DNA of 64,000 nt, taken from NCBI GenBank assembly GCA_947631445.1, contig CANRLN010000002.1, positions 1-64,000 on the forward strand, read 5' to 3'. The position numbers and the translations under genes were made by a program. The stretch comes from an uncultured Clostridia bacterium (lineage in GTDB: Bacteria; Bacillota; Clostridia; Oscillospirales; Ruminococcaceae). Positions 1-64,000 of this stretch are shown piece after piece. Numbering within the stretch: position 1 is the first letter of the stretch; each line of letters starts with the position of its first letter. The notes beneath the pieces were generated by a model. That model searched no databases, was not told the DNA's origin, and was given only the letters and a program-made list of their open reading frames with translations.

Positions 1-2
1 CA

Positions 3-656
3 TTAATCAATATAACAAATGCTACTATGACTGCATCAGAAGGAAATAAATCTTATTCTAATGATCAAATTCAAGGAATGCAAGATAAATTAGAAATTAA
101 AATGCAAGAAGTAGAAGAAAAAGAAGAAAATAATATAACTGAAGAAAATAATACAACAGAAGAAAATAATACAACAGAAGATAATAATATAACTGAAGAT
201 AATAATATAACCGAAGGAAATAATACAACTGAAGAAAACAACACAACTGAAGGTAATAACACTATAAAAGATAATAATTTAACGGAAAATACGAATAAAT
301 CAAACTATGTTGAAGATGAAACATTAATTAAAATCTTTGAAAAATCTGCAAAGGATATATTAAATTCTCAGCAGATACATAAAGGAATTATTGCATCGGG
401 TGACATTTTTGTTTCCTCCAGCCAGCTTAAACAGGATATAGTAAAACAGTTTGATGCAACCGCAACCGAAATGGAAGGCGGTGCAATTGCACAAGCTTGC
501 AATTCAAACAATATTAAATTTATCGTTGTAAGGGCAATTTCAGATTTGGCAGATGAGCAGGCTAATGTTTCTTTTGTGACCTTTGAAAAACAAACGGCGG
601 ATTTAAGTGCAAAGATTTTAATTAAAATGCTTGAAAATTTAAATGGAGGAAATTAA
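3..656 (+). CDS. mtnN: MTA/SAH nucleosidase, C-terminal part, with repeat insertion (5' partial)
   Basis: The open frame runs in from the left edge, so the N-terminal half is missing from the window. The last ~95 residues match 5'-methylthioadenosine/S-adenosylhomocysteine nucleosidase, which removes adenine from MTA and SAH in methionine salvage. Visible marks are GIIASGDIF, the ribose-binding TEMEGGAIA and VRAISDLAD with the catalytic Asp. An earlier stretch, DQIQGMQDK, looks like the usual GQIPGMPE loop. Between this loop and the SGD motif lies an acidic, Asn/Thr-rich insertion of about 90 residues built from nine hexapeptides of the type (E/D/G)NN(T/I)TE. Such an insertion is not usual for the family. 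An internal ATG at 27 is unlikely to be the start, because the frame stays open upstream. The stop is followed directly by the rluB ATG. Confidence 0.85.
   Translation, partial: LINITNATMTASEGNKSYSNDQIQGMQDKLEIKMQEVEEKEENNITEENNTTEENNTTEDNNITEDNNITEGNNTTEENNTTEGNNTIKDNNLTENTNKSNYVEDETLIKIFEKSAKDILNSQQIHKGIIASGDIFVSSSQLKQDIVKQFDATATEMEGGAIAQACNSNNIKFIVVRAISDLADEQANVSFVTFEKQTADLSAKILIKMLENLNGGN
126..287 (+). repeat. 18-bp in-frame tandem repeat inside mtnN
   Basis: Nine imperfect copies of an 18-bp unit (type GAAAATAATACAACAGAA) encode ENNITE/ENNTTE/DNNITE/GNNTTE hexapeptides. Copies differ mainly at third positions and at the first and fourth codons. The length is a multiple of three, so gain or loss of units keeps the frame. 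Confidence 0.9.
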
Positions 657-1388
657 ATGGAAAAAATTCGTATACAAAAACTTATTGCCGACAGTGGGCT
701 TTGCTCAAGAAGAAAAGCAGAGGAATATATTTCACAAGGCAAGGTTAAAATCAACGGCAGACCCTGCAAACTTGGCGACAAAGCTCTCCCCACCGACCTT
801 ATAACGGTGGACGGGAAAAAAATATATATTGCCAAAAAGCGTGAATTTTATTATATCATGCTTAACAAGCCTCGTGGCTATGTGACCACGGCAAAGGACG
901 AACTTGGAAGAAAAAGCGTTATGGATTTGATTTCGGATATTGATGTAAGACTTTTCCCTGTTGGCAGACTGGACAGAAATTCTGAGGGATTATTGTTGTT
1001 CACAAATGACGGCAAATTTGCCAACGACCTTACCCACCCATCAAGACATGTTACAAAAACCTATCGTGTTACCGTAACTTCAAGGGTCAATGATGAACAG
1101 CTTGTAGAGCTTTCAACAGGAATTGAACTGGACGGTAAAAAAACTTCGCCTGCCACCATAAATGTACTTACCAATGACCCAAACCGTGCTGTTCTGCAAT
1201 TTATTATTCATGAGGGCAGAAACAGACAGGTAAGGCGTATGTGTGAGGCTGTGGGGTTGGAGGTTGCAAGACTTAAGCGTACTTCAGTAGGTCCTTTAAA
1301 ACTGGGAATGTTAAAACCCGGTACATGGAGAGAACTTACCCCCGCTGAACTTCAGGCAATCCGAAATGCCATTATAAAGAAAAAATAA
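657..1388 (+). CDS. rluB: rRNA pseudouridine synthase, RluB/RsuA family
   Basis: This 243-residue protein converts a uridine in rRNA to pseudouridine, in this family usually 23S U2605 or 16S U516. It has an N-terminal S4 RNA-binding domain (about residues 3-58, with the SGLCSRRKAEEYI signature). The catalytic domain contains GRLDRNSEGLLLFTNDG, in which Asp106 is the expected nucleophile. A later EGRNRQVRRM motif is also typical. The length fits the family. The ATG follows the mtnN stop with no gap and has a GGAGG site upstream, so the two genes are probably co-transcribed. Target specificity (RluB or RsuA) cannot be fixed from the sequence alone; RluB is more likely in Firmicutes. Confidence 0.93.
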   Translation: MEKIRIQKLIADSGLCSRRKAEEYISQGKVKINGRPCKLGDKALPTDLITVDGKKIYIAKKREFYYIMLNKPRGYVTTAKDELGRKSVMDLISDIDVRLFPVGRLDRNSEGLLLFTNDGKFANDLTHPSRHVTKTYRVTVTSRVNDEQLVELSTGIELDGKKTSPATINVLTNDPNRAVLQFIIHEGRNRQVRRMCEAVGLEVARLKRTSVGPLKLGMLKPGTWRELTPAELQAIRNAIIKKK

Positions 1389-1420
1389 TTTAACTAAAAT
1401 TGACCATACCATAAAAAGCT

Positions 1421-1449
1421 TTGTTCCCCCGCCATAGGCGGGGGAACAA
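1421..1449. repeat. Dispersed palindrome copy 1 (between rluB and cbiG-like)
   Basis: Perfect 13-bp arms (1421-1433 and 1437-1449) around the loop ATA, with core CCCCCGCC/GGCGGGGG. It lies 33 bp after the rluB stop and before the convergent stop of the cbiG-like gene. There is no T-tract on either side. This is the cleanest member of the family. Confidence 0.9.
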
Positions 1450-1466
1450 TTAATAACAATCACTTT

Positions 1467-2489
1467 TTATAAATTAACTATAAAATCTGTTTCAGCAACA
1501 GCAATCGAAACCGAACTGTCATCAACCTTTCTAAGCACCAGATGCCCTCCCTTTGCTCCACACACCGCAAGGCTTTCGCAACTGTTGGTAAGTTTTTCGT
1601 TAAAATTAGAGGTGGTGGAATAAAGCTGTGCGGGTGGATAAAAATTAAGACGCAGTTTGTTCTTTTGGGTAAATTCATTAAGCCCATGTTCCCACGACTT
1701 GGAATCCATTGCACACACAAGATTAATGCACTTAAGATTAAGACCGTTGTTTTCCAATATTCTTTTTACCGTTCGGCTTATAAAATCGCTGGAAAGACCG
1801 CCGGCAACATTTATTCCCATAACAAGATTTTTAGGATGCAGGCAAACGTTTGTTTCATAGGGAAGTCTGCTAAACGAATGAGAAATACATATTCCGCATT
1901 TGGAAGCGTTGTCATCGTATTGAAAAGCATATTTCCAATTGCTTATATTTCCCATTATAATATAATCGGAAGTAAAGGAAAATTTTTCGCCCGCCAAAAG
2001 GGCTGTGGTAAAGGCTCTTGCTGAGCCTAAATCGCTTATATACAGATTGCTTTTTTCTGCCCAGTCCTCCACCGAAAAACAATCCTTGTTGTCGCTGGGA
2101 GTAGTCAATATCGGTTGGGCGTTTATAAGCGATGCTATTCTTTGGGTCAACAGGTTGACACCGCTTGTCTTTCCGCCAAGCAGGGCAATACAAAATCGTC
2201 CTTCTTCATCAATAACGACAACCGCAGGCGGATTTTGACATTCTTTTATATAGTCGGAAATTGCCATAACAGCGTTTGGGCAATCGCATATAAATATAAC
2301 AGTATCTGAAATCGGAAGAAATCTTCGGGCAAATTCTTTAAGGCTGTTTACCACCCTGTATTCACGGGGAATTTTGTTTATTTCGCCTAATTCGTGTGCA
2401 AGATACTTGAATATTTCTCCGCCCAGCTTTTGGGAGATAATTCCCCCTAATCTTATTCCCTTTTCAGAAACAGCACATAGGTTTATCAT
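1467..2489 (-). CDS. Divergent CbiG-like protein (cobalt-precorrin-5A hydrolase family)
   Basis: The 340 residues show the CbiG arrangement. A middle part, PPAVVVIDEEGRFCIALLGG, resembles the CbiG central motif (usually VVVDEEGRFVIPLLSGH). The C-terminal domain begins NLVMGINVAGGLSSDFI, where true CbiG usually has VLGIGCRRGT. CbiG opens the precorrin-5A lactone in anaerobic cobalamin synthesis. Here the conserved GC pair has become NV, and the normally conserved GHxGGAN has become GGKTSGVN, so activity is uncertain. No other cob/cbi gene is in the window, which is unusual because these genes normally cluster. It could be a moonlighting or decaying paralogue. ATG start; 27 bp beyond the next upstream gene's stop, on the same strand. 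Confidence 0.7.
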   Translation of the reverse strand: MINLCAVSEKGIRLGGIISQKLGGEIFKYLAHELGEINKIPREYRVVNSLKEFARRFLPISDTVIFICDCPNAVMAISDYIKECQNPPAVVVIDEEGRFCIALLGGKTSGVNLLTQRIASLINAQPILTTPSDNKDCFSVEDWAEKSNLYISDLGSARAFTTALLAGEKFSFTSDYIIMGNISNWKYAFQYDDNASKCGICISHSFSRLPYETNVCLHPKNLVMGINVAGGLSSDFISRTVKRILENNGLNLKCINLVCAMDSKSWEHGLNEFTQKNKLRLNFYPPAQLYSTTSNFNEKLTNSCESLAVCGAKGGHLVLRKVDDSSVSIAVAETDFIVNL

Positions 2490-2516
2490 AACTCAATCCC
2501 CCTTATATTAATAATA

Positions 2517-3863
2517 TTATTTTTTATTATAAAATTCCTCAACATCTGGAACATCAATACTATCCATCATTCCGGTGTCCTGCTGGTTTGCATAACCCTG
2601 CTGTGCATAGGTATCAAGATTTGGATTAAATGAAACGTCAGATTTTAAAGCTTGTGGCATAGACAAGCCACTATATTCATAAAGGGTATGCACAAAGTCT
2701 TTAGACACCGACATATAATTAAATAAATTTTTGCACAAATATCTTTTATCCTTTTTGCTGTAATAAAAATGGTCAAGACTGATATAATTTTCCTCAAAAT
2801 TACTACTATGAAACAATGTAATATTTAAATATGGATTTTGGCTAACCTGTGTATCATAAAATCTGCCAAGCGAGAATAATATATTAGGATTATCTTCCAT
2901 ATCCGCCTTAAGATTTTTATTATCAATTGCTGTGTTGTATCTGAAGCCGTCCGAAACAATTTTTTCAGCCCAATTATCCTCACTTTCGATAAATGGCAGG
3001 TCGCTTTTTTGTTTAGTAAAGGCTATTGCAGGAATCCATATACAAAGCAGTTCGCCAAGCCACACAAGCCATAACATTATTCCCTTTACATTTTCTTTTT
3101 GTTCGTTTTGCCAAGAATAAGAACGTCCCATTGACCATCTGCCCACCGAGTTTATATCAATTATATCGCTTACAAGTCTTGAGGGGTGAAAAATTATGCT
3201 TGCCAGTGACGCTGATTTAAAATCTTCTGGATAATATTTTTTATAAAATTCTTTTGCCGAAATGTCTATATCTTCTTTTATTTGATTGAATTTTTTTTCT
3301 GCTTTTTTGAAATCCTTGCCCAGCAATTCATCATAATTTTGATACTCATACATGGTTTGATTTTTAAGTTCTGCTATCTCCTCAGCAGAAAAATAATCGC
3401 TTAAATTTCCTCCGCCCTGCCCTGCAAGTTGATTTAAATATTCATAAGCATTTTGAGAATATTCTTTTTCAAGCTGAGAATAATTTTCAAAATCTTCAAA
3501 ATCGGCAAGGTCAAAATATTCAGATGCACTTTGTTTGTCAAGTTCCTTAAAAAACTTGTTGTAGTCATAAAAATCATAAAATGCCCATTTAAAATAGGTA
3601 CTAAGTAAAAGACCAACCACCACCGCAAATATAGTTATTGGTGTGGAACGCATTTTAAAAACCTTAACAATTTTGCCTGCAATAAATCCAAGTAGTAAAC
3701 CAAAACATATTGCCAATAATATATTAAGGTAAATAACAGGACATATCCCGACAATTAAAATATAAATCATGCTGAGCAAAATTCCCGCTACCGAAACGCT
3801 AAGTCCTGTTAAAAGAAATCCTGCAAAAGAAAAGTTGTTAGATTGTTTATAATATTTATTCAT
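2517..3863 (-). CDS. Multi-pass membrane protein of unknown function
   Basis: I do not recognise this 448-residue protein. It has three predicted membrane segments near the N-terminus (about 14-40, 43-66, 76-95). A long acidic, Tyr/Phe/Lys-rich region that may form helices follows (100-255), then a fourth hydrophobic segment (about 260-282) and a soluble C-terminal tail ending in an acidic peptide. The tail carries an aspartate-rich stretch and would lie on one side of the membrane. It follows the SH3-domain gene on the same strand, but a terminator hairpin lies between them, so it may have its own transcript. The function is unknown; a role in the envelope is only a guess. Confidence 0.7.
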   Translation of the reverse strand: MNKYYKQSNNFSFAGFLLTGLSVSVAGILLSMIYILIVGICPVIYLNILLAICFGLLLGFIAGKIVKVFKMRSTPITIFAVVVGLLLSTYFKWAFYDFYDYNKFFKELDKQSASEYFDLADFEDFENYSQLEKEYSQNAYEYLNQLAGQGGGNLSDYFSAEEIAELKNQTMYEYQNYDELLGKDFKKAEKKFNQIKEDIDISAKEFYKKYYPEDFKSASLASIIFHPSRLVSDIIDINSVGRWSMGRSYSWQNEQKENVKGIMLWLVWLGELLCIWIPAIAFTKQKSDLPFIESEDNWAEKIVSDGFRYNTAIDNKNLKADMEDNPNILFSLGRFYDTQVSQNPYLNITLFHSSNFEENYISLDHFYYSKKDKRYLCKNLFNYMSVSKDFVHTLYEYSGLSMPQALKSDVSFNPNLDTYAQQGYANQQDTGMMDSIDVPDVEEFYNKK

Positions 3864-3890
3864 GTTTTTTCTCCCATATAAAATTTAATA

Positions 3891-3916
3891 AAAAAGCCTC
3901 ATTAACTGAGGCTTTC
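3891..3916 (-). terminator. Intrinsic terminator of the SH3-domain gene
   Basis: AAAGCCTCA (3893-3901) pairs with TGAGGCTTT (3907-3915) around a 5-nt loop. Read on the minus strand the stem is followed by a run of Ts. It lies between the SH3 gene stop and the next minus-strand start. Confidence 0.8.
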
Positions 3917-3942
3917 TATATTTATTAAGTTTGTTTTATAGA

Positions 3943-4734
3943 TTATGAAAGACTTCCGCCGTATACATAACCCTGTGTGCCTTCCCAGTCAACATAATAC
4001 CAATCACCGTCCTGAGAAATTACAGTAACCTCCTTGCCGATTGAAAGGCAGATGATAGAATCATAATCCGTTCCCGGACCTTCACGCAAATATACATAGC
4101 TGTTTACAGTCATTGTCTGTCCGTCCTCTGGAACTTCGGTTTCGCTCTGCGAAGCAGAAACTACAGAAGAAGAATCCACATAAGAAACATCTCCGGTTGT
4201 GCTGTCAGGTGAAACTACAATTCCGCTGTCGGTTGCGGAAGAAGAATCGGAAGATGTCGAATCAGCGGTGCTGGATTCGGCAACAGAAGAACTTTCAGCC
4301 ACCGAGCTGCTTTGTTCGGCATTAGAAGAAGAAGCGACAACATCAGGCTGTGAAACATCATTGGAAGAAACAGCAACGGAAGAAGCCGAATCCTGCTCGG
4401 TAGAAAGGATAGATTCAAGTTCAGAAGAATCCGGAAGAGTTTGAGTTGCTGTGTCAATTTTAATCTTGTCGTTTTCGCCGTTGCGGATTGTATGTTGGAA
4501 AACAAAAATAGTGATAAGACCAACAAGAATAATTGCAACTGCCGCTATAATTATGTAGGTCATAACCTTAGACACCTTGTCAATCTCCTTAGCGTTTGCC
4601 TCCGAAGCACTTACAGGTTCTTCAGGCACAAATTCCTCTTGTTCATATTCTTCATCATCGGAGGGGACTCCTACTTCCCAATCCTGCTCATCAAAGTTAT
4701 CATTTTTTTGATTATTGTCTTTGTTATTTGCCAT
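3943..4734 (-). CDS. Membrane-anchored SH3-domain protein
   Basis: The 263 residues divide into an acidic cytoplasmic tail (1-55), one membrane segment (58-80), a low-complexity Ser/Ala/Glu linker (about 105-195) and a C-terminal bacterial SH3 domain (about 207-263; NSYVYLREGPGTDYD, DGDWYYVDWEGTQGYVYG). Domains of this kind bind cell-wall peptides. The layout fits a type II membrane protein that reaches through the wall on a flexible Ser-rich stalk. There is no catalytic domain, so it is probably an adaptor or wall sensor. It has its own promoter upstream and a terminator downstream. Confidence 0.85.
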   Translation of the reverse strand: MANNKDNNQKNDNFDEQDWEVGVPSDDEEYEQEEFVPEEPVSASEANAKEIDKVSKVMTYIIIAAVAIILVGLITIFVFQHTIRNGENDKIKIDTATQTLPDSSELESILSTEQDSASSVAVSSNDVSQPDVVASSSNAEQSSSVAESSSVAESSTADSTSSDSSSATDSGIVVSPDSTTGDVSYVDSSSVVSASQSETEVPEDGQTMTVNSYVYLREGPGTDYDSIICLSIGKEVTVISQDGDWYYVDWEGTQGYVYGGSLS

Positions 4735-4778
4735 AGTATCTTTTCCTTTCTATTTAAATATAATTAGAATATAGATAT

Positions 4779-4807
4779 ATTATAACAGATTTCAATTTTT
4801 TTTGCAA
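4779..4807 (-). promoter_or_regulatory. Sigma-A-type promoter for the SH3-domain gene
   Basis: On the minus strand TTGCAA (4807-4802) is followed after 17 bp by TATAAT (4784-4779). It lies about 45 bp upstream of the start codon at 4734. Confidence 0.7.
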
Positions 4808-5026
4808 CCTCTATTTTCACTTTAAAACAAATTTCATATGATTGCACAAGATTATTTTTGATTTCGGCAAAATATCTATTAATTTTATATAATTTGACAT
4901 TATTCGACATCATCTAAATTATTCCAAATTATTAATATTGTTTAACAATGTTTAATATTATTTAAAATTATCAAAAAGTTTACAAAAAATTAACCAGTCA
5001 GACTTAAATTAGCTATACATATATGC

Positions 5027-5032
5027 TATAAT
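5027..5032 (+). promoter_or_regulatory. Possible -10 box for the T-box transcript
   Basis: A perfect TATAAT just before the T-box leader. The matching -35 (TTAAAT, 5004-5009, 17-bp spacing) is weak. The sequence between 4808 and 5003 is AT-rich, and I see nothing else in it. Confidence 0.45.
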
Positions 5033-5040
5033 CATTTTGT

Positions 5041-5300
5041 AATACATCTAAATGCGTTTTAGCGGTTTAAGTAGCGTGTGTTTTTGGTTTAAGAGAGATG
5101 TCGGTTGGTGTGAGGCATTAGGGAATATGCGTGAAGTTACCACCGTGAGCAGGCTGATTGAACATTTTAGTTTTAAAATAATTAGGTCGGTTCGGGTCGC
5201 TCCGTTAAAAGTTTGAAATGAGGTCGGCTTTGCCGATAAACCAAGGTGGTACAGCGAATTTTCGCCCTTCGGATTTTTTTCCGAAGGGCTTTTGTTTTTT
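5041..5300 (+). ncRNA. T-box leader (tRNA-sensing riboswitch)
   Basis: The leader shows several T-box marks in order: AGAGAG, GGTTGGTG, GAAG...CCACC..GAG, then the T-box core AAGGTGGTACAGCG (5243-5256, close to the consensus AGGGTGGNACCGCG) and a terminator hairpin. T-boxes read the charging level of one tRNA through a specifier codon that usually follows a GAA in Stem I. Here the sequence after it is GAACATTTTAG, which allows CAU, AUU or AAC depending on register. No clear Tyr codon sits there. The first downstream gene is a broken epimerase; tyrS is third. The amino acid sensed is therefore not settled. Confidence 0.85.
5264..5300 (+). terminator. T-box terminator hairpin
   Basis: GCCCTTCGGA (5264-5273) pairs with TCCGAAGGGC (5280-5289) across a T6 loop and is followed by TTTTGTTTTTT. 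In a T-box this is the OFF structure that competes with the antiterminator formed by the T-box core. Confidence 0.9.
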
Positions 5301-5327
5301 AAATTTTTAATGTTGGGAGGTAAAAAA

Positions 5328-6224
5328 ATGAAAATTCTTGTGACGTGAGGAACGGTTTTTGTCAGCCGTTTTGTGGCAGAATATTTTGTGAAAAAGGGTC
5401 ATGAAGTTTATGTTTTAAACAGAAATACTCGATTTCAATCAAAAGGTGTTAAGCTAATAAATAAAGATAGGCATAATTTGGGTGAAACACTAAAAGATTA
5501 TAGCTTTGATTTGGTTGTTGATGTAACAGCCTATAATGAAACAGATATTTGCGACCTGCTTGACGCAATTGGAAGTTTTAAAAATTATGTGTTTATTAGC
5601 TCCTCTGCGGTTTACCCTCAAACACTCACATCTCCCTTTAACGAAAGTCAACCGGTTGGGGAAAATATTTATTGGGGCGATTATGGCACAAACAAAATCA
5701 AGGCTGAAAAATCTTTGATTGAAAGAATTCCAAATGCTTATATTCTGCGTCCGCCTTATTTATATGGAGCAATGAATAATCTTTATCGTGAAGCATTTGT
5801 GTTTGAATGTGCCGAAAAAGACCTACCGTTCCATCTGCCACAGGACACCAATCTGTCTTTGCAGTTTTTCGATATTGAGGATTTGTGCAGGTTTATTGAA
5901 ATAATAATTAAGCTTAAACCTCAAAATCATATTTTCAATGTTGGAAATAGTGAAACCATTGACATAAAAGAATGGGTATACCTTTGTTATAAGATTTTAG
6001 ACAAAGAACCAACTATAAAATATGTGCCAAAAGAAATAGAACTTCGTGAATATTTTCCCTTTAAAAATTATAACTATAAACTTGATGTGACACAAATGTT
6101 AAAGCTTATGCCTGAAACCAAATCAATTGAGCAGGGGCTTTCTGAATCCTATTTATGGTATAAAGATAATAGAGATAAGGTTAATAGAAAGAATTATCTT
6201 GAATATATAAACAATAATTTTTAG
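5328..6224 (+). pseudogene. NAD-dependent epimerase/dehydratase interrupted by an in-frame TGA
   Basis: From the ATG at 5328 (GGGAGG 7 bp upstream) the frame reads MKILVT, then TGA at 5346-5348, then GTVFVSRFVAEYFVKKG and on to 6224. The normal family start is MKILVTGGTxFxG/SxxxA, so the TGA replaces the first Gly (GGA) of the dinucleotide-binding loop. The rest is intact for 290 codons with SSSAVY, YGTNKIKAE and LRPPYLYGA motifs of extended SDR sugar-nucleotide epimerases. A single G-to-T change would explain it. Restart at a GTG at 5373 would lack the NAD loop and has no ribosome site, so an active product is unlikely. TGA serves as a normal stop elsewhere in the window, so recoding of the whole genome is not supported. 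A sequencing error is possible. Confidence 0.8.
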
Positions 6225-6241
6225 TAATGGTGATATGTTAT

Positions 6242-6907
6242 ATGACAGATTTTGAAAATATACTTCATGAAAAAGTTAATATATTTAGGACGTTTGCAAA
6301 GGAAAACTATCCCGATAAAACGGAGGATAATGACAATGGAGAATGGGGAATAGGCACGGAATTTTATGATATGTTTGATAGTGCTTGTGATGTTATAAAA
6401 AATTTAGACCCACATATGACAAACATTCAAACTAAAGACGACCTGCTTTATGCAATTGCAAGAGATAATGAGGGAGAAGTTTTAATTGAATATTTAAAAG
6501 ATTATCCAAATTGGTTTAAAGTTTTGTGCAGAAAAGTTCTTTGCACAAACTACACAAATGCAAAATGGCAGTTTGCAAAACAGTTACCAAAATATCAGGC
6601 AGATGATAATCTTAAAGATTTGATATTTGATTTTTTGCAGGTTGAGGACGAATACACACAAAGAATGTCTTTACAGGCATTAGCTGAAATATATCCCGAC
6701 AAGGCTGAAGAATATGCTGTATATTTTTGGGAGAGAGATAAATTCAAAGACAATGCTTATTGTGAGGAATATCAAAAAATTATGGTGCTACACGTTTTAA
6801 AAGATATAAACTCAAGTAAACTTGAACATTATTTAGATTTGGCACTGAAAAGCGATTTTTATTATCTTAGGCAAAATGCAAAAGATATTTTGGATAGTAT
6901 AAAGTAA
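6242..6907 (+). CDS. Helical-repeat protein of unknown function
   Basis: This protein of 221 residues is predicted to be almost wholly helical. The second half (about 115-220) has a rhythm of paired helices (QRMSLQALAEIYPDKAEEYA, then YYLRQNAKDILDSIK) that resembles HEAT-like repeats. No catalytic motif is visible. I prefer the ATG at 6242 because GGTGAT lies 7 bp upstream; an ATG at 6227 would have no proper site. It starts 17 bp after the epimerase frame ends, so both probably share the T-box transcript. Function unknown. Confidence 0.75.
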   Translation: MTDFENILHEKVNIFRTFAKENYPDKTEDNDNGEWGIGTEFYDMFDSACDVIKNLDPHMTNIQTKDDLLYAIARDNEGEVLIEYLKDYPNWFKVLCRKVLCTNYTNAKWQFAKQLPKYQADDNLKDLIFDFLQVEDEYTQRMSLQALAEIYPDKAEEYAVYFWERDKFKDNAYCEEYQKIMVLHVLKDINSSKLEHYLDLALKSDFYYLRQNAKDILDSIK

Positions 6908-6972
6908 TTAAAAATATAAGCAATTTTTATTGTTTTTATTATGTATAAATTAAATTTTGGAGGATTAAAAAA

Positions 6973-8172
6973 ATGACGGTTTTTGAAGAACTTAAAAGAC
7001 GTGGACTTTTGGCTCAGCTTACTGACGAAAAAGAAATTGAGGAGCTTATCAATGCAGGTAAAGCAACTTTTTATATTGGTTTTGACCCAACAGCGGATAG
7101 CTTGCACGTTGGACATTTTATGGCACTTTGCCTTATGAAAAGACTTCAAATGGCAGGCAATAAGCCTATTGTTCTTATCGGCGGAGGCACAGCTATGATT
7201 GGCGACCCCTCGGGCAAGACTGATATGCGAAAGATGATGACCAAAGAAACAATTGCACATAATGTTGAGTGTTTTAAAAAGCAGATGAGCAATTTTATTG
7301 ACTTTTCGGACGACAAAGCAATTATTATAAACAATGCGGATTGGCTTTTGGGGCTTAACTATGTTGACGTTTTGCGTGATGTTGGAGCTTGCTTTTCTGT
7401 AAATAAAATGCTGACTTTTGAGTGCTATAAGCAAAGAATGGAAAGAGGACTTACTTTCCTTGAATTTAATTACATGATTATGCAGTCGTATGATTTTTAC
7501 AGACTGTTTCAGGATTACAATTGCAATATGCAGTTTGGCGGAGATGACCAATGGGCAAATATGCTTGGCGGTACTGAACTTATCAGAAAAAAACTTGGTA
7601 AGGACGCATATGCAATGACAATAACCCTGCTTCTTAATTCTGAGGGCAAGAAGATGGGCAAGACCGAAAAGGGAGCAGTTTGGCTTGACCCCGAAAAAAC
7701 CTCTCCTTATGACTTTTTCCAATATTGGAGAAATGTTGCAGACGCTGACGTTATCAAATGCCTTAAAATGCTCACTTTTGTTCCAATTGAAGAAATTGAA
7801 GAAATGGAAAGAACTCTTGAGGGAGCAGGCTTTAACAAGGCAAAAGAACTTCTTGCCTATGAGCTTACAAAGCTTGTTCATGGCACTGAGGAGGCAGACA
7901 AGGCTCTTGCATCGGCAAAAGCACTTTTTGGAGCTGGAAAAGATGATGAGAATATGCCAACCACGAGTGTTGGCGAAAACGAAATGAACATTCTTGATTT
8001 GATTGTTGCTTGTTCGCTTGCACCATCCAAAAGCGAGGCAAGACGTCTTGTAACCCAAAACGGAATTGCCGTTGATGATGTGAAAGTAACCGACCCAAAA
8101 GCTATAATTACAATTGGTGACGGCGTTACAATCAAAAAGGGCAAAAAAGTATTCCATAAGGCTGTAAAATAA
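6973..8172 (+). CDS. tyrS: Tyrosyl-tRNA synthetase
   Basis: Class Ic synthetase (399 aa) that charges tRNA-Tyr. The HIGH-type motif is HVGH (residues 45-48), the KMSKS-type motif is KMGKT (227-231), and a C-terminal S4 RNA-binding domain covers about 330-399. The [11 protein letters not shown] motif binds tyrosine. The length is normal for the TyrS type. GGAGG lies 8 bp before the ATG. The gene could be part of the T-box-controlled unit beginning at 5041, but the specifier region there does not show a Tyr codon. A small XRE regulator gene follows after 25 bp. Confidence 0.97.
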
Positions 8173-8197
8173 TAAAATATTCAAAAGGATTATTTAT

Positions 8198-8440
8198 ATG
8201 AGTATTTCTGAAGCTGTTGCAAAGCGTATTGTTGACCTGTGCATTGAAAAAAACATAACAGTAAATAAATTATCCACAATCTCCGCTGTTACTCAATCCA
8301 CAGTAAATGATATAGTAAATCACAAGTCAAAAAATATCGGTATCGTTACTATCAAGAAACTTTGTGACGGTTTGGATATTACAATAACTGACTTTTTTGA
8401 CACAGAAAATTTTAAAAGTCTTGAACAAGAAATATATTAA
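8198..8440 (+). CDS. Small XRE-family helix-turn-helix regulator
   Basis: An 80-residue single-domain Cro/CI-type DNA-binding protein. The helix-turn-helix (about 20-60) reads VNKLSTISAVTQSTVNDIVNHK, followed by TIKKLCDGLDITITDFF, which is the classic end of this domain. There is no sensor domain. It follows tyrS on the same strand and ends at a strong terminator. It resembles the small solitary regulators common in Clostridia; the target is unknown. Confidence 0.88.
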   Translation: MSISEAVAKRIVDLCIEKNITVNKLSTISAVTQSTVNDIVNHKSKNIGIVTIKKLCDGLDITITDFFDTENFKSLEQEIY

Positions 8441-8447
8441 ATTAAAA

Positions 8448-8481
8448 AAAGGCTTAAAGGGAAATTTCCCTTTAAGCCTTT
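8448..8481. terminator. Bidirectional terminator between the XRE gene and recJ
   Basis: A perfect 34-bp palindrome with 17-bp arms (8448-8464 and 8465-8481). A-runs and T-runs flank it so that it can end both the tyrS-XRE transcript and recJ on the other strand. Confidence 0.9.
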
Positions 8482-8491
8482 AATTATAGCA

Positions 8492-10552
8492 TTATTCAGC
8501 CATTTCTAATTTTTTTCTCAAATCCTGCAAGGTTTTAGAATCGTCCAAATTCATCTTTTGGTCGGTTGGAATAACATTTGCGGTTTTGCTTGCAACATTA
8601 TATTTCATAAGTCCCAATTCTTCAAGAATATCCACAATAAACCTTATTTTAGCGAAATTCATTGAATCGGCAAGCTGGGGAATGTGGCTTAATCTTATGT
8701 AAATATTGTCAATATCCGCACAAGGAAGTTTCTGACACATGGTGTAAAAATTAGCTATATCCTGTCTTGTCGGGGTGATACGTTCAAGCAGTTGTTTTGA
8801 TACTTGTTCCCCTCTCTTGTACTGCTCGTAACAATCAAGGGACGCAAAATATTTAGCCTGTGTTGATTTGGTAAGGCGATAATCTTTCGCCTTAACACTT
8901 ATAGATTTATTGCCATTAAAAATATTAATTTCCATTGTAACAAGAAAATCAACTTTTTCTCCAACAAAAAAGCCTAATTGTGAGGGGGATTTTCCAAAAA
9001 TCAAAATGCTAAATTTTTTGTTGCAATAAATAACATCAGCCTTTGAATGTTTGCCACCAGACAATGAAACAATGTTTGTCACCCTTGCACCAATTATAGC
9101 AAAAATCGGCTGTTCGTTCTGCTCGCCGAAAGGCTCAAGCTTTTCAAGACTTTCAACCTGCTGTATATCTATATCCGAACCCTCTAAAATTTTATCCGCT
9201 TTTATGGTGAATTTTGGCATTGTCGGATTGTTTTCAAAAGCATATTTATTTACACGCTGAATAAAAGCAGGAATATTTTTTTTAGCAATGGTAAGACCGC
9301 CAGCACATTCATGACCGCCGAATTTTTCCAGCAAATCTCCACAATATTCAAGACATTTAAACATATTAAAACTCTTGATACTTCTTGCCGAACCTCTTGC
9401 AAACTCATCATCTTCCGAAGAGATTATAATATTCGGTTTTCCAAAAAGCTCTAAAATATTGGAGGATACTATACCAATAACCCCATGATGCCAATTTTCT
9501 CCGCTTATCACTAACACTCTTTGATTTAAAATATTTCTATCCTCTTGAATTTGTGACACAATGTCATTAAATATTTTCTGCTGTGCAAGCTTGCGTTGGT
9601 TGTTAAGACTGTCAAGTTCGGAGGCAAGTTCAACCGATTTTTCGCAATCATCGGTTGTAAGCATTTGTGTCGCAGTAAGGGGCGAACCAAACCTACCCGA
9701 AGCATTTATTCTTGGAGCAAGTCCAAAACCAATATTTAAAGATGTTATATTTTGCAGATTTAGTCCTGCTTTTTCCGCAAGCTTATGAATACCAACATTC
9801 TCAGTGTTTTTAATATAAAACAAGCCTTTTTGAACAATAGTACGATTTTCGCCCTTAAGTGGCACAATGTCCGCAACCGTTCCAATAGCACAAACATCTG
9901 AATATTGCTCGGTTATAAAATTATAATCTCCGTCACTTAATGCAACAGCAAGTTTAAAAGCAATTCCCACCCCCGCAAGGTCTTTAAACTTACTTGGGCA
10001 GTCGGTTTGGTGTGCATCAACAACCGCCTCTGCCTGCGGAATTTCTTCAAGTGGCTGGTGGTGGTCGGTAATAACAAGTTTCATATCCTTTTCATAGATA
10101 TATTTTGCCTCATCAATAGCTGTTATACCATTATCCACTGTTATTATAAGCTTTGTTCCCATTTCAGCTATATCATCAATAGCATTTTTATTAAGTCCAT
10201 AGCCTGCCGACCTTTCGGGAATATAATAGATAACATCTGCTCCGAGCGACTGCAAAAACATATAAAGCAAAGAAGTTGAGGTTACACCATCACAATCATA
10301 ATCGCCATATATACAAATTTTTTCGCCTGCCGTAATCGCCTCATTAATGCAATTTACAGCCTTTTGCATATCCTTAAGTTCAAAAGGGCTACTAAGCTCA
10401 TCAGCCTGAAAAAAATCTACAATATCCTCATAGCTCATTCCACGTCCTACCATAATCTCCAGAACAATTTTAGATAAATCGCATTTTTGAATATAATCAT
10501 TTACAGTTTGTTTTTGTTCATCTGATAACGGCTTTATTCTCCAGTTGTTCAT
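8492..10552 (-). CDS. recJ: Single-stranded-DNA-specific exonuclease RecJ
   Basis: RecJ degrades single-stranded DNA 5' to 3' in recombination and repair. This 686-residue form has the DHH phosphoesterase motifs GDYDCDGVTS (from residue 83) and TDHH (162-165). The DHHA1 part shows GHECAGGLTI and ASGRFGSP, and an OB-fold region follows (about 455-545). The C-terminal 110 residues form an extra domain often seen in Clostridia. Metal-binding residues look intact. It starts at ATG 10552. The pyk stop lies 64 bp upstream with a palindrome copy between. Confidence 0.95.
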   Translation of the reverse strand: MNNWRIKPLSDEQKQTVNDYIQKCDLSKIVLEIMVGRGMSYEDIVDFFQADELSSPFELKDMQKAVNCINEAITAGEKICIYGDYDCDGVTSTSLLYMFLQSLGADVIYYIPERSAGYGLNKNAIDDIAEMGTKLIITVDNGITAIDEAKYIYEKDMKLVITDHHQPLEEIPQAEAVVDAHQTDCPSKFKDLAGVGIAFKLAVALSDGDYNFITEQYSDVCAIGTVADIVPLKGENRTIVQKGLFYIKNTENVGIHKLAEKAGLNLQNITSLNIGFGLAPRINASGRFGSPLTATQMLTTDDCEKSVELASELDSLNNQRKLAQQKIFNDIVSQIQEDRNILNQRVLVISGENWHHGVIGIVSSNILELFGKPNIIISSEDDEFARGSARSIKSFNMFKCLEYCGDLLEKFGGHECAGGLTIAKKNIPAFIQRVNKYAFENNPTMPKFTIKADKILEGSDIDIQQVESLEKLEPFGEQNEQPIFAIIGARVTNIVSLSGGKHSKADVIYCNKKFSILIFGKSPSQLGFFVGEKVDFLVTMEINIFNGNKSISVKAKDYRLTKSTQAKYFASLDCYEQYKRGEQVSKQLLERITPTRQDIANFYTMCQKLPCADIDNIYIRLSHIPQLADSMNFAKIRFIVDILEELGLMKYNVASKTANVIPTDQKMNLDDSKTLQDLRKKLEMAE

Positions 10553-10578
10553 AAATTTTCCTTTCTTTTGAAAATTAT

Positions 10579-10600
10579 TCCCCCACCAAATGGCAGGGGA
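10579..10600. repeat. Dispersed palindrome copy 2 (after pyk)
   Basis: A decayed member: arms 10579-10588 and 10591-10600 with two mismatches and a two-base loop. It lies 16 bp downstream of the pyk stop on the minus strand. Confidence 0.6.
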
Positions 10601-10616
10601 AAATATTTTGTTTTAT

Positions 10617-12038
10617 TTATTCAACGGTTTTAACACGGATAAGGTTTGTGTTTCCAGAAATTCCAAGTGGAATACCTGCGGTTATAATAACAAGGTCGCC
10701 CTTTTTAAGATAACCCATTTTACAGGAAACATCAATAGCGTGTTGAATAAGTTCATCTGAATTATCCTTTTCCTCAATAACTCCAGGAAGAACGCCCCAA
10801 CTCATGTTCATCTGACGGCAGATTTTTTCATTTGGAGTAAGAGTTATGATAGGGCATTTAGGGCGATATTTTGAAATCATTCTGCCCGTACCGCCGGTTT
10901 TGGAAACGGTAAGAATTGCCGCAGCGTCAAGGTCGTGGGCGGTGGTAACGGTAGCGTGAGAAATAGCCTCGGTTATAGAAGTATTCTTTGTGCGTTCACG
11001 CTTATAAAATCTTCCTTCATAGTCAATATTGCTTTCGGTACATTCGGCAATCTTAGCCATTGTCTTTACAGCTTCAACAGGGAATTTTCCTGCAGCGGTT
11101 TCGCCCGAAAGCATTATAGCAGAAGTTCCATCATAAATAGCGTTTGCAACGTCGGTGATTTCGGCTCTTGTAGGTCGTGGGCTGGAAATCATGGATTCAA
11201 GCATCTGGGTTGCGGTGATAACCTGCTTTTCTGAATTATAGGTTTTTTTGATAAGCGTTTTTTGAATTGCAGGAATCTGTTCAAAAGGAATTTCAACACC
11301 CATATCTCCACGGGCAACCATTATTCCGTCAGCAGCCTCAAGAATTTCATCAATATTATTAACTCCGTCCATATTTTCAATCTTTGCAATAATCTTTACA
11401 TTAAACCAGCCAAGACTTTCTGTGAACTTTCTGAGATATATAATATCCGCACCGCTACGAACAAAAGATGCTGCAATAAAATCATAGTTCATTTTAGCAC
11501 CAAATTCAAGGTCACGCATATCAGTATCGCTAATATAAGGCATTGAAAGACGTACTCCAGGAACATTAACCCCCTTGTGGTCAGAAATAAGCCCACCATG
11601 AATTACTTTACAGGTAATGTCGGTGTCGGTAAGAGATTTTACAGTCATTTCAATCGCACCGTCATTTATAAGTATTCTTGAGCCAATCTCAACATCTTGA
11701 GGGAGTTTGTCAAAAGTGATGGAACAAATATCTTTTGTTCCATCAACTTCTCTGGTTGTAAGTGTAAAATCTGCTCCATCCTCAATCATAACCGGCTTGT
11801 GGTCTTTTAAATCACGCAATCTTATTTCAGGACCTTTTGTATCAAGCATTGTGGCAATGGGAAGTCCCAGTTCTTTGCTAAGTCGCTTAACCTGCTCAAA
11901 TTTTCTTGTTTTGTCTTCATAATCACCATGGGAGAAGTTGAATCTTGCAACGTTCATTCCAGCTTTCATCATCTCACGCAGAATATTGTCATCATCGGTC
12001 ACAGGACCCATTGTACAGATAATTTTTGTCTTTCTCAT
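10617..12038 (-). CDS. pyk: Pyruvate kinase
   Basis: Transfers phosphate from phosphoenolpyruvate to ADP in the last step of glycolysis. The 473 residues give the standard three-domain enzyme without the extra C-terminal PEP-utilising domain found in some Bacilli. Seen are MRKTKIICTMGP at the start, MNVARFNFSHG, the active-site ITATQMLESM region and the EVANAIYDGT-like DVANAIYDGTSAIMLSGETA. It is a single gene with a strong promoter about 55 bp upstream. Confidence 0.97.
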   Translation of the reverse strand: MRKTKIICTMGPVTDDDNILREMMKAGMNVARFNFSHGDYEDKTRKFEQVKRLSKELGLPIATMLDTKGPEIRLRDLKDHKPVMIEDGADFTLTTREVDGTKDICSITFDKLPQDVEIGSRILINDGAIEMTVKSLTDTDITCKVIHGGLISDHKGVNVPGVRLSMPYISDTDMRDLEFGAKMNYDFIAASFVRSGADIIYLRKFTESLGWFNVKIIAKIENMDGVNNIDEILEAADGIMVARGDMGVEIPFEQIPAIQKTLIKKTYNSEKQVITATQMLESMISSPRPTRAEITDVANAIYDGTSAIMLSGETAAGKFPVEAVKTMAKIAECTESNIDYEGRFYKRERTKNTSITEAISHATVTTAHDLDAAAILTVSKTGGTGRMISKYRPKCPIITLTPNEKICRQMNMSWGVLPGVIEEKDNSDELIQHAIDVSCKMGYLKKGDLVIITAGIPLGISGNTNLIRVKTVE

Positions 12039-12089
12039 AATATTTGCCTCCGAATTTATTAAAACTATATTAAAATTTTTTCTGATTTT

Positions 12090-12118
12090 ATTATATCACA
12101 TACTAAGAATTTTGTCAA
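12090..12118 (-). promoter_or_regulatory. Consensus sigma-A promoter of pyk
   Basis: Minus-strand TTGACA (12118-12113), 17 bp, TATAAT (12095-12090). Both hexamers are perfect. It lies about 52 bp before the start codon. Confidence 0.9.
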
Positions 12119-12178
12119 GTAAAGTCTTTGTAAAATTTGCAGAAATTAAATTTATAGCAAAATATTTTTTTATTTATA

Positions 12179-12206
12179 ATATTTCCCCGCTACGGCGGGG
12201 AAATAT
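12179..12206. repeat. Dispersed palindrome copy 3 (after asnB)
   Basis: Perfect 12-bp arms (12179-12190 and 12195-12206), loop TACG, core CCCCGC/GCGGGG. It lies 24 bp downstream of the asnB stop. Confidence 0.85.
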
Positions 12207-12230
12207 ATATAAAATTTTTTAAATATAAAA

Positions 12231-14078
12231 CTAAGCATTGGTTTTATCCATGTCTGTAAAGTAAACTTCATACCAAACAAGGAACATAAACACCGTCCAT
12301 ATTTTACGGCTGTAATCATATTTTCCTGCTCGGTGGTCGTCAAGCAACGATACTATTTTTGCGGTGTTAAAATATTTCTTTGCAACATCGCTTGTAAAAT
12401 ATTTTTTGACAAGATTATAATACTTATCCTCCTTAAGCCAAACACGAATTGGCACAGGAAAACCAAGCTTTTTCTTGTTTGCAGTTATTGGAGGGCAAGC
12501 CTCAAGGGCGGCTTTTCTCATTGCATATTTGGTATTTTCATCACACACACGATATTTTGACGGAATTTTTTCCGCCATTTCCATAACCTTTCGGTCAAGG
12601 AAAGGTACACGCAATTCAAGTGAATGTGCCATACTCATCTTATCGGCTTTAAGCAGAATATCTCCTGCCATCCACATATGTAAATCAAGAAACTGCATTT
12701 TAGTAACATTGTCTTTATCCTGAACCATATCATAGAAAGGTTTTGTAATTTCTTTTGCCATTGGTGCTTTGGTTTTAATCTTGAGAATATCTTTTCTTTC
12801 TTCTTCATTGAAAATATAAGCGTTTCCAATAAAGCGTTCTTCCAAATCCATGCTTCTTCTTATAAGAAAGTTTACACCATGTTTTTTAGGAAGTTTTTTT
12901 GCCACCGCTCCAATTCCTTTTCTTATTGGCTTTGGAATATGATTATACCAATCCACATCATCGGGTTCTTTATAGATATTATAGCCACCGAAAATTTCGT
13001 CCGCACCCTCTCCGCTAAGCACAACCTTAAGTTGTTGAGAGGCTATCTGGCAGACAAAGAACAGAGCAATTGCGGCGGGGTCGGCAAGGGGTTCGTCCAT
13101 ATGGTACTGAATTTTCTTAAGATTTCCCCAATATTCCTCTGGCTTTACTACTTTGGAGAAATTCTCCTTGTGAATATATTTTGAAAATTCTTTAGCATAG
13201 CCAATTTCATTGTATTTTTCATCTTCGCCAAAACCGACCGTGAAAGTCTTGTCAACATCGGCAACCGCTGCAACATAGCTTGAATCAACACCACTTGAAA
13301 GGAAAGAACCAACCTCAACATCGGCAATCTTGTGAGCCTGAACCGAATCTTTAAAAGTATCGCTTATTGTTTTTACCCAGTCGTCCAAATCGGGTTTGTT
13401 ATCCTCCTCAAAATTCACCTGCCAGTAGCGTTCAATTTTAATTTTGCCGTTTTTAAAAGTAAAGCAATGTGCAGGAGGGAGCTTATAAACGTGTTTAAAG
13501 AAAGTTTCTTTTGTTGGCGAATACTGGAAGGTCAAATAATTTTCAAGAGCTGTTTCGTTAAGTTCTTTAACAAATGCAGGGTGTTTTAAAAACGCCTTGG
13601 ATTCGCTACCCCACATAAAAGTTTCGCCGAATTTAGCATAATAAAGTGGCTTTATTCCAAAATAATCCCTTGCACCGAAAATTTTATCCTTCTTTTTGTC
13701 CCATATAACAAAAGCGAACATACCACGAAGTTTGTTTAAAATTTCTTTGCCCCATTCTTCATAGCCACGGAGAATAACCTCAGAATCGCCCTGTGATTTA
13801 AACTTATAGCCTTTTTTAATCAACTGTTCTCTTATTTCTTGAAAGTTATAAATTTCGCCATTGAAAGTCAAAATAATAGAATCATCCTCATTGTGGAACG
13901 GCTGGTCGCCGTTTTCCGAAAGGTCGATAATAGAAAGACGGCGAAAGCCCATTGCCACACTTTCATCAACAAACTTGCCCTCCGAGTCAGGACCTCTATG
14001 TTTTATAGTATCCATCATTTCGCCAAGAACGGTTGACGCATTGTTTATATGATTAGTAAAACCTACAAATCCGCACAT
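12231..14078 (-). CDS. asnB: Asparagine synthetase (glutamine-hydrolysing)
   Basis: Makes asparagine from aspartate, ATP and glutamine. Cys2 directly after the start (MCGFVGF) is the nucleophile of the class II glutaminase domain (1 to about 210). The synthetase domain has the PP-loop SSGVDSSYVAA and the GEGADEIFGGY motif. At 615 residues it is typical of Firmicute AsnB. It is a single gene on the minus strand with a consensus promoter and a leader of about 180 nt. Confidence 0.96.
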   Translation of the reverse strand: MCGFVGFTNHINNASTVLGEMMDTIKHRGPDSEGKFVDESVAMGFRRLSIIDLSENGDQPFHNEDDSIILTFNGEIYNFQEIREQLIKKGYKFKSQGDSEVILRGYEEWGKEILNKLRGMFAFVIWDKKKDKIFGARDYFGIKPLYYAKFGETFMWGSESKAFLKHPAFVKELNETALENYLTFQYSPTKETFFKHVYKLPPAHCFTFKNGKIKIERYWQVNFEEDNKPDLDDWVKTISDTFKDSVQAHKIADVEVGSFLSSGVDSSYVAAVADVDKTFTVGFGEDEKYNEIGYAKEFSKYIHKENFSKVVKPEEYWGNLKKIQYHMDEPLADPAAIALFFVCQIASQQLKVVLSGEGADEIFGGYNIYKEPDDVDWYNHIPKPIRKGIGAVAKKLPKKHGVNFLIRRSMDLEERFIGNAYIFNEEERKDILKIKTKAPMAKEITKPFYDMVQDKDNVTKMQFLDLHMWMAGDILLKADKMSMAHSLELRVPFLDRKVMEMAEKIPSKYRVCDENTKYAMRKAALEACPPITANKKKLGFPVPIRVWLKEDKYYNLVKKYFTSDVAKKYFNTAKIVSLLDDHRAGKYDYSRKIWTVFMFLVWYEVYFTDMDKTNA

Positions 14079-14108
14079 AATCTTACCTCATTTCATATGT
14101 TTTAAACA

Positions 14109-14138
14109 TAGCAATAATTTAATAATATTATATTGCTA
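14109..14138. repeat. Inverted repeat in the asnB leader
   Basis: TAGCAATA (14109-14116) and TATTGCTA (14131-14138) form an 8-bp inverted repeat inside the asnB 5' leader, 30 bp before the start codon. A regulatory role is possible but not shown. Confidence 0.4.
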
Positions 14139-14264
14139 TTAAAAAATTCTGCCGTTTTCCTGCTTGTAGCAATCGCACCAATTGCTTATTAAAAATTGCA
14201 ATAAATTAACATAGCTATTATAGAAAACAAGCATTATTAATTGTTAATTATAATTACATAATAT

Positions 14265-14293
14265 AGTATATCATATTATTTTAATAATGTCAA
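14265..14293 (-). promoter_or_regulatory. Sigma-A promoter of asnB
   Basis: Minus-strand TTGACA (14293-14288), 17 bp, TATACT (14270-14265), about 190 bp upstream of the asnB start. Confidence 0.8.
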
Positions 14294-14589
14294 GCAAATA
14301 ATTCATAGGAAGCAAAAATATGTATTTTAATCAAAAAAACTACCATTACTTATTTTATTTTATAAAAATTTATAACTTGCTATAATCATTTATATTATAA
14401 AAAATCTATAAAAATAATCAAACTATTTTTTTATATAAAAAAAGTAAAAACAGATGTGTTGAAAGAATTAAAACAAATTTTATAGTCACAAGAAATATTT
14501 GTGACTTTAAAGACAGTTCTATAATTGCATTAAATTCGTAATAATTTTTGGAAAGAATATAAACTTTTACAAAAATCACAGCAAAACCC
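14294..14589. other. AT-rich divergent intergenic region between asnB and guaA
   Basis: Between the two outward-facing promoters I see only AT-rich sequence and one hairpin, AGTCACAA (14484-14491) with TTGTGACT (14499-14506). No open frame or known RNA is visible. Confidence 0.5.
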
Positions 14590-14618
14590 TTGACAAACCG
14601 ACAAAATTTTGTTATAAT
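14590..14618 (+). promoter_or_regulatory. Consensus sigma-A promoter of guaA
   Basis: TTGACA (14590-14595), 17 bp, TATAAT (14613-14618), both perfect, about 36 bp before the start codon. Confidence 0.92.
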
Positions 14619-14653
14619 TAAATTATATATTTAATTTTGGAGGAATGCTTTTT

Positions 14654-16198
14654 ATGCAGCAAGAGTTTGTGTTAATTTTGGATTTTGGCGGACAGTATAA
14701 TCAGCTTATTGCAAGACGTGTTCGTGAATGTAATGTATACTGTGAAGTTAAACCCTATAATAAAGTGACAATTGAGGAGATTGAAAAATTATCCCCTAAA
14801 GGTATTATTTTTACTGGTGGTCCTCAAAGTGTTTATGGAGAAGATGCACCCAGCGTTGACAAGAAAATTTTTGAAATGGGTATCCCTGTTCTTGGTATCT
14901 GCTATGGCTCTCAGCTTATGGCTTATTCCCTTGGCGGTGAGGTTGCAACCTGCAAAGTATCAGAATATGGCAAGACCGAAACAAACTATGACCTTTCCAA
15001 CAAGCTTTTAAATGGTGTTGAAAATATGCCTGAAAAAGCTATAACTTGGATGAGTCACACCGATTATATTTCAAAACTTCCTAATGGTTTCAAGGCAATT
15101 GCTACAACCGAAAACTGCCCTGTTGCTGCAATGGCAAATGATGAAAAAAAATTATATGCCGTTCAGTTCCACCCCGAAGTAAACCACACCGAATATGGCG
15201 TTAATATTATTGAAAGTTTCTTGAAAAATATTTGCGGTTGTAAAGGCGACTGGACAATGCAAAATTATGCACAGATTGCTATAAAAGAAATCCGTGAAAA
15301 GGTTGGAGATGGAAAGGTTCTGCTTGCTCTTTCGGGCGGTGTAGACAGTTCGGTTCTTGCGGCACTTCTTTCAAAGGCTGTGGGAAACCAGCTTACCTGT
15401 ATCTTTGTTGACCACGGCTTTATGCGTAAAAATGAAGGTGACGAGGTAGAGGAAGCTTTTAAAGATTGGGATATAAATTTTGTTCGTGTGGACGCAAAGG
15501 ATAGATTTATGGACAAACTTAGAGGCGTAAGCGACCCCGAAACCAAAAGAAAAACAATCGGAGAAGAATTTATCCGTGTGTTTGAAGAAGAGGCTAAAAA
15601 AATTGGAAAAGTTGATTTTCTTGCACAGGGAACAATCTATCCTGATGTTATCGAATCTGGAAGTGGTGATGCTGCGGTTATAAAATCTCATCACAATGTT
15701 GGCGGACTTCCCGACTATGTGGACTTTAAAGAGATTATCGAACCTCTTAGAATGTTGTTTAAGGACGAAACAAGAAAGCTCGGTCAGGAACTTGGACTTT
15801 CTCCAACCCTTGTTTGGCGTCAGCCGTTCCCGGGTCCAGGGCTTGCAATAAGAATTATTGGTGAAATCACTGATGAGAAACTTGAAATTCTTCAAGATGC
15901 CGATTGGATTTTCCGTGAAGAAATTGCAAAGGCAGGTCTTGACAGAGATATTCATCAGTATTTTGCGGTGCTTACCTCCATGCGTTCGGTTGGTGTAATG
16001 GGAGATTTCAGAACCTATGATTATACACTTGCCCTTAGAGGAGTTACCACAACCGACTTTATGACAGCGGATTTTGCCCGTATTCCTTATGAAGTTCTTG
16101 AAACCTGCTCGGCAAGAATTGTAAACGAGGTTAAAAATATCAATAGAGTTGTGTATGATATAACCACAAAGCCACCTGCAACTATTGAGTGGGAATAA
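14654..16198 (+). CDS. guaA: GMP synthase (glutamine-hydrolysing)
   Basis: Amidates XMP to GMP. The glutaminase domain has the nucleophile in GICYGSQ (Cys83). The ATP-pyrophosphatase domain has SGGVDSS (227-233), and the C-terminal dimerisation domain ends in the conserved PPATIEWE. I place the start at 14654 (514 aa): GGAGGA ends at 14644, which touches the other candidate ATG at 14645 but sits 9 bp before this one. The 3' end of guaA is a known integration site for genomic islands. In this window the last 113 bp are repeated 1.75 kb downstream in altered form. Confidence 0.97.
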
Positions 16199-16200
16199 TA
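16088..16200 (+). repeat. guaA 3'-end repeat, intact copy (att-like left end)
   Basis: The last codons of guaA plus the stop and two bases match 17954-18048 with about ten substitutions and one 18-nt gap. The match ends with GAGTGGGAATAATA (one substitution, ATT/ATC, just before it), after which the flanks differ. Confidence 0.85.
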
Positions 16201-16220
16201 TAGGATAGGGGGCAAAAATA

Positions 16221-17120
16221 TTGTCCGAGATACAATTATTTTCAATAAGTAATGAAATAAAAGAATGTGTACCATCTAAAGTTATACTTGAAAAAGAACT
16301 TCAAAATCTTATTGAAAACAACATGGAAACTTTTTTTGGTGTACGTTTTTTAAAAAGCGAATATGCAATTACAAACGGAAGAATGGATAGTATCGGAATT
16401 GACGAAAATAACAATCCTGTAATTTTTGAATACAAACGCAGTCAAAGCGAAAATGTAATTAATCAAGGACTATTTTATCTTGATTGGTTATTAGACCATA
16501 AAGCTGACTTTAAATTATTGGTAATTGAAACATTGGGAAATGACGTTGCTGAAACAATTGAATGGTCAGCACCTTGCGTTATATGTATTGCAAACAGCTT
16601 TACAAAATATGATGTTCATGCAGTTAATCAAATGCAGAGAAACATTAAATTGGTTAGTTATCGCAAATATGATAATGATTTAATTTTATTTGAACATTTA
16701 AATGTGCCAGTAGTTGCACCAATCACCAGAGAAAGCTATAATTCTAATAATACTAATAGAAATGACAACAGAAAAACCCATTTGGAAAAGTTATCGGATA
16801 GCTCTGATAAAATGAAAAACCTATATTATTCAATATGCAATTTCATTGAATCTTTGAGTGACGATATTACATCTAACCAGGCAAAGTTCTATTTAGCGTA
16901 TAAAAAAGTCCAAAATATAATATGTATAGAAATTTACACCAAGCGTATTCTATTGACTTTAAAACTTAATCCAGATAAAATTGAACTGGAAGAAGGATTT
17001 TCAAAAAATGTACGTGGAATTAGTCATTACGGAACGGGAGATTTGCAATTAACAATCAGAACTGCTGAAGATTTTGAAAAAGCAAAACCATTACTTCAAA
17101 GAGCATATGACGAAAAATAA
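16221..17120 (+). CDS. PD-(D/E)XK nuclease-like protein with DUF5655 domain
   Basis: This 299-residue protein has an N-terminal NucS/DUF91-like region. Its motif TNGRMDSIGI ... VIFEYKRSQS gives Asp56 and Glu70-x-Lys72, the pattern of PD-(D/E)XK nucleases. Residues about 185-299 match the DUF5655 type (RILLTLKLNPDKIELEEGF, ISHYGTGDLQLTIR). I infer DNA or RNA cleavage or binding; the substrate is unknown. The start is TTG at 16221 with a GGGGG site 8 bp upstream. It begins 22 bp after guaA and lies between the two guaA 3' copies. The third positions look richer in A/T than in the flanking housekeeping genes. It is probably acquired cargo. Confidence 0.75.
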   Translation: MSEIQLFSISNEIKECVPSKVILEKELQNLIENNMETFFGVRFLKSEYAITNGRMDSIGIDENNNPVIFEYKRSQSENVINQGLFYLDWLLDHKADFKLLVIETLGNDVAETIEWSAPCVICIANSFTKYDVHAVNQMQRNIKLVSYRKYDNDLILFEHLNVPVVAPITRESYNSNNTNRNDNRKTHLEKLSDSSDKMKNLYYSICNFIESLSDDITSNQAKFYLAYKKVQNIICIEIYTKRILLTLKLNPDKIELEEGFSKNVRGISHYGTGDLQLTIRTAEDFEKAKPLLQRAYDEK

Positions 17121-17142
17121 TATTGAAAAAACGAGGTGTATT

Positions 17143-17949
17143 ATGTTTAATAATGCTCACAATGGAAGTGTTCGCATTGGAAATTCCCAAATGGATTATA
17201 TTTCTTTTGGTAATGGGGATAAAAATCTTGTTATGCTCCCCGGTTTAGGAGATGGGCTATCTACTGTAAAGGGAATGGCAGTTGTTTTTTCAATAATGTA
17301 CAAAATATATGCAAAAAAATTTACAGTCTATGTTTTTAGTCGAAAGGATAATCTGCCAGAGGGATATTCTACAAGAGAAATGGCAAAAGACCAAGCAGAG
17401 GCTATGAAAAGTTTAGGTATCTCAAATGCAAATGTTTTGGGAATTTCTCAAGGTGGAATGATAGCACAATATTTGGCGATTGATTATCCAAATTTAGTAG
17501 ATAAACTTATATTGGCAGTAACAAGTTCAAAACCAAATCAATTAATAGAACAAGCTATTGATGTTTGGACTAAAATGGCAACACAAGGAAATTACAGAAA
17601 TTTAATGATAGACACAGCCGAGAAATCCTATTCAGAAAGTTACCTAAAAAAATATCGGCTGATGTATCCATTTATTAAAAAAACAAAAAAGCCAAAAAGT
17701 TTTAAGCGATTTCTAATACAAGCCAATTCTTGTGTTAAGCACAATGCTTATAATGAACTTTATAAAATAAACTGCCCAACACTCGTTATTGGTGGGGATT
17801 GTGACAAAATTGTAGGAGTAGCCTCCACTACTGCAATAGCGGATAAAATTAAGGATAGCAGTTTGTTTATTTATAATGGACTTGGTCATGCACTATACGA
17901 AGAAGCAAAAGACTTTAATAAACGAGTTTTGGATTTTTTGGTAAAATAA
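17143..17949 (+). CDS. Alpha/beta-fold hydrolase
   Basis: A 268-residue serine hydrolase fold. The nucleophile elbow is GISQGG (Ser102), the acid is probably Asp219 or Asp221 in GGDCDKIVG, and the catalytic His249 is in GLGHALYEE. The oxyanion region is LPGLGDGL. I chose the ATG at 17143, with GAGGTG just upstream, over earlier in-frame starts that would overlap the previous gene. It is co-directional with the DUF5655 gene, 22 bp apart, and both lie within the guaA repeats. The substrate is unknown; small esterase-like hydrolases of this type occur in many accessory regions. Confidence 0.85.
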   Translation: MFNNAHNGSVRIGNSQMDYISFGNGDKNLVMLPGLGDGLSTVKGMAVVFSIMYKIYAKKFTVYVFSRKDNLPEGYSTREMAKDQAEAMKSLGISNANVLGISQGGMIAQYLAIDYPNLVDKLILAVTSSKPNQLIEQAIDVWTKMATQGNYRNLMIDTAEKSYSESYLKKYRLMYPFIKKTKKPKSFKRFLIQANSCVKHNAYNELYKINCPTLVIGGDCDKIVGVASTTAIADKIKDSSLFIYNGLGHALYEEAKDFNKRVLDFLVK

Positions 17950-17953
17950 TAAT

Positions 17954-18048
17954 TATGAATTGCTTGAAACCTGCTCGGTAGGAATTATAAACGAAGTTAA
18001 AAATATAAATACCATAAAACCACCTGCAACTATCGAGTGGGAATAATA
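17954..18048 (+). pseudogene. Decayed duplicate of the guaA 3' end (att-like right end)
   Basis: Read in frame, this piece gives YELLETCSVGIINEVKNIN, then a loss of six codons, then [11 protein letters not shown] and a stop. It corresponds to the last 37 codons of guaA. It has no start or ribosome site and begins 4 bp after the hydrolase stop. It is best explained as the original guaA tail displaced by an island, or as a carried-in att segment. Confidence 0.88.
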
Positions 18049-18066
18049 TTTAATATAAATGTGTAA

Positions 18067-18103
18067 AAAGGCTGTTCCAAATTTTCATTTTGGAACAGCC
18101 TTT
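18067..18103 (-). terminator. Intrinsic terminator of the AIPR gene
   Basis: Perfect 15-bp arms (18067-18081, 18089-18103) with a 7-nt loop. On the minus strand a T5 run follows. It lies just downstream of the AIPR stop. Confidence 0.88.
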
Positions 18104-18111
18104 AAAAATAA

Positions 18112-19974
18112 TTAATCTTTAATGAAACTTTTTAAATCTTCGTTCGTATCATTCGTAGGCATTAGCATCATATCATCTAAACAAGCATAATAAATTGAAT
18201 CATCTATATCTTGTTTTATCATAACACCATATTCTGATTTTTTATTAGTAATATATCTACGAGAATAGATTTTTGTCAATGTAGAATAAAATTCAAACAC
18301 TTGTGAAAATAAAGACTTATTAGAAAAAAGCTTATCTAATTTCGAATTTATTTCATCAAATGTTTTATTCTTAAACGAATAACCCATAAAGGTAAGTAAA
18401 TAATAAGGAATAGGATGCCTTTTATCATTTTTTTTCTTTTCTTGATCAGCTTTTAAATATGTAAAGAAAATTTTTATCATGTTGTCAATCGTAAAATAAT
18501 TATCTATATTTAATGAAAAACTTTCATAAATTTGACTATTTGGTTTTAAAACTTCGCAACCTTTTTTGTATGTATTAACATCACTTCTAATAAACGCCAG
18601 TAATACTTTAAGAAGCTTTTCTAAAGGAATTTGTGTGGAATTAAAATTTTTATATTCAACATCAAAAAATTTAAATAAATCTTTATTCTTATCATTAATA
18701 ACAGATTTCTTAGTTAAATCTTTAAATTCTGTTTGGAATTTATTTTTATCGCTTGGTTTAACAAGCAATAACAGCCCTCTTTTCTTAAACTCATCCTGAA
18801 AATTTAAAAAATAATGTTTTTTTGATGCAAAAGCCTTATCATTTATGGCATTTTGACTATTAGTATATCTTACAATATTTACATCTAAATTAGCATGATT
18901 CTTTTTCGTTTTTTCATCAAATACAAAAATTTTCACTAAAACAAAAGTTTTTTCAAATTCAGTTTGAATTTTTTCCGGAGAATAATGCGACAACACTTCA
19001 GCAATAGAATTAACCGTTTGGCAACCATTAACTATTTGTGGATTTTTTAACTCAAAACCATATATATTTTTGAGATTTTCTCCAACCTCTGATCCCTTAA
19101 GAGTTTTACATTCTTCGCATATAATTGTAACACCATTATTATAGTAGAAAAAATTAGCTCTATCATCATCATCTTTTAATGTTCTAATTATTCCATTATT
19201 TATGCCTTTAGTTCCTAAATATTCTCGAATGTTTTCTTCAAATAATTCATAATTTGTATCTATTGCACTTTTATACATATCATACAAATCTGAAACATTA
19301 ACTAATACATATCTTAAGTCAATCATCCACGAGAGTTCATACTCTTCGGGGCGGACATCAAGAGAAGTTCCAGATCTTCTTGTTGTAAGTTTTGCAGAAA
19401 AGTTCTTTTTTTCTGTAAACCTTTCTCCAAAATAAGTCATTTTAATATCACTTAGTGTTAAATATTTAGCATAAATGCCTGCTTCAATTTTAGTGTTGTC
19501 ATTTTTATCAAATTTAAATTCATTAATTAATGTATTAATATCTTCGCTTTTATATTCATTAGTAACATAAAAATATAAATATATTTTGTAATCACTATCA
19601 GTTATTGCTCGATTAAAAATTTTTTGCAATTCCAAAGATTTTTTATATTGATTCTTAAGAAGCAACCTTATTGGTGTATATAAAAAATCCGAAACACATT
19701 CCCTTGAAACAGGAGTTTCATCTGAATAATATTTATTTTGAATTAAAAAAAGTTCTTTATTATCTTCATAATGAACAAAGCAATCAACTCCCTTATCATT
19801 AATATCTGTAATATTATTAGGTATTACTTCTTCATCTAAGTTATAAAGGTGATTAAGAATCCAGTAATTAAAAGCATATTCATCATTTGCTATTTTTTCA
19901 TCAACATTTGAAAATTGTTGCTGAATTAAAGCAATGTCATCTGATATTTGTTTTTTAAAGCAACTATTTTCCAT
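18112..19974 (-). CDS. AIPR-family protein with Mrr-like nuclease N-terminus (putative phage defence)
   Basis: This 620-residue protein carries the AIPR core, seen from NPQIVNGCQTVNSIAEVL (about residue 315) and the preceding FFYYNNGVTIICE. AIPR proteins were named for abortive infection phage resistance. The N-terminus has KGVDCFVHYEDNKELFLIQNK, giving Asp64 and Gln79-x-Lys81. This is the D...QxK pattern of Mrr-type restriction nucleases, so cleavage of nucleic acid is a fair inference. The gene is strongly A/T-rich, sits on the strand opposite guaA and ends at its own terminator. Upstream are AAGGAGGTG, a TATAAT and a perfect 12-bp palindrome. It adjoins the guaA scar but lies outside the two repeats. 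It could also be part of a restriction-like system whose other genes are lost. Confidence 0.85.
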   Translation of the reverse strand: MENSCFKKQISDDIALIQQQFSNVDEKIANDEYAFNYWILNHLYNLDEEVIPNNITDINDKGVDCFVHYEDNKELFLIQNKYYSDETPVSRECVSDFLYTPIRLLLKNQYKKSLELQKIFNRAITDSDYKIYLYFYVTNEYKSEDINTLINEFKFDKNDNTKIEAGIYAKYLTLSDIKMTYFGERFTEKKNFSAKLTTRRSGTSLDVRPEEYELSWMIDLRYVLVNVSDLYDMYKSAIDTNYELFEENIREYLGTKGINNGIIRTLKDDDDRANFFYYNNGVTIICEECKTLKGSEVGENLKNIYGFELKNPQIVNGCQTVNSIAEVLSHYSPEKIQTEFEKTFVLVKIFVFDEKTKKNHANLDVNIVRYTNSQNAINDKAFASKKHYFLNFQDEFKKRGLLLLVKPSDKNKFQTEFKDLTKKSVINDKNKDLFKFFDVEYKNFNSTQIPLEKLLKVLLAFIRSDVNTYKKGCEVLKPNSQIYESFSLNIDNYFTIDNMIKIFFTYLKADQEKKKNDKRHPIPYYLLTFMGYSFKNKTFDEINSKLDKLFSNKSLFSQVFEFYSTLTKIYSRRYITNKKSEYGVMIKQDIDDSIYYACLDDMMLMPTNDTNEDLKSFIKD

Positions 19975-20008
19975 AAATGATACACCTCCTTTAATTTTTA
20001 TACTTCAA

Positions 20009-20014
20009 ATTATA
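20009..20014 (-). promoter_or_regulatory. -10 box of the AIPR gene
   Basis: Minus-strand TATAAT (20014-20009), 35 bp before the start. The -35 position, 17 bp away, reads ACAATT. This is a poor match and lies inside a palindrome. Confidence 0.55.
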
Positions 20015-20030
20015 CATGAAATAAAAATAT

Positions 20031-20057
20031 AAATTGTTTATATTTTATAAACAATTT
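20031..20057. promoter_or_regulatory. Perfect 12-bp palindrome over the -35 of the AIPR gene (candidate operator)
   Basis: AAATTGTTTATA (20031-20042) and TATAAACAATTT (20046-20057) are exact complements around TTT. Its place over the -35 position suggests a repressor or activator site; no cognate regulator is encoded next to it. Confidence 0.55.
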
Positions 20058-20137
20058 GTAAATTTAGCGTTTTTTAAATAAAATTATATTAAAAAAAGCA
20101 AAAAATACATTTAAATTAATAATGACAAAAAAATAAA

Positions 20138-20164
20138 ATATCTCCCGCCAAAAGCGAGAGATAT
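20138..20164. repeat. Dispersed palindrome copy 4 (after proA)
   Basis: 11-bp arms (20138-20148 and 20154-20164) with one mismatch, loop CAAAA, 11 bp downstream of the proA stop. Confidence 0.75.
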
Positions 20165-20175
20165 AATTTATTTTA

Positions 20176-21423
20176 TTATCTGATTTGACCATTACCATTA
20201 ATAAGAAATTTGGTGGTTGTAAGTTCTTTAAGACCCATTGGTCCTCTTGCATGGAGTTTTTGAGTGGAAATTCCCACCTCTGCACCAAGTCCAAATTCCT
20301 CACCATCGGTAAATCTGGTGGAGCAGTTGACATAAACCGCCGCACTATCAACCTGATTTTGGAAAGCTTGTGCATTGATAAGGCTGTTGGTTACGATACA
20401 TTCGGAATGACCTGTTGAATATTCGGCAATATGTTCAATAGCCTCGGTGACATCACTTACAACCCTTATAGAAATTATATAGTCCAAAAATTCGGTTGCA
20501 TAATCCTGAGTTGTAGCGGGAACAACGCAATCCCCCAAAATATGTTGAGTTATAGAGCAACCACGAATTTCAACTTTGTGCTGGTCAAGACGCTTTTTAA
20601 GCATTGGCAAAAAGTCCTCGGCAATTTCTTCATGCACAAGGCAGGTTTCAACTGCATTGCATACAGACGGACGCTGAGTTTTGCCGTTGTCAACTATATT
20701 CACCGCCATTTCCAAATCTGCCGTATTATCAACATAAACATGACAGTTGCCCGTTCCGGTTTCAATTACAGGTACAGTAGCGTTGGCAACAACCGATTTT
20801 ATAAGTCCTGCCCCGCCCCTTGGAATAAGCAAATCAAGATAATCGTTTGCTTTCATCATAAGGGTTGCGGTTTCTCTTGAAATATCCTCCACAAGCTGAA
20901 TAATATCAGGATTAAATCCGCAACTGCTTACCGCCTTTCGCATTATATCCGCAAGACACTTGTTGGAATAAAAAGCCTCTTTTCCTCCCCTTAAAATAAC
21001 ACAATTGGAGGACTTAAGGCAAAGAATAGCAGCATCAACCGTAACATTCGGGCGAGCCTCATAAATAATACCAACTACACCCATTGGCACTCTTACCCTT
21101 GTAATTTTCATGCCATTGGGGCGGGTGCTTCCCTCAACAACCTCACCAATAGGGTCGGCAAGCTTTGAAAGATTGATACAAGCGTTTGCTATTCCTTCAA
21201 TTCTTTTTTTGTCAAGAGTAAGGCGGTCGATAAGCGATTCGCTCATATTGTTGGCTCTACCTCTTTTAATATCCTCTTTGTTTGCGTCAATTATATCGTT
21301 TGTGTTTAATAAAATCTGCCTTGAGATTTCTTCAAGCATACGATTTTTTTCATTTGTAGAAGCAAAGGCAATAGAATTTTTTGCCTGTTTTGCTTTAATT
21401 CCAAGCTGTTCAATATAGCTCAT
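20176..21423 (-). CDS. proA: Gamma-glutamyl phosphate reductase
   Basis: Second step of proline synthesis: reduces gamma-glutamyl phosphate to the semialdehyde with NADPH. The 415 residues match ProA throughout, with MGVVGIIYEARPNVTVD, CLKSSNCVILRGGKEA, the catalytic Cys in RPSVCNAVET, and FGLGAEVGIST near the end. It follows proB by 26 bp on the same strand, as in the usual proBA order. Confidence 0.97.
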   Translation of the reverse strand: MSYIEQLGIKAKQAKNSIAFASTNEKNRMLEEISRQILLNTNDIIDANKEDIKRGRANNMSESLIDRLTLDKKRIEGIANACINLSKLADPIGEVVEGSTRPNGMKITRVRVPMGVVGIIYEARPNVTVDAAILCLKSSNCVILRGGKEAFYSNKCLADIMRKAVSSCGFNPDIIQLVEDISRETATLMMKANDYLDLLIPRGGAGLIKSVVANATVPVIETGTGNCHVYVDNTADLEMAVNIVDNGKTQRPSVCNAVETCLVHEEIAEDFLPMLKKRLDQHKVEIRGCSITQHILGDCVVPATTQDYATEFLDYIISIRVVSDVTEAIEHIAEYSTGHSECIVTNSLINAQAFQNQVDSAAVYVNCSTRFTDGEEFGLGAEVGISTQKLHARGPMGLKELTTTKFLINGNGQIR

Positions 21424-21449
21424 AAAAACACACCTTTCTTATATATTAA

Positions 21450-22238
21450 TTATTTTTTAGCGAATATATGCGTTCCAATCTGCTCACCCTCAAAAAGATT
21501 ATACAGTTTTCGAGGGTCTTTACCGTTCATAATAACCATATCAATTCCATGATTACAGGTTATTTCGGCAGCGTTTATTTTGGTTTTCATTCCGCCACTG
21601 CCAAGGCTTGAACCTGCTCCACCAGCAATGCTTTTTATTTTGTCGGTAACACCACACACTTCGGGGATAAACTTTGCATCTGGATTAGTTCGTGGGTCAT
21701 CGGTAAAAAGTCCGTCAATATCCGAAAGAATAACCAACAAATCCGCACCAACTATTGCCGAAACATTCGCCGCAAGGGTATCGTTTTCGCCCATTTCAAG
21801 CTCCAGTTCGTCAATTGCCACCGTGTCATTTTCATTTACAATAGGAATAACCCCAAGTTCCAAAAGACGGCTTAAAGCGTTTATAACAACCTCCTGCCTG
21901 TCGGGGAGCATTATATATTTGGTAAGCAATATTTGGGCAATATTAACGCTATAAGTAGAAAACATCTGGTCATAAAGATACATGAGTTCACATTGACCGA
22001 CAGCGGCACAAGCCTGTTTTGTGGGGGTGTCTTTGGGTCGAGCGGGAAGCCCAAGTTTCCCCATTCCAAGACCAATTGAACCGCTTGAAACAAGAATAAT
22101 TTCATAGCCTGCATTTTTCAAATCGGCAATGGTTTTACAAAGCAGTTCCATTCTTCTTATGTTAAGTAAACCTGTTTTGTGGGTAAGTGTTGAAGTGCCA
22201 ACCTTTATTACAACCCGCTTTATATTAGTAAAATCCAT
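21450..22238 (-). CDS. proB: Glutamate 5-kinase, short form without PUA domain
   Basis: Phosphorylates glutamate at the start of proline synthesis. The amino-acid kinase fold shows VVIKVGTSTLTHKTG at the start, VSSGSIGLGMGKLG, NENDTVA and GSGGMKTKI. At 262 residues it lacks the C-terminal PUA domain of the E. coli enzyme, as in many Clostridia. It is the middle gene of a three-gene operon. Confidence 0.95.
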   Translation of the reverse strand: MDFTNIKRVVIKVGTSTLTHKTGLLNIRRMELLCKTIADLKNAGYEIILVSSGSIGLGMGKLGLPARPKDTPTKQACAAVGQCELMYLYDQMFSTYSVNIAQILLTKYIMLPDRQEVVINALSRLLELGVIPIVNENDTVAIDELELEMGENDTLAANVSAIVGADLLVILSDIDGLFTDDPRTNPDAKFIPEVCGVTDKIKSIAGGAGSSLGSGGMKTKINAAEITCNHGIDMVIMNGKDPRKLYNLFEGEQIGTHIFAKK

Positions 22239-22243
22239 TTTTT

Positions 22244-22603
22244 CTACTCCTTATCACCGTTATTATCTTCAGTTTCTGCAACAATCGCCTGCTGAACATT
22301 TTCAGTGCTTTGAATAGCATCAGTTTTTTTAGTTTTATAAACAATCCAGCGTATAAAGGCAACCAGCAATATAAACACCTCGCATATTGCAAGGGTGGTT
22401 ATAGTAACGGGTTCAGCGTTAATTTGGGTTATAAAAGTAAGGTCGATTCCAATCATATAAAGCAGACTGTTTTTATTGCCCTTAAGTTTATACTGCAAAA
22501 TATACACAATCGTTGCAATAATACAAAAAATAAGATGTATATTGAATTTAAACGGGGTATAAAGTGCTTCAATCGGGGTTAGTTTATCAAGAATTTCAAA
22601 CAT
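22244..22603 (-). CDS. Small membrane protein leading the proBA operon
   Basis: 119 residues with about three hydrophobic segments (20-40, 47-65, 68-92) and an acidic, Gln-rich tail. I do not recognise a family. It ends 5 bp before proB and starts just after a consensus promoter, so it is certainly co-transcribed with proBA. Whether it plays a part in proline metabolism is not known. Confidence 0.7.
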   Translation of the reverse strand: MFEILDKLTPIEALYTPFKFNIHLIFCIIATIVYILQYKLKGNKNSLLYMIGIDLTFITQINAEPVTITTLAICEVFILLVAFIRWIVYKTKKTDAIQSTENVQQAIVAETEDNNGDKE

Positions 22604-22641
22604 TTTTAATAATTCCTTCTTTCAACAAAATACTATACTTT

Positions 22642-22670
22642 ATTATATCACATATTCTTAGCATTGTCAA
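22642..22670 (-). promoter_or_regulatory. Consensus sigma-A promoter of the proBA operon
   Basis: Minus-strand TTGACA (22670-22665), 17 bp, TATAAT (22647-22642), both perfect. Confidence 0.9.
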
Positions 22671-22777
22671 GCGTGCCAAAAAAAATTTTAACCATTTATT
22701 TTTCTTCTTTCTTGAAGGATATTTTACAGCAACACCGCTTGCATATTATAATTATAAAAAAATATTTTTAAAGACTA

Positions 22778-22806
22778 TTTACATTTTGCGAAAAATGTGT
22801 TATAAT
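22778..22806 (+). promoter_or_regulatory. Sigma-A promoter of the MBOAT/DHHW genes
   Basis: TTTACA (22778-22783), 17 bp, TATAAT (22801-22806), about 60 bp before the TTG start. Confidence 0.8.
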
Positions 22807-22868
22807 AAAAGTAGTATGTGTATTTTTGAGAAAATACAAATTTTTTATTGATTTGAGGTGTTTTTAAA

Positions 22869-24299
22869 TTGGTTTTTTCCGACCTGTATTTTTTATATTT
22901 CTTTCTTCCGCTCTGCCTTTGCCTTTATTTTATCACCAAAAAACCTGCCATAAGAAATTTGGTACTTATTGCTTTTTCCTTATATTTTTATTCATGGGGC
23001 GAACCAATATGGGTGGTTTTGCTTATCATAAGCTCGGTTATCGACTATATCAACGGACTTGTTATAGACAAGTTCCGAGGAAAACCACAAGCGAAAGTCG
23101 CCGTTATATGGTCGCTAATTGCAAACCTTGGTATTTTATTTTTCTTTAAATATAGTGGATTTTTTATAGAAAATATTAATAATATTTTTAGTTTATCTTT
23201 AGATGTTCCAAAATTTAATATCCCGATTGGCATTAGCTTTTACACCTTTCAAACTATTTCTTATACTATTGACTGCTATTGGGGCAAGGTTAAAACTCAA
23301 AAAAATTTCTTTAGATTTTTAATGTATGTGTCGCTGTTTCCACAATTGGTTGCAGGTCCTATTGTGCGTTATCAGACAATTGCAGAAGAAATTGACAACC
23401 GCTCCACTTCAATTGAAGATATAAGCTATGGTTTTTCCAGAATAATAACCGGACTTGCCAAAAAGGTTGTTATCGCCGATAACATCTCGCCGATTATACT
23501 TTCACTTTTTGGCGACAAAAAAGATGGTTATGTTAACCTGTTTTCGGAAAACACCGCTTGTGTTGGTGGAATGTGGCTGGGGGCAATGCTTGTAGGACTG
23601 GAATATTATTTTGATTTTTCCGGCTATTCGGATATGGCAATAGGTCTTGGGCGAATTTTCGGCTTTCACTTTAACGAAAATTTCAACTACCCTTTTGTTT
23701 GCAAAACCATTCAGGAATTTTGGCAGAGATGGCATATTTCACTTGGCGAATTTTTTAGGGATTATCTGCTTTATATCCCGATTTTTGGCAAAAGACGAAA
23801 ATATTTCAGCTTGTTTTTAGTTTGGTTCTGCACAGGATTTTGGCATGGTGCAAGCTGGAACTTTATCATATGGGGACTTTATTATGGCATTTTTATATTT
23901 ATTGAACAGCTACTCGGCAAGAAAAAATTAAAAAAAGTCCCACAATTTATTTTACAGATTTACACTAAATTTGTAATTATATTCGGCTTTGGAATATTCT
24001 ATTTTGAAAATTCAAAGGCTCTTGGATATTTTATAAAATCAGCCTTTGGAACAACAGGTTTAAAATTATTAAATATATCACTAAAAAATATATTCTTTAA
24101 TAACATCTGGCTTATCCTTGTGGCACTGCTACTAAGTCTACCAATAATTCCAACAATAAGAAAAACTATGCTTTCCCGCAAAGACACGGCTTTTGTTTAC
24201 AGAACCTCGGCGATTGTTTGCAATTTTGCTTTGCTTATATTATCATCGGTTCTGCTTATTGCAAAGGAAAACCACCCGTTTTTATATTATAATTTTTAG
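22869..24299 (+). CDS. MBOAT-family O-acyltransferase (AlgI/DltB-like)
   Basis: A 476-residue polytopic membrane protein. It matches AlgI-type MBOAT proteins, which pass acetyl groups across the membrane to sugars of cell-surface polymers. Marks are FFLPLCLCLYF at the start, NIPIGISFYTFQTISY, QEFWQRWHISLG and FWHGASWNFIIWGLYYG, with the catalytic His326. The start is TTG with GAGGTG 8 bp upstream. The next gene encodes a DHHW/AlgX-like partner 11 bp away, the classic pair for O-acetylation. The acceptor polymer is unknown. Confidence 0.93.
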   Translation: MVFSDLYFLYFFLPLCLCLYFITKKPAIRNLVLIAFSLYFYSWGEPIWVVLLIISSVIDYINGLVIDKFRGKPQAKVAVIWSLIANLGILFFFKYSGFFIENINNIFSLSLDVPKFNIPIGISFYTFQTISYTIDCYWGKVKTQKNFFRFLMYVSLFPQLVAGPIVRYQTIAEEIDNRSTSIEDISYGFSRIITGLAKKVVIADNISPIILSLFGDKKDGYVNLFSENTACVGGMWLGAMLVGLEYYFDFSGYSDMAIGLGRIFGFHFNENFNYPFVCKTIQEFWQRWHISLGEFFRDYLLYIPIFGKRRKYFSLFLVWFCTGFWHGASWNFIIWGLYYGIFIFIEQLLGKKKLKKVPQFILQIYTKFVIIFGFGIFYFENSKALGYFIKSAFGTTGLKLLNISLKNIFFNNIWLILVALLLSLPIIPTIRKTMLSRKDTAFVYRTSAIVCNFALLILSSVLLIAKENHPFLYYNF

Positions 24300-24310
24300 A
24301 GGAAATGAAA

Positions 24311-26383
24311 ATGAATAATAAACAAAAAAGTATGGAGGTCAAAGGCTTCAGGGTTATAGACGACCCTCGAAAGTCAAAATCAAAAAATAACTCAAAATCC
24401 CTTGAGGTTACAAAAATAAGAGTTTTAAAAGAACCAGCACCGCAAGAACCCACCCCAAAACCTGAACTTCCTAAAATAGTGCGTCCTAAAGGAACATGGG
24501 ACGATATTACACCCGAAGATATGGCAGACGCTTTAATGGTGGACGCATTGGGCGGTTCGATGATAAAAAAGCATGGGAAATGGGTATCCTATGAAAAAAA
24601 TCAATCCAACATACGTGAAACTACTATTATAATCGGAAACCCTACTCAACAGGAAATGCAGGAACAGGCTTTTGACGGCGATACCGAACAAACGCCAACC
24701 TTTGAGGAAGAATATATTTTCGAGCGACTTAATCCAATTGAAAATGCTGAAAATATTAAACCAGAAACTCCCGAATATGTTCAATATAATAATAATTTAA
24801 ATAATCTAAATAATTTTGAGATAAGCCAAAATCCTCAAGAATATCAAGAACCAAGCCCACCTATATATATAGGAAAGCACGTTCGCAAGCCTAACGAGCA
24901 GTCAGACAACGATAACACCAAAGAAAATGAGGATAATTTTGACGATATATGGGGAAGTAGCGAGCTTCCCAAAAAGTCTAAGCAATCTGACCAAACAGAA
25001 AAATCTAAGCCAAAAGAAAAGATTAAAAAATCCCGACTGTCTGCCGAAAAGAAATTTGCAATTGCAAATGTTATAGGTCTGGGGATTTTCGGATTTGCCG
25101 TTTGTCTTTGCCTTTTGGTTTTGCCCCGTGAACAAGGATTTATTAAAACTGAAAATAGAAATTATACCGAAAAACCAACCTTTTCAATATCCTCATGGTT
25201 TGACAAAAGCTATTCGGCACAGATGGATAAATATTATACGGATACCGTCCCACACAAAGAATTTTTTAAACAGGCTGGAAACAAATTCTGTTCGCTTTTC
25301 GGGTTTTCGCCCGATAAGGTTGAAATTGTAGCACCAATCAAGCAGGAAACAAGCAGTTTAAAACAAGACAATTCTTCACAGATTATCTCACAGCCCGAAA
25401 ACAGCTCTGAAAGTAGCATTGAAAGTAGTAACACTGAAAGCAATATTGAAAGCAGTAGTGAATTTTCTTTGCCCGACCCCGCAGAGGTCACAATGAACAG
25501 CGGAATAATGGTGGTCGGAGATGATGAGAATGTAAGGGCAATGGAAATTTACGGCGGTGGAATGGAATATGGGCTTAAATATGCCGAATATCTTAACAAG
25601 TATAAAGAGCAACTTGGAGCAAATATTAATGTATATAATATGTGTTGCCCTACCGCTTGTGCCTACTACACCCCACAAAACTATAAAGACCAGATAGCCG
25701 ACACCAAAAGCCATATTGACAATATAAGCAAAAACTTAAGTGGTGTTTTAAATGTTGATGCCTATTCGGCTCTTGCACAACACACGGACGAATATATTTA
25801 TTCACGAACCGACCATCACTGGCAACCGCTTGGTGCTTACTATGCCGCACAGGAATTTGCAAAGGTTGCAGGGGTTGATTTTTCAGAGCTTAATAATAAA
25901 AACTATGAAACAAAGGTAAAAGAGGGATTTACCGGCACACTTTACGGTTTTTGTCAAAACGAACTGCTTAAAAAATATCCCGACACATTCACCTATTATG
26001 AACCCAAAAGCGAATATCAGACAACCTATTACAGCACAAGTTTTACCAACCCGCAAAAAAGCGTTCTGTTTTTTGAAAACGCACAGTCGATAAACACATA
26101 TAGCACATTTCTTGGCAAAGACGAGGAAATAGCACAGATTGATAATTTGGAAAACAAAAATTCGAGAACCCTTGTTATTTTCAAAGACAGTTTCGGCAAC
26201 GCTTTAGTACCATTTCTTGTAAACTCTTTTGAGCATATTTATGTATGTGATATAAGATATTTTAATATAAATGCAATTGATTTTATAAATGAGGTGAAAG
26301 CAACCGACCTGCTTTTTGCGGTTAGTATGTTTAGCTGTTCGGGCGAAAAGATAAACTATATTGAAAACAATCGTTTGCATTAA
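24311..26383 (+). CDS. DHHW-motif (AlgX/AlgJ-like) O-acetylation protein with long cytoplasmic tail
   Basis: The protein has 690 residues. Residues 1-245 are charged, Pro/Gln/Asn-rich and predicted cytoplasmic. One membrane segment spans about 247-272. A Ser/Glu/Asn-rich linker (about 345-385) leads to the outer SGNH-like domain with TDHHWQPLGAYYAA (DHHW 501-504) and a final KDSFGNALVPFLVNSFEHI block. This domain is the partner that transfers acetyl groups delivered by the MBOAT protein. I place the start at 24311, 7 bp after AGAGGA, rather than 24305. Most family members have only a short N-terminal tail; this one is over 240 residues and has no recognisable domain. Confidence 0.9.
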   Translation: MNNKQKSMEVKGFRVIDDPRKSKSKNNSKSLEVTKIRVLKEPAPQEPTPKPELPKIVRPKGTWDDITPEDMADALMVDALGGSMIKKHGKWVSYEKNQSNIRETTIIIGNPTQQEMQEQAFDGDTEQTPTFEEEYIFERLNPIENAENIKPETPEYVQYNNNLNNLNNFEISQNPQEYQEPSPPIYIGKHVRKPNEQSDNDNTKENEDNFDDIWGSSELPKKSKQSDQTEKSKPKEKIKKSRLSAEKKFAIANVIGLGIFGFAVCLCLLVLPREQGFIKTENRNYTEKPTFSISSWFDKSYSAQMDKYYTDTVPHKEFFKQAGNKFCSLFGFSPDKVEIVAPIKQETSSLKQDNSSQIISQPENSSESSIESSNTESNIESSSEFSLPDPAEVTMNSGIMVVGDDENVRAMEIYGGGMEYGLKYAEYLNKYKEQLGANINVYNMCCPTACAYYTPQNYKDQIADTKSHIDNISKNLSGVLNVDAYSALAQHTDEYIYSRTDHHWQPLGAYYAAQEFAKVAGVDFSELNNKNYETKVKEGFTGTLYGFCQNELLKKYPDTFTYYEPKSEYQTTYYSTSFTNPQKSVLFFENAQSINTYSTFLGKDEEIAQIDNLENKNSRTLVIFKDSFGNALVPFLVNSFEHIYVCDIRYFNINAIDFINEVKATDLLFAVSMFSCSGEKINYIENNRLH

Positions 26384-26403
26384 AATACTTTAATTTGCAT
26401 TAT

Positions 26404-26430
26404 GTTTTCCTCACCACAGGTGGGAAAAAC
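26404..26430. repeat. Dispersed palindrome copy 5 (after the DHHW gene)
   Basis: 12-bp arms (26404-26415, 26419-26430), loop ACA, one mismatch and one G-T pair; 20 bp after the stop, between two genes on the same strand. Confidence 0.7.
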
Positions 26431-26457
26431 AAGAATATTATTAGAAAGGCAAAAACT

Positions 26458-26877
26458 ATGACGGACAAAATTATATTTGAAAGAAAAGTTAACTACTATG
26501 AAACCGACAAAATGGGAATTGTTCACCACTCCAACTATATAAGATATATGGAGGAGGCAAGAATTGATTTTCTGGAAAAGGCGGGAATAAGCTATATTGG
26601 AATGGAGCAAATGGGAATACAAATTCCCGTGCTTTCGGTCACAGCAGAATATAAAATTCCGCTTAAATTCGGCGATGTATTTAAAATTGAATGTAGCGTT
26701 AAAAAATTCAATGGGGTAAAGTTTGAAATAGCCTATAAATTCTATAAAGACGATGTTTTGACTTCAACCGCCGAAAGTTCCCATTGTTTTGTGGGAGAGG
26801 GTTTTAAGCCGATAAGAATAAAAAAATATAATCCTGCTGTTTATGATAAATTTATAGAATATATGGAGGAAAAATAA
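26458..26877 (+). CDS. Acyl-CoA thioesterase (YbgC/FadM-type hotdog fold)
   Basis: A 139-residue single hotdog domain. The catalytic-loop motif YYETDKMGIVHHSNYIRYME is that of 4-hydroxybenzoyl-CoA/YbgC thioesterases, in which the Asp (here in YETDKMG) acts in hydrolysis. I use the ATG at 26458 because MTDKIIFERKVNYYETD is the normal start of the family; upstream frame falls in the palindrome. The stop overlaps the rsmI start by one base (TAATG), so translation is coupled. The physiological acyl-CoA is unknown. Confidence 0.9.
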   Translation: MTDKIIFERKVNYYETDKMGIVHHSNYIRYMEEARIDFLEKAGISYIGMEQMGIQIPVLSVTAEYKIPLKFGDVFKIECSVKKFNGVKFEIAYKFYKDDVLTSTAESSHCFVGEGFKPIRIKKYNPAVYDKFIEYMEEK

Positions 26878-27704
26878 TGAGCGGTATATTATATGTTGTG
26901 GGAACACCTATCGGCAATTTAGGAGATTTTTCGGCAAGGGCAATTGAAACGCTTGAAACTGTCGATTTTATTTGTGCAGAGGACACAAGGGTAACCGTTA
27001 AACTGCTTAACCATTTTGGAATAAAAAAACCACTTTTAAGCTATCACGAACACAACGCCGTTTCCAGTTCGGGAAATATAGTAAAAAGATTGCAGGCGGG
27101 CGAAAATTGTGCAATTGTTACCGATGCGGGTATGCCATGTATCAGCGACCCAGGGCAACAGCTTGTTGAGGTTTGCTGTGAACTTGGAGTAGGAATAAAG
27201 GTTGTTCCGGGTGCAACCGCCGCCCTTTCAGCTCTTGCAATAAGTGGACTGGACACCTCAAGATTTTCCTTTGAGGGATTTTTATCTGTAACCAGAAAAT
27301 CAAGAATTGAGCATTTAACAAGTGTCGCAAATTATCCTAACACCATGATTTTTTATGAAGCACCCCACAAGCTTTTAAACACCCTAAAGGATATGCTTGA
27401 ATATTTTGGCGACCGAAAAATTTCCCTTTGTCGTGAACTTACCAAAATTCATGAAGAAGTTTTCCGCACAACCATTTCACAGGCTTTTGAATATTATTCG
27501 GAAAACAATCCCAAAGGGGAATTTGTGCTTATTATAGAGGGAAATAAAAAACAAGCAGAACAAGAATATACCCTTGAAAAAGCAATCGACTATGCAAAAA
27601 AACTTGTTGCAGAGGGGCAAAAGAAAACCCATGCGGCGAAAATGGCAAGCGAAGTTTCGGGATTTTCCAAAAGCGAAATATATTCGGCTCTTTTGGAGGA
27701 CTAA
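26877..27704 (+). CDS. rsmI: 16S rRNA C1402 2'-O-methyltransferase
   Basis: Methylates the ribose of C1402 in 16S rRNA using SAM. The 275 residues begin YVVGTPIGNLGDFSARAIETL and continue with CAEDTRVTVKLLNHFGI and TDAGMPCISDPGQQLV, the signatures of RsmI within the tetrapyrrole-methylase-like fold. The ATG overlaps the previous stop. A GNAT gene follows after 2 bp, so three genes are closely linked. Confidence 0.96.
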   Translation: MSGILYVVGTPIGNLGDFSARAIETLETVDFICAEDTRVTVKLLNHFGIKKPLLSYHEHNAVSSSGNIVKRLQAGENCAIVTDAGMPCISDPGQQLVEVCCELGVGIKVVPGATAALSALAISGLDTSRFSFEGFLSVTRKSRIEHLTSVANYPNTMIFYEAPHKLLNTLKDMLEYFGDRKISLCRELTKIHEEVFRTTISQAFEYYSENNPKGEFVLIIEGNKKQAEQEYTLEKAIDYAKKLVAEGQKKTHAAKMASEVSGFSKSEIYSALLED

Positions 27705-27706
27705 AC

Positions 27707-28141
27707 ATGGAAATTATATTGCTTGAAAAAAATTCTCCAGAAAACCTAAAAAACCTATCGGCTAAGCTATCGGCTGAATGTTTTGGGGAGCTTTACGGCA
27801 GAAATTATATAGATACGGCTCTTGAAAACCCCTGCTATAAAATTTATATTGCTATCCAAAATAATAATATTATTTTAGGCTACATAACAATTATTTCAGC
27901 GGTGGAAGGCGAATGTGAAATTGAACATATTGCCGTAAAAAAAAGCGAGCGTAACAAGGGAGTGGGTAAAAAACTTATGTCGCTTACGGACAATTATAAA
28001 AAAATTTTTTTGGAAGTAAGAGAGGGCAACCAAAATGCCATAATCCTTTATGAAAAATGCGGATTTATAAAAACAAGAGTAAGAAAAAACTATTATAAAT
28101 CTCCCACGGAAAATGCAATAGAATATTACAAAGAAAATTAA
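27707..28141 (+). CDS. GNAT N-acetyltransferase (RimI-like)
   Basis: A 144-residue acetyltransferase of the GNAT fold. The acetyl-CoA loop reads VKKSERNKGVGKKLM (the Q/RxxGxG/A type), preceded by EGECEIEHIAV, and LEVREGNQNAIILYEKCGF is the RimI-like C-terminal motif. RimI acetylates ribosomal protein S18 at its N-terminus; a similar role is possible but other amine substrates are equally likely. GGAGG precedes the ATG. It starts 2 bp after rsmI. Confidence 0.85.
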   Translation: MEIILLEKNSPENLKNLSAKLSAECFGELYGRNYIDTALENPCYKIYIAIQNNNIILGYITIISAVEGECEIEHIAVKKSERNKGVGKKLMSLTDNYKKIFLEVREGNQNAIILYEKCGFIKTRVRKNYYKSPTENAIEYYKEN

Positions 28142-28185
28142 TTATCAAATTTTATATTAAAATATTAAGAATAGTAGGTGATTGG

Positions 28186-28908
28186 TTGAACCAATATAAT
28201 GATTTTAGCTTTGAAAGTCTTAGCGAGGATATAAAAATATGTATTTCAGATGAGCATAGATTTGGTACTGATGCTTTTTTGCTTGCAAACTTTTCTGCCC
28301 CACGCCACAAAGATTTAGTTTGCGATTTCTGCACGGGAAGTGGAATTATAGCACTACTTATGCAAAGGGATTTTCAACCCCTACATATAGATACGGTGGA
28401 AATTCAAGAAAAAGCTTTTGAGCAGATTAAACTTTCTATTGAAAAATCGAGAATTTTAAACATCACTCCTTTTTTGTGCGACCTTAAAGAGTATACAGCA
28501 AAGCAACCGCTTGACCTTATAACCTGCAATCCTCCCTATAAAATAAGCGGAACAGGCGAAAAAAACAATAGTCATGAGGTCAGTATTGCAAGGCATGAAA
28601 TGCTCTGTACTATTGATGATGTGTGCAGGTCGGCAAGCAAAAATTTAAAATTTGGTGGTAGACTTTGCGTTTGCAACCGCCCCGAAAGGCTGAGTGATAT
28701 TTTTGTGGCTATGAAAGCAAACGGAATTGAACCCAAAAGGCTTAGAACAGTGCATAAAAACCCAAATTGTCAACCGTGGTTGGTGCTTGTGGAGGGTAAA
28801 AGAGGAGCAAAACCATTTTTACAGATTGAAAAGCCTTTGTTTATTCAAGACCAAAACGGCGAATATTCGCAAGAAATGAAAAAGATATACAAACTAAATC
28901 AGGAGTGA
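28186..28908 (+). CDS. tRNA1(Val) A37 N6-methyltransferase-like protein
   Basis: A 240-residue SAM-dependent methyltransferase. The SAM site is DFCTGSGIIALLM and the amino-methyltransferase motif is NPPYKISG, typical of the TrmN6 (YfiC) group. The start HRFGTDAFLLANFS is also typical. It would place N6-methyladenosine in tRNA, though N6-adenine activity on other RNA cannot be excluded. The start is TTG at 28186 with TAGGTG upstream. TGA is used as the stop. polA follows after 7 bp. Confidence 0.88.
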   Translation: MNQYNDFSFESLSEDIKICISDEHRFGTDAFLLANFSAPRHKDLVCDFCTGSGIIALLMQRDFQPLHIDTVEIQEKAFEQIKLSIEKSRILNITPFLCDLKEYTAKQPLDLITCNPPYKISGTGEKNNSHEVSIARHEMLCTIDDVCRSASKNLKFGGRLCVCNRPERLSDIFVAMKANGIEPKRLRTVHKNPNCQPWLVLVEGKRGAKPFLQIEKPLFIQDQNGEYSQEMKKIYKLNQE

Positions 28909-28915
28909 AAATAAT

Positions 28916-31483
28916 ATGAATTTATTGGCAATAGACGGAAATAGCATATTAAACCGTGCATTTTACGGAATTAAGGCTCTTTCCAATTCAAGCGGACAAG
29001 CAACCAACGCAATAACAGGATTTTTTAACATTTATCTTAAGGAAACAGCACAGGTAAAACCTGATTATATTGCGGTTGCTTTTGACCGTAGCGAAAAAAC
29101 TTTTAGACACAAAGAGGTCGCAAGCTATAAGGCAAACCGCCACGGTATGCCGGACGAACTGGCAAGCCAACTTCCCATTGTCAAAGAAATTTTAGGATAT
29201 ATGGGAATAAAGATTGTTGAATGTGCAGGCTATGAGGCAGATGATATTATAGGCACGCTTGCAAACGCTTTTGAAAAACAGGGTGTGCAAACCCATGCTT
29301 TAACCGGCGATAGGGATTATCTTCAGCTGGTGGACGAAAACGTTTGGGTAAGGCTTGCCAAAAACAAAGGCACAGAAATTTATAACACAGCAAGAATACA
29401 GGAAGAATATGGTCTTGAACCAAAAGATTTAATTGAACTTAAAGCACTTATGGGCGACAGCTCCGACAATATATCCGGAGTAAAGGGAATTGGCGAAAAG
29501 ACGGCACTAAAACTTGTGCAGGAATTTAAAACACTTGAAAATCTTTATGAAAATCTTGAACAATCAAAGCTTACAAAATCTGTAAAGCAAAAGCTTACGG
29601 ACGGCAAAGAGGACGCTTTTCAAAGTCGTTGGCTTGGAACTATTGTTAAAGATGCCCCAATAGATACAAATATAAACAGCTATATCAAAACCCCACAGGA
29701 TAATGAAAAACTTTCTAAAATTCTTGTTTCGCTGGAATGTTTTAAACTTAGGGAAAAGCTGGTAGAAAATAACAACACTAAAAAAACACAAGTTTCAGCC
29801 AACACTGATGATGGTCAAATAACCTTTGAGCAGGTTATAAACCAAATCCCCAAAAAACAAGAAGTTGAATTTTCCGAAGATGCAAAAAATATAAACTTTG
29901 AACAATCGATTTATTTTATATTAAACGGTGACCATCTTTATCTTGAAAATGACCAAAAATATTATGTGATAAAAGATGAAAATACAATAAAAACTATTCT
30001 TTCAAGCAAAAGCAAAAAATATACTTTTGAGGGCAAAACCGCATATAAATATGCTATGTCAAAAGGTGGAACGCTTGAAAATCTTGTGTTTTCTGCCGAC
30101 CTTGCCGGATATCTTTTAAGCTCGCAATCTACAAATTATTCTATTGAGGGACTTTGCCTTAAATACAACTGTTCCTATTGGATTGACAGCGAAGAATATG
30201 CAGATATTTTATCACTAAAAGAACTTTGCAATGCGTTGTATAAAGAACTGGAAAAAAACGATTGCCTTAAGGTTTTTGAAGAAATTGAAATGCCTCTTTG
30301 CAAGGTGCTTGCCTCTATGGAATTGGTCGGTGTGCAGGTGGATATAGACGGAGTTAAACAATTCGGTGAAAACCTTTCGGTCAGCATTGACAAGCTTGCA
30401 AATCAGATTTATACGCTTGCCGGCAAGGAATTTAAAATACTTTCTCCCAAACAGCTTGGAATTGTGCTTTTTGAAGAACTTGGGCTTCCCTCCAAAAAGA
30501 AAACCAAAACCGGCTATTCCACTGATGTGGAGGTTTTGGAAGAACTTAAGTATCATCACGAAATTGTTCCGTTGGTGCTGGAATACAGAACCCTATGCAA
30601 ACTTAATTCAACCTATGTTGAGGGGCTTTTAAAGCAGGTTGGAAAGGACGGCAGGGTTCATAGCATATTCAGGCAGACCGAAACCCGAACCGGAAGAATA
30701 TCCTCCGCCGAACCTAATATGCAGAATATCCCCGTCCGAAAGCCAATAGGCAAACAGATGAGAAAATTTTTTGTGGCAAAACAAGGCTATAAAATCGTGG
30801 ACGCCGACTATTCGCAGATTGAACTCAGGGTGCTTGCCCAAATGTGCGATGACGAAAATATGCAGGAACTGTTCAAAAGCGATAACGATATACACACAGC
30901 AACGGCTGCAAGCGTGTTTGGAGTCCCTCAGGATTTTGTAACCGAAGATATGCGAAGAAACGCAAAGGCAGTTAATTTTGGCATTGTTTATGGTATTGGT
31001 GCTTATTCACTCTCCAAAGATATTGGGGTAAAAGTTGAGCAGGCAAAAGAATTTATAGAAAATTATTATGCCAAATTCCCAAAGGTAAAACAGTTTATGG
31101 AGAATATAGTTGCAAACGCAATGCAGGACGGATATGTAACCACCGCTTTTGGCAGAAAACGCTATATTCCCGAACTGTTTTCAGGAAACAAAAACACTCA
31201 AGCTTTTGGCAAGCGTGCTGCTATGAATGCCCCTATTCAAGGCACAGCGGCAGATATAATAAAAATTGCAATGATTAAAGTGTTTAATACGCTTAAGGAA
31301 AAACTCCCCGATGCAAGGCTTATTTTACAGGTACATGACGAACTTATAATTGAAGTGCCAAAGGAAAACGCAAAACAGGCGGAAGAAATTTTAAAATTTG
31401 AAATGGAAAATGCCGTGCAAACCGAGGTAAAATTAGAAGTAGATGCACACACAGGCGACAGCTGGTTTGATGCAAAAAAATAA
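28916..31483 (+). CDS. polA: DNA polymerase I
   Basis: Gap-filling and primer-removal polymerase of 855 residues. The N-terminal 5'-3' exonuclease domain (1 to about 290) shows YEADDIIGTLA and LMGDSSDNISGVKGIGEKTA. The middle domain (about 300-450) keeps the fold but lacks the DxE metal residues, so proofreading is probably absent, as in many Firmicutes. The polymerase domain has motif A DYSQIELRVLAQM, motif B NAKAVNFGIVYGIG and motif C LQVHDELIIE. It ends at a palindrome copy facing the ldhA-like gene. Confidence 0.98.
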   Translation: MNLLAIDGNSILNRAFYGIKALSNSSGQATNAITGFFNIYLKETAQVKPDYIAVAFDRSEKTFRHKEVASYKANRHGMPDELASQLPIVKEILGYMGIKIVECAGYEADDIIGTLANAFEKQGVQTHALTGDRDYLQLVDENVWVRLAKNKGTEIYNTARIQEEYGLEPKDLIELKALMGDSSDNISGVKGIGEKTALKLVQEFKTLENLYENLEQSKLTKSVKQKLTDGKEDAFQSRWLGTIVKDAPIDTNINSYIKTPQDNEKLSKILVSLECFKLREKLVENNNTKKTQVSANTDDGQITFEQVINQIPKKQEVEFSEDAKNINFEQSIYFILNGDHLYLENDQKYYVIKDENTIKTILSSKSKKYTFEGKTAYKYAMSKGGTLENLVFSADLAGYLLSSQSTNYSIEGLCLKYNCSYWIDSEEYADILSLKELCNALYKELEKNDCLKVFEEIEMPLCKVLASMELVGVQVDIDGVKQFGENLSVSIDKLANQIYTLAGKEFKILSPKQLGIVLFEELGLPSKKKTKTGYSTDVEVLEELKYHHEIVPLVLEYRTLCKLNSTYVEGLLKQVGKDGRVHSIFRQTETRTGRISSAEPNMQNIPVRKPIGKQMRKFFVAKQGYKIVDADYSQIELRVLAQMCDDENMQELFKSDNDIHTATAASVFGVPQDFVTEDMRRNAKAVNFGIVYGIGAYSLSKDIGVKVEQAKEFIENYYAKFPKVKQFMENIVANAMQDGYVTTAFGRKRYIPELFSGNKNTQAFGKRAAMNAPIQGTAADIIKIAMIKVFNTLKEKLPDARLILQVHDELIIEVPKENAKQAEEILKFEMENAVQTEVKLEVDAHTGDSWFDAKK

Positions 31484-31511
31484 ATTTTAGCTTTTATTAT
31501 TTATTACTAAT

Positions 31512-31540
31512 TGTATTCCCCGCCATAGGCGGAGAATACA
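31512..31540. repeat. Dispersed palindrome copy 6 (between polA and the D-lactate dehydrogenase)
   Basis: 13-bp arms (31512-31524, 31528-31540), loop ATA, one C/A mismatch. It sits between convergent genes, 28 bp after the polA stop and 9 bp after the dehydrogenase stop. Confidence 0.88.
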
Positions 31541-31549
31541 AAAGTATTT

Positions 31550-32530
31550 TTAATTTACTGCATTGGTAATTTTGCCACCTGCAAAGTCTAAAGCATTTTT
31601 AAGGGTTATGTCGCTTATTGCTTCAAGAGCTTCACTGGTGAAAAATCCTTGATGAGAGGTGACAACAACATTAGGAAAGGAAAGCAATCTTGCTATGGTA
31701 GAATTTTGAAGAATACTGTCCGACAAATCTTCATAAACGCTTTCGTTTTCTTCTTCATATACATCAAGACCAACCGCAAAGAATTTTTCTTCCCTTATTC
31801 CTGCTATTAAATCATCGGTATCCACAAGACCGCCTCTTGAAGTGTTTACAAGCACAACCCCATCTTTCATCTTCTCTATTGTATCCTTGCAAATAATGTG
31901 ATAGGTTTTTTCGGTCAGCGGACAATGCAACGAAATAAGGTCACTTTGACTAAGCAAAGTTTCTAAATCCACATATTCTATTATTTTACTTTCGGTTTTA
32001 TATTCATCATAGCCAAGCACTCTCATTCCAAAGCCACGGCAAATTTCAGCCATTGCCCTGCCAATCTGCCCAGTACCTACTATTCCTGCCGTTTTGCCGT
32101 AAAAGTTAACCCCCATAAGACCCGAAAGAGCAAAGTCGTTTTCACGGCACTTTATATATGCCTTGTGTATTCGGCGGTTGGCGATAAGAGCAAGAGCCAT
32201 GGCGTGTTCAGCAACCGCCTGAGGAGAATAGCGTGGTACATGAACCACCGTTATTCCTGCCTGCTTTGCTTTTTCCAAATCAACATTGTTAAATCCCGAA
32301 CAACGCATTAATATCAGCTTTACTCCGACTTTTTGCAGAATTTCAATCGTTTGTTCGCCAATATCCGAATTTACAAAAGCACATATTGCCTTATATCCAG
32401 CTGCAAGCGTTGCTGTCTGAGGACTGAGGTTTGCCTCTATAAAGGTTATATTAAGCTGTGGATATTCCGGAAGCTTCTTTTCAAAAAATTCACGGTCATA
32501 TTTTTTTGTTCCAAAAAACAATATATTCAT
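31550..32530 (-). CDS. ldhA: D-lactate dehydrogenase / 2-hydroxyacid dehydrogenase
   Basis: NAD-linked D-2-hydroxyacid dehydrogenase of 326 residues, closest by its motifs to the fermentative D-lactate dehydrogenase that reduces pyruvate. Substrate-side motif MRCSGFNNVDLEKA and RYSPQAVAEHAMAL; NAD-binding GIVGTGQIGRAMAEI; NTSRGGLVD with the catalytic Arg; SHQGFFTSEA with the catalytic His. AAGGAG precedes the ATG. It is a single gene and would help re-oxidise NADH in fermentation. Confidence 0.9.
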   Translation of the reverse strand: MNILFFGTKKYDREFFEKKLPEYPQLNITFIEANLSPQTATLAAGYKAICAFVNSDIGEQTIEILQKVGVKLILMRCSGFNNVDLEKAKQAGITVVHVPRYSPQAVAEHAMALALIANRRIHKAYIKCRENDFALSGLMGVNFYGKTAGIVGTGQIGRAMAEICRGFGMRVLGYDEYKTESKIIEYVDLETLLSQSDLISLHCPLTEKTYHIICKDTIEKMKDGVVLVNTSRGGLVDTDDLIAGIREEKFFAVGLDVYEEENESVYEDLSDSILQNSTIARLLSFPNVVVTSHQGFFTSEALEAISDITLKNALDFAGGKITNAVN

Positions 32531-32763
32531 TCTGTTTACTCCTTAAAATATTTAAAATATATTACTATTTTATCATCATTTATGCCGTTTATACATTAAA
32601 TTAAGTTATTTTAAGAGGTGGAACATTTTCTATTGCTTGACCGTCTTGGGCAATCGGCTATATTAAATCTGCCCGACAAAAATTTTAAAAATAAATAATT
32701 AACAGTTTTCAACGGCGGTTTTAGTATAAAATCAACAAACTTTTAAAAAATTGTAAAATGCTA

Positions 32764-32792
32764 TTGCATTATAATAGAATTAGTGCTATAAT
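32764..32792 (+). promoter_or_regulatory. Sigma-A promoter upstream of the 32857 gene and relA
   Basis: TTGCAT (32764-32769), 17 bp, TATAAT (32787-32792). The intergenic region 32531-32763 before it shows no gene I can support. Confidence 0.7.
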
Positions 32793-32856
32793 AACATTAA
32801 CACTTATAATAATGTTGGAAAATTAAATACATCAAACAAAGGAGTGATATTTTTTT

Positions 32857-33129
32857 ATGGCAAAAAAAAAGAACAAAAGAATTGTTAGTTTGGAAAACAA
32901 CAAAGAATTTAAAAAATTCGCAGAAAGTGAAGATTTTAACTATCAGTTTTTGAAAATTCTTATAGAAGAAAGAGATGAAATGATTATGTTCGACTCTTTT
33001 TGTAATCCTTGCCCCGTACCGGTTTTCGGAGATAATATAAGAGCAGGACTTTATGTGCCGGAAATAAATTTCAAACTCTTATCCGATGGTGCAATCAGTT
33101 TTTATAGAAAAAATAAATTTCCGAATTAG
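32857..33129 (+). CDS. Small protein of unknown function upstream of relA
   Basis: 90 residues, basic at the N-terminus (MAKKKNKRI), with a CNPCPVPVFGDN segment near the middle. I do not recognise a family. It has a good AAGGAG site and a promoter, and it ends 17 bp before relA, so the two are probably co-transcribed. The single CxxC pair could bind metal or form a disulphide, but this is a guess. Confidence 0.7.
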   Translation: MAKKKNKRIVSLENNKEFKKFAESEDFNYQFLKILIEERDEMIMFDSFCNPCPVPVFGDNIRAGLYVPEINFKLLSDGAISFYRKNKFPN

Positions 33130-33146
33130 AACAGGAGGATTTTTTT

Positions 33147-35447
33147 ATGTGTAAAAAATCAGACCAACCCCTACCGAACATTTACATTAAACCAAAAATC
33201 CCTCAGGTGGATTATAGTATTGAAAGAATACTCAAGATTATAACCGAAAGCGAAAAAAACTATGACACCCCTAAAATCGTTGCTGCCTATAATCTTGCAA
33301 ACAAATGTCATGACGGACAGAAGCGTGAATCGGGAGAAAAATATATCATTCACCCTCTTGCGGTTGCCAACATACTGCTGGATTTGGGAATGGATACCGA
33401 CACGCTTTGTGCCGCACTTTTGCATGATGTAGTTGAGGATACCAATTGTACACTTGGCAAAATAAGAAACGATTTCGGAACCGATGTTGCAAACCTTGTA
33501 GATGGCGTTACAAAAGTTACCTCTCAAATTCAAGATTTCCCAAACAATAAAGATATGTCCGACACAAGCAAAGAGATTAAAAAAGCTACCAGCCTGCGTA
33601 AAATCCTTTTTGCAATGGCAGAGGATTTTCGTGTTATAATAATAAAGCTTGCTGACCGGGTGCATAATATGAGAACTCTTAATTTTTGTAGCGACGACAA
33701 ACGAAGAAGAATTGCTTTTGAAACACTTACAATTTATGCTCCCATTGCCGACCAGTTGGGAATAAACACTTTTAAAAACGAACTACAAGATTTATCCATT
33801 TATTACCTTGACCCTTATGGCTATCAAGAGATTGAAGAACAGATTTTTTCCAACCAAAAACAACGTCAATCGGTCATTGATAATATTATAGATGAACTTA
33901 CAAAACGTTTTAAAAATGTTTTTAAAAAGCCTCCAGTTATTTCTGGCAGAGTAAAGAGCGTTTACAGCTTATACAACAAAATATACAAACATGACAAAGA
34001 ATTTGAACAGGTGTTTGATACCTACGCTGTTAGGATTATTGTGGATTCAATTTCAGAATGTTATCATTCTTTAGGAATAGTCCATGAAATGTTCACTGTA
34101 CTTCCAGAACGCTTTAAAGATTATATTTCAGCCCCAAAAGAAAATGGTTATCGTTCAATTCACACAACCGTTATTGGACATCAAGGGATTACATTTGAAG
34201 TTCAGATTAGAACCCACGAAATGCACGAGGACGCAGAGTACGGAATTGCCGCTCACTGGAAATATAAAGAAAATAATTTTAGAAAAGATGATTTGGATTC
34301 AAGATTGAATTGGGCAAGACGTATTATTGAATCTCAACAGGAGTCAAATGACGTTGAAGAAATTTTTAATGCAATAAAAAGCGATGTTGCCGCCGAAATG
34401 GTTGTTGCTTATACACCCTCTGGCGAAACTATATCACTCCCAAATGGTGCAACCCCAATAGATTTTGCTTATCGTATTCACACACAGGTTGGTCACAACA
34501 TGATAGGAGCAAAAATAAACGGCAAAATGGTTTCGTTCGACCATGAAATACAAACGGGAAATATTGTGGAAATTATTACAACCAATGCCGAAAATCATGG
34601 TCCTTCCCGTTCGTGGATGAACATTTGTAAAACCACCGCCGCCAAATCTAAAATACGTTCTTGGTTTAAAAAAGAAAAACGTGAGGAAAATATATTTGAA
34701 GGAAAATCCGCCCTTGAAAGAGAGTTTCGCAGAAATAATATAAGAATACCCGAAAATGAACTCGCAACTTTTCTTGAACCGATTATGAAAAGACATTCCT
34801 GCAACACCTTTGAAGATTTGTTTGCTGCTATCGGATATGGCGGTATTTTAATCTCCAAAATAATGCCAAGAATAAAAAATGAATATCTTAAACAATTTGT
34901 TAAAGACACCGCCGAAAATGAAAAGGCTACTATTTCTACTACAAACAATCAAACTTCCCAATCGGGAGTTATTGTGGACGGCAATATTGACAACTGTCTT
35001 ATTAAATTTGCTCAATGTTGCACCCCACTTCCCGGCGACCCAATCATTGGTTTTATCACCAAAGGTCACGGAATTTCTATTCACAAGCTAAATTGTACCA
35101 ACTATATTAATCAATCCAAAAACGAAGCGGACAAAGCAAGATGGATTCCCTGCCAATGGGCAGAACATCGCAGCAGCGGATATTTTAAGGCAACCATTGT
35201 TATTATTGCAATCGACCGAATCGGACTACTTGCAGATGTAACCTCGGTGCTTTCGGCAATTCATATTCTTATTCATGAGTCATCGTCAAGGAATTTAAAA
35301 AATGGCAACGCCTGCGTTACCGTAACAATAAGCGTTGCTGATACCGCCCAGCTTAAAACGGTGGTTGACAAGCTTTCCAAGGTTAAGAGTGTTATAAGCG
35401 TTGACCGCCCAAACACCTATAATCGTGACAATACTTCTAAAAAATAA
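33147..35447 (+). CDS. relA: (p)ppGpp synthetase/hydrolase (RelA/SpoT, long RSH)
   Basis: Stringent-response enzyme of 766 residues. Order: HD hydrolase domain (about 45-200, HPLAVANILLDLG, LHDVVEDTN), synthetase domain (about 240-360, RVKSVYSLYNKI, YISAPKENGYRSIHT), TGS domain (about 415-475, VVAYTPSGETISLP), a helical/zinc-finger region with QCCTPLPGDPIIGF, and a C-terminal ACT domain (about 695-765). Both catalytic domains look intact, so it is likely bifunctional. AGGAGG precedes the ATG. The gene ends at a palindrome copy and an MBL-hydrolase gene follows. Confidence 0.97.
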   Translation: MCKKSDQPLPNIYIKPKIPQVDYSIERILKIITESEKNYDTPKIVAAYNLANKCHDGQKRESGEKYIIHPLAVANILLDLGMDTDTLCAALLHDVVEDTNCTLGKIRNDFGTDVANLVDGVTKVTSQIQDFPNNKDMSDTSKEIKKATSLRKILFAMAEDFRVIIIKLADRVHNMRTLNFCSDDKRRRIAFETLTIYAPIADQLGINTFKNELQDLSIYYLDPYGYQEIEEQIFSNQKQRQSVIDNIIDELTKRFKNVFKKPPVISGRVKSVYSLYNKIYKHDKEFEQVFDTYAVRIIVDSISECYHSLGIVHEMFTVLPERFKDYISAPKENGYRSIHTTVIGHQGITFEVQIRTHEMHEDAEYGIAAHWKYKENNFRKDDLDSRLNWARRIIESQQESNDVEEIFNAIKSDVAAEMVVAYTPSGETISLPNGATPIDFAYRIHTQVGHNMIGAKINGKMVSFDHEIQTGNIVEIITTNAENHGPSRSWMNICKTTAAKSKIRSWFKKEKREENIFEGKSALEREFRRNNIRIPENELATFLEPIMKRHSCNTFEDLFAAIGYGGILISKIMPRIKNEYLKQFVKDTAENEKATISTTNNQTSQSGVIVDGNIDNCLIKFAQCCTPLPGDPIIGFITKGHGISIHKLNCTNYINQSKNEADKARWIPCQWAEHRSSGYFKATIVIIAIDRIGLLADVTSVLSAIHILIHESSSRNLKNGNACVTVTISVADTAQLKTVVDKLSKVKSVISVDRPNTYNRDNTSKK

Positions 35448-35455
35448 TTTCTTAG

Positions 35456-35478
35456 TTTCCCCGCCGTAAGCGGGGAAA
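35456..35478. repeat. Dispersed palindrome copy 7 (after relA)
   Basis: Perfect 9-bp arms (35456-35464, 35470-35478), loop CGTAA, core CCCCGC/GCGGGG, 8 bp after the relA stop. Confidence 0.85.
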
Positions 35479-35481
35479 TAA

Positions 35482-35501
35482 AATAATAATAATAATAATA
35501 A
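35482..35501 (+). repeat. AAT microsatellite before an RBS
   Basis: About six to seven AAT units lie directly before AAGGAG (from 35501) of the next gene. Copy-number change would alter the spacing between palindrome and ribosome site, not the reading frame. Confidence 0.7.
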
Positions 35502-35516
35502 AGGAGCAAATAAACC

Positions 35517-36158
35517 ATGACTATACACAAACTTAAACCGCTTAGTATGTGCGACACAAACAGCTATATTGTAGGTAGTTCTCAAAACAATGCGGTTCTT
35601 ATTGACGCCCCCGCCGATAGTGATTATATTCTTGAAACAATTAAAACCTACAACCTTACACTTAAAAAAATCCTGCTCACCCACGGACATTTTGACCATG
35701 TTGGAGCGGTTGCCGACCTTGTGGATAAAATCAATTGTGAGGTTTATATTCATATGAACGATTTAGGGAAACTTACCAATGATGAGTTTTTGCTCACCAA
35801 TCTTTTTCATGCAAAAGGGGTAAGAAAATTTGCTGACGCCAAACCACTTATTGACGGCGATATTATAAAGCAAGATGAACTTGAATTTAAGGTAATCCAC
35901 ACCCCCGGACACACAAGCGGAAGCGTTTGCTATGCGGTTGAAAACAATCTTTTTACAGGAGATACCCTTTTCTATCGTTCGATGGGCAGAACAGATATGC
36001 CTGATGGAGATGATATTCAAATGCTTAAATCGCTTAGAAAGCTTAGTAATATTGAAGAAAATTATATTGTCTACCCGGGACATATGAAAAACTCTACCCT
36101 TGAAGATGAAAAGAAATATAATCCCTGCATTACAACCCTTGCTAATAGAGGATTTTAA
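35517..36158 (+). CDS. MBL-fold metallo-hydrolase (glyoxalase II-like)
   Basis: 213 residues of the metallo-beta-lactamase fold. The metal-binding motif THGHFDHVGA (HxHxDH) and a second HTPGHTSGSVCY block are complete, followed by FTGDTLFYRSMGRTDMPDG, and VYPGHMKNSTLEDEKKYNP closes the fold. This group is usually annotated as hydroxyacylglutathione hydrolase-like. Because these bacteria normally lack glutathione, the substrate is more likely another thioester. The hemZ gene follows after 4 bp. Confidence 0.92.
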   Translation: MTIHKLKPLSMCDTNSYIVGSSQNNAVLIDAPADSDYILETIKTYNLTLKKILLTHGHFDHVGAVADLVDKINCEVYIHMNDLGKLTNDEFLLTNLFHAKGVRKFADAKPLIDGDIIKQDELEFKVIHTPGHTSGSVCYAVENNLFTGDTLFYRSMGRTDMPDGDDIQMLKSLRKLSNIEENYIVYPGHMKNSTLEDEKKYNPCITTLANRGF

Positions 36159-36162
36159 CAAT

Positions 36163-37632
36163 ATGGATTTTACTATTTATTATATAGGGCAGGAATTTAA
36201 ATATCAGATTGAAAGCACTGTAAAGCTTTTTTATCCCGCACAGACTTTCAAACATGAATTTCTTGAAAAAAAGCCGTCTGAGCCAATTGAGGGCAATTAT
36301 ATACTCACAGGTATAAAGCAGGATAAAATTATAGCTGAAATAAAAGCAGAAGAAAAATTTTTAGATAAATCGCAAATTGCTGAAAAGTCTTGGGATGAAA
36401 AAAATTTGTGTATGTCAATCTGTCGACTTGTTTTTAAACTGCTTGAAGAATTTACAGAAAAAACCCCCTCTTGGGGAATACTTACCGGAGTGCGACCTGT
36501 AAAACAACTTGGAACTATTCTAAAACAGGTTGATTATAATAAAACCAAAGCTGATGAAATTTTGAAAAATAAATATTTCTGCATCGCTGAAAAAAGAGAA
36601 CTTGCTTTTAAAGTGCATGACGTTCAGGAAAACATTCTTAAAACATTGGACAAAAATAAATTTTCTCTTTATGTTTCCATACCCTTTTGCCCCACAAGAT
36701 GTGCCTATTGCTCCTTTGCCTCCCAGCAGATACAGCACAAAGGCACAAACGCAAATCTAATAAACGAATATGTGGATAATTTATGCAAGGAAATTGAGTA
36801 TACTGGAAAACTTATTGCAGATACGGATAAAAAAATAGATACTGTATATTTTGGTGGCGGAACACCTACAAGCATTACATGGCAACAGCTTGAAAAGATA
36901 ATGCAAACGGTGGCAAAAAGTTTTGATTTATCCAAAATGCGGGAATATACTGTGGAGGCAGGCAGACCTGACACAGTGACCAAAGAAAAACTTGAGGTTA
37001 TAAAACAGTATGGTGCAAAAAGAATTTCTATAAACCCGCAAACGTTAAATCAACAGGTTTTGGACGCAATCGGCAGAAAACACACGGTTGAAGATTTTTT
37101 TAATGCCTTTTCGCTTGCAAGACAGGTTGGTTTTGATAGCATAAATTGTGATATTATCGCAGGACTTACCGGCGACACAAACCAAAGCTTTTTTGACACC
37201 ATAGACGGAATTTTAAAGCTTGACCCCGAAAATATAACAGTTCATACACTTAGCATTAAGCGAGCCTCTAATCTTAATGCGGAAAAAAATTCGGCACAAC
37301 AAGCAGTTAAAACCCACACCGCCGATATGATAGATTATTCCCAAAAAAGACTACTTGAAAGCAATTACCTGCCTTATTATTTATATCGTCAAAAAAATAT
37401 GCTGGACAATCTTGAAAATGTAGGTTGGTGCAAAAAAGGGTTTGAAAGCCTTTACAATATTTTTATTATGGAGGAAATCCAAACTATCATTGCAATGGGT
37501 GCAGGGGCATCAAGCAAAATTGTAAAAGATGGAAATATCGAAAGAATATTTAACTATAAAATTCCGCTGGAATACAACAAGCATTTTGATGAGGTGCTTA
37601 ATCGCAAAAATCAGATTTTGCAATTGCTATAA
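36163..37632 (+). CDS. hemZ: HemZ-type coproporphyrinogen III oxidase (radical SAM)
   Basis: Radical SAM protein of 489 residues. The iron-sulphur motif is FCPTRCAYCSFAS (Cys176, Cys180, Cys183). An N-terminal region of about 160 residues containing SWGILTGVRPVK is special to the HemZ group and absent from HemN. FGGGTPTSI and the later GITG-type region GLTGDTNQSFFDTIDG also fit. The ATG at 36163 is used, since earlier frame would overlap the previous gene; GAGGA lies 10 bp upstream. No other haem gene is near, so the real substrate in this anaerobe is uncertain. Confidence 0.9.
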   Translation: MDFTIYYIGQEFKYQIESTVKLFYPAQTFKHEFLEKKPSEPIEGNYILTGIKQDKIIAEIKAEEKFLDKSQIAEKSWDEKNLCMSICRLVFKLLEEFTEKTPSWGILTGVRPVKQLGTILKQVDYNKTKADEILKNKYFCIAEKRELAFKVHDVQENILKTLDKNKFSLYVSIPFCPTRCAYCSFASQQIQHKGTNANLINEYVDNLCKEIEYTGKLIADTDKKIDTVYFGGGTPTSITWQQLEKIMQTVAKSFDLSKMREYTVEAGRPDTVTKEKLEVIKQYGAKRISINPQTLNQQVLDAIGRKHTVEDFFNAFSLARQVGFDSINCDIIAGLTGDTNQSFFDTIDGILKLDPENITVHTLSIKRASNLNAEKNSAQQAVKTHTADMIDYSQKRLLESNYLPYYLYRQKNMLDNLENVGWCKKGFESLYNIFIMEEIQTIIAMGAGASSKIVKDGNIERIFNYKIPLEYNKHFDEVLNRKNQILQLL

Positions 37633-37639
37633 TTACTAC

Positions 37640-37673
37640 AAAAAGCCGTTGGAAATAACTCCAACGGCTTTTT
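37640..37673. terminator. Bidirectional terminator between hemZ and the TraB-like gene
   Basis: AAAAAGCCGTTGGA pairs with TCCAACGGCTTTTT around AATAAC, with A-run and T-run flanks for both strands. Confidence 0.9.
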
Positions 37674-37682
37674 TATTAATTA

Positions 37683-38777
37683 TTAATTGTATTTAACCTG
37701 CTCAACAGTATAACCGTTCTGCTCAAGCAAACTTACAATACCCTTATCACCGAGAAAATGTGCAAGACCTACCGCATAGAAAACATCATCACTACCCGAC
37801 ATAAATTCTTCCACCTTCTGTTCCATTTTGGTGTTGCGGTCATAATACATGGCATTTGTGTACTGTTCAAAAGCCTTTTTTTCGCTATCGCTCAAACTGT
37901 CATAATCCTCTCCCTCAAGGTCGGCTTTGGGGTCGCAAAGTTCAGTTGCCTTTTCCAAGTCGCCCTCACACCAAACATCATAAAGCGTTTGCATTTGCTC
38001 ATCAAGTTTATCAGAGTTTTCAACAGTATATCCAGAAAGCATAATATTATAAACATCATCAGAAAAACCGAAAAGCATTTTATACTGTTCTTCTATGCCC
38101 TCAATCTCAACAACGTTCTTGTCTTTATTGTGTGCATTTTGAAGTAAATACATATCTATTCCCTTGGTTGAATCAAGCTTTATCTGCTCGATTGAAGCAT
38201 TGCTTGCCAAACTAAAAAACATAGCAGGCTTGTAAAGTTCATACTGTTCATTATACAAATTATTTGCCTTAAGATATTCAACAACGTTTGTATAAACTTC
38301 GCTGTCCAAATGGTCTTTAACGGTTGTGCCGTCATTATAAACCATAATATCCGCAAGGTTCATTTGTGCGGAAACCATCGCCATTGTATCAGAAATATCC
38401 GCCTCAACCGCAAGGGTGTTGCAACTGTCAAAAGCGTTGTTTATCTCATCAGGAAGTGGATAAACTTCCTCTTTTAAAGCGTGCATTGTGCCAAGAAGAT
38501 AAACGGTGTTATCCTCGTCCGAAACCTTCCAAAATAATGGGGTTGTTTCTTTGTGAGGCATATTTTGTTCGGTGGTTGTTTCGCTGTCAATTTTAGTAAC
38601 AGAAGATTCAGCAATTTCAACATTAATTTCTTCAGCTTTACTTTCTTCCACCGCAGAATTATTTGAATTTGGAGCTGTTATTATATTATTGTCATTTTCT
38701 TGTGTGCCTGTGCAACCAAACATCATAACAGACATTCCTGCAAGCAGGATTGAGAGAATTTTTTTTGAATTTTTCAT
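37683..38777 (-). CDS. TraB/GumN-family lipoprotein
   Basis: A 364-residue exported lipoprotein. The signal is MKNSKKILSILLAGMSVMMFGCTG, with lipobox Cys at about residue 21. An acidic linker follows, then the TraB/GumN-like domain with VYLLGTMHALKEEVYPLP (the GTMH motif) and FYAVGLAHFLGDKGIVSLL at the end, which carry the conserved His residues. These proteins are thought to be metal-dependent peptidases, so a periplasmic-side or cell-surface protease is likely. The ATG at 38777 is the signal-peptide start; earlier frame runs through a hairpin. It lies downstream of the ABC exporter. Confidence 0.88.
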   Translation of the reverse strand: MKNSKKILSILLAGMSVMMFGCTGTQENDNNIITAPNSNNSAVEESKAEEINVEIAESSVTKIDSETTTEQNMPHKETTPLFWKVSDEDNTVYLLGTMHALKEEVYPLPDEINNAFDSCNTLAVEADISDTMAMVSAQMNLADIMVYNDGTTVKDHLDSEVYTNVVEYLKANNLYNEQYELYKPAMFFSLASNASIEQIKLDSTKGIDMYLLQNAHNKDKNVVEIEGIEEQYKMLFGFSDDVYNIMLSGYTVENSDKLDEQMQTLYDVWCEGDLEKATELCDPKADLEGEDYDSLSDSEKKAFEQYTNAMYYDRNTKMEQKVEEFMSGSDDVFYAVGLAHFLGDKGIVSLLEQNGYTVEQVKYN

Positions 38778-38810
38778 AGTATAAAACCTTTCTTTAATAT
38801 ATTCGCCTTT

Positions 38811-38839
38811 TGTCAGAGAAAATAGCCTTTTCTCTGACA
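38811..38839. repeat. Perfect 12-bp hairpin between the ABC permease and TraB-like gene
   Basis: TGTCAGAGAAAA (38811-38822) and TTTTCTCTGACA (38828-38839) around TAGCC. It follows the ABC permease stop (38876) by 36 bp on the minus strand. There is no T-tract after it, so it may be an operator of the TraB-like gene or a transcript-end stabiliser. Confidence 0.7.
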
Positions 38840-38875
38840 TACAGCGGAAATAGTAATCAAATGTTTTAAGATTGT

Positions 38876-40195
38876 TTAGTTTGCCTTTTTATTTTTTCTG
38901 CGTTTCTTTTTGCCGTCAAAGCTTATAGACATAATAAACATTTTATCCGACATGATAATTCTTGTGGCAATAATTATACAAATAACAAGAATTACCGTTT
39001 GATAGATAACGCCGAACCAATACAGCGGCATATTTCCAAGAAGTATATTCTGGTTTGCCATAAATGTATGAGTAAATGGAATTGCATAAATAATTGTTTT
39101 TATAACAACCGGCAAACTATTAAGGTCAACCATCATGGAAATAAAGTATGGTATCATAAGCAAAATCATTATTGGCATAATAAGTCCTTGTGCTGCCTTT
39201 GTATCCTTTGCAAGCACACCAAGAACAATGGAAACAGAAAGTGCAATAAGTATTGAAAGAAGCATTTGTACTCCCATCATAACATAACCCGAAACACTAA
39301 GTTTTAATCCAAGTTCGCCTATAATATATTGAAGTCCCTCATCAGATGCAATTGAATCCATAAGACTTTTCATCATATTGTTCATTCCAAACATATAAAC
39401 AATACAGTTGAGCAGGCTCATAACCGCTGCCGCAAGCATTTTTGCACCAACAACTGCTCCTCTTGAAACGGGTGTTGAAAGAAGTGTTTCAAGGGTTTTG
39501 TCGATTTTTTCAGTAGATATTGCTGCCATAACAAGCTGGGAAGCATAGGTTACCATTAAAAATACTATGATTGGAACAAAAACCGACTGCATGGTGACAA
39601 GCGAAACAAGTGTTGTTATGTTTATCTGGGCAATTTTGTGACCTACAACTGTATATTCGTCCACCTTAACGGGATTTTGAATTACATCAATTTCATTTTG
39701 CGTTAGCTTTCCACTTGCTTGTTTGTCTGCAAATATAGCAGATTTGACAGCTTCGGAAATAGTATTTACTGCAACTGTTGAACCAACATTTGCGTTTGCC
39801 AATGTGGAAAGCGACTTAAGACGACTTATATATTTAATTCCTGAAGGCTTAGAATCTTTTATATTCTGAGTGAAACCCTTTGGAATAATAACAACTTCAT
39901 CTTTGCCAAGTCTATCCAGTTCATCAATATATTTATCGCTTTGAATATCCACCTTTTCTACCTTACAGCCACTTGCTTCCATAAGCTTTATGGCAGATTT
40001 GGTAAAGTCTGTATTGTCCATATCGCAAAGGGTTATGCTACTGCTTTTTTCAATAGATTCATCAATGCTATTTTCCATAACATTTCCACAAATAGAAAAA
40101 ATAACTGCTATAAATATAATTACTATAATATTTTGGAATGTGCAAAGTTCTGAGAGTTCTTTTTTGAACAAAACACCAAATCTATTCAAGCCCAT
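38876..40195 (-). CDS. ABC-2-type transporter permease (NatB-like)
   Basis: A 439-residue membrane protein with one N-terminal segment, a large extracytoplasmic domain (about 50-195) and five or six C-terminal membrane segments. VAAISTEKIDKTLETLLSTPVSRGAVVGAKMLAA is a mark of ABC-2 permeases of the NatB/YhaP kind. Its start overlaps the ATPase gene by 14 bp, showing translational coupling. The role is export, perhaps of Na+, drug or antibiotic. The transport substrate cannot be told from sequence. Confidence 0.93.
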   Translation of the reverse strand: MGLNRFGVLFKKELSELCTFQNIIVIIFIAVIFSICGNVMENSIDESIEKSSSITLCDMDNTDFTKSAIKLMEASGCKVEKVDIQSDKYIDELDRLGKDEVVIIPKGFTQNIKDSKPSGIKYISRLKSLSTLANANVGSTVAVNTISEAVKSAIFADKQASGKLTQNEIDVIQNPVKVDEYTVVGHKIAQINITTLVSLVTMQSVFVPIIVFLMVTYASQLVMAAISTEKIDKTLETLLSTPVSRGAVVGAKMLAAAVMSLLNCIVYMFGMNNMMKSLMDSIASDEGLQYIIGELGLKLSVSGYVMMGVQMLLSILIALSVSIVLGVLAKDTKAAQGLIMPIMILLMIPYFISMMVDLNSLPVVIKTIIYAIPFTHTFMANQNILLGNMPLYWFGVIYQTVILVICIIIATRIIMSDKMFIMSISFDGKKKRRKNKKAN

Positions 40196-40919
40196 TCACC
40201 ACCTTTTCAAACACTTCTTCCAGATTGTCGCAACCATGTTTTTGTTTTATTTCGCTGACAGTCCCCTGCTCCAAAATATGCCCTTTTGCAATAATCCCCA
40301 CACGGTCGCAAACAAATTCAATCTCCAGCATATTGTGGGAGCTGAGCAGAAAGCTTATTCCCTCGCCGGCAAGCTTTTTAATCATACGGCGGATTTCAAG
40401 TGCGTTAAGCACATCAAGTCCGCTTGTAGGCTCATCAAGAATTGCAAGTGACGGACGGGACATAATCGCTCTTGCAAGCAGGAGTTTTCTTATCATACCT
40501 CTTGAATAGCTACCGATTTTATCCTCAAGCCGTTCGCCAAGTCCACAAATTTGTTTTGCAAACTCAACATAAGAATCCGCCTGTTCTTTGTTTTCAGCAA
40601 CAAGCTGTGCCATAAAGTTAAGATATTTTTCGCCGGTCATAGCTTTGTATGCTCCCGCCTCATCAGGAAGATATGTAATTCTTTTTCTTATTTCATCAGG
40701 TTTTTTAACAATACTGAAACCGTCCACAAAAGCGTCCCCCTCAGTGGGTTTAAGCAGGGTGGCAATCATTCGGATTGTGGTGGTTTTTCCTGCACCGTTA
40801 GGGCCAAGGAGAGCGTATATTTCGCCCTTTTTAATCTCAAAGCTTACGTCCTGTGTAGCATACACATCGGACTTATACTTTTTGGCAAGCCCCTTTACCT
40901 CCAATACATTTTCGTTCAT
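40182..40919 (-). CDS. ABC transporter ATP-binding protein (NatA-like)
   Basis: A 245-residue ATPase. Walker A GPNGAGKTT (39-47), Q-loop, signature YSRGMIRKL, Walker B LAILDEPTSGLD, switch His in LLSSHN. The length and motifs fit the single-domain ATPases that partner with ABC-2 permeases. It leads the operon with the permease. A consensus-type promoter and inverted repeat lie upstream. Confidence 0.95.
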   Translation of the reverse strand: MNENVLEVKGLAKKYKSDVYATQDVSFEIKKGEIYALLGPNGAGKTTTIRMIATLLKPTEGDAFVDGFSIVKKPDEIRKRITYLPDEAGAYKAMTGEKYLNFMAQLVAENKEQADSYVEFAKQICGLGERLEDKIGSYSRGMIRKLLLARAIMSRPSLAILDEPTSGLDVLNALEIRRMIKKLAGEGISFLLSSHNMLEIEFVCDRVGIIAKGHILEQGTVSEIKQKHGCDNLEEVFEKVVNGLE

Positions 40920-41000
40920 TTTTTCTCCTTTCTTAAAATAGGTTTTTCATTTGCAAACAAACTAAACATTTAACAATGATTTTGTTTGTTTTTTTCTAAT

Positions 41001-41026
41001 TGGTTGATTATATGAGTAACCAACCA
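41001..41026. promoter_or_regulatory. Inverted repeat downstream of the ABC-operon -10 (candidate operator)
   Basis: TGGTTG (41001-41006) and CAACCA (41021-41026) form an inverted repeat with further partial symmetry. It starts within about ten bases of the minus-strand transcription start, a typical repressor position. No GntR- or MarR-type gene is next to it. Confidence 0.45.
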
Positions 41027-41033
41027 TAAATTA

Positions 41034-41063
41034 AGTATATCATAGTTTAATTATATTTGTCAA
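41034..41063 (-). promoter_or_regulatory. Sigma-A promoter of the ABC-exporter operon
   Basis: Minus-strand TTGACA (41063-41058), 18 bp, TATACT (41039-41034). Confidence 0.75.
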
Positions 41064-41281
41064 GTATTTTTATAAAAAAATTTTTTCGTTTATGCTTTTT
41101 GCACAATTTGCATATTATAGCTTTGATAATTATTATAATTTCACTAAAAAACACACTATTTTAGTATTATATAATCAGCAATTCTGCTCAAATAATTCTG
41201 CCTATTCCCCCTTTCTTAAGGCGGTTGTTACAAATTAATTATTGTTTTTTGACCTAATGTAAAAAATTAATTATAATCTTA

Positions 41282-41310
41282 TTGACAAATCAAACGCATT
41301 GTGTTATAAT
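41282..41310 (+). promoter_or_regulatory. First promoter upstream of vanY
   Basis: TTGACA (41282-41287), 17 bp, TATAAT (41305-41310), perfect consensus. Transcription would run through the four TTTCTTAA boxes. Confidence 0.85.
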
Positions 41311-41326
41311 TAGTATAGAATTGTTA

Positions 41327-41377
41327 TTTCTTAAGATTTTCTTAAATTTTCTCTGTTTTTTCTTAAGAGTTTCTTAA
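41327..41377 (+). promoter_or_regulatory. Four TTTCTTAA boxes (response-regulator-type direct repeats)
   Basis: TTTCTTAA occurs at 41327, 41338, 41359 and 41370: two pairs with 11-bp spacing, separated by one 21-bp step. The last box ends 5 bp before the second -35. Pairs of direct repeats 11 bp apart are the normal site of OmpR/PhoB-family response regulators. The regulator itself is not in this window. Confidence 0.65.
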
Positions 41378-41382
41378 ACTTA

Positions 41383-41411
41383 TTGACTTTATATTTTGCT
41401 GGGTTTATAAT
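41383..41411 (+). promoter_or_regulatory. Second promoter upstream of vanY
   Basis: TTGACT (41383-41388), 17 bp, TATAAT (41406-41411), directly behind the direct repeats. In the leader, 41428-41438 can pair with 41503-41514 as a hairpin with one bulged base. Confidence 0.75.
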
Positions 41412-41578
41412 GTAATTACATTATTCAAGCTGTTGAAACAAAAAAACAATTTTTTTGCAAAGCTGGTTTATATGGAAATCAAAACTTCTTTAACCTCAGT
41501 TTTTTCAACAAGCTGTATAATATGAAACAGTTATATTATTATAATAATATTCGGCTGATTGTTACGGAGGAAAATAAA

Positions 41579-42268
41579 ATGAAAATTTTTAAAAAAATTC
41601 TTTTGATTACATTGCTTCCAATTATTTTCGTTGCTATGATTTTTGCAGTTAAAATGTTTGGCACGGAAAAATCTATTGATGGAAAAGACCAAGAACATAT
41701 TCAAAAATATATTGATGGAAAAGATGGCGAACATATTCAAAAATATATTGATGGTGCTTACTATTTTGACGGGATTGTCATTATAAACAAATCCTATCCA
41801 GCAAGTGAAAATTACGCACCAGAGCAAAGTCCCGTTGCCCAGAACGCTTTTGAAAAAATGAAAAACGCTGCCGCTAAGGACAGTATTTCGCTTAATATTG
41901 TTTCGGGCTATCGAACCTTTGACTATCAAAAACAACTTTATCAGAAATATGTGGAAAGGGACGGAAAACAGCTTGCGGATACCTATTCGGCACGTCCCGG
42001 TTACAGTGAACACCAAACAGGTCTTACATTTGATTTAAACAATGCCTCGGACGATTTTGCAGGCACAAAAGAGGCACAGTGGATTGCAGAAAACTGCTAT
42101 AAATTTGGATTTATTGTAAGATATCCTGCCGATAAGGTGGATATAACCGGCTATGAATATGAACCGTGGCACGTTAGATATGTAGGAAAAGAGCTTGCAA
42201 AATACCTTTATGACAATAATCTTTGCCTTGAAGAATACTTTGGAATTGATTCATGTTATAAAGATTAA
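41579..42268 (+). CDS. vanY: VanY-type D-alanyl-D-alanine carboxypeptidase
   Basis: A 229-residue membrane-anchored peptidase. One membrane segment (about 8-27) is followed by a short duplicated region and the VanY domain. Zinc ligands are in SEHQTGLTFD (His, Asp) and EPWHVRYVG (His); GYRTFDYQKQLY is also typical. It would remove the last D-Ala from peptidoglycan stem peptides. That serves wall remodelling, or in van clusters lowers glycopeptide binding; no vanHAX genes are present here. The ATG at 41579 has GGAGGA 8 bp upstream. Two promoters and four regulator-like boxes precede it. Confidence 0.9.
   Translation: MKIFKKILLITLLPIIFVAMIFAVKMFGTEKSIDGKDQEHIQKYIDGKDGEHIQKYIDGAYYFDGIVIINKSYPASENYAPEQSPVAQNAFEKMKNAAAKDSISLNIVSGYRTFDYQKQLYQKYVERDGKQLADTYSARPGYSEHQTGLTFDLNNASDDFAGTKEAQWIAENCYKFGFIVRYPADKVDITGYEYEPWHVRYVGKELAKYLYDNNLCLEEYFGIDSCYKD
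41675..41754 (+). repeat. 36-bp tandem duplication in vanY stalk
   Basis: Two 36-bp units (41675-41710, 41711-41746) plus 8 bp of a third encode IDGKD(Q/G)EHIQKY twice, between the membrane anchor and the enzyme domain. It lengthens the stalk in frame. Confidence 0.88.
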
Positions 42269-42405
42269 CACATAAGGTAAGATTTTTCTATCAATGCTTT
42301 ATTCTTTCGCCTGCGATTGGAAAAAACAATAAAAATTTTTATAATCAAGCCACAGAATACACACACTCAAAAAATAAAAGGTTAGCGACAGAAAGGAATT
42401 TTATT

Positions 42406-42813
42406 ATGTTCCATGAAAAATCATGTGGTGCAATTGTCTGGAGAAAATATCATGGAAACACGGAAATTCTGATTGTAAAAAATCTTGGCAGTGAAAACTG
42501 GTCGTTTCCAAAAGGTCATGTTGAGCAAGGCGAAAGCGAAATTGACACAGCACTTAGAGAGGTGTTTGAAGAAACTGCTATTGAAATTATCATAGACCCT
42601 ACTTTTCGTTCCACAGTTGTGTATTATCCCAGAAAAAACATTGAAAAAACCGTTGTTTATTTTACCGCAAGGGCAAAAAACACAAATATAATCCCACAAA
42701 AAGATGAAATTTCTGAGGCGAAATGGGTTGAAATTGGCAGGGTGTGCAGTGTGCTTTCCTATGAAAACGACAAAGCACTTATGGCAAAAGCAAAAAAACA
42801 TATTGCAATATAA
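42406..42813 (+). CDS. NUDIX hydrolase (diadenosine tetraphosphatase-like)
   Basis: A 135-residue NUDIX enzyme. The box GHVEQGESEIDTALREVFEETAIEI carries all acidic metal ligands, with Ala where Gly is usual before the last position. The start SCGAIVWRK and KNLGSENWSFPKGHVE are typical of the Ap4A hydrolase (MutT/Ap4A) group. It would cleave dinucleoside polyphosphates or a related nucleotide. It is separated from vanY by 137 bp with no clear terminator. Confidence 0.9.
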   Translation: MFHEKSCGAIVWRKYHGNTEILIVKNLGSENWSFPKGHVEQGESEIDTALREVFEETAIEIIIDPTFRSTVVYYPRKNIEKTVVYFTARAKNTNIIPQKDEISEAKWVEIGRVCSVLSYENDKALMAKAKKHIAI

Positions 42814-42879
42814 AATATGAGATTGGTCAATTTGCGTTGTAAAAAAATATATTTATAAAAATCACTTAAAAAATCTTGT

Positions 42880-42908
42880 GTGTTTCCCCGTCGTAGGCAG
42901 GGAAACAC
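42880..42908. repeat. Dispersed palindrome copy 8 (between NUDIX and birA)
   Basis: 13-bp arms (42880-42892, 42896-42908), loop GTA, one mismatch and one G-T pair. At 66 bp from the stop it is the copy farthest from its upstream gene. Confidence 0.8.
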
Positions 42909-42994
42909 TACAAAAAAATAATATAAACAACTCTTTTGTCCACTTCCTAAAGTATACACAAAAAATAATTATAAAATAAATAGGAGAGAAAACC

Positions 42995-43984
42995 ATGGAT
43001 ATTAAATCACAGGTACTTGAATTTCTGGAAAATCACCGTGGAGAAAGCTTTAGCGGTCAGAAGCTTGCGGACGAACTTCATGTTTCAAGGGCGGCTGTCT
43101 GGAAAGCCATAGACACAATACGCAAAGACGGTATTGAGGTGGAGGGTGCAACCAAAAGAGGGTATATTCTTGACCAGAACAGCAACACCCTTTCATCGGC
43201 AGGAATAAATACACTTATTAAACATAAAAACTTCTATCATATTGAGGTCTGCAAATCGGTTGACTCCACCAACACACAACTGAAAAAACTTGCACAAAAC
43301 GGTGCAGCTCATGCCTGCGTTCTTATTGCCGCCGAACAGTCGGCAGGCAAAGGTAGGCTTGGAAAAAGCTTTTATTCACCCAAAGGCACGGGAATTTATT
43401 TATCGGTTATAATAAGAAAAAATATTGCTCCCGAAAATGCCCTGTTTATTACAACGGCGGCAGGGGTTGCCGTTTGTCGTGCTATCGAGCAGGTAAGCGG
43501 TGGAAAGGCACACCCAAAAATAAAATGGGTGAATGACGTTTATTGTGATGACAAGAAAGTTTGCGGTATTCTTACAGAAGCTTCTATAAGCTGCGAAAAC
43601 AACACGCTTGAATATGCAGTACTTGGAATTGGAATAAATTTATTTACTCCAAACGACGGTTTCCCACAAGATATAGAAAATATTGCAGGTTGTGTATTTT
43701 CTGAAAATGAGGGGAATTTAAGAAATCGTATGTCCGCCTGCCTGCTTGACAATCTTGTGCCTATTCTTGACGACCCTGTTAAAACCGGTAAAGAATATAT
43801 GAAGGAATATAAAAAAAGGTCAATGCTTATTGGCAAAATGGGCTTTATTATAAATGGCGAAAAAAATATTCCCTGCAAATTTATTGATATAGATGACAAT
43901 GCCAAACTTAAGGTTGAACTTGAGGACGGCACAATAAAGCTTTTGTCATCAGGCGAAGTTAGTGTAAAGCTTAAAAATGCCTAA
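42995..43984 (+). CDS. birA: Biotin-protein ligase and biotin repressor
   Basis: Attaches biotin to carboxylase carrier proteins and represses biotin genes. The 329 residues have an N-terminal winged helix (1 to about 60, SGQKLADELHVSRAAVWKAI), so the protein is the bifunctional form. The ligase core shows SVDSTNTQLKKLA, QSAGKGRLGKSFYSPKGTGIYLSV, and KIKWVNDVYCDDKKVCGIL with the catalytic Lys. A small C-terminal SH3-like domain follows. It ends at a terminator shared with sigG. Confidence 0.96.
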   Translation: MDIKSQVLEFLENHRGESFSGQKLADELHVSRAAVWKAIDTIRKDGIEVEGATKRGYILDQNSNTLSSAGINTLIKHKNFYHIEVCKSVDSTNTQLKKLAQNGAAHACVLIAAEQSAGKGRLGKSFYSPKGTGIYLSVIIRKNIAPENALFITTAAGVAVCRAIEQVSGGKAHPKIKWVNDVYCDDKKVCGILTEASISCENNTLEYAVLGIGINLFTPNDGFPQDIENIAGCVFSENEGNLRNRMSACLLDNLVPILDDPVKTGKEYMKEYKKRSMLIGKMGFIINGEKNIPCKFIDIDDNAKLKVELEDGTIKLLSSGEVSVKLKNA

Positions 43985-44023
43985 AAATAACCCCGTTTTA
44001 ATTTCAATTAAACGGGGTTATTT
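43985..44023. terminator. Bidirectional terminator between birA and sigG
   Basis: AAATAACCCCGTTT (43985-43998) pairs with AAACGGGGTTATTT (44010-44023), followed by T-runs on both strands. Confidence 0.9.
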
Positions 44024-44024
44024 T

Positions 44025-44798
44025 TTATATCATTTCATTTCGTAGCTTTTCAAGCACGGATTTTTCCAGCCTTGAAACCTGTGCTTGTGATATTCCTATT
44101 TCCTGAGCAACCTCCATTTGGGTTTTGCCCTGATAGTACCTTAAATTTATTATATTTCTCTCTCGCTTTTCAAGATTTTGCATTGCCTCACGAAGTGCCA
44201 GATTAGAAAGCCATTCGGTGTCGCTTGTATTGTCGCCCAGCTGGTCCATAATATAAATGGTATCCCCTGCGTCCGAAAAAACAGGTTCATAAAGCGAAAG
44301 CGGAACGCTCATTGCTTCCAGTGCTGTTACAATCTCACAACGTTTAACTCCAAGAGAATTTGCAATTTCATCAATTGTCGGCTCGGCTTTATTCTCGTTG
44401 GTAAGGCGTTCCCGCTCCTGCATTGCCTTATAGGCAAGGTCACGCATGGAACGGCTGACACGAACGGGAGAAGAATCTCTTAAAAATCTTCTAAGTTCGC
44501 CCATAATCATGGGAACAGCATAGGTGGAAAATTTAACATCAAGCGAAAGGTCGAAATTGTCAATCGCTTTTATAAGACCAATAACACCAACCTGAAACAG
44601 GTCATCGGGGCTATCGCATCTTGATAAAAATTTTTGTAAAACACTAAGCACCAATCTTAAATTACCGTTTATAAGTTCTTCCCTTGCCTGCATATCCCCT
44701 TTGGAAATCTGCTCAAGCAGTTCCCTTTTTTTACTTTCAGACAAAACAGGTAGGGAGGAAGTATTAACACCGCTTATTTCTACTTTATTATATTGCAT
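44025..44798 (-). CDS. sigG: Sporulation sigma factor SigG
   Basis: RNA polymerase sigma factor that drives late forespore genes. The 257 residues begin with YNKVEISGVNTSSLPVL, the mark that tells SigG from SigF. Region 2 reads FLSRCDSPDDLFQVGVIGLIKAI and FSTYAVPMIMGELRRFLRD; region 4 ends QEIGISQAQVSRLEKSVLEKLR. In Bacillus and many Clostridia sigG follows spoIIGA-sigE; here those genes are absent, and an aminotransferase gene diverges upstream. It shows the organism belongs to a spore-forming lineage. Confidence 0.95.
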   Translation of the reverse strand: MQYNKVEISGVNTSSLPVLSESKKRELLEQISKGDMQAREELINGNLRLVLSVLQKFLSRCDSPDDLFQVGVIGLIKAIDNFDLSLDVKFSTYAVPMIMGELRRFLRDSSPVRVSRSMRDLAYKAMQERERLTNENKAEPTIDEIANSLGVKRCEIVTALEAMSVPLSLYEPVFSDAGDTIYIMDQLGDNTSDTEWLSNLALREAMQNLEKRERNIINLRYYQGKTQMEVAQEIGISQAQVSRLEKSVLEKLRNEMI

Positions 44799-44870
44799 AA
44801 AATCACCGCTTTTTTAAATTTTTTTATTTGGCTATGTAAATTTGTTTTTGGGTTACCTTTATGCAGAAAT

Positions 44871-44900
44871 ATTATTGACATAATCCGTGTGATTTATTCA
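44871..44900 (-). promoter_or_regulatory. Possible SigF/SigG-type promoter of sigG
   Basis: Minus-strand TGAATA (44900-44895), 17 bp, CAATAAT (44877-44871). The -35 fits the known forespore consensus well and the -10 only in part. Position, about 73 bp before the start, is suitable for self-activation. The rest of 44799-45144 is AT-rich. Confidence 0.35.
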
Positions 44901-45144
44901 CTTAAATTTAAATGGTGGCAAAATAATTGTTTATGTTATTTTTGTAGTATTTTAAAATTAATTTTGTAAATATATTTTTTATAATCTTTTTGTGAATATT
45001 AACAAATTAGCACTAAAATATATATATAAAATATATAATATATATATTTTACTGAAAAATGCTTTATTTTTTTATATAAATATGTTATAATAATTATAAG
45101 CAATGTAATTTGCAGAATTTTAAATGTCAAGAGGTTTTTTTATT

Positions 45145-46350
45145 ATGGAGTATATTTTTTCAGACAAAGTATCCGAGCTTAAAGCATCGGCAATCCGTGA
45201 GATTTTAAAGTACACAAGCGACCCACAAGTTATTTCTTTTGCAGCAGGAAATCCTGCTCCTGAATCTTTCCCAGTGGGAACAATAACCGAAATATCCAAG
45301 GAAATTTTTGAGGAAAACCCTATTCTTGCACTTCAATATTCTATTACAGAGGGTTACACTCCCCTGCGTGATGCAATTAAGGCAAGACTTGAAAAAAAGG
45401 GGATTTTCAACCCCGAAACTGATGAGCTTATTATAACCAGTGGGGCTCAACAAGCAAATGAACTTACTGCAAAGGTTCTTTGCAATGAGGGCGATACAAT
45501 TGTTTGCGAACAACCAAGCTTTATCGGCTCGCTTAATGCGTTCAAATCTTATAATGTAAATCTTGTTGGAGTAACTCTTGAAGATGACGGCTTTAATATA
45601 GATGAGTTGGAACAAACCTTAAAAAATAACAATACTAAAATAATCTATGTTATCCCCAACTTCCAGAATCCAACAGGTTTTACAACCTCGCTTGAAAAGC
45701 GTAAACAAATACTTGAACTTGCCCAAAAATATAATGCTGTTGTTTTGGAGGATAACCCCTATGGCTATTTGCGTGTGGAGGGCGAAGATGTTATCAGCAT
45801 AAAGCAGATTGAAAAGGAACAGGGCAAAAGCGGAAATGTTATGTATAGTGGAACATTTTCTAAAATTCTTGCCCCCGGAATAAGGGTTGGTTATGCTTGC
45901 GGAAACAAAGAAATTATAAACAAAATGGTTGTATGCAAGCAGGTAAGCGATGTTCATACTAATATTTGGGCTCAGGTTCTCACCTGCAAATTTCTTGAAA
46001 AGGTGAATTTTGACCAGCACATTCAAGACCTGAAAGCTATTTACCGCAAAAAACGTGATTTCATGATTGAAAATATGCAAAAATATTTTTCTTCTGCTAT
46101 TTCTTATAATATCCCTGAGGGCGGTTTGTTTATCTGGTGCAGTCTGCCTGATGGCTATGATTCAATGGAGTTTTGCAACCGTGCAATAAAGGAAAAAAAG
46201 GTTGCTCTTGTCCCCGGGTGCAGTTTTCTTGTTGACGACAGCGTTAAAACAGGCAGTTTCCGACTTAATTTCTCAACTCCAACCGATGAGCAGATTGAAA
46301 AAGGCTGTAAATTAATTGGAGAACTTTCCAAAGAAATGTTCGGTGAATAA
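45145..46350 (+). CDS. PLP-dependent aminotransferase, 2-aminoadipate/MocR-like class I
   Basis: 401 residues of fold type I. The start MEYIFSDKVSELKASAIREIL and ISFAAGNPAPESFPV match the LysN/2-aminoadipate aminotransferase group. The PLP Lys lies in SGTFSKILAPGIRVGY, with NFQNPTGF before it. There is no N-terminal GntR domain, so it is an enzyme, not a MocR regulator. I use the ATG at 45145 with AAGAGG upstream rather than 45124. The next gene begins directly after the stop, which suggests a joint transcript. The amino-acid substrate is unknown. Confidence 0.9.
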   Translation: MEYIFSDKVSELKASAIREILKYTSDPQVISFAAGNPAPESFPVGTITEISKEIFEENPILALQYSITEGYTPLRDAIKARLEKKGIFNPETDELIITSGAQQANELTAKVLCNEGDTIVCEQPSFIGSLNAFKSYNVNLVGVTLEDDGFNIDELEQTLKNNNTKIIYVIPNFQNPTGFTTSLEKRKQILELAQKYNAVVLEDNPYGYLRVEGEDVISIKQIEKEQGKSGNVMYSGTFSKILAPGIRVGYACGNKEIINKMVVCKQVSDVHTNIWAQVLTCKFLEKVNFDQHIQDLKAIYRKKRDFMIENMQKYFSSAISYNIPEGGLFIWCSLPDGYDSMEFCNRAIKEKKVALVPGCSFLVDDSVKTGSFRLNFSTPTDEQIEKGCKLIGELSKEMFGE

Positions 46351-49119
46351 ATGAAATCTTTGCTTTTAGATACTTTAAGAGAAATTAAACATTCGTTTGG
46401 AAGATTTATCTCTATAATGATAATTGTGGCGTTGGGTTGTGGATTTTTCTGTGGTCTTAAAATCACAATGAGCGATATGCAAACGGCGTCTTATGAATAT
46501 TTTCGACAAAATAATCTTATGGATATGCGTCTTATGTCCTCAATAGGAATAAAAAGCGAAGATGTTACGGCGGTAAGAGAGGCAGAAAATGTTACAGGAG
46601 CATATGCTGGCTACTCAAAAGACGTTATGTATAACTATAACGATTCGGGCGTGGTGCTAAAGCTTATGTCTTATAATTCAAAAGCCCCCATTAATAAGCC
46701 GGTTGTTGTGCAAGGACGGCTTCCACAGAAATCCGGAGAATGTGTGGTGGAGAAAAAAATAAGCTCTCCGACTACATTTGAAATAGGGGAAAAACTGACT
46801 TTCTATTCACCACACGATGAAAACATTCTTGACAGCCTTAAAACGGATACTTATGAAATTGTCGGAATTGTAACCTCTCCGCTTTATATTGGTTATCAAC
46901 GTGATGCCTCCACAATCGGCAATGGAACGGTTGTAAGCAATGTTATGATTCCTGAAGAAGATTTTATTGTAAATTATTATTACGAACTGTTTTTAACCCT
47001 TGACGGGGTCGAACAACTTGACCCATTTTCAGAAGAATATAAAGAAAAAGTAAACACTCTTGCTCAGCCCGCCATAAATGCTTTTGAAAACAGCGTAAAC
47101 AAACGCTATGATAAGCTTAAATCTGACGCAAATCAGCAGATGAACTCGGCAAACGAAAAAATAGAAATGCTTAGCAATATTCTTGAAATGCAAACAGATG
47201 AACTCAGCAATTATTATAAAAAAATTCAAGCAGAATATACCAATGCAAAACAAGAATATGATAGCTTTGAAGATAAAAATTCTGTACAAGCTCTTATGAG
47301 CCGTGCAAAATATGCAAAACTACAAAGTGTTTCGGAAATTATAAACGAAATTATTCAGGATAGAAATGCGGGAAAAACCACCGCCGAAGATAAATATAAC
47401 AATCAAATTCAAGAGGCAAACAATCAAATTACCACAGCAAAAAATCAGCTTGACACCCTTGGAGATGTTATATTTATGCACTCCGACCGCTTTGAACTTA
47501 CCGATTACAGTTCCTACAAAAGCGACACCGAAAAGATAGATTCAATTGCAAAGGTTTTCCCTGCTTTCTTTATTATAATAGCCGTGCTTGTGTGCATTAC
47601 CACCATGACAAGAATGGTAGACGACTGCCGAACCGAAATAGGAACATATAAAGCCCTTGGCTATACCAACCTTGCAATACTTACAAAATATCTTATCTAT
47701 TCAGCGGCAGCCACAATCCCCGGAGCAATTATCGGCACAATTATTGGAATGAATACAATTCCCGTTGTTATATTCAACTGCTACAAAATCATGTATAACA
47801 TTCCCGACATTGCCCTTAAAGTTGATGGATTTTATATAATCATGTGCGTTCTGGTTTCGCTTGTTTGTATCTGTGGTTCGGTTGTCTACTGCTGTTTCAG
47901 CGTTTTAAAAAGCAACTCTGCCGAGCTTATGCGACCTAAAGCTCCCAAAAAAGGAAAACGTGTGCTTTTAGAAAGTATTCCAATAATCTGGAACAAAATC
48001 AGCTTTCTGCAAAAATGTACACTAAGAAATCTATTCAGATATAAACGGCGTTTTTTTATGACAGTGTTTGGAATTGCAGGTTGCACCGCCCTTATGATGA
48101 CAGGCTTCGGGCTTAAATATTCCATTTCACAGGTGGGAACAAGACAATTTTCCGAGATTTTTAAATACGATGCCGTGGGCGTGTGTTATGAAATAGACAA
48201 GGGAAAAGAAATACTTGAAAAAAATTCTGAGGTTAAGGATTTTCTGCCGTCAACACTTTTGCAGGGAACAGCATATGCCGGTTCAGACCAGCAAAGCGTT
48301 CATCTTATCACCTGCGAAAATACCAAAAATTTCCCGCAGTTTATAAATCTTACAAACGTAAACAGCAATCAGAATTGTGTTATTGATGATAATAGCGTTG
48401 TTATAACCCAAAAGCTTGCAATGCTTTTAAAACTTAAAGAGGGTGACAGTTTTACCTTTATGCTGACCGACCAAAAACCGGTTGAACTTACCGTTTCGGA
48501 AATTGCCAGAAACTATGCACTACACTATATTATAATAAGTCCATCACACTACAAACAGCTTTATGGAAATGACCCGGATTTTAATACATTTTACATAAAT
48601 CTTAAAAACGGCACAAATCAAAATGATTTTGCAAGCGAGCTTATCTCACATAGCGAATTTTTGGGGGTTTCTTTCTCAAAAGATATTGCCGACAGCTTTT
48701 ACAACAGCATGAAAAGCCTTAATTCGGTTATTGCCCTGCTTATCTTTTGTGCAGGATTGCTTGCAGTAATTGTGCTTTACAATCTTGCAAATATAAATAT
48801 AACCGAACGCCACCGTGAAATTGCCACCCTTAAGGTGCTTGGCTTTTATGACGTTGAAACGGCGGAATATATTTATCGTGAAAATATAATATCAACTGTT
48901 ATAGGAATTGTTTCGGGCGGATTTATGGGGCTGCTTTTCCACTACTTTGTGGTGATAACTGCCGAAACCGACACGGTTATGTTTTATCGCCATATTTCAT
49001 TTGATTCTTTTGTATATTCAGCTCTGCTTACAATACTCTTTGCGGTGATTGTAAACATAGTGCTTTATTTTAAACTTAAGAAAATTGATATGGTAAGCTC
49101 TTTAAAATCGGTTGAATAG
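46351..49119 (+). CDS. FtsX/MacB-like ABC transporter permease, large form
   Basis: A 922-residue membrane protein of the double FtsX type. Order: N-terminal segment (about 15-37), outer domain with a long coiled-coil region (about 230-370, rich in Asn/Gln/Lys), three membrane segments (about 405-515), a second N-terminal-like segment (about 575-595), a second outer domain, and three final segments (about 790-915). Two FtsX motifs, VDDCRTEIGTYKALGYT and ITERHREIATLKVLGFYDVET, are clear. It belongs to the permeases that work with a MacB/LolD-type ATPase, but no such ATPase is next to it. The ATG abuts the aminotransferase stop. Confidence 0.9.
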   Translation: MKSLLLDTLREIKHSFGRFISIMIIVALGCGFFCGLKITMSDMQTASYEYFRQNNLMDMRLMSSIGIKSEDVTAVREAENVTGAYAGYSKDVMYNYNDSGVVLKLMSYNSKAPINKPVVVQGRLPQKSGECVVEKKISSPTTFEIGEKLTFYSPHDENILDSLKTDTYEIVGIVTSPLYIGYQRDASTIGNGTVVSNVMIPEEDFIVNYYYELFLTLDGVEQLDPFSEEYKEKVNTLAQPAINAFENSVNKRYDKLKSDANQQMNSANEKIEMLSNILEMQTDELSNYYKKIQAEYTNAKQEYDSFEDKNSVQALMSRAKYAKLQSVSEIINEIIQDRNAGKTTAEDKYNNQIQEANNQITTAKNQLDTLGDVIFMHSDRFELTDYSSYKSDTEKIDSIAKVFPAFFIIIAVLVCITTMTRMVDDCRTEIGTYKALGYTNLAILTKYLIYSAAATIPGAIIGTIIGMNTIPVVIFNCYKIMYNIPDIALKVDGFYIIMCVLVSLVCICGSVVYCCFSVLKSNSAELMRPKAPKKGKRVLLESIPIIWNKISFLQKCTLRNLFRYKRRFFMTVFGIAGCTALMMTGFGLKYSISQVGTRQFSEIFKYDAVGVCYEIDKGKEILEKNSEVKDFLPSTLLQGTAYAGSDQQSVHLITCENTKNFPQFINLTNVNSNQNCVIDDNSVVITQKLAMLLKLKEGDSFTFMLTDQKPVELTVSEIARNYALHYIIISPSHYKQLYGNDPDFNTFYINLKNGTNQNDFASELISHSEFLGVSFSKDIADSFYNSMKSLNSVIALLIFCAGLLAVIVLYNLANINITERHREIATLKVLGFYDVETAEYIYRENIISTVIGIVSGGFMGLLFHYFVVITAETDTVMFYRHISFDSFVYSALLTILFAVIVNIVLYFKLKKIDMVSSLKSVE

Positions 49120-49185
49120 CTTATTATTTAATTATTATTAGCCAACGGCGAAAAAATTAAAAAAATTTTTATGGAGGAATTTTTT

Positions 49186-49383
49186 ATGAACGATAATGAA
49201 ATTAGACACTTCTGGTTTACAACATCGACCTTTCTTTTGGGGGTTGTGGTAGGTCTTGTATGTTGCCCCAAATTGATTGAGGAGGTCAAAAGAAAAAAAG
49301 AGGAACACGAAAGAGAAATATTCTCAAAACAAATACGCCTGCTTGAAACAAACGACAAAAATTATACAAATTATAATTTTTAA
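49186..49383 (+). CDS. Small single-span membrane protein
   Basis: 65 residues with one membrane segment (about 11-28, FTTSTFLLGVVVGLVCC) and a charged helical tail. GGAGGA lies 8-9 bp before the ATG at 49186; the in-frame ATG at 49171 is itself part of that site. It follows the FtsX-like gene by 66 bp. Short proteins of this shape often tune larger membrane complexes, but I have no direct hint of a partner. Confidence 0.7.
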   Translation: MNDNEIRHFWFTTSTFLLGVVVGLVCCPKLIEEVKRKKEEHEREIFSKQIRLLETNDKNYTNYNF

Positions 49384-49395
49384 AATACTTTTGCC

Positions 49396-49422
49396 GTTTT
49401 CCCTGTTATAGCAAGGAGAAAC
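49396..49422. repeat. Dispersed palindrome copy 9 (decayed, before ychF)
   Basis: GTTTTCCCTG (49396-49405) against CAAGGAGAAAC (49412-49422): imperfect arms with a mismatch and a bulge, loop TTATAG, 12 bp after the stop. Confidence 0.5.
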
Positions 49423-49482
49423 GCGCATTATTGCTACAATAAAAACAACAAAAAAATATTTATATGAAAGGACTTTTTAATT

Positions 49483-50577
49483 ATGAAATTAGGTATGGTT
49501 GGACTTCCGAATGTCGGAAAAAGTACATTGTTTAACGCTCTTACAAACGCAGGTGCAGAATCTGCTAACTATCCATTCTGCACAATTGAACCGAATGTGG
49601 GAATTGTAAGCGTACCCGATGAGCGATTGGACAAACTCGCAGAAATGTATAACCCAAAGAAATTTACCCCTGCAACCCTTGAATTTGTGGATATTGCAGG
49701 ACTTGTAAAGGGTGCTTCCAAAGGCGAGGGACTTGGAAACAAGTTTTTAAGCAACATTCGTGAGGTGGACGCTATTGTTCATGTAGTACGCTGTTTTGAG
49801 GACACAAACATTATTCATGTGGACGGAAATATTAATCCCAAAAGAGATATTGAAACAATCGACCTTGAACTTATCTTCTCGGACGCTGAAATTATTGAAA
49901 GAAAGGTTGAACGCACCAAAAAGCTTATCAAGGGCGATAAAAAATATGCGATTGACCTTGCTTTCCTTGAAAAACTGCTTGAACACCTGAACAACGGCAA
50001 GCCCGCCCGTAGTTTTGAAATGACCGAGGAGGAAAAAGAAATTTTAAAGGACGTTCCCCTCCTCTCCATGAAACCGGTTATCTATGCTGCCAACCTTTCG
50101 GATAAAGATTTTTCCAATGGCATTGAAGATAATAAATATTATAATCAAGTTAAGGAAATTGCAGAGGCTGAGGGAAGTGCTGTTCTTCCAATATGCGCCC
50201 AAATTGAAGCGGAAATTTCTGATATGAACGATGAGGACAAGCAGATGTTTCTTGAAGATTTAGGACTTGAAATTTCGGGACTTAACCGTATCATCAAAAC
50301 AGGATATAGTCTGCTTGGTCTTATTTCGTTCTTGACCGCTGGTGAACCTGAAGTGCGTGCATGGACTATTACAAAAGGCACAAAAGCACCGCAGGCAGCA
50401 GGAAAAATTCACACGGATTTTGAAAAGGGATTTATCCGTGCAGAAGTGGTTGCATTTGATGATTTAATTGAATGTGGTACAATGACCGCCGCAAAGGAAA
50501 AAGGACTTGTTCGTTCGGAGGGCAAGGAATATGTTATGAAGGACGGCGACATTGTTCTGTTTAGATTTAATGTATAA
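49483..50577 (+). CDS. ychF: Ribosome-binding ATPase YchF
   Basis: Obg-family P-loop protein of 364 residues that prefers ATP and associates with ribosomes. G1 is [14 protein letters not shown], switch/G3 is [20 protein letters not shown], and the position of the G4 motif is NLSD (in place of NKxD), the YchF-type change. A coiled-coil middle region and the C-terminal TGS domain ([21 protein letters not shown]) complete the fold. AAAGGA precedes the ATG. Confidence 0.97.
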
Positions 50578-50589
50578 AATATGTCTTGT

Positions 50590-50613
50590 TGTTCCCCGCC
50601 ACAGCGGGGAATA
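50590..50613. repeat. Dispersed palindrome copy 10 (after ychF)
   Basis: 10-bp arms (50590-50599, 50604-50613) with one G-T pair, loop CACA, core CCCCGC/GCGGGG, 12 bp after the ychF stop. Confidence 0.82.
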
Positions 50614-50642
50614 ATAAAATTTTTTTATAAACTGGTGAGAAA

Positions 50643-52418
50643 ATGAAACAACTTGAATATCCACTTGACAACAATTATATTCTAAAAAAGAAAAGGTCTT
50701 TAAAACGAACCTTGCTTGCAGACGGGCAGGAAAGAATACACAAAAAAATAGCTGTTCTCGGCGGTTCAACCACAGATGATATTATAAGCGTGTTGGAACT
50801 TTTTCTGCTGGATAATGGCTTTGAATGTGAATTTTATAATAGCGAATACAACAAATTTTGGGAGGACGCTGTTTTTGGAAATAAAGATTTAGACGCTTTT
50901 TCTCCCGACCTTATCATATTTCACACAAGCGTAAGAAATATAACCGATTTTCCTAATCCCACAATGACCCAAAAGCAAACAAAAGAACTTTTAAATAATC
51001 AATATAATTATTTTGTAAAAGCTTATGACAGTGCAAAAAAGCGTTATAATTGCCCTATAATTGCCAACAACTTTGAACTTCCTACCACAAGATTTTTCGG
51101 CAATCTTTCCGCATATAACCCAAGGGGAACGGTTAATTTTGTAACCAAACTTAATGTTATGCTGTATGACTATGCACAAAACCATGACGGTTTTTATATT
51201 CATGATATAAATTATCTGTCTGCCGTTTATGGTCTTGACAGATGGAGCGACACTAAATTCTGGCATCTTTACAAATATGCCATGAATTTTGAGGCAATAC
51301 CCGACTATGCTTTTTCTCTCTGCAATATAATCAAGGCGGTTTTTGGAAAAAGCAAAAAGGCAATTGTGCTTGACCTTGACAACACCCTTTGGGGTGGAGT
51401 TGTGGGCGATGACGGAGTAAACGGAATAGAAATCGGACAGGAAACGCCTATGTCGCAGGTGTACAGCGAATTTCAAGGCTATATAGCAGGACTTAAAAAA
51501 CAAGGAATAATACTAACCATTTCCTCCAAAAACGATGAGCAAAACGCCCTTGCAGGTCTTGCACACCCCGAAAGTATTCTTCATGCCGATGACTTTGCGA
51601 TTATAAAAGCCAACTGGGAAAACAAGGACAAAAGCATTTTGGAGATAGCAAACGAACTTAATATTCTTCCTGAAAGCATGGTTTTTGCCGATGATAATCC
51701 AGCAGAACGAGAACTTGTAAAATCGGTCTTTTCTTTACCCTGCCCCGAATTTGAAAATCCTTGCGATTATATAAAACTTATTGAACGTGGCGGATATTTT
51801 GAAAGCGTCGGTATCAGCGAGGACGATTTAAAACGAAACAAAATGTATGCGGAAAACCGCAAACGAAATGAAATTTTAAATTCCTGTGCAAACTATGAAG
51901 ATTATTTAAAAAGCCTTGAAATGCAGGCAGAAATTAAACCGTTCTGTGATGTTTATATTTCAAGAATTGCCCAGCTTACCAACAAAAGCAATCAATTTAA
52001 TCTCACCACAAAACGTTATACACTATCCGAAATTGAAAAGATTTCAAACAGTCCGAATTTTATAACCCTTTATGGCAAACTTTCCGACAAATTCGGCGAC
52101 AATGGGGTTGTAAGCGTTGTAATTGGCGAAATTGACGGCGATAATCTTGATATAAGGCTCTGGCTTATGAGTTGCAGGGTGCTAAAAAGGGGTATGGAAT
52201 ATGCTATGCTTGACCAACTGGTAAAAACAGCAAAAGAGCATAATATTTCTGCCCTTACAGGATATTATTTTAAAACGGCTAAAAACAAAATGGTGGAAAA
52301 TTTGTATGCTGATTTTGGCTTTAAACTGATAAGCGAACAGAACGGCGACAAGATTTTTAAGCTAAACATTAAAGAATACTATCCTAAAAATCATATTATT
52401 AAACTAAAAACCGAATAA
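50643..52418 (+). CDS. FkbH-like HAD-IIIC family protein
   Basis: 591 residues in three parts. The N-terminus (about 30-200) looks SGNH-like (AVLGGSTTDDI). The HAD phosphatase-like centre has VLDLDNTLWGGVVGDDGVNG (the DxDxT site, about residue 240) and VFADDNPAERELV. A GNAT-like C-terminus (about 440-591) has FGDNGVVSVVIGEI and MSCRVLKRGMEYAMLD. FkbH proteins load a glyceryl unit from 1,3-bisphosphoglycerate onto acyl carrier protein in polyketide pathways. No polyketide genes or carrier protein gene are next to it, so a different acyl or lipid role is possible. GGTGAG precedes the ATG. Confidence 0.88.
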   Translation: MKQLEYPLDNNYILKKKRSLKRTLLADGQERIHKKIAVLGGSTTDDIISVLELFLLDNGFECEFYNSEYNKFWEDAVFGNKDLDAFSPDLIIFHTSVRNITDFPNPTMTQKQTKELLNNQYNYFVKAYDSAKKRYNCPIIANNFELPTTRFFGNLSAYNPRGTVNFVTKLNVMLYDYAQNHDGFYIHDINYLSAVYGLDRWSDTKFWHLYKYAMNFEAIPDYAFSLCNIIKAVFGKSKKAIVLDLDNTLWGGVVGDDGVNGIEIGQETPMSQVYSEFQGYIAGLKKQGIILTISSKNDEQNALAGLAHPESILHADDFAIIKANWENKDKSILEIANELNILPESMVFADDNPAERELVKSVFSLPCPEFENPCDYIKLIERGGYFESVGISEDDLKRNKMYAENRKRNEILNSCANYEDYLKSLEMQAEIKPFCDVYISRIAQLTNKSNQFNLTTKRYTLSEIEKISNSPNFITLYGKLSDKFGDNGVVSVVIGEIDGDNLDIRLWLMSCRVLKRGMEYAMLDQLVKTAKEHNISALTGYYFKTAKNKMVENLYADFGFKLISEQNGDKIFKLNIKEYYPKNHIIKLKTE

Positions 52419-52462
52419 ATTTGTTTATTTTCTGACATTTTAAAAAACATTTGTCTGAAAAC

Positions 52463-52491
52463 TTGCTTTTTTCGGAAAAATATGTTATAAT
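52463..52491 (+). promoter_or_regulatory. Sigma-A promoter of the TetR-type regulator
   Basis: TTGCTT (52463-52468), 17 bp, TATAAT (52486-52491), about 49 bp before the start. Confidence 0.7.
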
Positions 52492-52539
52492 AAAATTATA
52501 ACAAAAATTATTTTGTAAAATATAAGATGGGGTGTGTTT

Positions 52540-53100
52540 ATGTCAAGTGCAATTGTCACAAAAAATTCAATGCGTTTTGCCTTTAAAAAGCTATGCTTTG
52601 ATAAAAATGTCGAGGATATTTCCATTTCGGATATAACAAAGGCTTGCGGTCTTAATAGGCAGTCTTTTTACTATCATTTTAAGGATAAGCAGGAGCTTAT
52701 AAGCTGGATTTATCAGACCGAACTTTTCTACAAGCTTGCACATACCCATTTTGACAACTGGTATCCCAAAATACTTGATTTTCTTGAAACAATGTGTAAA
52801 GACAAAGAATTTTATTCGGCGGTTTTGCAAAGTAAAGACACTACTTTCAGTGATAATTTTTATCCTGTTATGTATAAAATGTTTGCCTATTCTTTTTCTA
52901 AAGTTGATTTTCCGGACAACAAGAACAAAAGTCTGCAACAATCCTTTGCCAACTACTATACGCACGGTTTTTGTGGCGTGGTTATGGACTGGGGAGCAAA
53001 TGGAATGATTATTCCTCCTGAACAACTACTTAACAATATAAAAGAACTTGCCTATCTTAACACAGAAATCGGGCATATGTGGCAAACATTTCTTAAATAA
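52540..53100 (+). CDS. TetR-family transcriptional regulator (DhaS-like)
   Basis: 186 residues. The N-terminal helix-turn-helix shows VEDISISDITKACGLNRQSFYYHFKDKQELISWIY, of which GLNRQSFYYHF is the recognition helix. The C-terminal ligand-binding part has FYSAVLQSKDTTFSDNFY and a final helix typical of the TetR_C_8 group that includes DhaS. The ATG at 52540 has GATGGGG 7 bp upstream. It stands alone between a promoter and a terminator; the target could be the FkbH-like gene before it or something distant. Confidence 0.9.
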   Translation: MSSAIVTKNSMRFAFKKLCFDKNVEDISISDITKACGLNRQSFYYHFKDKQELISWIYQTELFYKLAHTHFDNWYPKILDFLETMCKDKEFYSAVLQSKDTTFSDNFYPVMYKMFAYSFSKVDFPDNKNKSLQQSFANYYTHGFCGVVMDWGANGMIIPPEQLLNNIKELAYLNTEIGHMWQTFLK

Positions 53101-53129
53101 AAAAATCCTTGCATAATGCAAGGATTTTT
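53101..53129 (+). terminator. Terminator of the TetR-type regulator gene
   Basis: AAAAATCCTTGCA (53101-53113) pairs with TGCAAGGATTTTT (53117-53129) around TAA; T-run on the plus strand. Confidence 0.92.
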
Positions 53130-53183
53130 TTACAAATTTAATTGGTATATGACCTCGCTTTATTGCAAAGCAAGGCTGTTTTT

Positions 53184-53885
53184 TTACCCGCAAGCTTCTA
53201 TAAAACTATTGAATATTTTTCGGCTGTTAATGTCTACTTTAAAAGAATATTCAGGATGCCACTGAACAGCAATTATATATTTTTTGTTTGGCACACTTAC
53301 TGCTTCAACAAATCCATCTTCGGAAATTGCCATTTCATAGAGCTTTGGAGAAAGTTTTTTTATCGCTTGATGATGATAACTGTTGACAAAAAGTTCTTTT
53401 TTGCAAAGAATATCATACAGCAAGCTATTTGTATTTATTATAACTTTATGTACCGGCTTATCAAAAGGCGGTTTTTGATGATGAATAGTTTGAGTTGGAC
53501 GCTGAATATTTACATCTTGGTAAAGTGTTCCGCCAAGTAAAGCATTAAAAAGTTGTATTCCACGGCAAATTCCAAGGCAAGGTTTATCCAAGTTATAAGC
53601 TTTTTCAAAATATATTTTTTCAAGCATATCTCTTTGAACAAAGCTTTTTCCACAATATTTTTTTGCAACTTCTCCGTAAAGATGAGTAGAAATATCTTGA
53701 CCACCTGTGAAAAGCAGTCCATCAAGCGAATTAAAAATTTGTGATATGTCTTTTGGGTCTTGCGAAAGTGGGAGCATAATTGGAATACCGCCTGCCTGCT
53801 CAATTGCCTCCATATAGTTTGGAAGCATCCAATAACTTTCTTTTTGTTCATCATATAATGGCATAACGCCGATAATCGGTTTCAT
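53184..53885 (-). CDS. Peptidase C26 / gamma-glutamyl-GABA hydrolase-like amidotransferase
   Basis: A 233-residue class I glutamine-amidotransferase-like hydrolase of the PuuD group. Catalytic Cys in LGICRGIQLFNAL, His and Glu in VQWHPEYS, and GLLFTGGQDISTHLYGE. It would split gamma-glutamyl amides such as gamma-glutamyl-GABA. The ATG at 53885 with AAGGAGGT directly upstream is clearly preferable to the longer frame. It is a single gene; no putrescine genes are near. Confidence 0.93.
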   Translation of the reverse strand: MKPIIGVMPLYDEQKESYWMLPNYMEAIEQAGGIPIMLPLSQDPKDISQIFNSLDGLLFTGGQDISTHLYGEVAKKYCGKSFVQRDMLEKIYFEKAYNLDKPCLGICRGIQLFNALLGGTLYQDVNIQRPTQTIHHQKPPFDKPVHKVIINTNSLLYDILCKKELFVNSYHHQAIKKLSPKLYEMAISEDGFVEAVSVPNKKYIIAVQWHPEYSFKVDINSRKIFNSFIEACG

Positions 53886-53910
53886 TTTAACCTCCTTAAA
53901 AAACACAAAA

Positions 53911-53972
53911 AAAGACAAAAACCAAACGTCTTTGTCTTTAATTTTATTATACTATAAATCATTTTTTGTCAA
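53911..53972 (-). promoter_or_regulatory. Promoter and 5' hairpin of the peptidase C26 gene
   Basis: Minus-strand TTGACA (53972-53967) and TATAAT (53951-53946) have only 15 bp between them, which is shorter than optimal. A 9-bp hairpin (53911-53919 with 53931-53939) lies at the very start of the transcript. Confidence 0.45.
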
Positions 53973-54066
53973 GTGGTTTGACCAATTGAAAAGTTGATAA
54001 TATCGTTTTTTTACAGCTCTTATATGCAAATAAAGCCCTCAAACGAGAACTTTAAAAATTTGTTAG

Positions 54067-54141
54067 GGTGGATAATCGGATTCGAACCGATGGTCTTCAG
54101 TGCCACAAACTGACGCGTTAACCAGCTACGCTATACCCACC
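54067..54141 (-). tRNA. tRNA-His (anticodon GTG)
   Basis: Acceptor arm GTGGGTA/TATCCAC with the extra 5' G (54141) facing C73, as expected for tRNA-His. The anticodon loop contains TTGTGGC and the T-arm GGTTCGAATCC. CCA is not encoded; CTA follows. Last in a three-tRNA transcript. Confidence 0.95.
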
Positions 54142-54158
54142 ATGTAATAAAAATATAA

Positions 54159-54235
54159 TGGCGCGCCTTGCTGGACTCGAACCAGCGGCCTACTGCTTAG
54201 AAGGCAGTTGCTCTATCCAGCTGAGCTAAAGGCGC
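54159..54235 (-). tRNA. tRNA-Arg (anticodon TCT)
   Basis: Acceptor GCGCCTT/AAGGCGC, anticodon loop CTTCTAA, T-arm GGTTCGAGTCC, discriminator G and encoded CCA. It reads AGA/AGG codons. Confidence 0.95.
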
Positions 54236-54247
54236 ACAATCATAAAA

Positions 54248-54321
54248 TGGAGCGGGTGATGAGAATCGAACTCACATGACCAGCTTGGAAGGCTGGGGTT
54301 CTACCACTGAACTACACCCGC
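54248..54321 (-). tRNA. tRNA-Gly (anticodon TCC)
   Basis: Acceptor GCGGGTG/CACCCGC, anticodon loop CTTCCAA, T-arm AGTTCGATTCT, discriminator T and encoded CCA. It is first in the tRNA transcript. Confidence 0.95.
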
Positions 54322-54379
54322 ATTGGTTATTTTATTTTGTCTTTGAGGTTTTTCTTTTGTTCCCCTCTCAACATAATCT

Positions 54380-54408
54380 ATTATACCACAAACTTTTCCG
54401 TTTGTCAA
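54380..54408 (-). promoter_or_regulatory. Consensus promoter of the tRNA Gly-Arg-His unit
   Basis: Minus-strand TTGACA (54408-54403), 17 bp, TATAAT (54385-54380), both perfect, about 59 bp before tRNA-Gly. Confidence 0.9.
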
Positions 54409-54538
54409 GGGTTTTTTTGAAAAAAATTTAAGTTTGTGAAAAATATATAGATAAAAAAATCGAACTATTATTAATATATATTAATTGCATAATAAAAGGG
54501 TATATTTTAATCATTTCACCATTTATTATTATAAAAAA

Positions 54539-54560
54539 TCCCTTGCCAAAAGGCAAGGGA
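54539..54560 (-). terminator. Terminator of the TVP38 gene
   Basis: TCCCTTGCC (54539-54547) pairs with GGCAAGGGA (54552-54560) around AAAA; on the minus strand a T6 run follows. Confidence 0.88.
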
Positions 54561-54567
54561 AAAAATA

Positions 54568-55263
54568 TTAACCTTTTTTATTTTTAAGTCCGTCAATAAT
54601 TTTATCACGAAAAAGGAAACCAAAAATCGCCATAAGAACAAACAATCCAATGACAATATAAAGTCCCACATAAGAATTTGAGCTAAGGCACTTTCCAAAA
54701 ACAGTTGACATAATAATTGCGGGAAGTCTTGCAGGAAGAACATACAAATAAAAATTTCTTTCTTTAATTTTAGAGAGAGCCACAATATAGGTTATAACAT
54801 CTTTTGGAACTCCTGGGATAAGGTAAAGGATAAATAGTATACGTTCAAGTTTTTCTTCGTTTTGCAAAAAGCCGAATTTTTCAAAATTCTTTTCGCTAAC
54901 CATCGATTCAACCAAGGGTTTTCCAAGAAATCTTGAAAGCTTGAAAATTATTATATTTCCAAGATAAACTCCAGCAGCTGAAAGCAGAGTGCCAAAAAAC
55001 ACACCGTACATAAATCCGCCAACAATCTGAACAGGCGGAAGAACTGCAATTATAACCTGAAGGGTTTGAAGTGCCACAAAAATGACCGCCCCCCATGCTC
55101 CAAAACTTTTAAGATAATCCGAAAGCCATATTCTGCCTTCGGCTGTTTTCAACATTTTTGCATAAGGATAAACCCAAATGCAAGCACCAATAACAATTGC
55201 AAACATAAAAATTATTGCTATAATTCTTATTATTTTATTTTTGTTGTCTTTAATATCTTTCAT
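54568..55263 (-). CDS. TVP38/TMEM64 (DedA-like) membrane protein
   Basis: 231 residues with about six hydrophobic segments and the VTT-type core. GGFMYGVFFGTLLSAAGVYLGNIIIFKLSRFLGKP is the family motif, followed by LFILYLIPGVPKDVITYIV. Members of the wider DedA family help move lipids across the membrane or keep membrane potential; here the exact role is unknown. It is a single gene with a terminator after it. Confidence 0.9.
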   Translation of the reverse strand: MKDIKDNKNKIIRIIAIIFMFAIVIGACIWVYPYAKMLKTAEGRIWLSDYLKSFGAWGAVIFVALQTLQVIIAVLPPVQIVGGFMYGVFFGTLLSAAGVYLGNIIIFKLSRFLGKPLVESMVSEKNFEKFGFLQNEEKLERILFILYLIPGVPKDVITYIVALSKIKERNFYLYVLPARLPAIIMSTVFGKCLSSNSYVGLYIVIGLFVLMAIFGFLFRDKIIDGLKNKKG

Positions 55264-55357
55264 ATCATTCGCCTATCTAAAAATATATTTTGAATTGCTC
55301 CTTAAATTCTTTTTTGACTAAAATCACCAAAAATTATATATACCTAAAGCAATTAGG

Positions 55358-55936
55358 TCATCTGAAAAATCTTTTTCTTATTGATTTAATATAAATCTCA
55401 ACAAGCTGACTTAACAGATTGTCATACATTACAAAAAATACATTTGCCATTCCAAGAAGCAAAAGATTTGCATATTTTGCATATTTCCCAAGCATTTTCA
55501 AAAACGCCTCATCGGATTCGGGAGAGGTAAACACAGCCATAAAAAGTTTATAGTAAAGCACCACCGCTACATTAAACACCACAAATTTTATAACCTGCTC
55601 AACCATTCTATTGCAATTTCTTTCAAGAATAGATTTTAATATTGGATAATATCCCATAAACATTATAAACAGCAGGCTGGATTCAAAATTTGGTGTTATA
55701 AGTATGCTTAGAATACTGACGGTCAAATAACACAGAAAAGCCGTTTTTTTATCCGCCTCAATTACGGTAACCGCAATCAACATACCCGCTATGCACGGAA
55801 TTGTATAGTTAAGCATTGTAAGCATTGACGACATAAATATAAGTGCCAGCGAAAAAGCGGCTATAATTCCACCGAGTGCAATTTTAAAAGAAAGTTTCTG
55901 ATTTTTTTTCTGCGTTATATTATTCTCTAACAACAT
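55358..55936 (-). CDS. Integral membrane protein, possibly ECF S-component-like
   Basis: 192 residues with five or six hydrophobic segments (first about 16-36) and a basic C-terminus (SIRKRFFR). The shape and the sequence FKIALGGIIAAFSLALIF near the start resemble substrate-binding S-components of ECF vitamin transporters, but the match is loose. Its start overlaps the TPR-protein gene by 10 bp, so it is the last gene of the queA operon. Since queA makes a queuosine intermediate, uptake of a queuosine precursor is an attractive but unproven thought. Confidence 0.65.
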   Translation of the reverse strand: MLLENNITQKKNQKLSFKIALGGIIAAFSLALIFMSSMLTMLNYTIPCIAGMLIAVTVIEADKKTAFLCYLTVSILSILITPNFESSLLFIMFMGYYPILKSILERNCNRMVEQVIKFVVFNVAVVLYYKLFMAVFTSPESDEAFLKMLGKYAKYANLLLLGMANVFFVMYDNLLSQLVEIYIKSIRKRFFR

Positions 55937-56334
55937 GGTATTAAATCACCGCCAAAGCACTCACAAAGACAATCGGCACAAATAAGATTGCTACAACAGT
56001 TGCAAGCTTTATCCGTATCGGTTGCAGGACGGCGATAATCGGAAGAAGAATATCCCCCCGCCATTCCTCCGCCCCTTGCATATTCCATATTGGTTTTAGC
56101 TTGACGATATTCAGGATTTTGCGGTTCAAGCGAATAAGCAGTGTTATAATAATTATACGCATCATTCATAAAACCTTTGTTGTAAGCACAGCTCCCCGAA
56201 AGGAAATACCATTCCGCTGTTCTTTGGGGTGGATTCATTTCATTAAGCATAGTTTGTGCCGTATCTATTTGACCATTTAAAATATTCTGTCGAATTTCAG
56301 TATACATCTGACCCAGATTAAAATTGTTGTCCAT
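55927..56334 (-). CDS. TPR-like protein with Cys-rich C-terminus
   Basis: 135 residues. The first 90 form a TPR-like pair of helices (WYFLSGSCAYNKGFMNDAYNYYNTAYSLEPQNPEY). The tail is Gly/Ser-rich and ends in a cluster of eight cysteines (CNCCSNLICADCLCECF..CC), which looks like a metal site. The arrangement beside a DUF5685 gene recurs in Clostridia as far as I recall. Function unknown. Confidence 0.8.
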   Translation of the reverse strand: MDNNFNLGQMYTEIRQNILNGQIDTAQTMLNEMNPPQRTAEWYFLSGSCAYNKGFMNDAYNYYNTAYSLEPQNPEYRQAKTNMEYARGGGMAGGYSSSDYRRPATDTDKACNCCSNLICADCLCECFGGDLIPCC

Positions 56335-56336
56335 AA

Positions 56337-57185
56337 TTAGCCTCTCTTTCTGTTTTTGTTTGATTTATTAATTAGTTTATCCAAGGTGTTTTTAAGACCT
56401 GCATAAACAAAATTATCTATAATATGGCTGTAATCGTTTTTTTCAAGTTTTAAGTAGGCAACAGAAACAGCATTGATATACATATTTCCAAGTTTGATTA
56501 TTTCTTTCTTATTATTTTTAAAAGAAACAAGTGGATTATACCTACCTTTTTTTATATCCTGCTCATAATCGGCTATCGCATCGCAAAGATATACATATCT
56601 TCCCATAAAATGCCCCATTTGCCTAAGCGACATTTTAGTTTTAGGGTCGTCAGAACATTCTTCAAACACTGCCTGCATAATTTTTGCGGTGGGTTCGGAA
56701 AGTTGGTCAAAACTTCCGCCAGTCTTTTCAAACTCCCTTTGCATTTTCATAGCCTCACTTATTTTCTTTGAACATTCAGGAAAAGCCTTTGAAGCTTTAG
56801 CATAATATTTTTTAAAGAAAATAAGCAAAAACCTTACTGCAAATTGCCTTAAAAATCCGTGTTCGTCCTGCAAATCATCTTTCAGTTTATGATAGGTAAG
56901 CAAAACAAGAAAATCTGAACAATCCTTCACTGCCCTGCACGGCTTGCAACAGTTCTTTTTCTTTATTGGGTGTATCATGCAATGTTGGCGGCAAACATCT
57001 ATTTCCTTTTGATTTACTGCCGAATGTAGCAGGGTTAAAAACGCAAGGTCATAACTAAGCAAACACCTTGCAATAAATCCGTATCGGTCGCCAAGACATT
57101 TACAAAGTCCGCAGTAGGCTGAATTATAAATTTCATATTCCCACATTTCAAGACGTGGGGTATAAGGTTTAACATATCCAAACAT
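56337..57185 (-). CDS. DUF5685-family Cys-rich protein
   Basis: 282 residues. The start [32 protein letters not shown] marks the DUF5685 family. Further Cys-rich motifs CRQHC, KKNCCKPCRAVKDC and an Asp-rich CDAIADYEQDIKKGRYNP follow; the last resembles Asp-rich metal sites of isoprenoid-type helical enzymes. The function is not known. It overlaps the queA stop by one base and is 2 bp before the TPR gene. Confidence 0.85.
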   Translation of the reverse strand: MFGYVKPYTPRLEMWEYEIYNSAYCGLCKCLGDRYGFIARCLLSYDLAFLTLLHSAVNQKEIDVCRQHCMIHPIKKKNCCKPCRAVKDCSDFLVLLTYHKLKDDLQDEHGFLRQFAVRFLLIFFKKYYAKASKAFPECSKKISEAMKMQREFEKTGGSFDQLSEPTAKIMQAVFEECSDDPKTKMSLRQMGHFMGRYVYLCDAIADYEQDIKKGRYNPLVSFKNNKKEIIKLGNMYINAVSVAYLKLEKNDYSHIIDNFVYAGLKNTLDKLINKSNKNRKRG

Positions 57186-58240
57186 TACTCGATAAACATA
57201 CAGTCCCCAAACGAAAAGAATCTGTATTTTTCCTCCACAGCGGTTTTATAAGCGTTCATTGTGTAATCATATCCAAGAAAAGCACTAACAAGCATTATAA
57301 GTGTGCTTTCAGGCAAATGGAAATTAGTAATAAGTGCATCAGGTACATTAAATTTATATCCGGGGTAGATAAAAATATTTGTACTTTCTCCGCAAGGAAC
57401 AATTGCTCCATGCTTTTGATAAACGCTTTCAAGGGTTCTAACGCAGGTTGTGCCAACGGTTATAACACGTCCGCCTGCCTTTTTGGTGTTGTTTATCTTG
57501 TCTGCTGTTTCTTTGCTGACACTATAAAATTCACTGTGCATTGTATGCTCTGTAATTTTATTCGCCTTGACGGGGCGGAAAGTACCAAGTCCAACATGAA
57601 GCGTGACATAGGCAATGTCAACACCCTGCTGTTTTATTTCCTCAAGCATTTGGGTAGTAAAATGCAATCCCGCTGTTGGGGCAGCACTTGAACCAATTTC
57701 ATGAGAATAAACCGTTTGATAACGTTCTTTGTCGGCAAGTTTTTCTTTTATATAAGGAGGAAGTGGCATCTGCCCAATATGGTCAAGAATTGAGAAAAAA
57801 TTATCCGAATTATCCCACTCAAATTTTACAATTCTGTTGCCGTCCTCTTTAACCTCGATAACCTCGGCAGAGAGTTTGTAATTATCATCGCCAAAAACAA
57901 ATCTTCTTCCGACCTTGGCTTTTTTGCCGGGTCGGCAAAGAATTTCCCATGTGTCATGAGATTTTTGAGCGAGCAACAAAAATTCAATAAAACTTCCTGT
58001 ATCCTCACGCTTACCATAAATTCTGGCGGGGAGAACACGAGAATCGTTAAGAACCAGCAAATCACCCTTTTTAAGATGTTTGGTTAAATCATAAAAATGT
58101 TCATGCTTTAAATCGCCAGTTTGCTTATCCACAACCAACATACGAGAGAAATTTCTTGGCTCAATGGGGGTTTGTGCAATAAGTTCTTCGGGCAAATCAT
58201 AATAAAAATCACTTGTTTTCAAATTGTTTAAATCTAACAT
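57185..58240 (-). CDS. queA: tRNA preQ1(34) S-adenosylmethionine ribosyltransferase-isomerase
   Basis: Moves and isomerises the ribosyl part of SAM to preQ1 in tRNA, the next-to-last step of queuosine synthesis. The 351 residues match Que[19 protein letters not shown] at the start, [35 protein letters not shown] and [16 protein letters not shown]. The ATG at 58240 has AGGTGG 7 bp upstream. No tgt gene is next to it. It heads a four-gene operon with overlapping ends. Confidence 0.96.
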
Positions 58241-58271
58241 AATATTCCACCTGACTTTATTTATTACTATA

Positions 58272-58300
58272 ATTATAACAAATTTTGACCCCGATGTCAA
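58272..58300 (-). promoter_or_regulatory. Consensus promoter of the queA operon
   Basis: Minus-strand TTGACA (58300-58295), 17 bp, TATAAT (58277-58272), both perfect. Confidence 0.9.
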
Positions 58301-58341
58301 TAGCAAACACAAAAATTTCACTCAATTTGCTTTTTATTATC

Positions 58342-58370
58342 TTGACAAACCGTTATGTTTATGATATAAT
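58342..58370 (+). promoter_or_regulatory. Consensus promoter of the aldose epimerase-dtd pair
   Basis: TTGACA (58342-58347), 17 bp, TATAAT (58365-58370), both perfect. It diverges from the queA promoter 40 bp away. Confidence 0.9.
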
Positions 58371-58401
58371 ATTAACAGTAATGTTTATGGAGGTAAAAAT
58401 T

Positions 58402-59259
58402 ATGCAAACTACATTAAAAAACGACAAAATCACCGTTGTAAGCGATATAAACGGTGCTGAACTTCATTCGATAAAATCGGGCGAAATTGAATATTTATGG
58501 CAAGCCGGAAAAGCTTGGAACAGACACGCTCCTATTCTTTTCCCTTTTATCTGCTCGCCCGCAAACAAAGAATATTTTGCAGACGGCAAAAAATATACCA
58601 TGCCCGCAAACCATGGCTTTGCAAGGGATAGCGTTTTTGAGGTTGCCGAAAGTGGGAAAGATTTTGTAACCTACAAGCTTTCCTATTCTGAAAAAACCCT
58701 TGCTGTTTATCCTTATAAATTTGAATTTTTTGTAAGCTATAAGCTTAGCGGAAACAAGGTAACCGTTTCTCACAAGGTTGTTAATGTTGATGGGAAGCCT
58801 ATGTATTTTTATGTTGGCGGTCACCCTGCTTTTAACTGCCCTCTTACTGACGACACAAGTTTTAATGACTGGTATGTTGAATATGAACAAAACGAAAATA
58901 TTGTTCAGCCAATCCCAGACGGCGAAAGAACCATTTTGAATGGCGAAAAGATTCTTAAGCTTAGCCGTGAACTTTTTGATTTTGATGTTATTATGAAAGA
59001 CAATCCAAATTCAAAGGCAATTTCCCTTAAATCAGAAAAATCCGAACACGGAGTAACCCTCCACTATCCTCAAAGCAATTGTATTGCCGTTTGGTCGACA
59101 ACTGGCAATGATGATGCAAAATTTGTGTGCCTTGAGCCTTGGACTTCCGTTCCGGTTTATGCTGATGATGACACACCAGATATCGAGAAAAAAGCCCACG
59201 CAATCAAACTTGAAAGCCAAAAATCCTATACTTATGAATACACAATCGAGGTATTTTAA
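58402..59259 (+). CDS. Aldose 1-epimerase family protein (LacX-like)
   Basis: 285 residues of the galactose-mutarotase fold. Seen are GAELHSIKSGEIEYLW, HAPILFPFICSP, the catalytic-type NHGFARDS and GGHPAFNCPL, and a final VCLEPWTSVP. This group converts the anomers of hexoses or hexose phosphates. The ATG at 58402 with GGAGG 8 bp upstream is the right start. The stop overlaps the dtd start (TAATG). Confidence 0.92.
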   Translation: MQTTLKNDKITVVSDINGAELHSIKSGEIEYLWQAGKAWNRHAPILFPFICSPANKEYFADGKKYTMPANHGFARDSVFEVAESGKDFVTYKLSYSEKTLAVYPYKFEFFVSYKLSGNKVTVSHKVVNVDGKPMYFYVGGHPAFNCPLTDDTSFNDWYVEYEQNENIVQPIPDGERTILNGEKILKLSRELFDFDVIMKDNPNSKAISLKSEKSEHGVTLHYPQSNCIAVWSTTGNDDAKFVCLEPWTSVPVYADDDTPDIEKKAHAIKLESQKSYTYEYTIEVF

Positions 59260-59696
59260 TGAGGGTTGTTGTTCAAAGAGTTTCCAGTGCAAGCTGTGAA
59301 GTGGACGGAAAAATTGTCGGTCAAATTGACAAGGGCTATTTGCTTTTGGTGGGAGTTGGAAAGGAAAGCACCAAACAAGACGCCGACAGAATAGCGAAAA
59401 AGATTGTTGACGCAAGAATTTTTGCTGATGAGAACGACAAAATTAATTTGAATTTGTCACAGGTTGGCGGAAATCTGCTGATTATTTCCCAATTTACTTT
59501 ATATGCTGATGTAAAAAAGGGCAACCGACCCAGCTTTGTAAATGCAGGCGAACCCGCTAAAGCGGAACAACTTTACAATTATTTTGTTGAAAAATGCAGG
59601 GAACTTTTGGACTGTGAAGTTCAAAAGGGAATTTTCGGTGCGGATATGAAAATAAGTCTTGTAAATGACGGACCTTTCACCTTAATTTATGAATAA
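59259..59696 (+). CDS. dtd: D-aminoacyl-tRNA deacylase
   Basis: Removes D-amino acids wrongly attached to tRNA. 145 residues, standard length: MRVVVQRVSSASCEVDGK, LLVGVGKEST, the active-site SQFTLYADVKKGNRPSF and the cis-Pro motif NDGPFT. It is translationally coupled to the epimerase gene and ends at a palindrome copy. Confidence 0.97.
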   Translation: MRVVVQRVSSASCEVDGKIVGQIDKGYLLLVGVGKESTKQDADRIAKKIVDARIFADENDKINLNLSQVGGNLLIISQFTLYADVKKGNRPSFVNAGEPAKAEQLYNYFVEKCRELLDCEVQKGIFGADMKISLVNDGPFTLIYE

Positions 59697-59709
59697 AATA
59701 TAATAACAA

Positions 59710-59740
59710 TTATTCCCCTTGTTTTTGGCAAGGGGAATAA
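59710..59740. repeat. Dispersed palindrome copy 11 (between dtd and tadA)
   Basis: Perfect 12-bp arms (59710-59721, 59729-59740) with a 7-nt loop TTTTTGG. Core CCCC/GGGG without the GC step of the other copies. It lies between convergent genes, 13 bp after the dtd stop and 6 bp after the tadA stop. Confidence 0.8.
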
Positions 59741-59745
59741 AATTT

Positions 59746-60201
59746 TTATTTTTTTCTTAAATTTCTAAAAAAATCAGAAATTATTCCACTGCAATCCTCC
59801 AAAAGCACGCCACTTGTCACAGGAATATTATAGGCATTTTGCAAACCAAACAAGTTCCCTACCGCCTTTCGATAGCCACGGTTTATATCGTTTGCACCAA
59901 AAACTACCCTTTCAAGCCTTGAATTTAATATTGCACCAGCACACATAAGGCAGGGTTCAAGGGTTACATAAATTTCACAGTCCACAAGTCGCCACCCTCC
60001 TAAATTTTTTGATGCCATGTTTATTGCAATTATTTCCGCATGGGCGATTGACGATTTATCAGTTTCCCGCCGATTATAACCTTGCCCGACAATTTCCCCG
60101 TTTGATTTTTTTACAACAACCGCTCCAACGGGAACTTCTCCCATATCGTAAGCGATTTTCGCCATTTCAAGGGCTTTTTTCATATAATATTCATCTTTCA
60201 T
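59746..60201 (-). CDS. tadA: tRNA-specific adenosine deaminase
   Basis: Converts A34 to inosine in tRNA. 151 residues with zinc motifs AHAEIIAI and PCLMCAGAI, and VPVGAVVV near the start. The ATG at 60201 with GGGGAG upstream is preferred over 60243, which would run into the tuf terminator. Confidence 0.95.
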   Translation of the reverse strand: MKDEYYMKKALEMAKIAYDMGEVPVGAVVVKKSNGEIVGQGYNRRETDKSSIAHAEIIAINMASKNLGGWRLVDCEIYVTLEPCLMCAGAILNSRLERVVFGANDINRGYRKAVGNLFGLQNAYNIPVTSGVLLEDCSGIISDFFRNLRKK

Positions 60202-60211
60202 AAAATCTCCC

Positions 60212-60248
60212 CAAAAAATAAAAAAGGGTCGCCAAAATGACAACCCTT
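60212..60248 (-). terminator. Terminator of tuf
   Basis: On the minus strand AAGGGTTGTC (60248-60239) pairs with GGCGACCCTT (60233-60224), followed by TTTTTTATTTTTT. Confidence 0.88.
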
Positions 60249-60275
60249 AAAAAGTTTAGATTTAAATAATCTAAA

Positions 60276-61478
60276 TTATTCGTTTACCTTAGTAACGACA
60301 CCAGAACCTACTGTTCTGCCACCTTCACGGATAGCGAAACGGAGTCCTTCTTCGATAGCGATAGGCTGAATGAGTTCAACGTCCATAGCTACGTTATCGC
60401 CAGGCATACACATTTCCTTGTCAGCAGGAAGAGTGATAACACCAGTAACGTCTGTTGTTCTGAAATAGAATTGAGGTCTGTAATTGTTAAAGAAAGGAGT
60501 ATGACGGCCGCCTTCGTCCTTCTTCAATACGTAAACCTGACCAGAGAACTTGGTGTGTGGGTGGATAGAACCTGGCTTACAGATAACCTGTCCTCTTTCG
60601 ATTTCAGTTCTCTGAATACCACGGAGCAAAGCACCTACGTTGTCGCCAGCTTCTGTAAAGTCGAGCTGCTTTCTGAACATTTCAAGACCTGTAACAACAG
60701 TTTTCTTGCTTTCTTCAGTAAGACCAACGATTTCAACTTCTTCGCCAACCTTAAGAACGCCACGGTCAACCTTACCAGTTGCAACAGTACCACGACCAGT
60801 GATTGTGAATACGTCCTCAACAGGCATAAGGAAAGGAAGTGAATCGTTTCTTTCAGGAGTAGGAATATATTCGTCAACAGCCTTCATAAGCTCAACGATG
60901 CAAGCATATTCAGGAGCATTGATATCCTTAGAATCAGATTCGAGAGCCTTAAGAGCAGAACCCTTGATGATAGGAGTATCATCGCCAGGGAATTCATACT
61001 TATCAAGAGTTTCACGAATATCCATTTCAACGAGGTCCATAAGTTCTTCGTCATCAACCTGGTCAGCCTTGTTCATGAAAACAACGATTGCAGGAACGCC
61101 TACCTGACGAGCAAGAAGAAGGTGTTCTTTTGTCTGAGCCATAGGACCATCAGAAGCAGCACAAACGAGGATAGCACCGTCCATCTGAGCAGCACCAGTA
61201 ATCATGTTCTTTACATAGTCAGCGTGTCCTGGGCAGTCAACGTGAGCATAGTGACGGTTGTCAGTTTCATACTCAACGTGAGCTGTGTTGATTGTAATAC
61301 CTCTTTCTCTTTCTTCAGGAGCCTTATCGATGTTTGCATAATCCTCGAACTGAGCATATCCCTTAAGAGAGAGTACCTTTGTAATAGCAGCTGTAAGTGT
61401 AGTTTTGCCGTGGTCAACGTGGCCGATAGTACCAATGTTAACATGGGGCTTGCTACGGTTAAACTTTTCCTTTGCCAT
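60276..61478 (-). CDS. tuf: Elongation factor Tu
   Basis: Brings aminoacyl-tRNA to the ribosome. 400 residues: G1 [12 protein letters not shown]3 DCPGHADY, G4 NKAD, and the three-domain length. Codons look more biased than in the neighbours, as expected for a highly expressed gene. It is the last gene of the str operon and has an additional promoter in the gap to fusA. Confidence 0.99.
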
Positions 61479-61530
61479 TGGAAATTCCTCCTTAAAATTT
61501 AAAATTATTATTAGTTATAAAACTAATATT

Positions 61531-61559
61531 ATTATAGCATACTTTTTTCAAAAAATCAA
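61531..61559 (-). promoter_or_regulatory. Internal promoter for tuf
   Basis: Minus-strand TTGATT (61559-61554), 17 bp, TATAAT (61536-61531), in the 198-bp gap between fusA and tuf. Confidence 0.65.
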
Positions 61560-61676
61560 GTGTTTTTTGAAAAAATTTAAAATTTTTTTTGTTTAAATTT
61601 GCTTGCATTTAAAATTCAAGCAAATGCTTTCATATTGACAGCACAAAAGCCGTCAATAATCAGCAACTACAAAAAA

Positions 61677-63758
61677 TTATTGGTTTTTGTTTCTGTTGGA
61701 CATAATCTTTTCGGAAATAGACTTAGCAACTTCGATATACTTATCAGGCTCCATAGAATACTGTCCACGACCCTGTGTCTTGGAACGCAGGTCGTTGGAA
61801 TAACCGAACATTTGAGCCAAAGGAACATTAGCATTAACCTGAACTGTTCCAGGTCTTGTTTCTTGGTCAAGGATTTGTCCACGTCTTGAGTTAAGGTCAC
61901 CGATAACATTGCCGAGATATTCATCAGGAGCAATAACGGAAACCTTCATAATAGGTTCAAGGATAACTGGGTCAGCCTTCTTCATAGCTTCCTTGAATGC
62001 CATAGAACCGGCAATCTTAAATGCCATTTCAGAAGAGTCGACTTCATGGTAAGAACCATCATAAAGAGTAACCTTAACATCAACTACAGGATAGCCAGCG
62101 AGGATACCTGCCTGCATTGCACCCTGAATACCAGTGTCAACAGCAGGAATATATTCCTTAGGAATAGCACCGCCGACAATAGCGTTAACAAATTCGTAAC
62201 CCTTACCAGATTCGTTAGGTTCAACCTTAATCTTAACATGACCGTATTGACCCTTACCACCGGACTGTCTTGCATACTTATGGTCAACGTCAGCAAGCTT
62301 ACGGATTGTTTCTTTATAAGCAACCTGAGGTGCACCAACGTTAGCTTCAACCTTAAATTCACGGAGAAGTCTGTCTACGATAATTTCAAGGTGAAGTTCG
62401 CCCATACCAGCGATAATTGTCTGTCCTGTTTCGTCATCTGTCCATGTCTTGAAAGTTGGGTCTTCTTCGGCAAGCTTTGCAAGACCGATACCCATTTTTT
62501 CCTGACCTGCTTTAGTCTTAGGCTCAATAGCGAGCTGAATAACAGGTTCTGGGAATTCCATGGATTCAAGAATTACAGGGTGGTCTTCGTCACAGAGTGT
62601 ATCACCTGTTGTTGTAACCTTAAGACCAACAGCAGCAGCAATATCACCTGCGTAAACCTCATCAATATCCTTACGTTCATTAGCGTGCATCTGAAGAATA
62701 CGTCCGATTCTTTCTTCCTTACCCTTTGTAGAGTTATAAACCTTGCTACCCTTAAGAAGTACACCAGAGTATACTCTAAAGAAGCAGAGTTTACCAACAA
62801 ATGGGTCGGTTGCAATTTTAAATGCAAGAGCAGAGAACGGCTCATCATCAGATGAATGTCTTACACACTCTTCGTCTGTATCAGGATTTACACCCTTGAT
62901 AGCAGGAATATCGAGTGGAGAAGGCATATAGTCAACAATTGCGTCAAGAAGTTTCTGAACGCCCTTGTTTTTATAAGAAGTACCACAAACTACTGGTACC
63001 ATTGTGTTAGCAATAGTAGATTTTCTGATAGCTGTTTTGATTTCATCAATAGTAATTTCTTCATCAGCGAAATACTTTTCCATCAAAGCATCATCAGTTT
63101 CAGCGATGTGTTCCATAAGAATACCACGGTATTCTTCAGCCTTTTCAACCATATCAGCAGGAATATCTTCGCATCTAATATCAACGCCGAGTTCATCATA
63201 ATAAACATAAGCTTTCATTTCGAGCAGGTCGATAATTCCCTTAAAGTCTTCTTCAGCACCGATAGGAAGCTGAATAGCAACTGCATTGGTCTTAAGTCTG
63301 TCATGGAGCATATCCATAACTCTATAAAAATCAGCACCCATAATGTCCATCTTATTAACATAGACCATTCTTGGTACTTTATATTCATCAGCCTGACGCC
63401 ATACGGTTTCAGTCTGAGGTTCAACACCACCCTTTGCACACAAAACGGTTACAGAACCGTCAAGTACTCTAAGGGAACGTTCAACTTCTACTGTAAAGTC
63501 AACGTGTCCCGGGGTGTCGATAATATTGATTCTATGCTTGTTCCAGAAAGCTGTGGTAGCAGCGGAAGTAATTGTAATACCTCTTTCCTGCTCCTGAGCC
63601 ATCCAGTCCATTGTAGCCGAACCTTCGTGAGTTTCTCCGATTTTATGGTTTACACCAGTGTAAAAAAGGATACGTTCAGTGGTAGTAGTTTTACCGGCAT
63701 CAATGTGAGCCATAATACCAATATTTCTTGTGTCTTGTAAACTACAATCTCTTGGCAT
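61677..63758 (-). CDS. fusA: Elongation factor G
   Basis: Ribosomal translocase of 693 residues. G1 [16 protein letters not shown]2 region [13 protein letters not shown]3 [10 protein letters not shown]4 NKMD. Domain IV keeps the family motif with YGHVKI and GKGYEFVN. The ATG at 63758 has GGAGGA just upstream; the longer frame adds 11 residues ([11 protein letters not shown]) that are not family-like. The rpsG stop is 54 bp upstream. Confidence 0.99.
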
Positions 63759-63812
63759 AATTTCCTCCATTTTCTGCGAAAAATTTCGCACGTCTTAGAA
63801 ACTGTAAAAGAA

Positions 63813-64000
<188 letters not shown>

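Follow-up and report, generated by a model that had tools for sequence, protein, structure and literature searches.

Two nuclease-type genes beside guaA in an uncultured Clostridia bacterium: probably separate arrivals rather than one defence module

Downstream of guaA in the DNA analysed here (64,000 nucleotides, referred to below as the window), two predicted proteins with nuclease-type sites lie on either side of an alpha/beta hydrolase gene, and a second, partial copy of the guaA end is found among them (Table 1). Do these three genes form a single defence module, as the initial annotation had proposed, or did they come together by separate events? We consider it quite probable that two independent single-gene nuclease defences, both members of already catalogued families, landed next to each other. 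The window genome is that of a gut-type clostridial bacterium.

Table 1. Features of the guaA region, in coordinates of the window.
Feature	Position	Strand	Details
Promoter-like site of guaA	14590..14618	+	TTGACA-17-TATAAT, TG before the -10; 12/12 consensus match
guaA, GMP synthase, intact	14645..16198	+	Sole full-length guaA of the genome
Left copy of the repeated guaA 3' end, attL-like	16087..16201	+	Contains GAGTGGGA; direct repeat with 17953-18049
S18, NucS_C + DUF5655 protein, PADLOC phage-defence candidate PDC-S18	16221..17120	+	299 aa, TTG start; Pfam, PADLOC
Alpha/beta hydrolase, probable passenger	17143..17949	+	268 aa, ATG start, GAGGTG upstream; Abhydrolase_1 5e-18
guaA scar, attR-like	17953..18049	+	Degenerate duplicate of the final 115 bp of guaA, 18-bp deletion
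Bidirectional intrinsic terminator	18067..18103		15-bp stem; common to the guaA-S18-hydrolase and AIPR transcripts
AIPR/AbiU-family protein, nuclease-type N-terminal domain	18112..19974	-	620 aa; Pfam AIPR 2e-33, D60/D64/Q79/K81
proA terminator	20138..20164	-	Stem-loop and T run; parts AIPR from the upstream pro operon

The first of the two proteins, S18, matches the PDC-S18 profile of PADLOC over residues 1-298 (E 5.2e-129), and its NucS_C and DUF5655 domains each exceed the curated Pfam cut-off. It shares with PDC-S18 both the full-length match and the identical domain architecture, and differs from the family at large in sitting in a guaA-site remnant alongside a hydrolase. Our search found no literature on DUF5655 or PDC-S18, functional or anti-phage tests of PDC-S18 included. 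The nuclease-type site that the initial annotation had read in S18 is present, spelled D56, E70-Y-K72 once the residue numbering was checked, and residues E24, D56, E70, K72, Q82 and Y86 are invariant across 42 S18 proteins. When aligned to NucS of P. abyssi, E24, D56, E70, K72 and Q82 correspond to E127, D160, E174, K176 and Q187, of which we take D160, E174 and K176 to be the catalytic residues.

Structure prediction, put forward earlier as a check of this site, gave an AlphaFold model of S18 (pLDDT 86) whose nuclease half matches EndoMS/NucS, the top Foldseek hits (E 1.7e-5 to 9.7e-4), followed more weakly by Shedu (E 0.007-0.015). On the second refutation named beforehand, that the putative catalytic residues might not come together in the model, this match and the alignment to NucS bear indirectly. 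The likeness to NucS/EndoMS (PDB 2vld, 5gke) extends to the fold of the catalytic domain and to the E-D-ExK-Q residues, but S18 has no N-terminal NucS domain and carries a C-terminal DUF5655 domain instead. As the NCBIfam NucS equivalog also gives 26.8 bits against a cut-off of 216, with a match confined to residues 24-95, we rejected the idea that S18 is a true NucS. As for Shedu (SduA; PDB 8ti9, 8ps5), it is a single-gene defence that likewise has a PD-(D/E)XK nuclease domain, but the accessory domain differs, and no Shedu sequence profile is found among the PADLOC matches of S18. S18 would be best described, as far as these profiles and models go, as a putative PD-(D/E)XK nuclease in which a catalytic domain of NucS/EndoMS type (residues ~20-160) is followed by DUF5655 at the C-terminus.

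The second protein, AIPR, has a Pfam AIPR core (PF10592; 116.7 bits for a cut-off of 25) and matches the PADLOC AbiU profile with an E-value of 1.9e-28 that covers residues 117-401 only, the two traits that it shares with the AIPR/AbiU family. AIPR proteins have been linked to restriction-modification (RM) operons (PMC2292703; PMC3506569), and the MzaE equivalog gives 58.2 bits where 1050 are required; unlike AIPR/AbiU and MZA systems, the protein of the window is solitary, with neither RM nor MZA partners. Its predicted nuclease-type site was also confirmed as D64, Q79-N-K81 (residue numbering checked), and D60, D64, Q79 and K81 are invariant in 35 AIPRs, each only 15-22% identical to that of the window. 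Pfam adds a weak match to Mrr_cat_2. The structural model is partly confident (mean pLDDT 66), with good local pLDDT in its alpha/beta N-terminus; its best PDB matches, MspJI, EcoO109I and FokI among them, are not significant (E > 0.03), and a sequence search of solved structures gave no match. In viral contigs, no near relatives were found with the single sequence as query, and 80 loci were found with the family alignment. A HEPN domain has been ascribed to AIPR (PMC3506569), whereas the N-terminus of the protein studied here looks like a QxK nuclease. Because the site residues are invariant in 42 S18 proteins and 35 AIPRs, respectively, they are not there by chance, and the assignment of both proteins to defence or candidate-defence families with PD-(D/E)XK-type sites holds on the strength of Pfam, PADLOC and these residues.

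That both proteins bear nuclease-type sites, that the three genes lie within 4 kb and that the S18 and AIPR families are each independently tied to RM would all fit a composite module in which S18 and AIPR act jointly as two nucleases and the hydrolase serves as sensor or toxin. However, neither an AIPR gene nor a relative of the window hydrolase was found near S18 at any of 74 other S18 loci, although the AIPR profile used recovers 89/89 known AIPR loci. In a sample of 394 genomes of the order, no genome is common to the 12 other S18 and the 6 other AIPR matches, an overlap for which chance alone predicts ~0.2. This conserved-neighbourhood search, named beforehand as one that could overturn the three-gene proposal, thus came out negative. 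S18 and AIPR would moreover lie on separate transcripts, and the scar and base composition split the region into two inserts, S18 with the hydrolase (29-33% GC) and AIPR (25%), in a setting where guaA and proA are at ~40%. We therefore rejected the three-gene module and give joint action of its members very little credence.

The hydrolase itself has a GISQGG nucleophile motif together with the D and H of the triad, and meets no equivalog cut-off. Called mechanically, its open reading frame runs too far, to an upstream TTG at 17074; the start taken is the ATG at 17143. Its relatives in two genomes (72% identity in G402 and 51% in G051; two homologous loci read) have non-defence genes as neighbours, and there is no strong PADLOC match; a role as a defence effector was rejected on these grounds. 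It is an ordinary alpha/beta hydrolase and probably a passenger.

How S18 and its passenger came to lie after guaA is suggested by the scar. The two copies of the guaA end are identical at 84/94 aligned bases, in addition to the 18-bp deletion, and their alignment scores 133, when shuffled sequences reach at most 43; a genome-wide search found the guaA-end motif at these two sites in all. The scar noted in the initial annotation is therefore real, but what lies between it and guaA is S18 with the hydrolase, AIPR being outside. The 3' end of guaA is a known hotspot of integration (PMC4701971; PMC9376610), and GAGTGGGA, the published site of GIsul2 (PMC9376610), is present in the duplicated end here, as expected for a guaA-site integrative element. 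The guaA gene is up to 83% identical to those of genomes of the same family, and tyrosine integrases adjoin the guaA 3' end in 5/20 relatives. The arrangement resembles guaA-site islands such as GIsul2 and the streptococcal ICEs in that the insertion lies at GAGTGGGA and guaA is restored. In contrast to these islands, the insert is merely 1.9 kb long and has no integrase: tblastn with three integrases as queries detected no such gene in the insert or window. The duplicate (115/97 bp) is also longer and more diverged than those of tyrosine-integrase elements, for which repeats of 12-54 bp have been reported (PMC4701971). As the long, diverged duplicate and the lack of a remaining integrase in the window count against it, the route of insertion is an inference: S18 and the hydrolase probably came in an element that used the guaA 3' end as attachment site and has since lost its integrase, the duplicated end being its sole remnant. 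S18 directly follows guaA in one further genome of the family (locus L046, the same as L280) and a guaA-like gene at locus L047; at L280, the other guaA-S18 locus checked, no scar was found.

Going upstream from S18, the first strong promoter-like site is that of guaA. At the other end, the hairpin that follows the scar has a folding energy of -23.2 kcal/mol on the plus strand and -21.8 on the minus strand (z ~ -7), and no shuffled sequence was equally stable. With guaA in front and this strong terminator behind, the S18-hydrolase pair is probably transcribed when polymerase reads through from the guaA promoter. AIPR, presumably a separate acquisition, would have its own transcript.

If S18 does not work with AIPR, what might its partners be? 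S18 genes stand beside RM genes at 21/74 loci, 17 of them adjacent (<250 nt, same strand), and there are 9 HsdM loci for ~0.13 expected, figures that count related loci as independent (e.g. L094/L095, and the cassette common to L033, L038, L039 and L041). Type I RM operons of several phyla contain S18, overlapping genes included: a Cupriavidus plasmid carries hsdM-hsdS-S18-helicase with a 4-bp gene overlap, and on a Rhizobium plasmid S18 adjoins hsdMSR. The DUF5655 domain is also found fused to GmrSD, beside HsdR. As no RM gene flanks S18 in the window, the RM link is a property of the family.

Proximity to RM genes might instead reflect the repair or turnover of modified DNA, with S18 as an accessory NucS/EndoMS-like endonuclease for mismatched or branched DNA rather than a defence enzyme. 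The closest solved structures and the shared catalytic residues would agree with this, as would the precedent of Vsr endonucleases, repair enzymes that are encoded beside DNA methyltransferases. In the S18-linked type I systems, however, the methyltransferases are of the N6-adenine family, and their methylation gives rise to no T:G mismatches of the kind that Vsr repairs. The absent NucS N-terminal domain and the low equivalog score also speak against repair, as does the distribution of S18, which is patchy (13/394 genomes of the order) and includes plasmids, the vicinity of integrases and 15 viral contigs. We regard a repair role as unlikely. The same mobile and viral settings, together with the location within RM operons, could also suit a protein by which mobile elements counter restriction, protect themselves or are regulated, rather than a nuclease used in attack, but the invariance of the catalytic residues is unexpected for a non-catalytic regulator, which makes this reading highly improbable. 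In our preferred reading of two independent defences, the most likely target of S18 is phage DNA, which it would cut by itself in the manner of Shedu or, in other genomes, as an accessory nuclease of type I and type II RM operons. As for AIPR, it is most likely a DNA nuclease that would block phages by abortive infection or restriction.

With the three-gene system gone, the useful remainder lies at the level of families. We tentatively advance two proposals jointly, at somewhat less than even confidence: that type I RM systems, and some of type II, regularly include a NucS-like nuclease bearing DUF5655 as an additional subunit, such nucleases also acting solo, and that a D-QxK DNA nuclease at the N-terminus is what defines the AIPR/AbiU family, contrary to the published HEPN (RNase) assignment. 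Neither was found in the literature. The occurrence of S18 in type I RM operons across several phyla allows it to be tested as a candidate accessory nuclease of RM systems, and the invariant D/QxK residues make the mechanism of AIPR/AbiU testable as DNA cleavage. Within this clostridial family, such single-gene defences appear to land repeatedly at the guaA 3' end.

The genes lie in the order asnB(-), guaA(+), S18(+), alpha/beta hydrolase(+), guaA scar (a degenerate copy of the guaA 3' end), terminator, AIPR(-), proA(-), proB(-). When rechecked on the sequence, all coordinates and residue numbers of the initial annotation were correct. PADLOC identifies S18 as the phage-defence candidate PDC-S18 (5e-129), a name already catalogued there, and the AIPR protein gives a partial match to AbiU (2e-28). 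Most PDCs, which are single-gene candidates detected via 'guilt by embedding' within other defence systems, have not been validated experimentally (PMC12988326).

Features of the guaA-AIPR region
Feature	Position	Strand	Length	Pfam domains or properties
guaA	14645-16198	+		
guaA end, repeated in scar	16087-16201		115 bp	
S18	16221-17120	+	299 aa	NucS_C + DUF5655
Alpha/beta hydrolase	17143-17949	+	268 aa	Abhydrolase_1
guaA scar	17953-18049			
Strong terminator, after scar	18067-18103			bidirectional stem, -23 kcal/mol, z -7
AIPR	18112-19974	-	620 aa	AIPR

The three genes had been proposed to form one defence module. Among 74 S18 loci from a genome-wide scan, none harbours the window's hydrolase or AIPR (tblastn, 0/74), nor any AIPR according to a profile that recovers 89/89 known AIPR loci. 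S18-like matches occur in 13 and AIPR matches in 7 of 394 genomes of the order, the window's own being the sole genome common to both. This absence of overlap is weak evidence alone because chance predicts only ~0.2 shared genomes at these frequencies; the neighbourhood result is not weak. Base composition also separates the S18/hydrolase insert (29% and 33% GC, respectively) from the AIPR insert (25%), versus 40% for guaA, proA and proB. On neighbourhoods and composition, the single module is rejected: the region holds a pair of separately acquired candidate defence genes, both already known, together with a hydrolase that is probably a passenger.

As for S18, residues E24, Q28, D56, E70, K72, Q82 and Y86 are invariant in 42 family proteins (identity down to 29%). 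E24, D56, E70, K72 and Q82 align on E127, D160, E174, K176 and Q187 of Pyrococcus abyssi NucS (2vld), the active-site residues of that enzyme. The structures nearest to the AlphaFold model (pLDDT 86) are EndoMS/NucS; Shedu nucleases come next as weak matches, which likewise include YjbR and DUF1801.

Restriction-modification (RM) genes are present at 21 of the 74 loci, in 17 of them on the same strand and <250 nt away. Gene clustering within 5 kb revealed HsdR-type helicases (10 loci), HsdM (9), HsdS (8), Eco57I-type methylases (6) and BsuBI/PstI-type endonucleases (4, labelled by inspection of the sequence; the remaining labels match Pfam). The 9 HsdM loci compare with an expectation of ~0.13 for the flanks covered, a rough figure based on ~40 strong matches in 81 related genomes, with loci not all independent. 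Annotated plasmids carry overlapping hsdM-hsdS-S18-helicase genes (Cupriavidus) or hsdMSR with a divergent S18 (Rhizobium), and a GmrSD_N-GmrSD_C-DUF5655 fusion protein adjoins HsdR and a RhuM-family gene (G374 contig C1, 7952-13198, minus strand). Family context therefore makes S18 a restriction-associated nuclease. From this fusion, DUF5655 is common to type IV-like and NucS-like nucleases.

The scar lacks 18 bp of the guaA end but is otherwise 89% identical to it across the aligned bases, and is closer to the genome's own guaA than to any relative's. The duplicated end contains GAGTGGGA, the guaA site at which GIsul2 is reported to integrate (PMC9376610); this end of the gene also serves streptococcal ICEs (PMC4701971). 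The window itself has no integrase left; a tyrosine integrase lies just downstream of guaA in 5/20 related loci, two of them confirmed in Pfam. S18 directly follows guaA in a second genome of the same family (L046, also L280), and in L047, from an uncultured Ruminococcus, it comes after a guaA-like gene; the linkage is therefore recurrent. Many relatives (L113 4329-5315, L025, L047 6975-7967, others) have a second, shorter GuaA-like ATP-pyrophosphatase. At about 330 aa, it shares about 55% identity with residues 212-517 and sometimes lies just 3' of guaA. The window's genome also encodes a second, distant S18 relative with DUF5655 (contig C50, 6659-7585, minus strand; 30% identity), immediately adjoined by a tyrosine integrase (7747-8880) and accompanied by two successive ORFs (3416-6390) whose sequences resemble serine recombinases, a neighbourhood that marks S18-type genes as mobile-element cargo. 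S18 relatives, 40-60% identical, are also found in 15 viral contigs (L182-L196, IMG/VR), so this candidate defence gene is carried by prophages or satellites too.

The guaA, S18 and hydrolase genes are spaced by just 22 bp at each junction, with no terminator between them, and upstream of guaA lies a promoter-like site with a perfect match. In the simplest reading, the guaA promoter would drive S18 and the hydrolase up to the old guaA terminator, where AIPR transcription from the opposite side would end as well. The AIPR gene has a good ribosome-binding site; a terminator cuts it off from proA.

In AIPR proteins (PF10592; alignment A4 of the window protein and 34 viral loci, 35 members with 15-22% identity to the former), D60, D64, Q79 and K81 are invariant. 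Residues 1-180 are modelled as alpha/beta with good confidence, the C-terminal third poorly. The model has no significant match in the PDB; weak ones include MspJI, EcoO109I and FokI. The AbiU1/AIPR N-terminus has been stated to be HEPN, an RNase (PMC3506569); an all-helical HEPN domain does not fit the modelled N-terminus. The invariant D/D/QxK is also at odds with that assignment. The nearest relative that the window's AIPR has within the order (L126/L283; G015 contig C46, about 33676-35448; segments 44-52% identical) has several stops mid-gene and looks like a pseudogene.

The main interest is at the family level: S18 is a predicted nuclease that turns up repeatedly embedded among RM genes, and the AIPR proteins would form a family of QxK nucleases.
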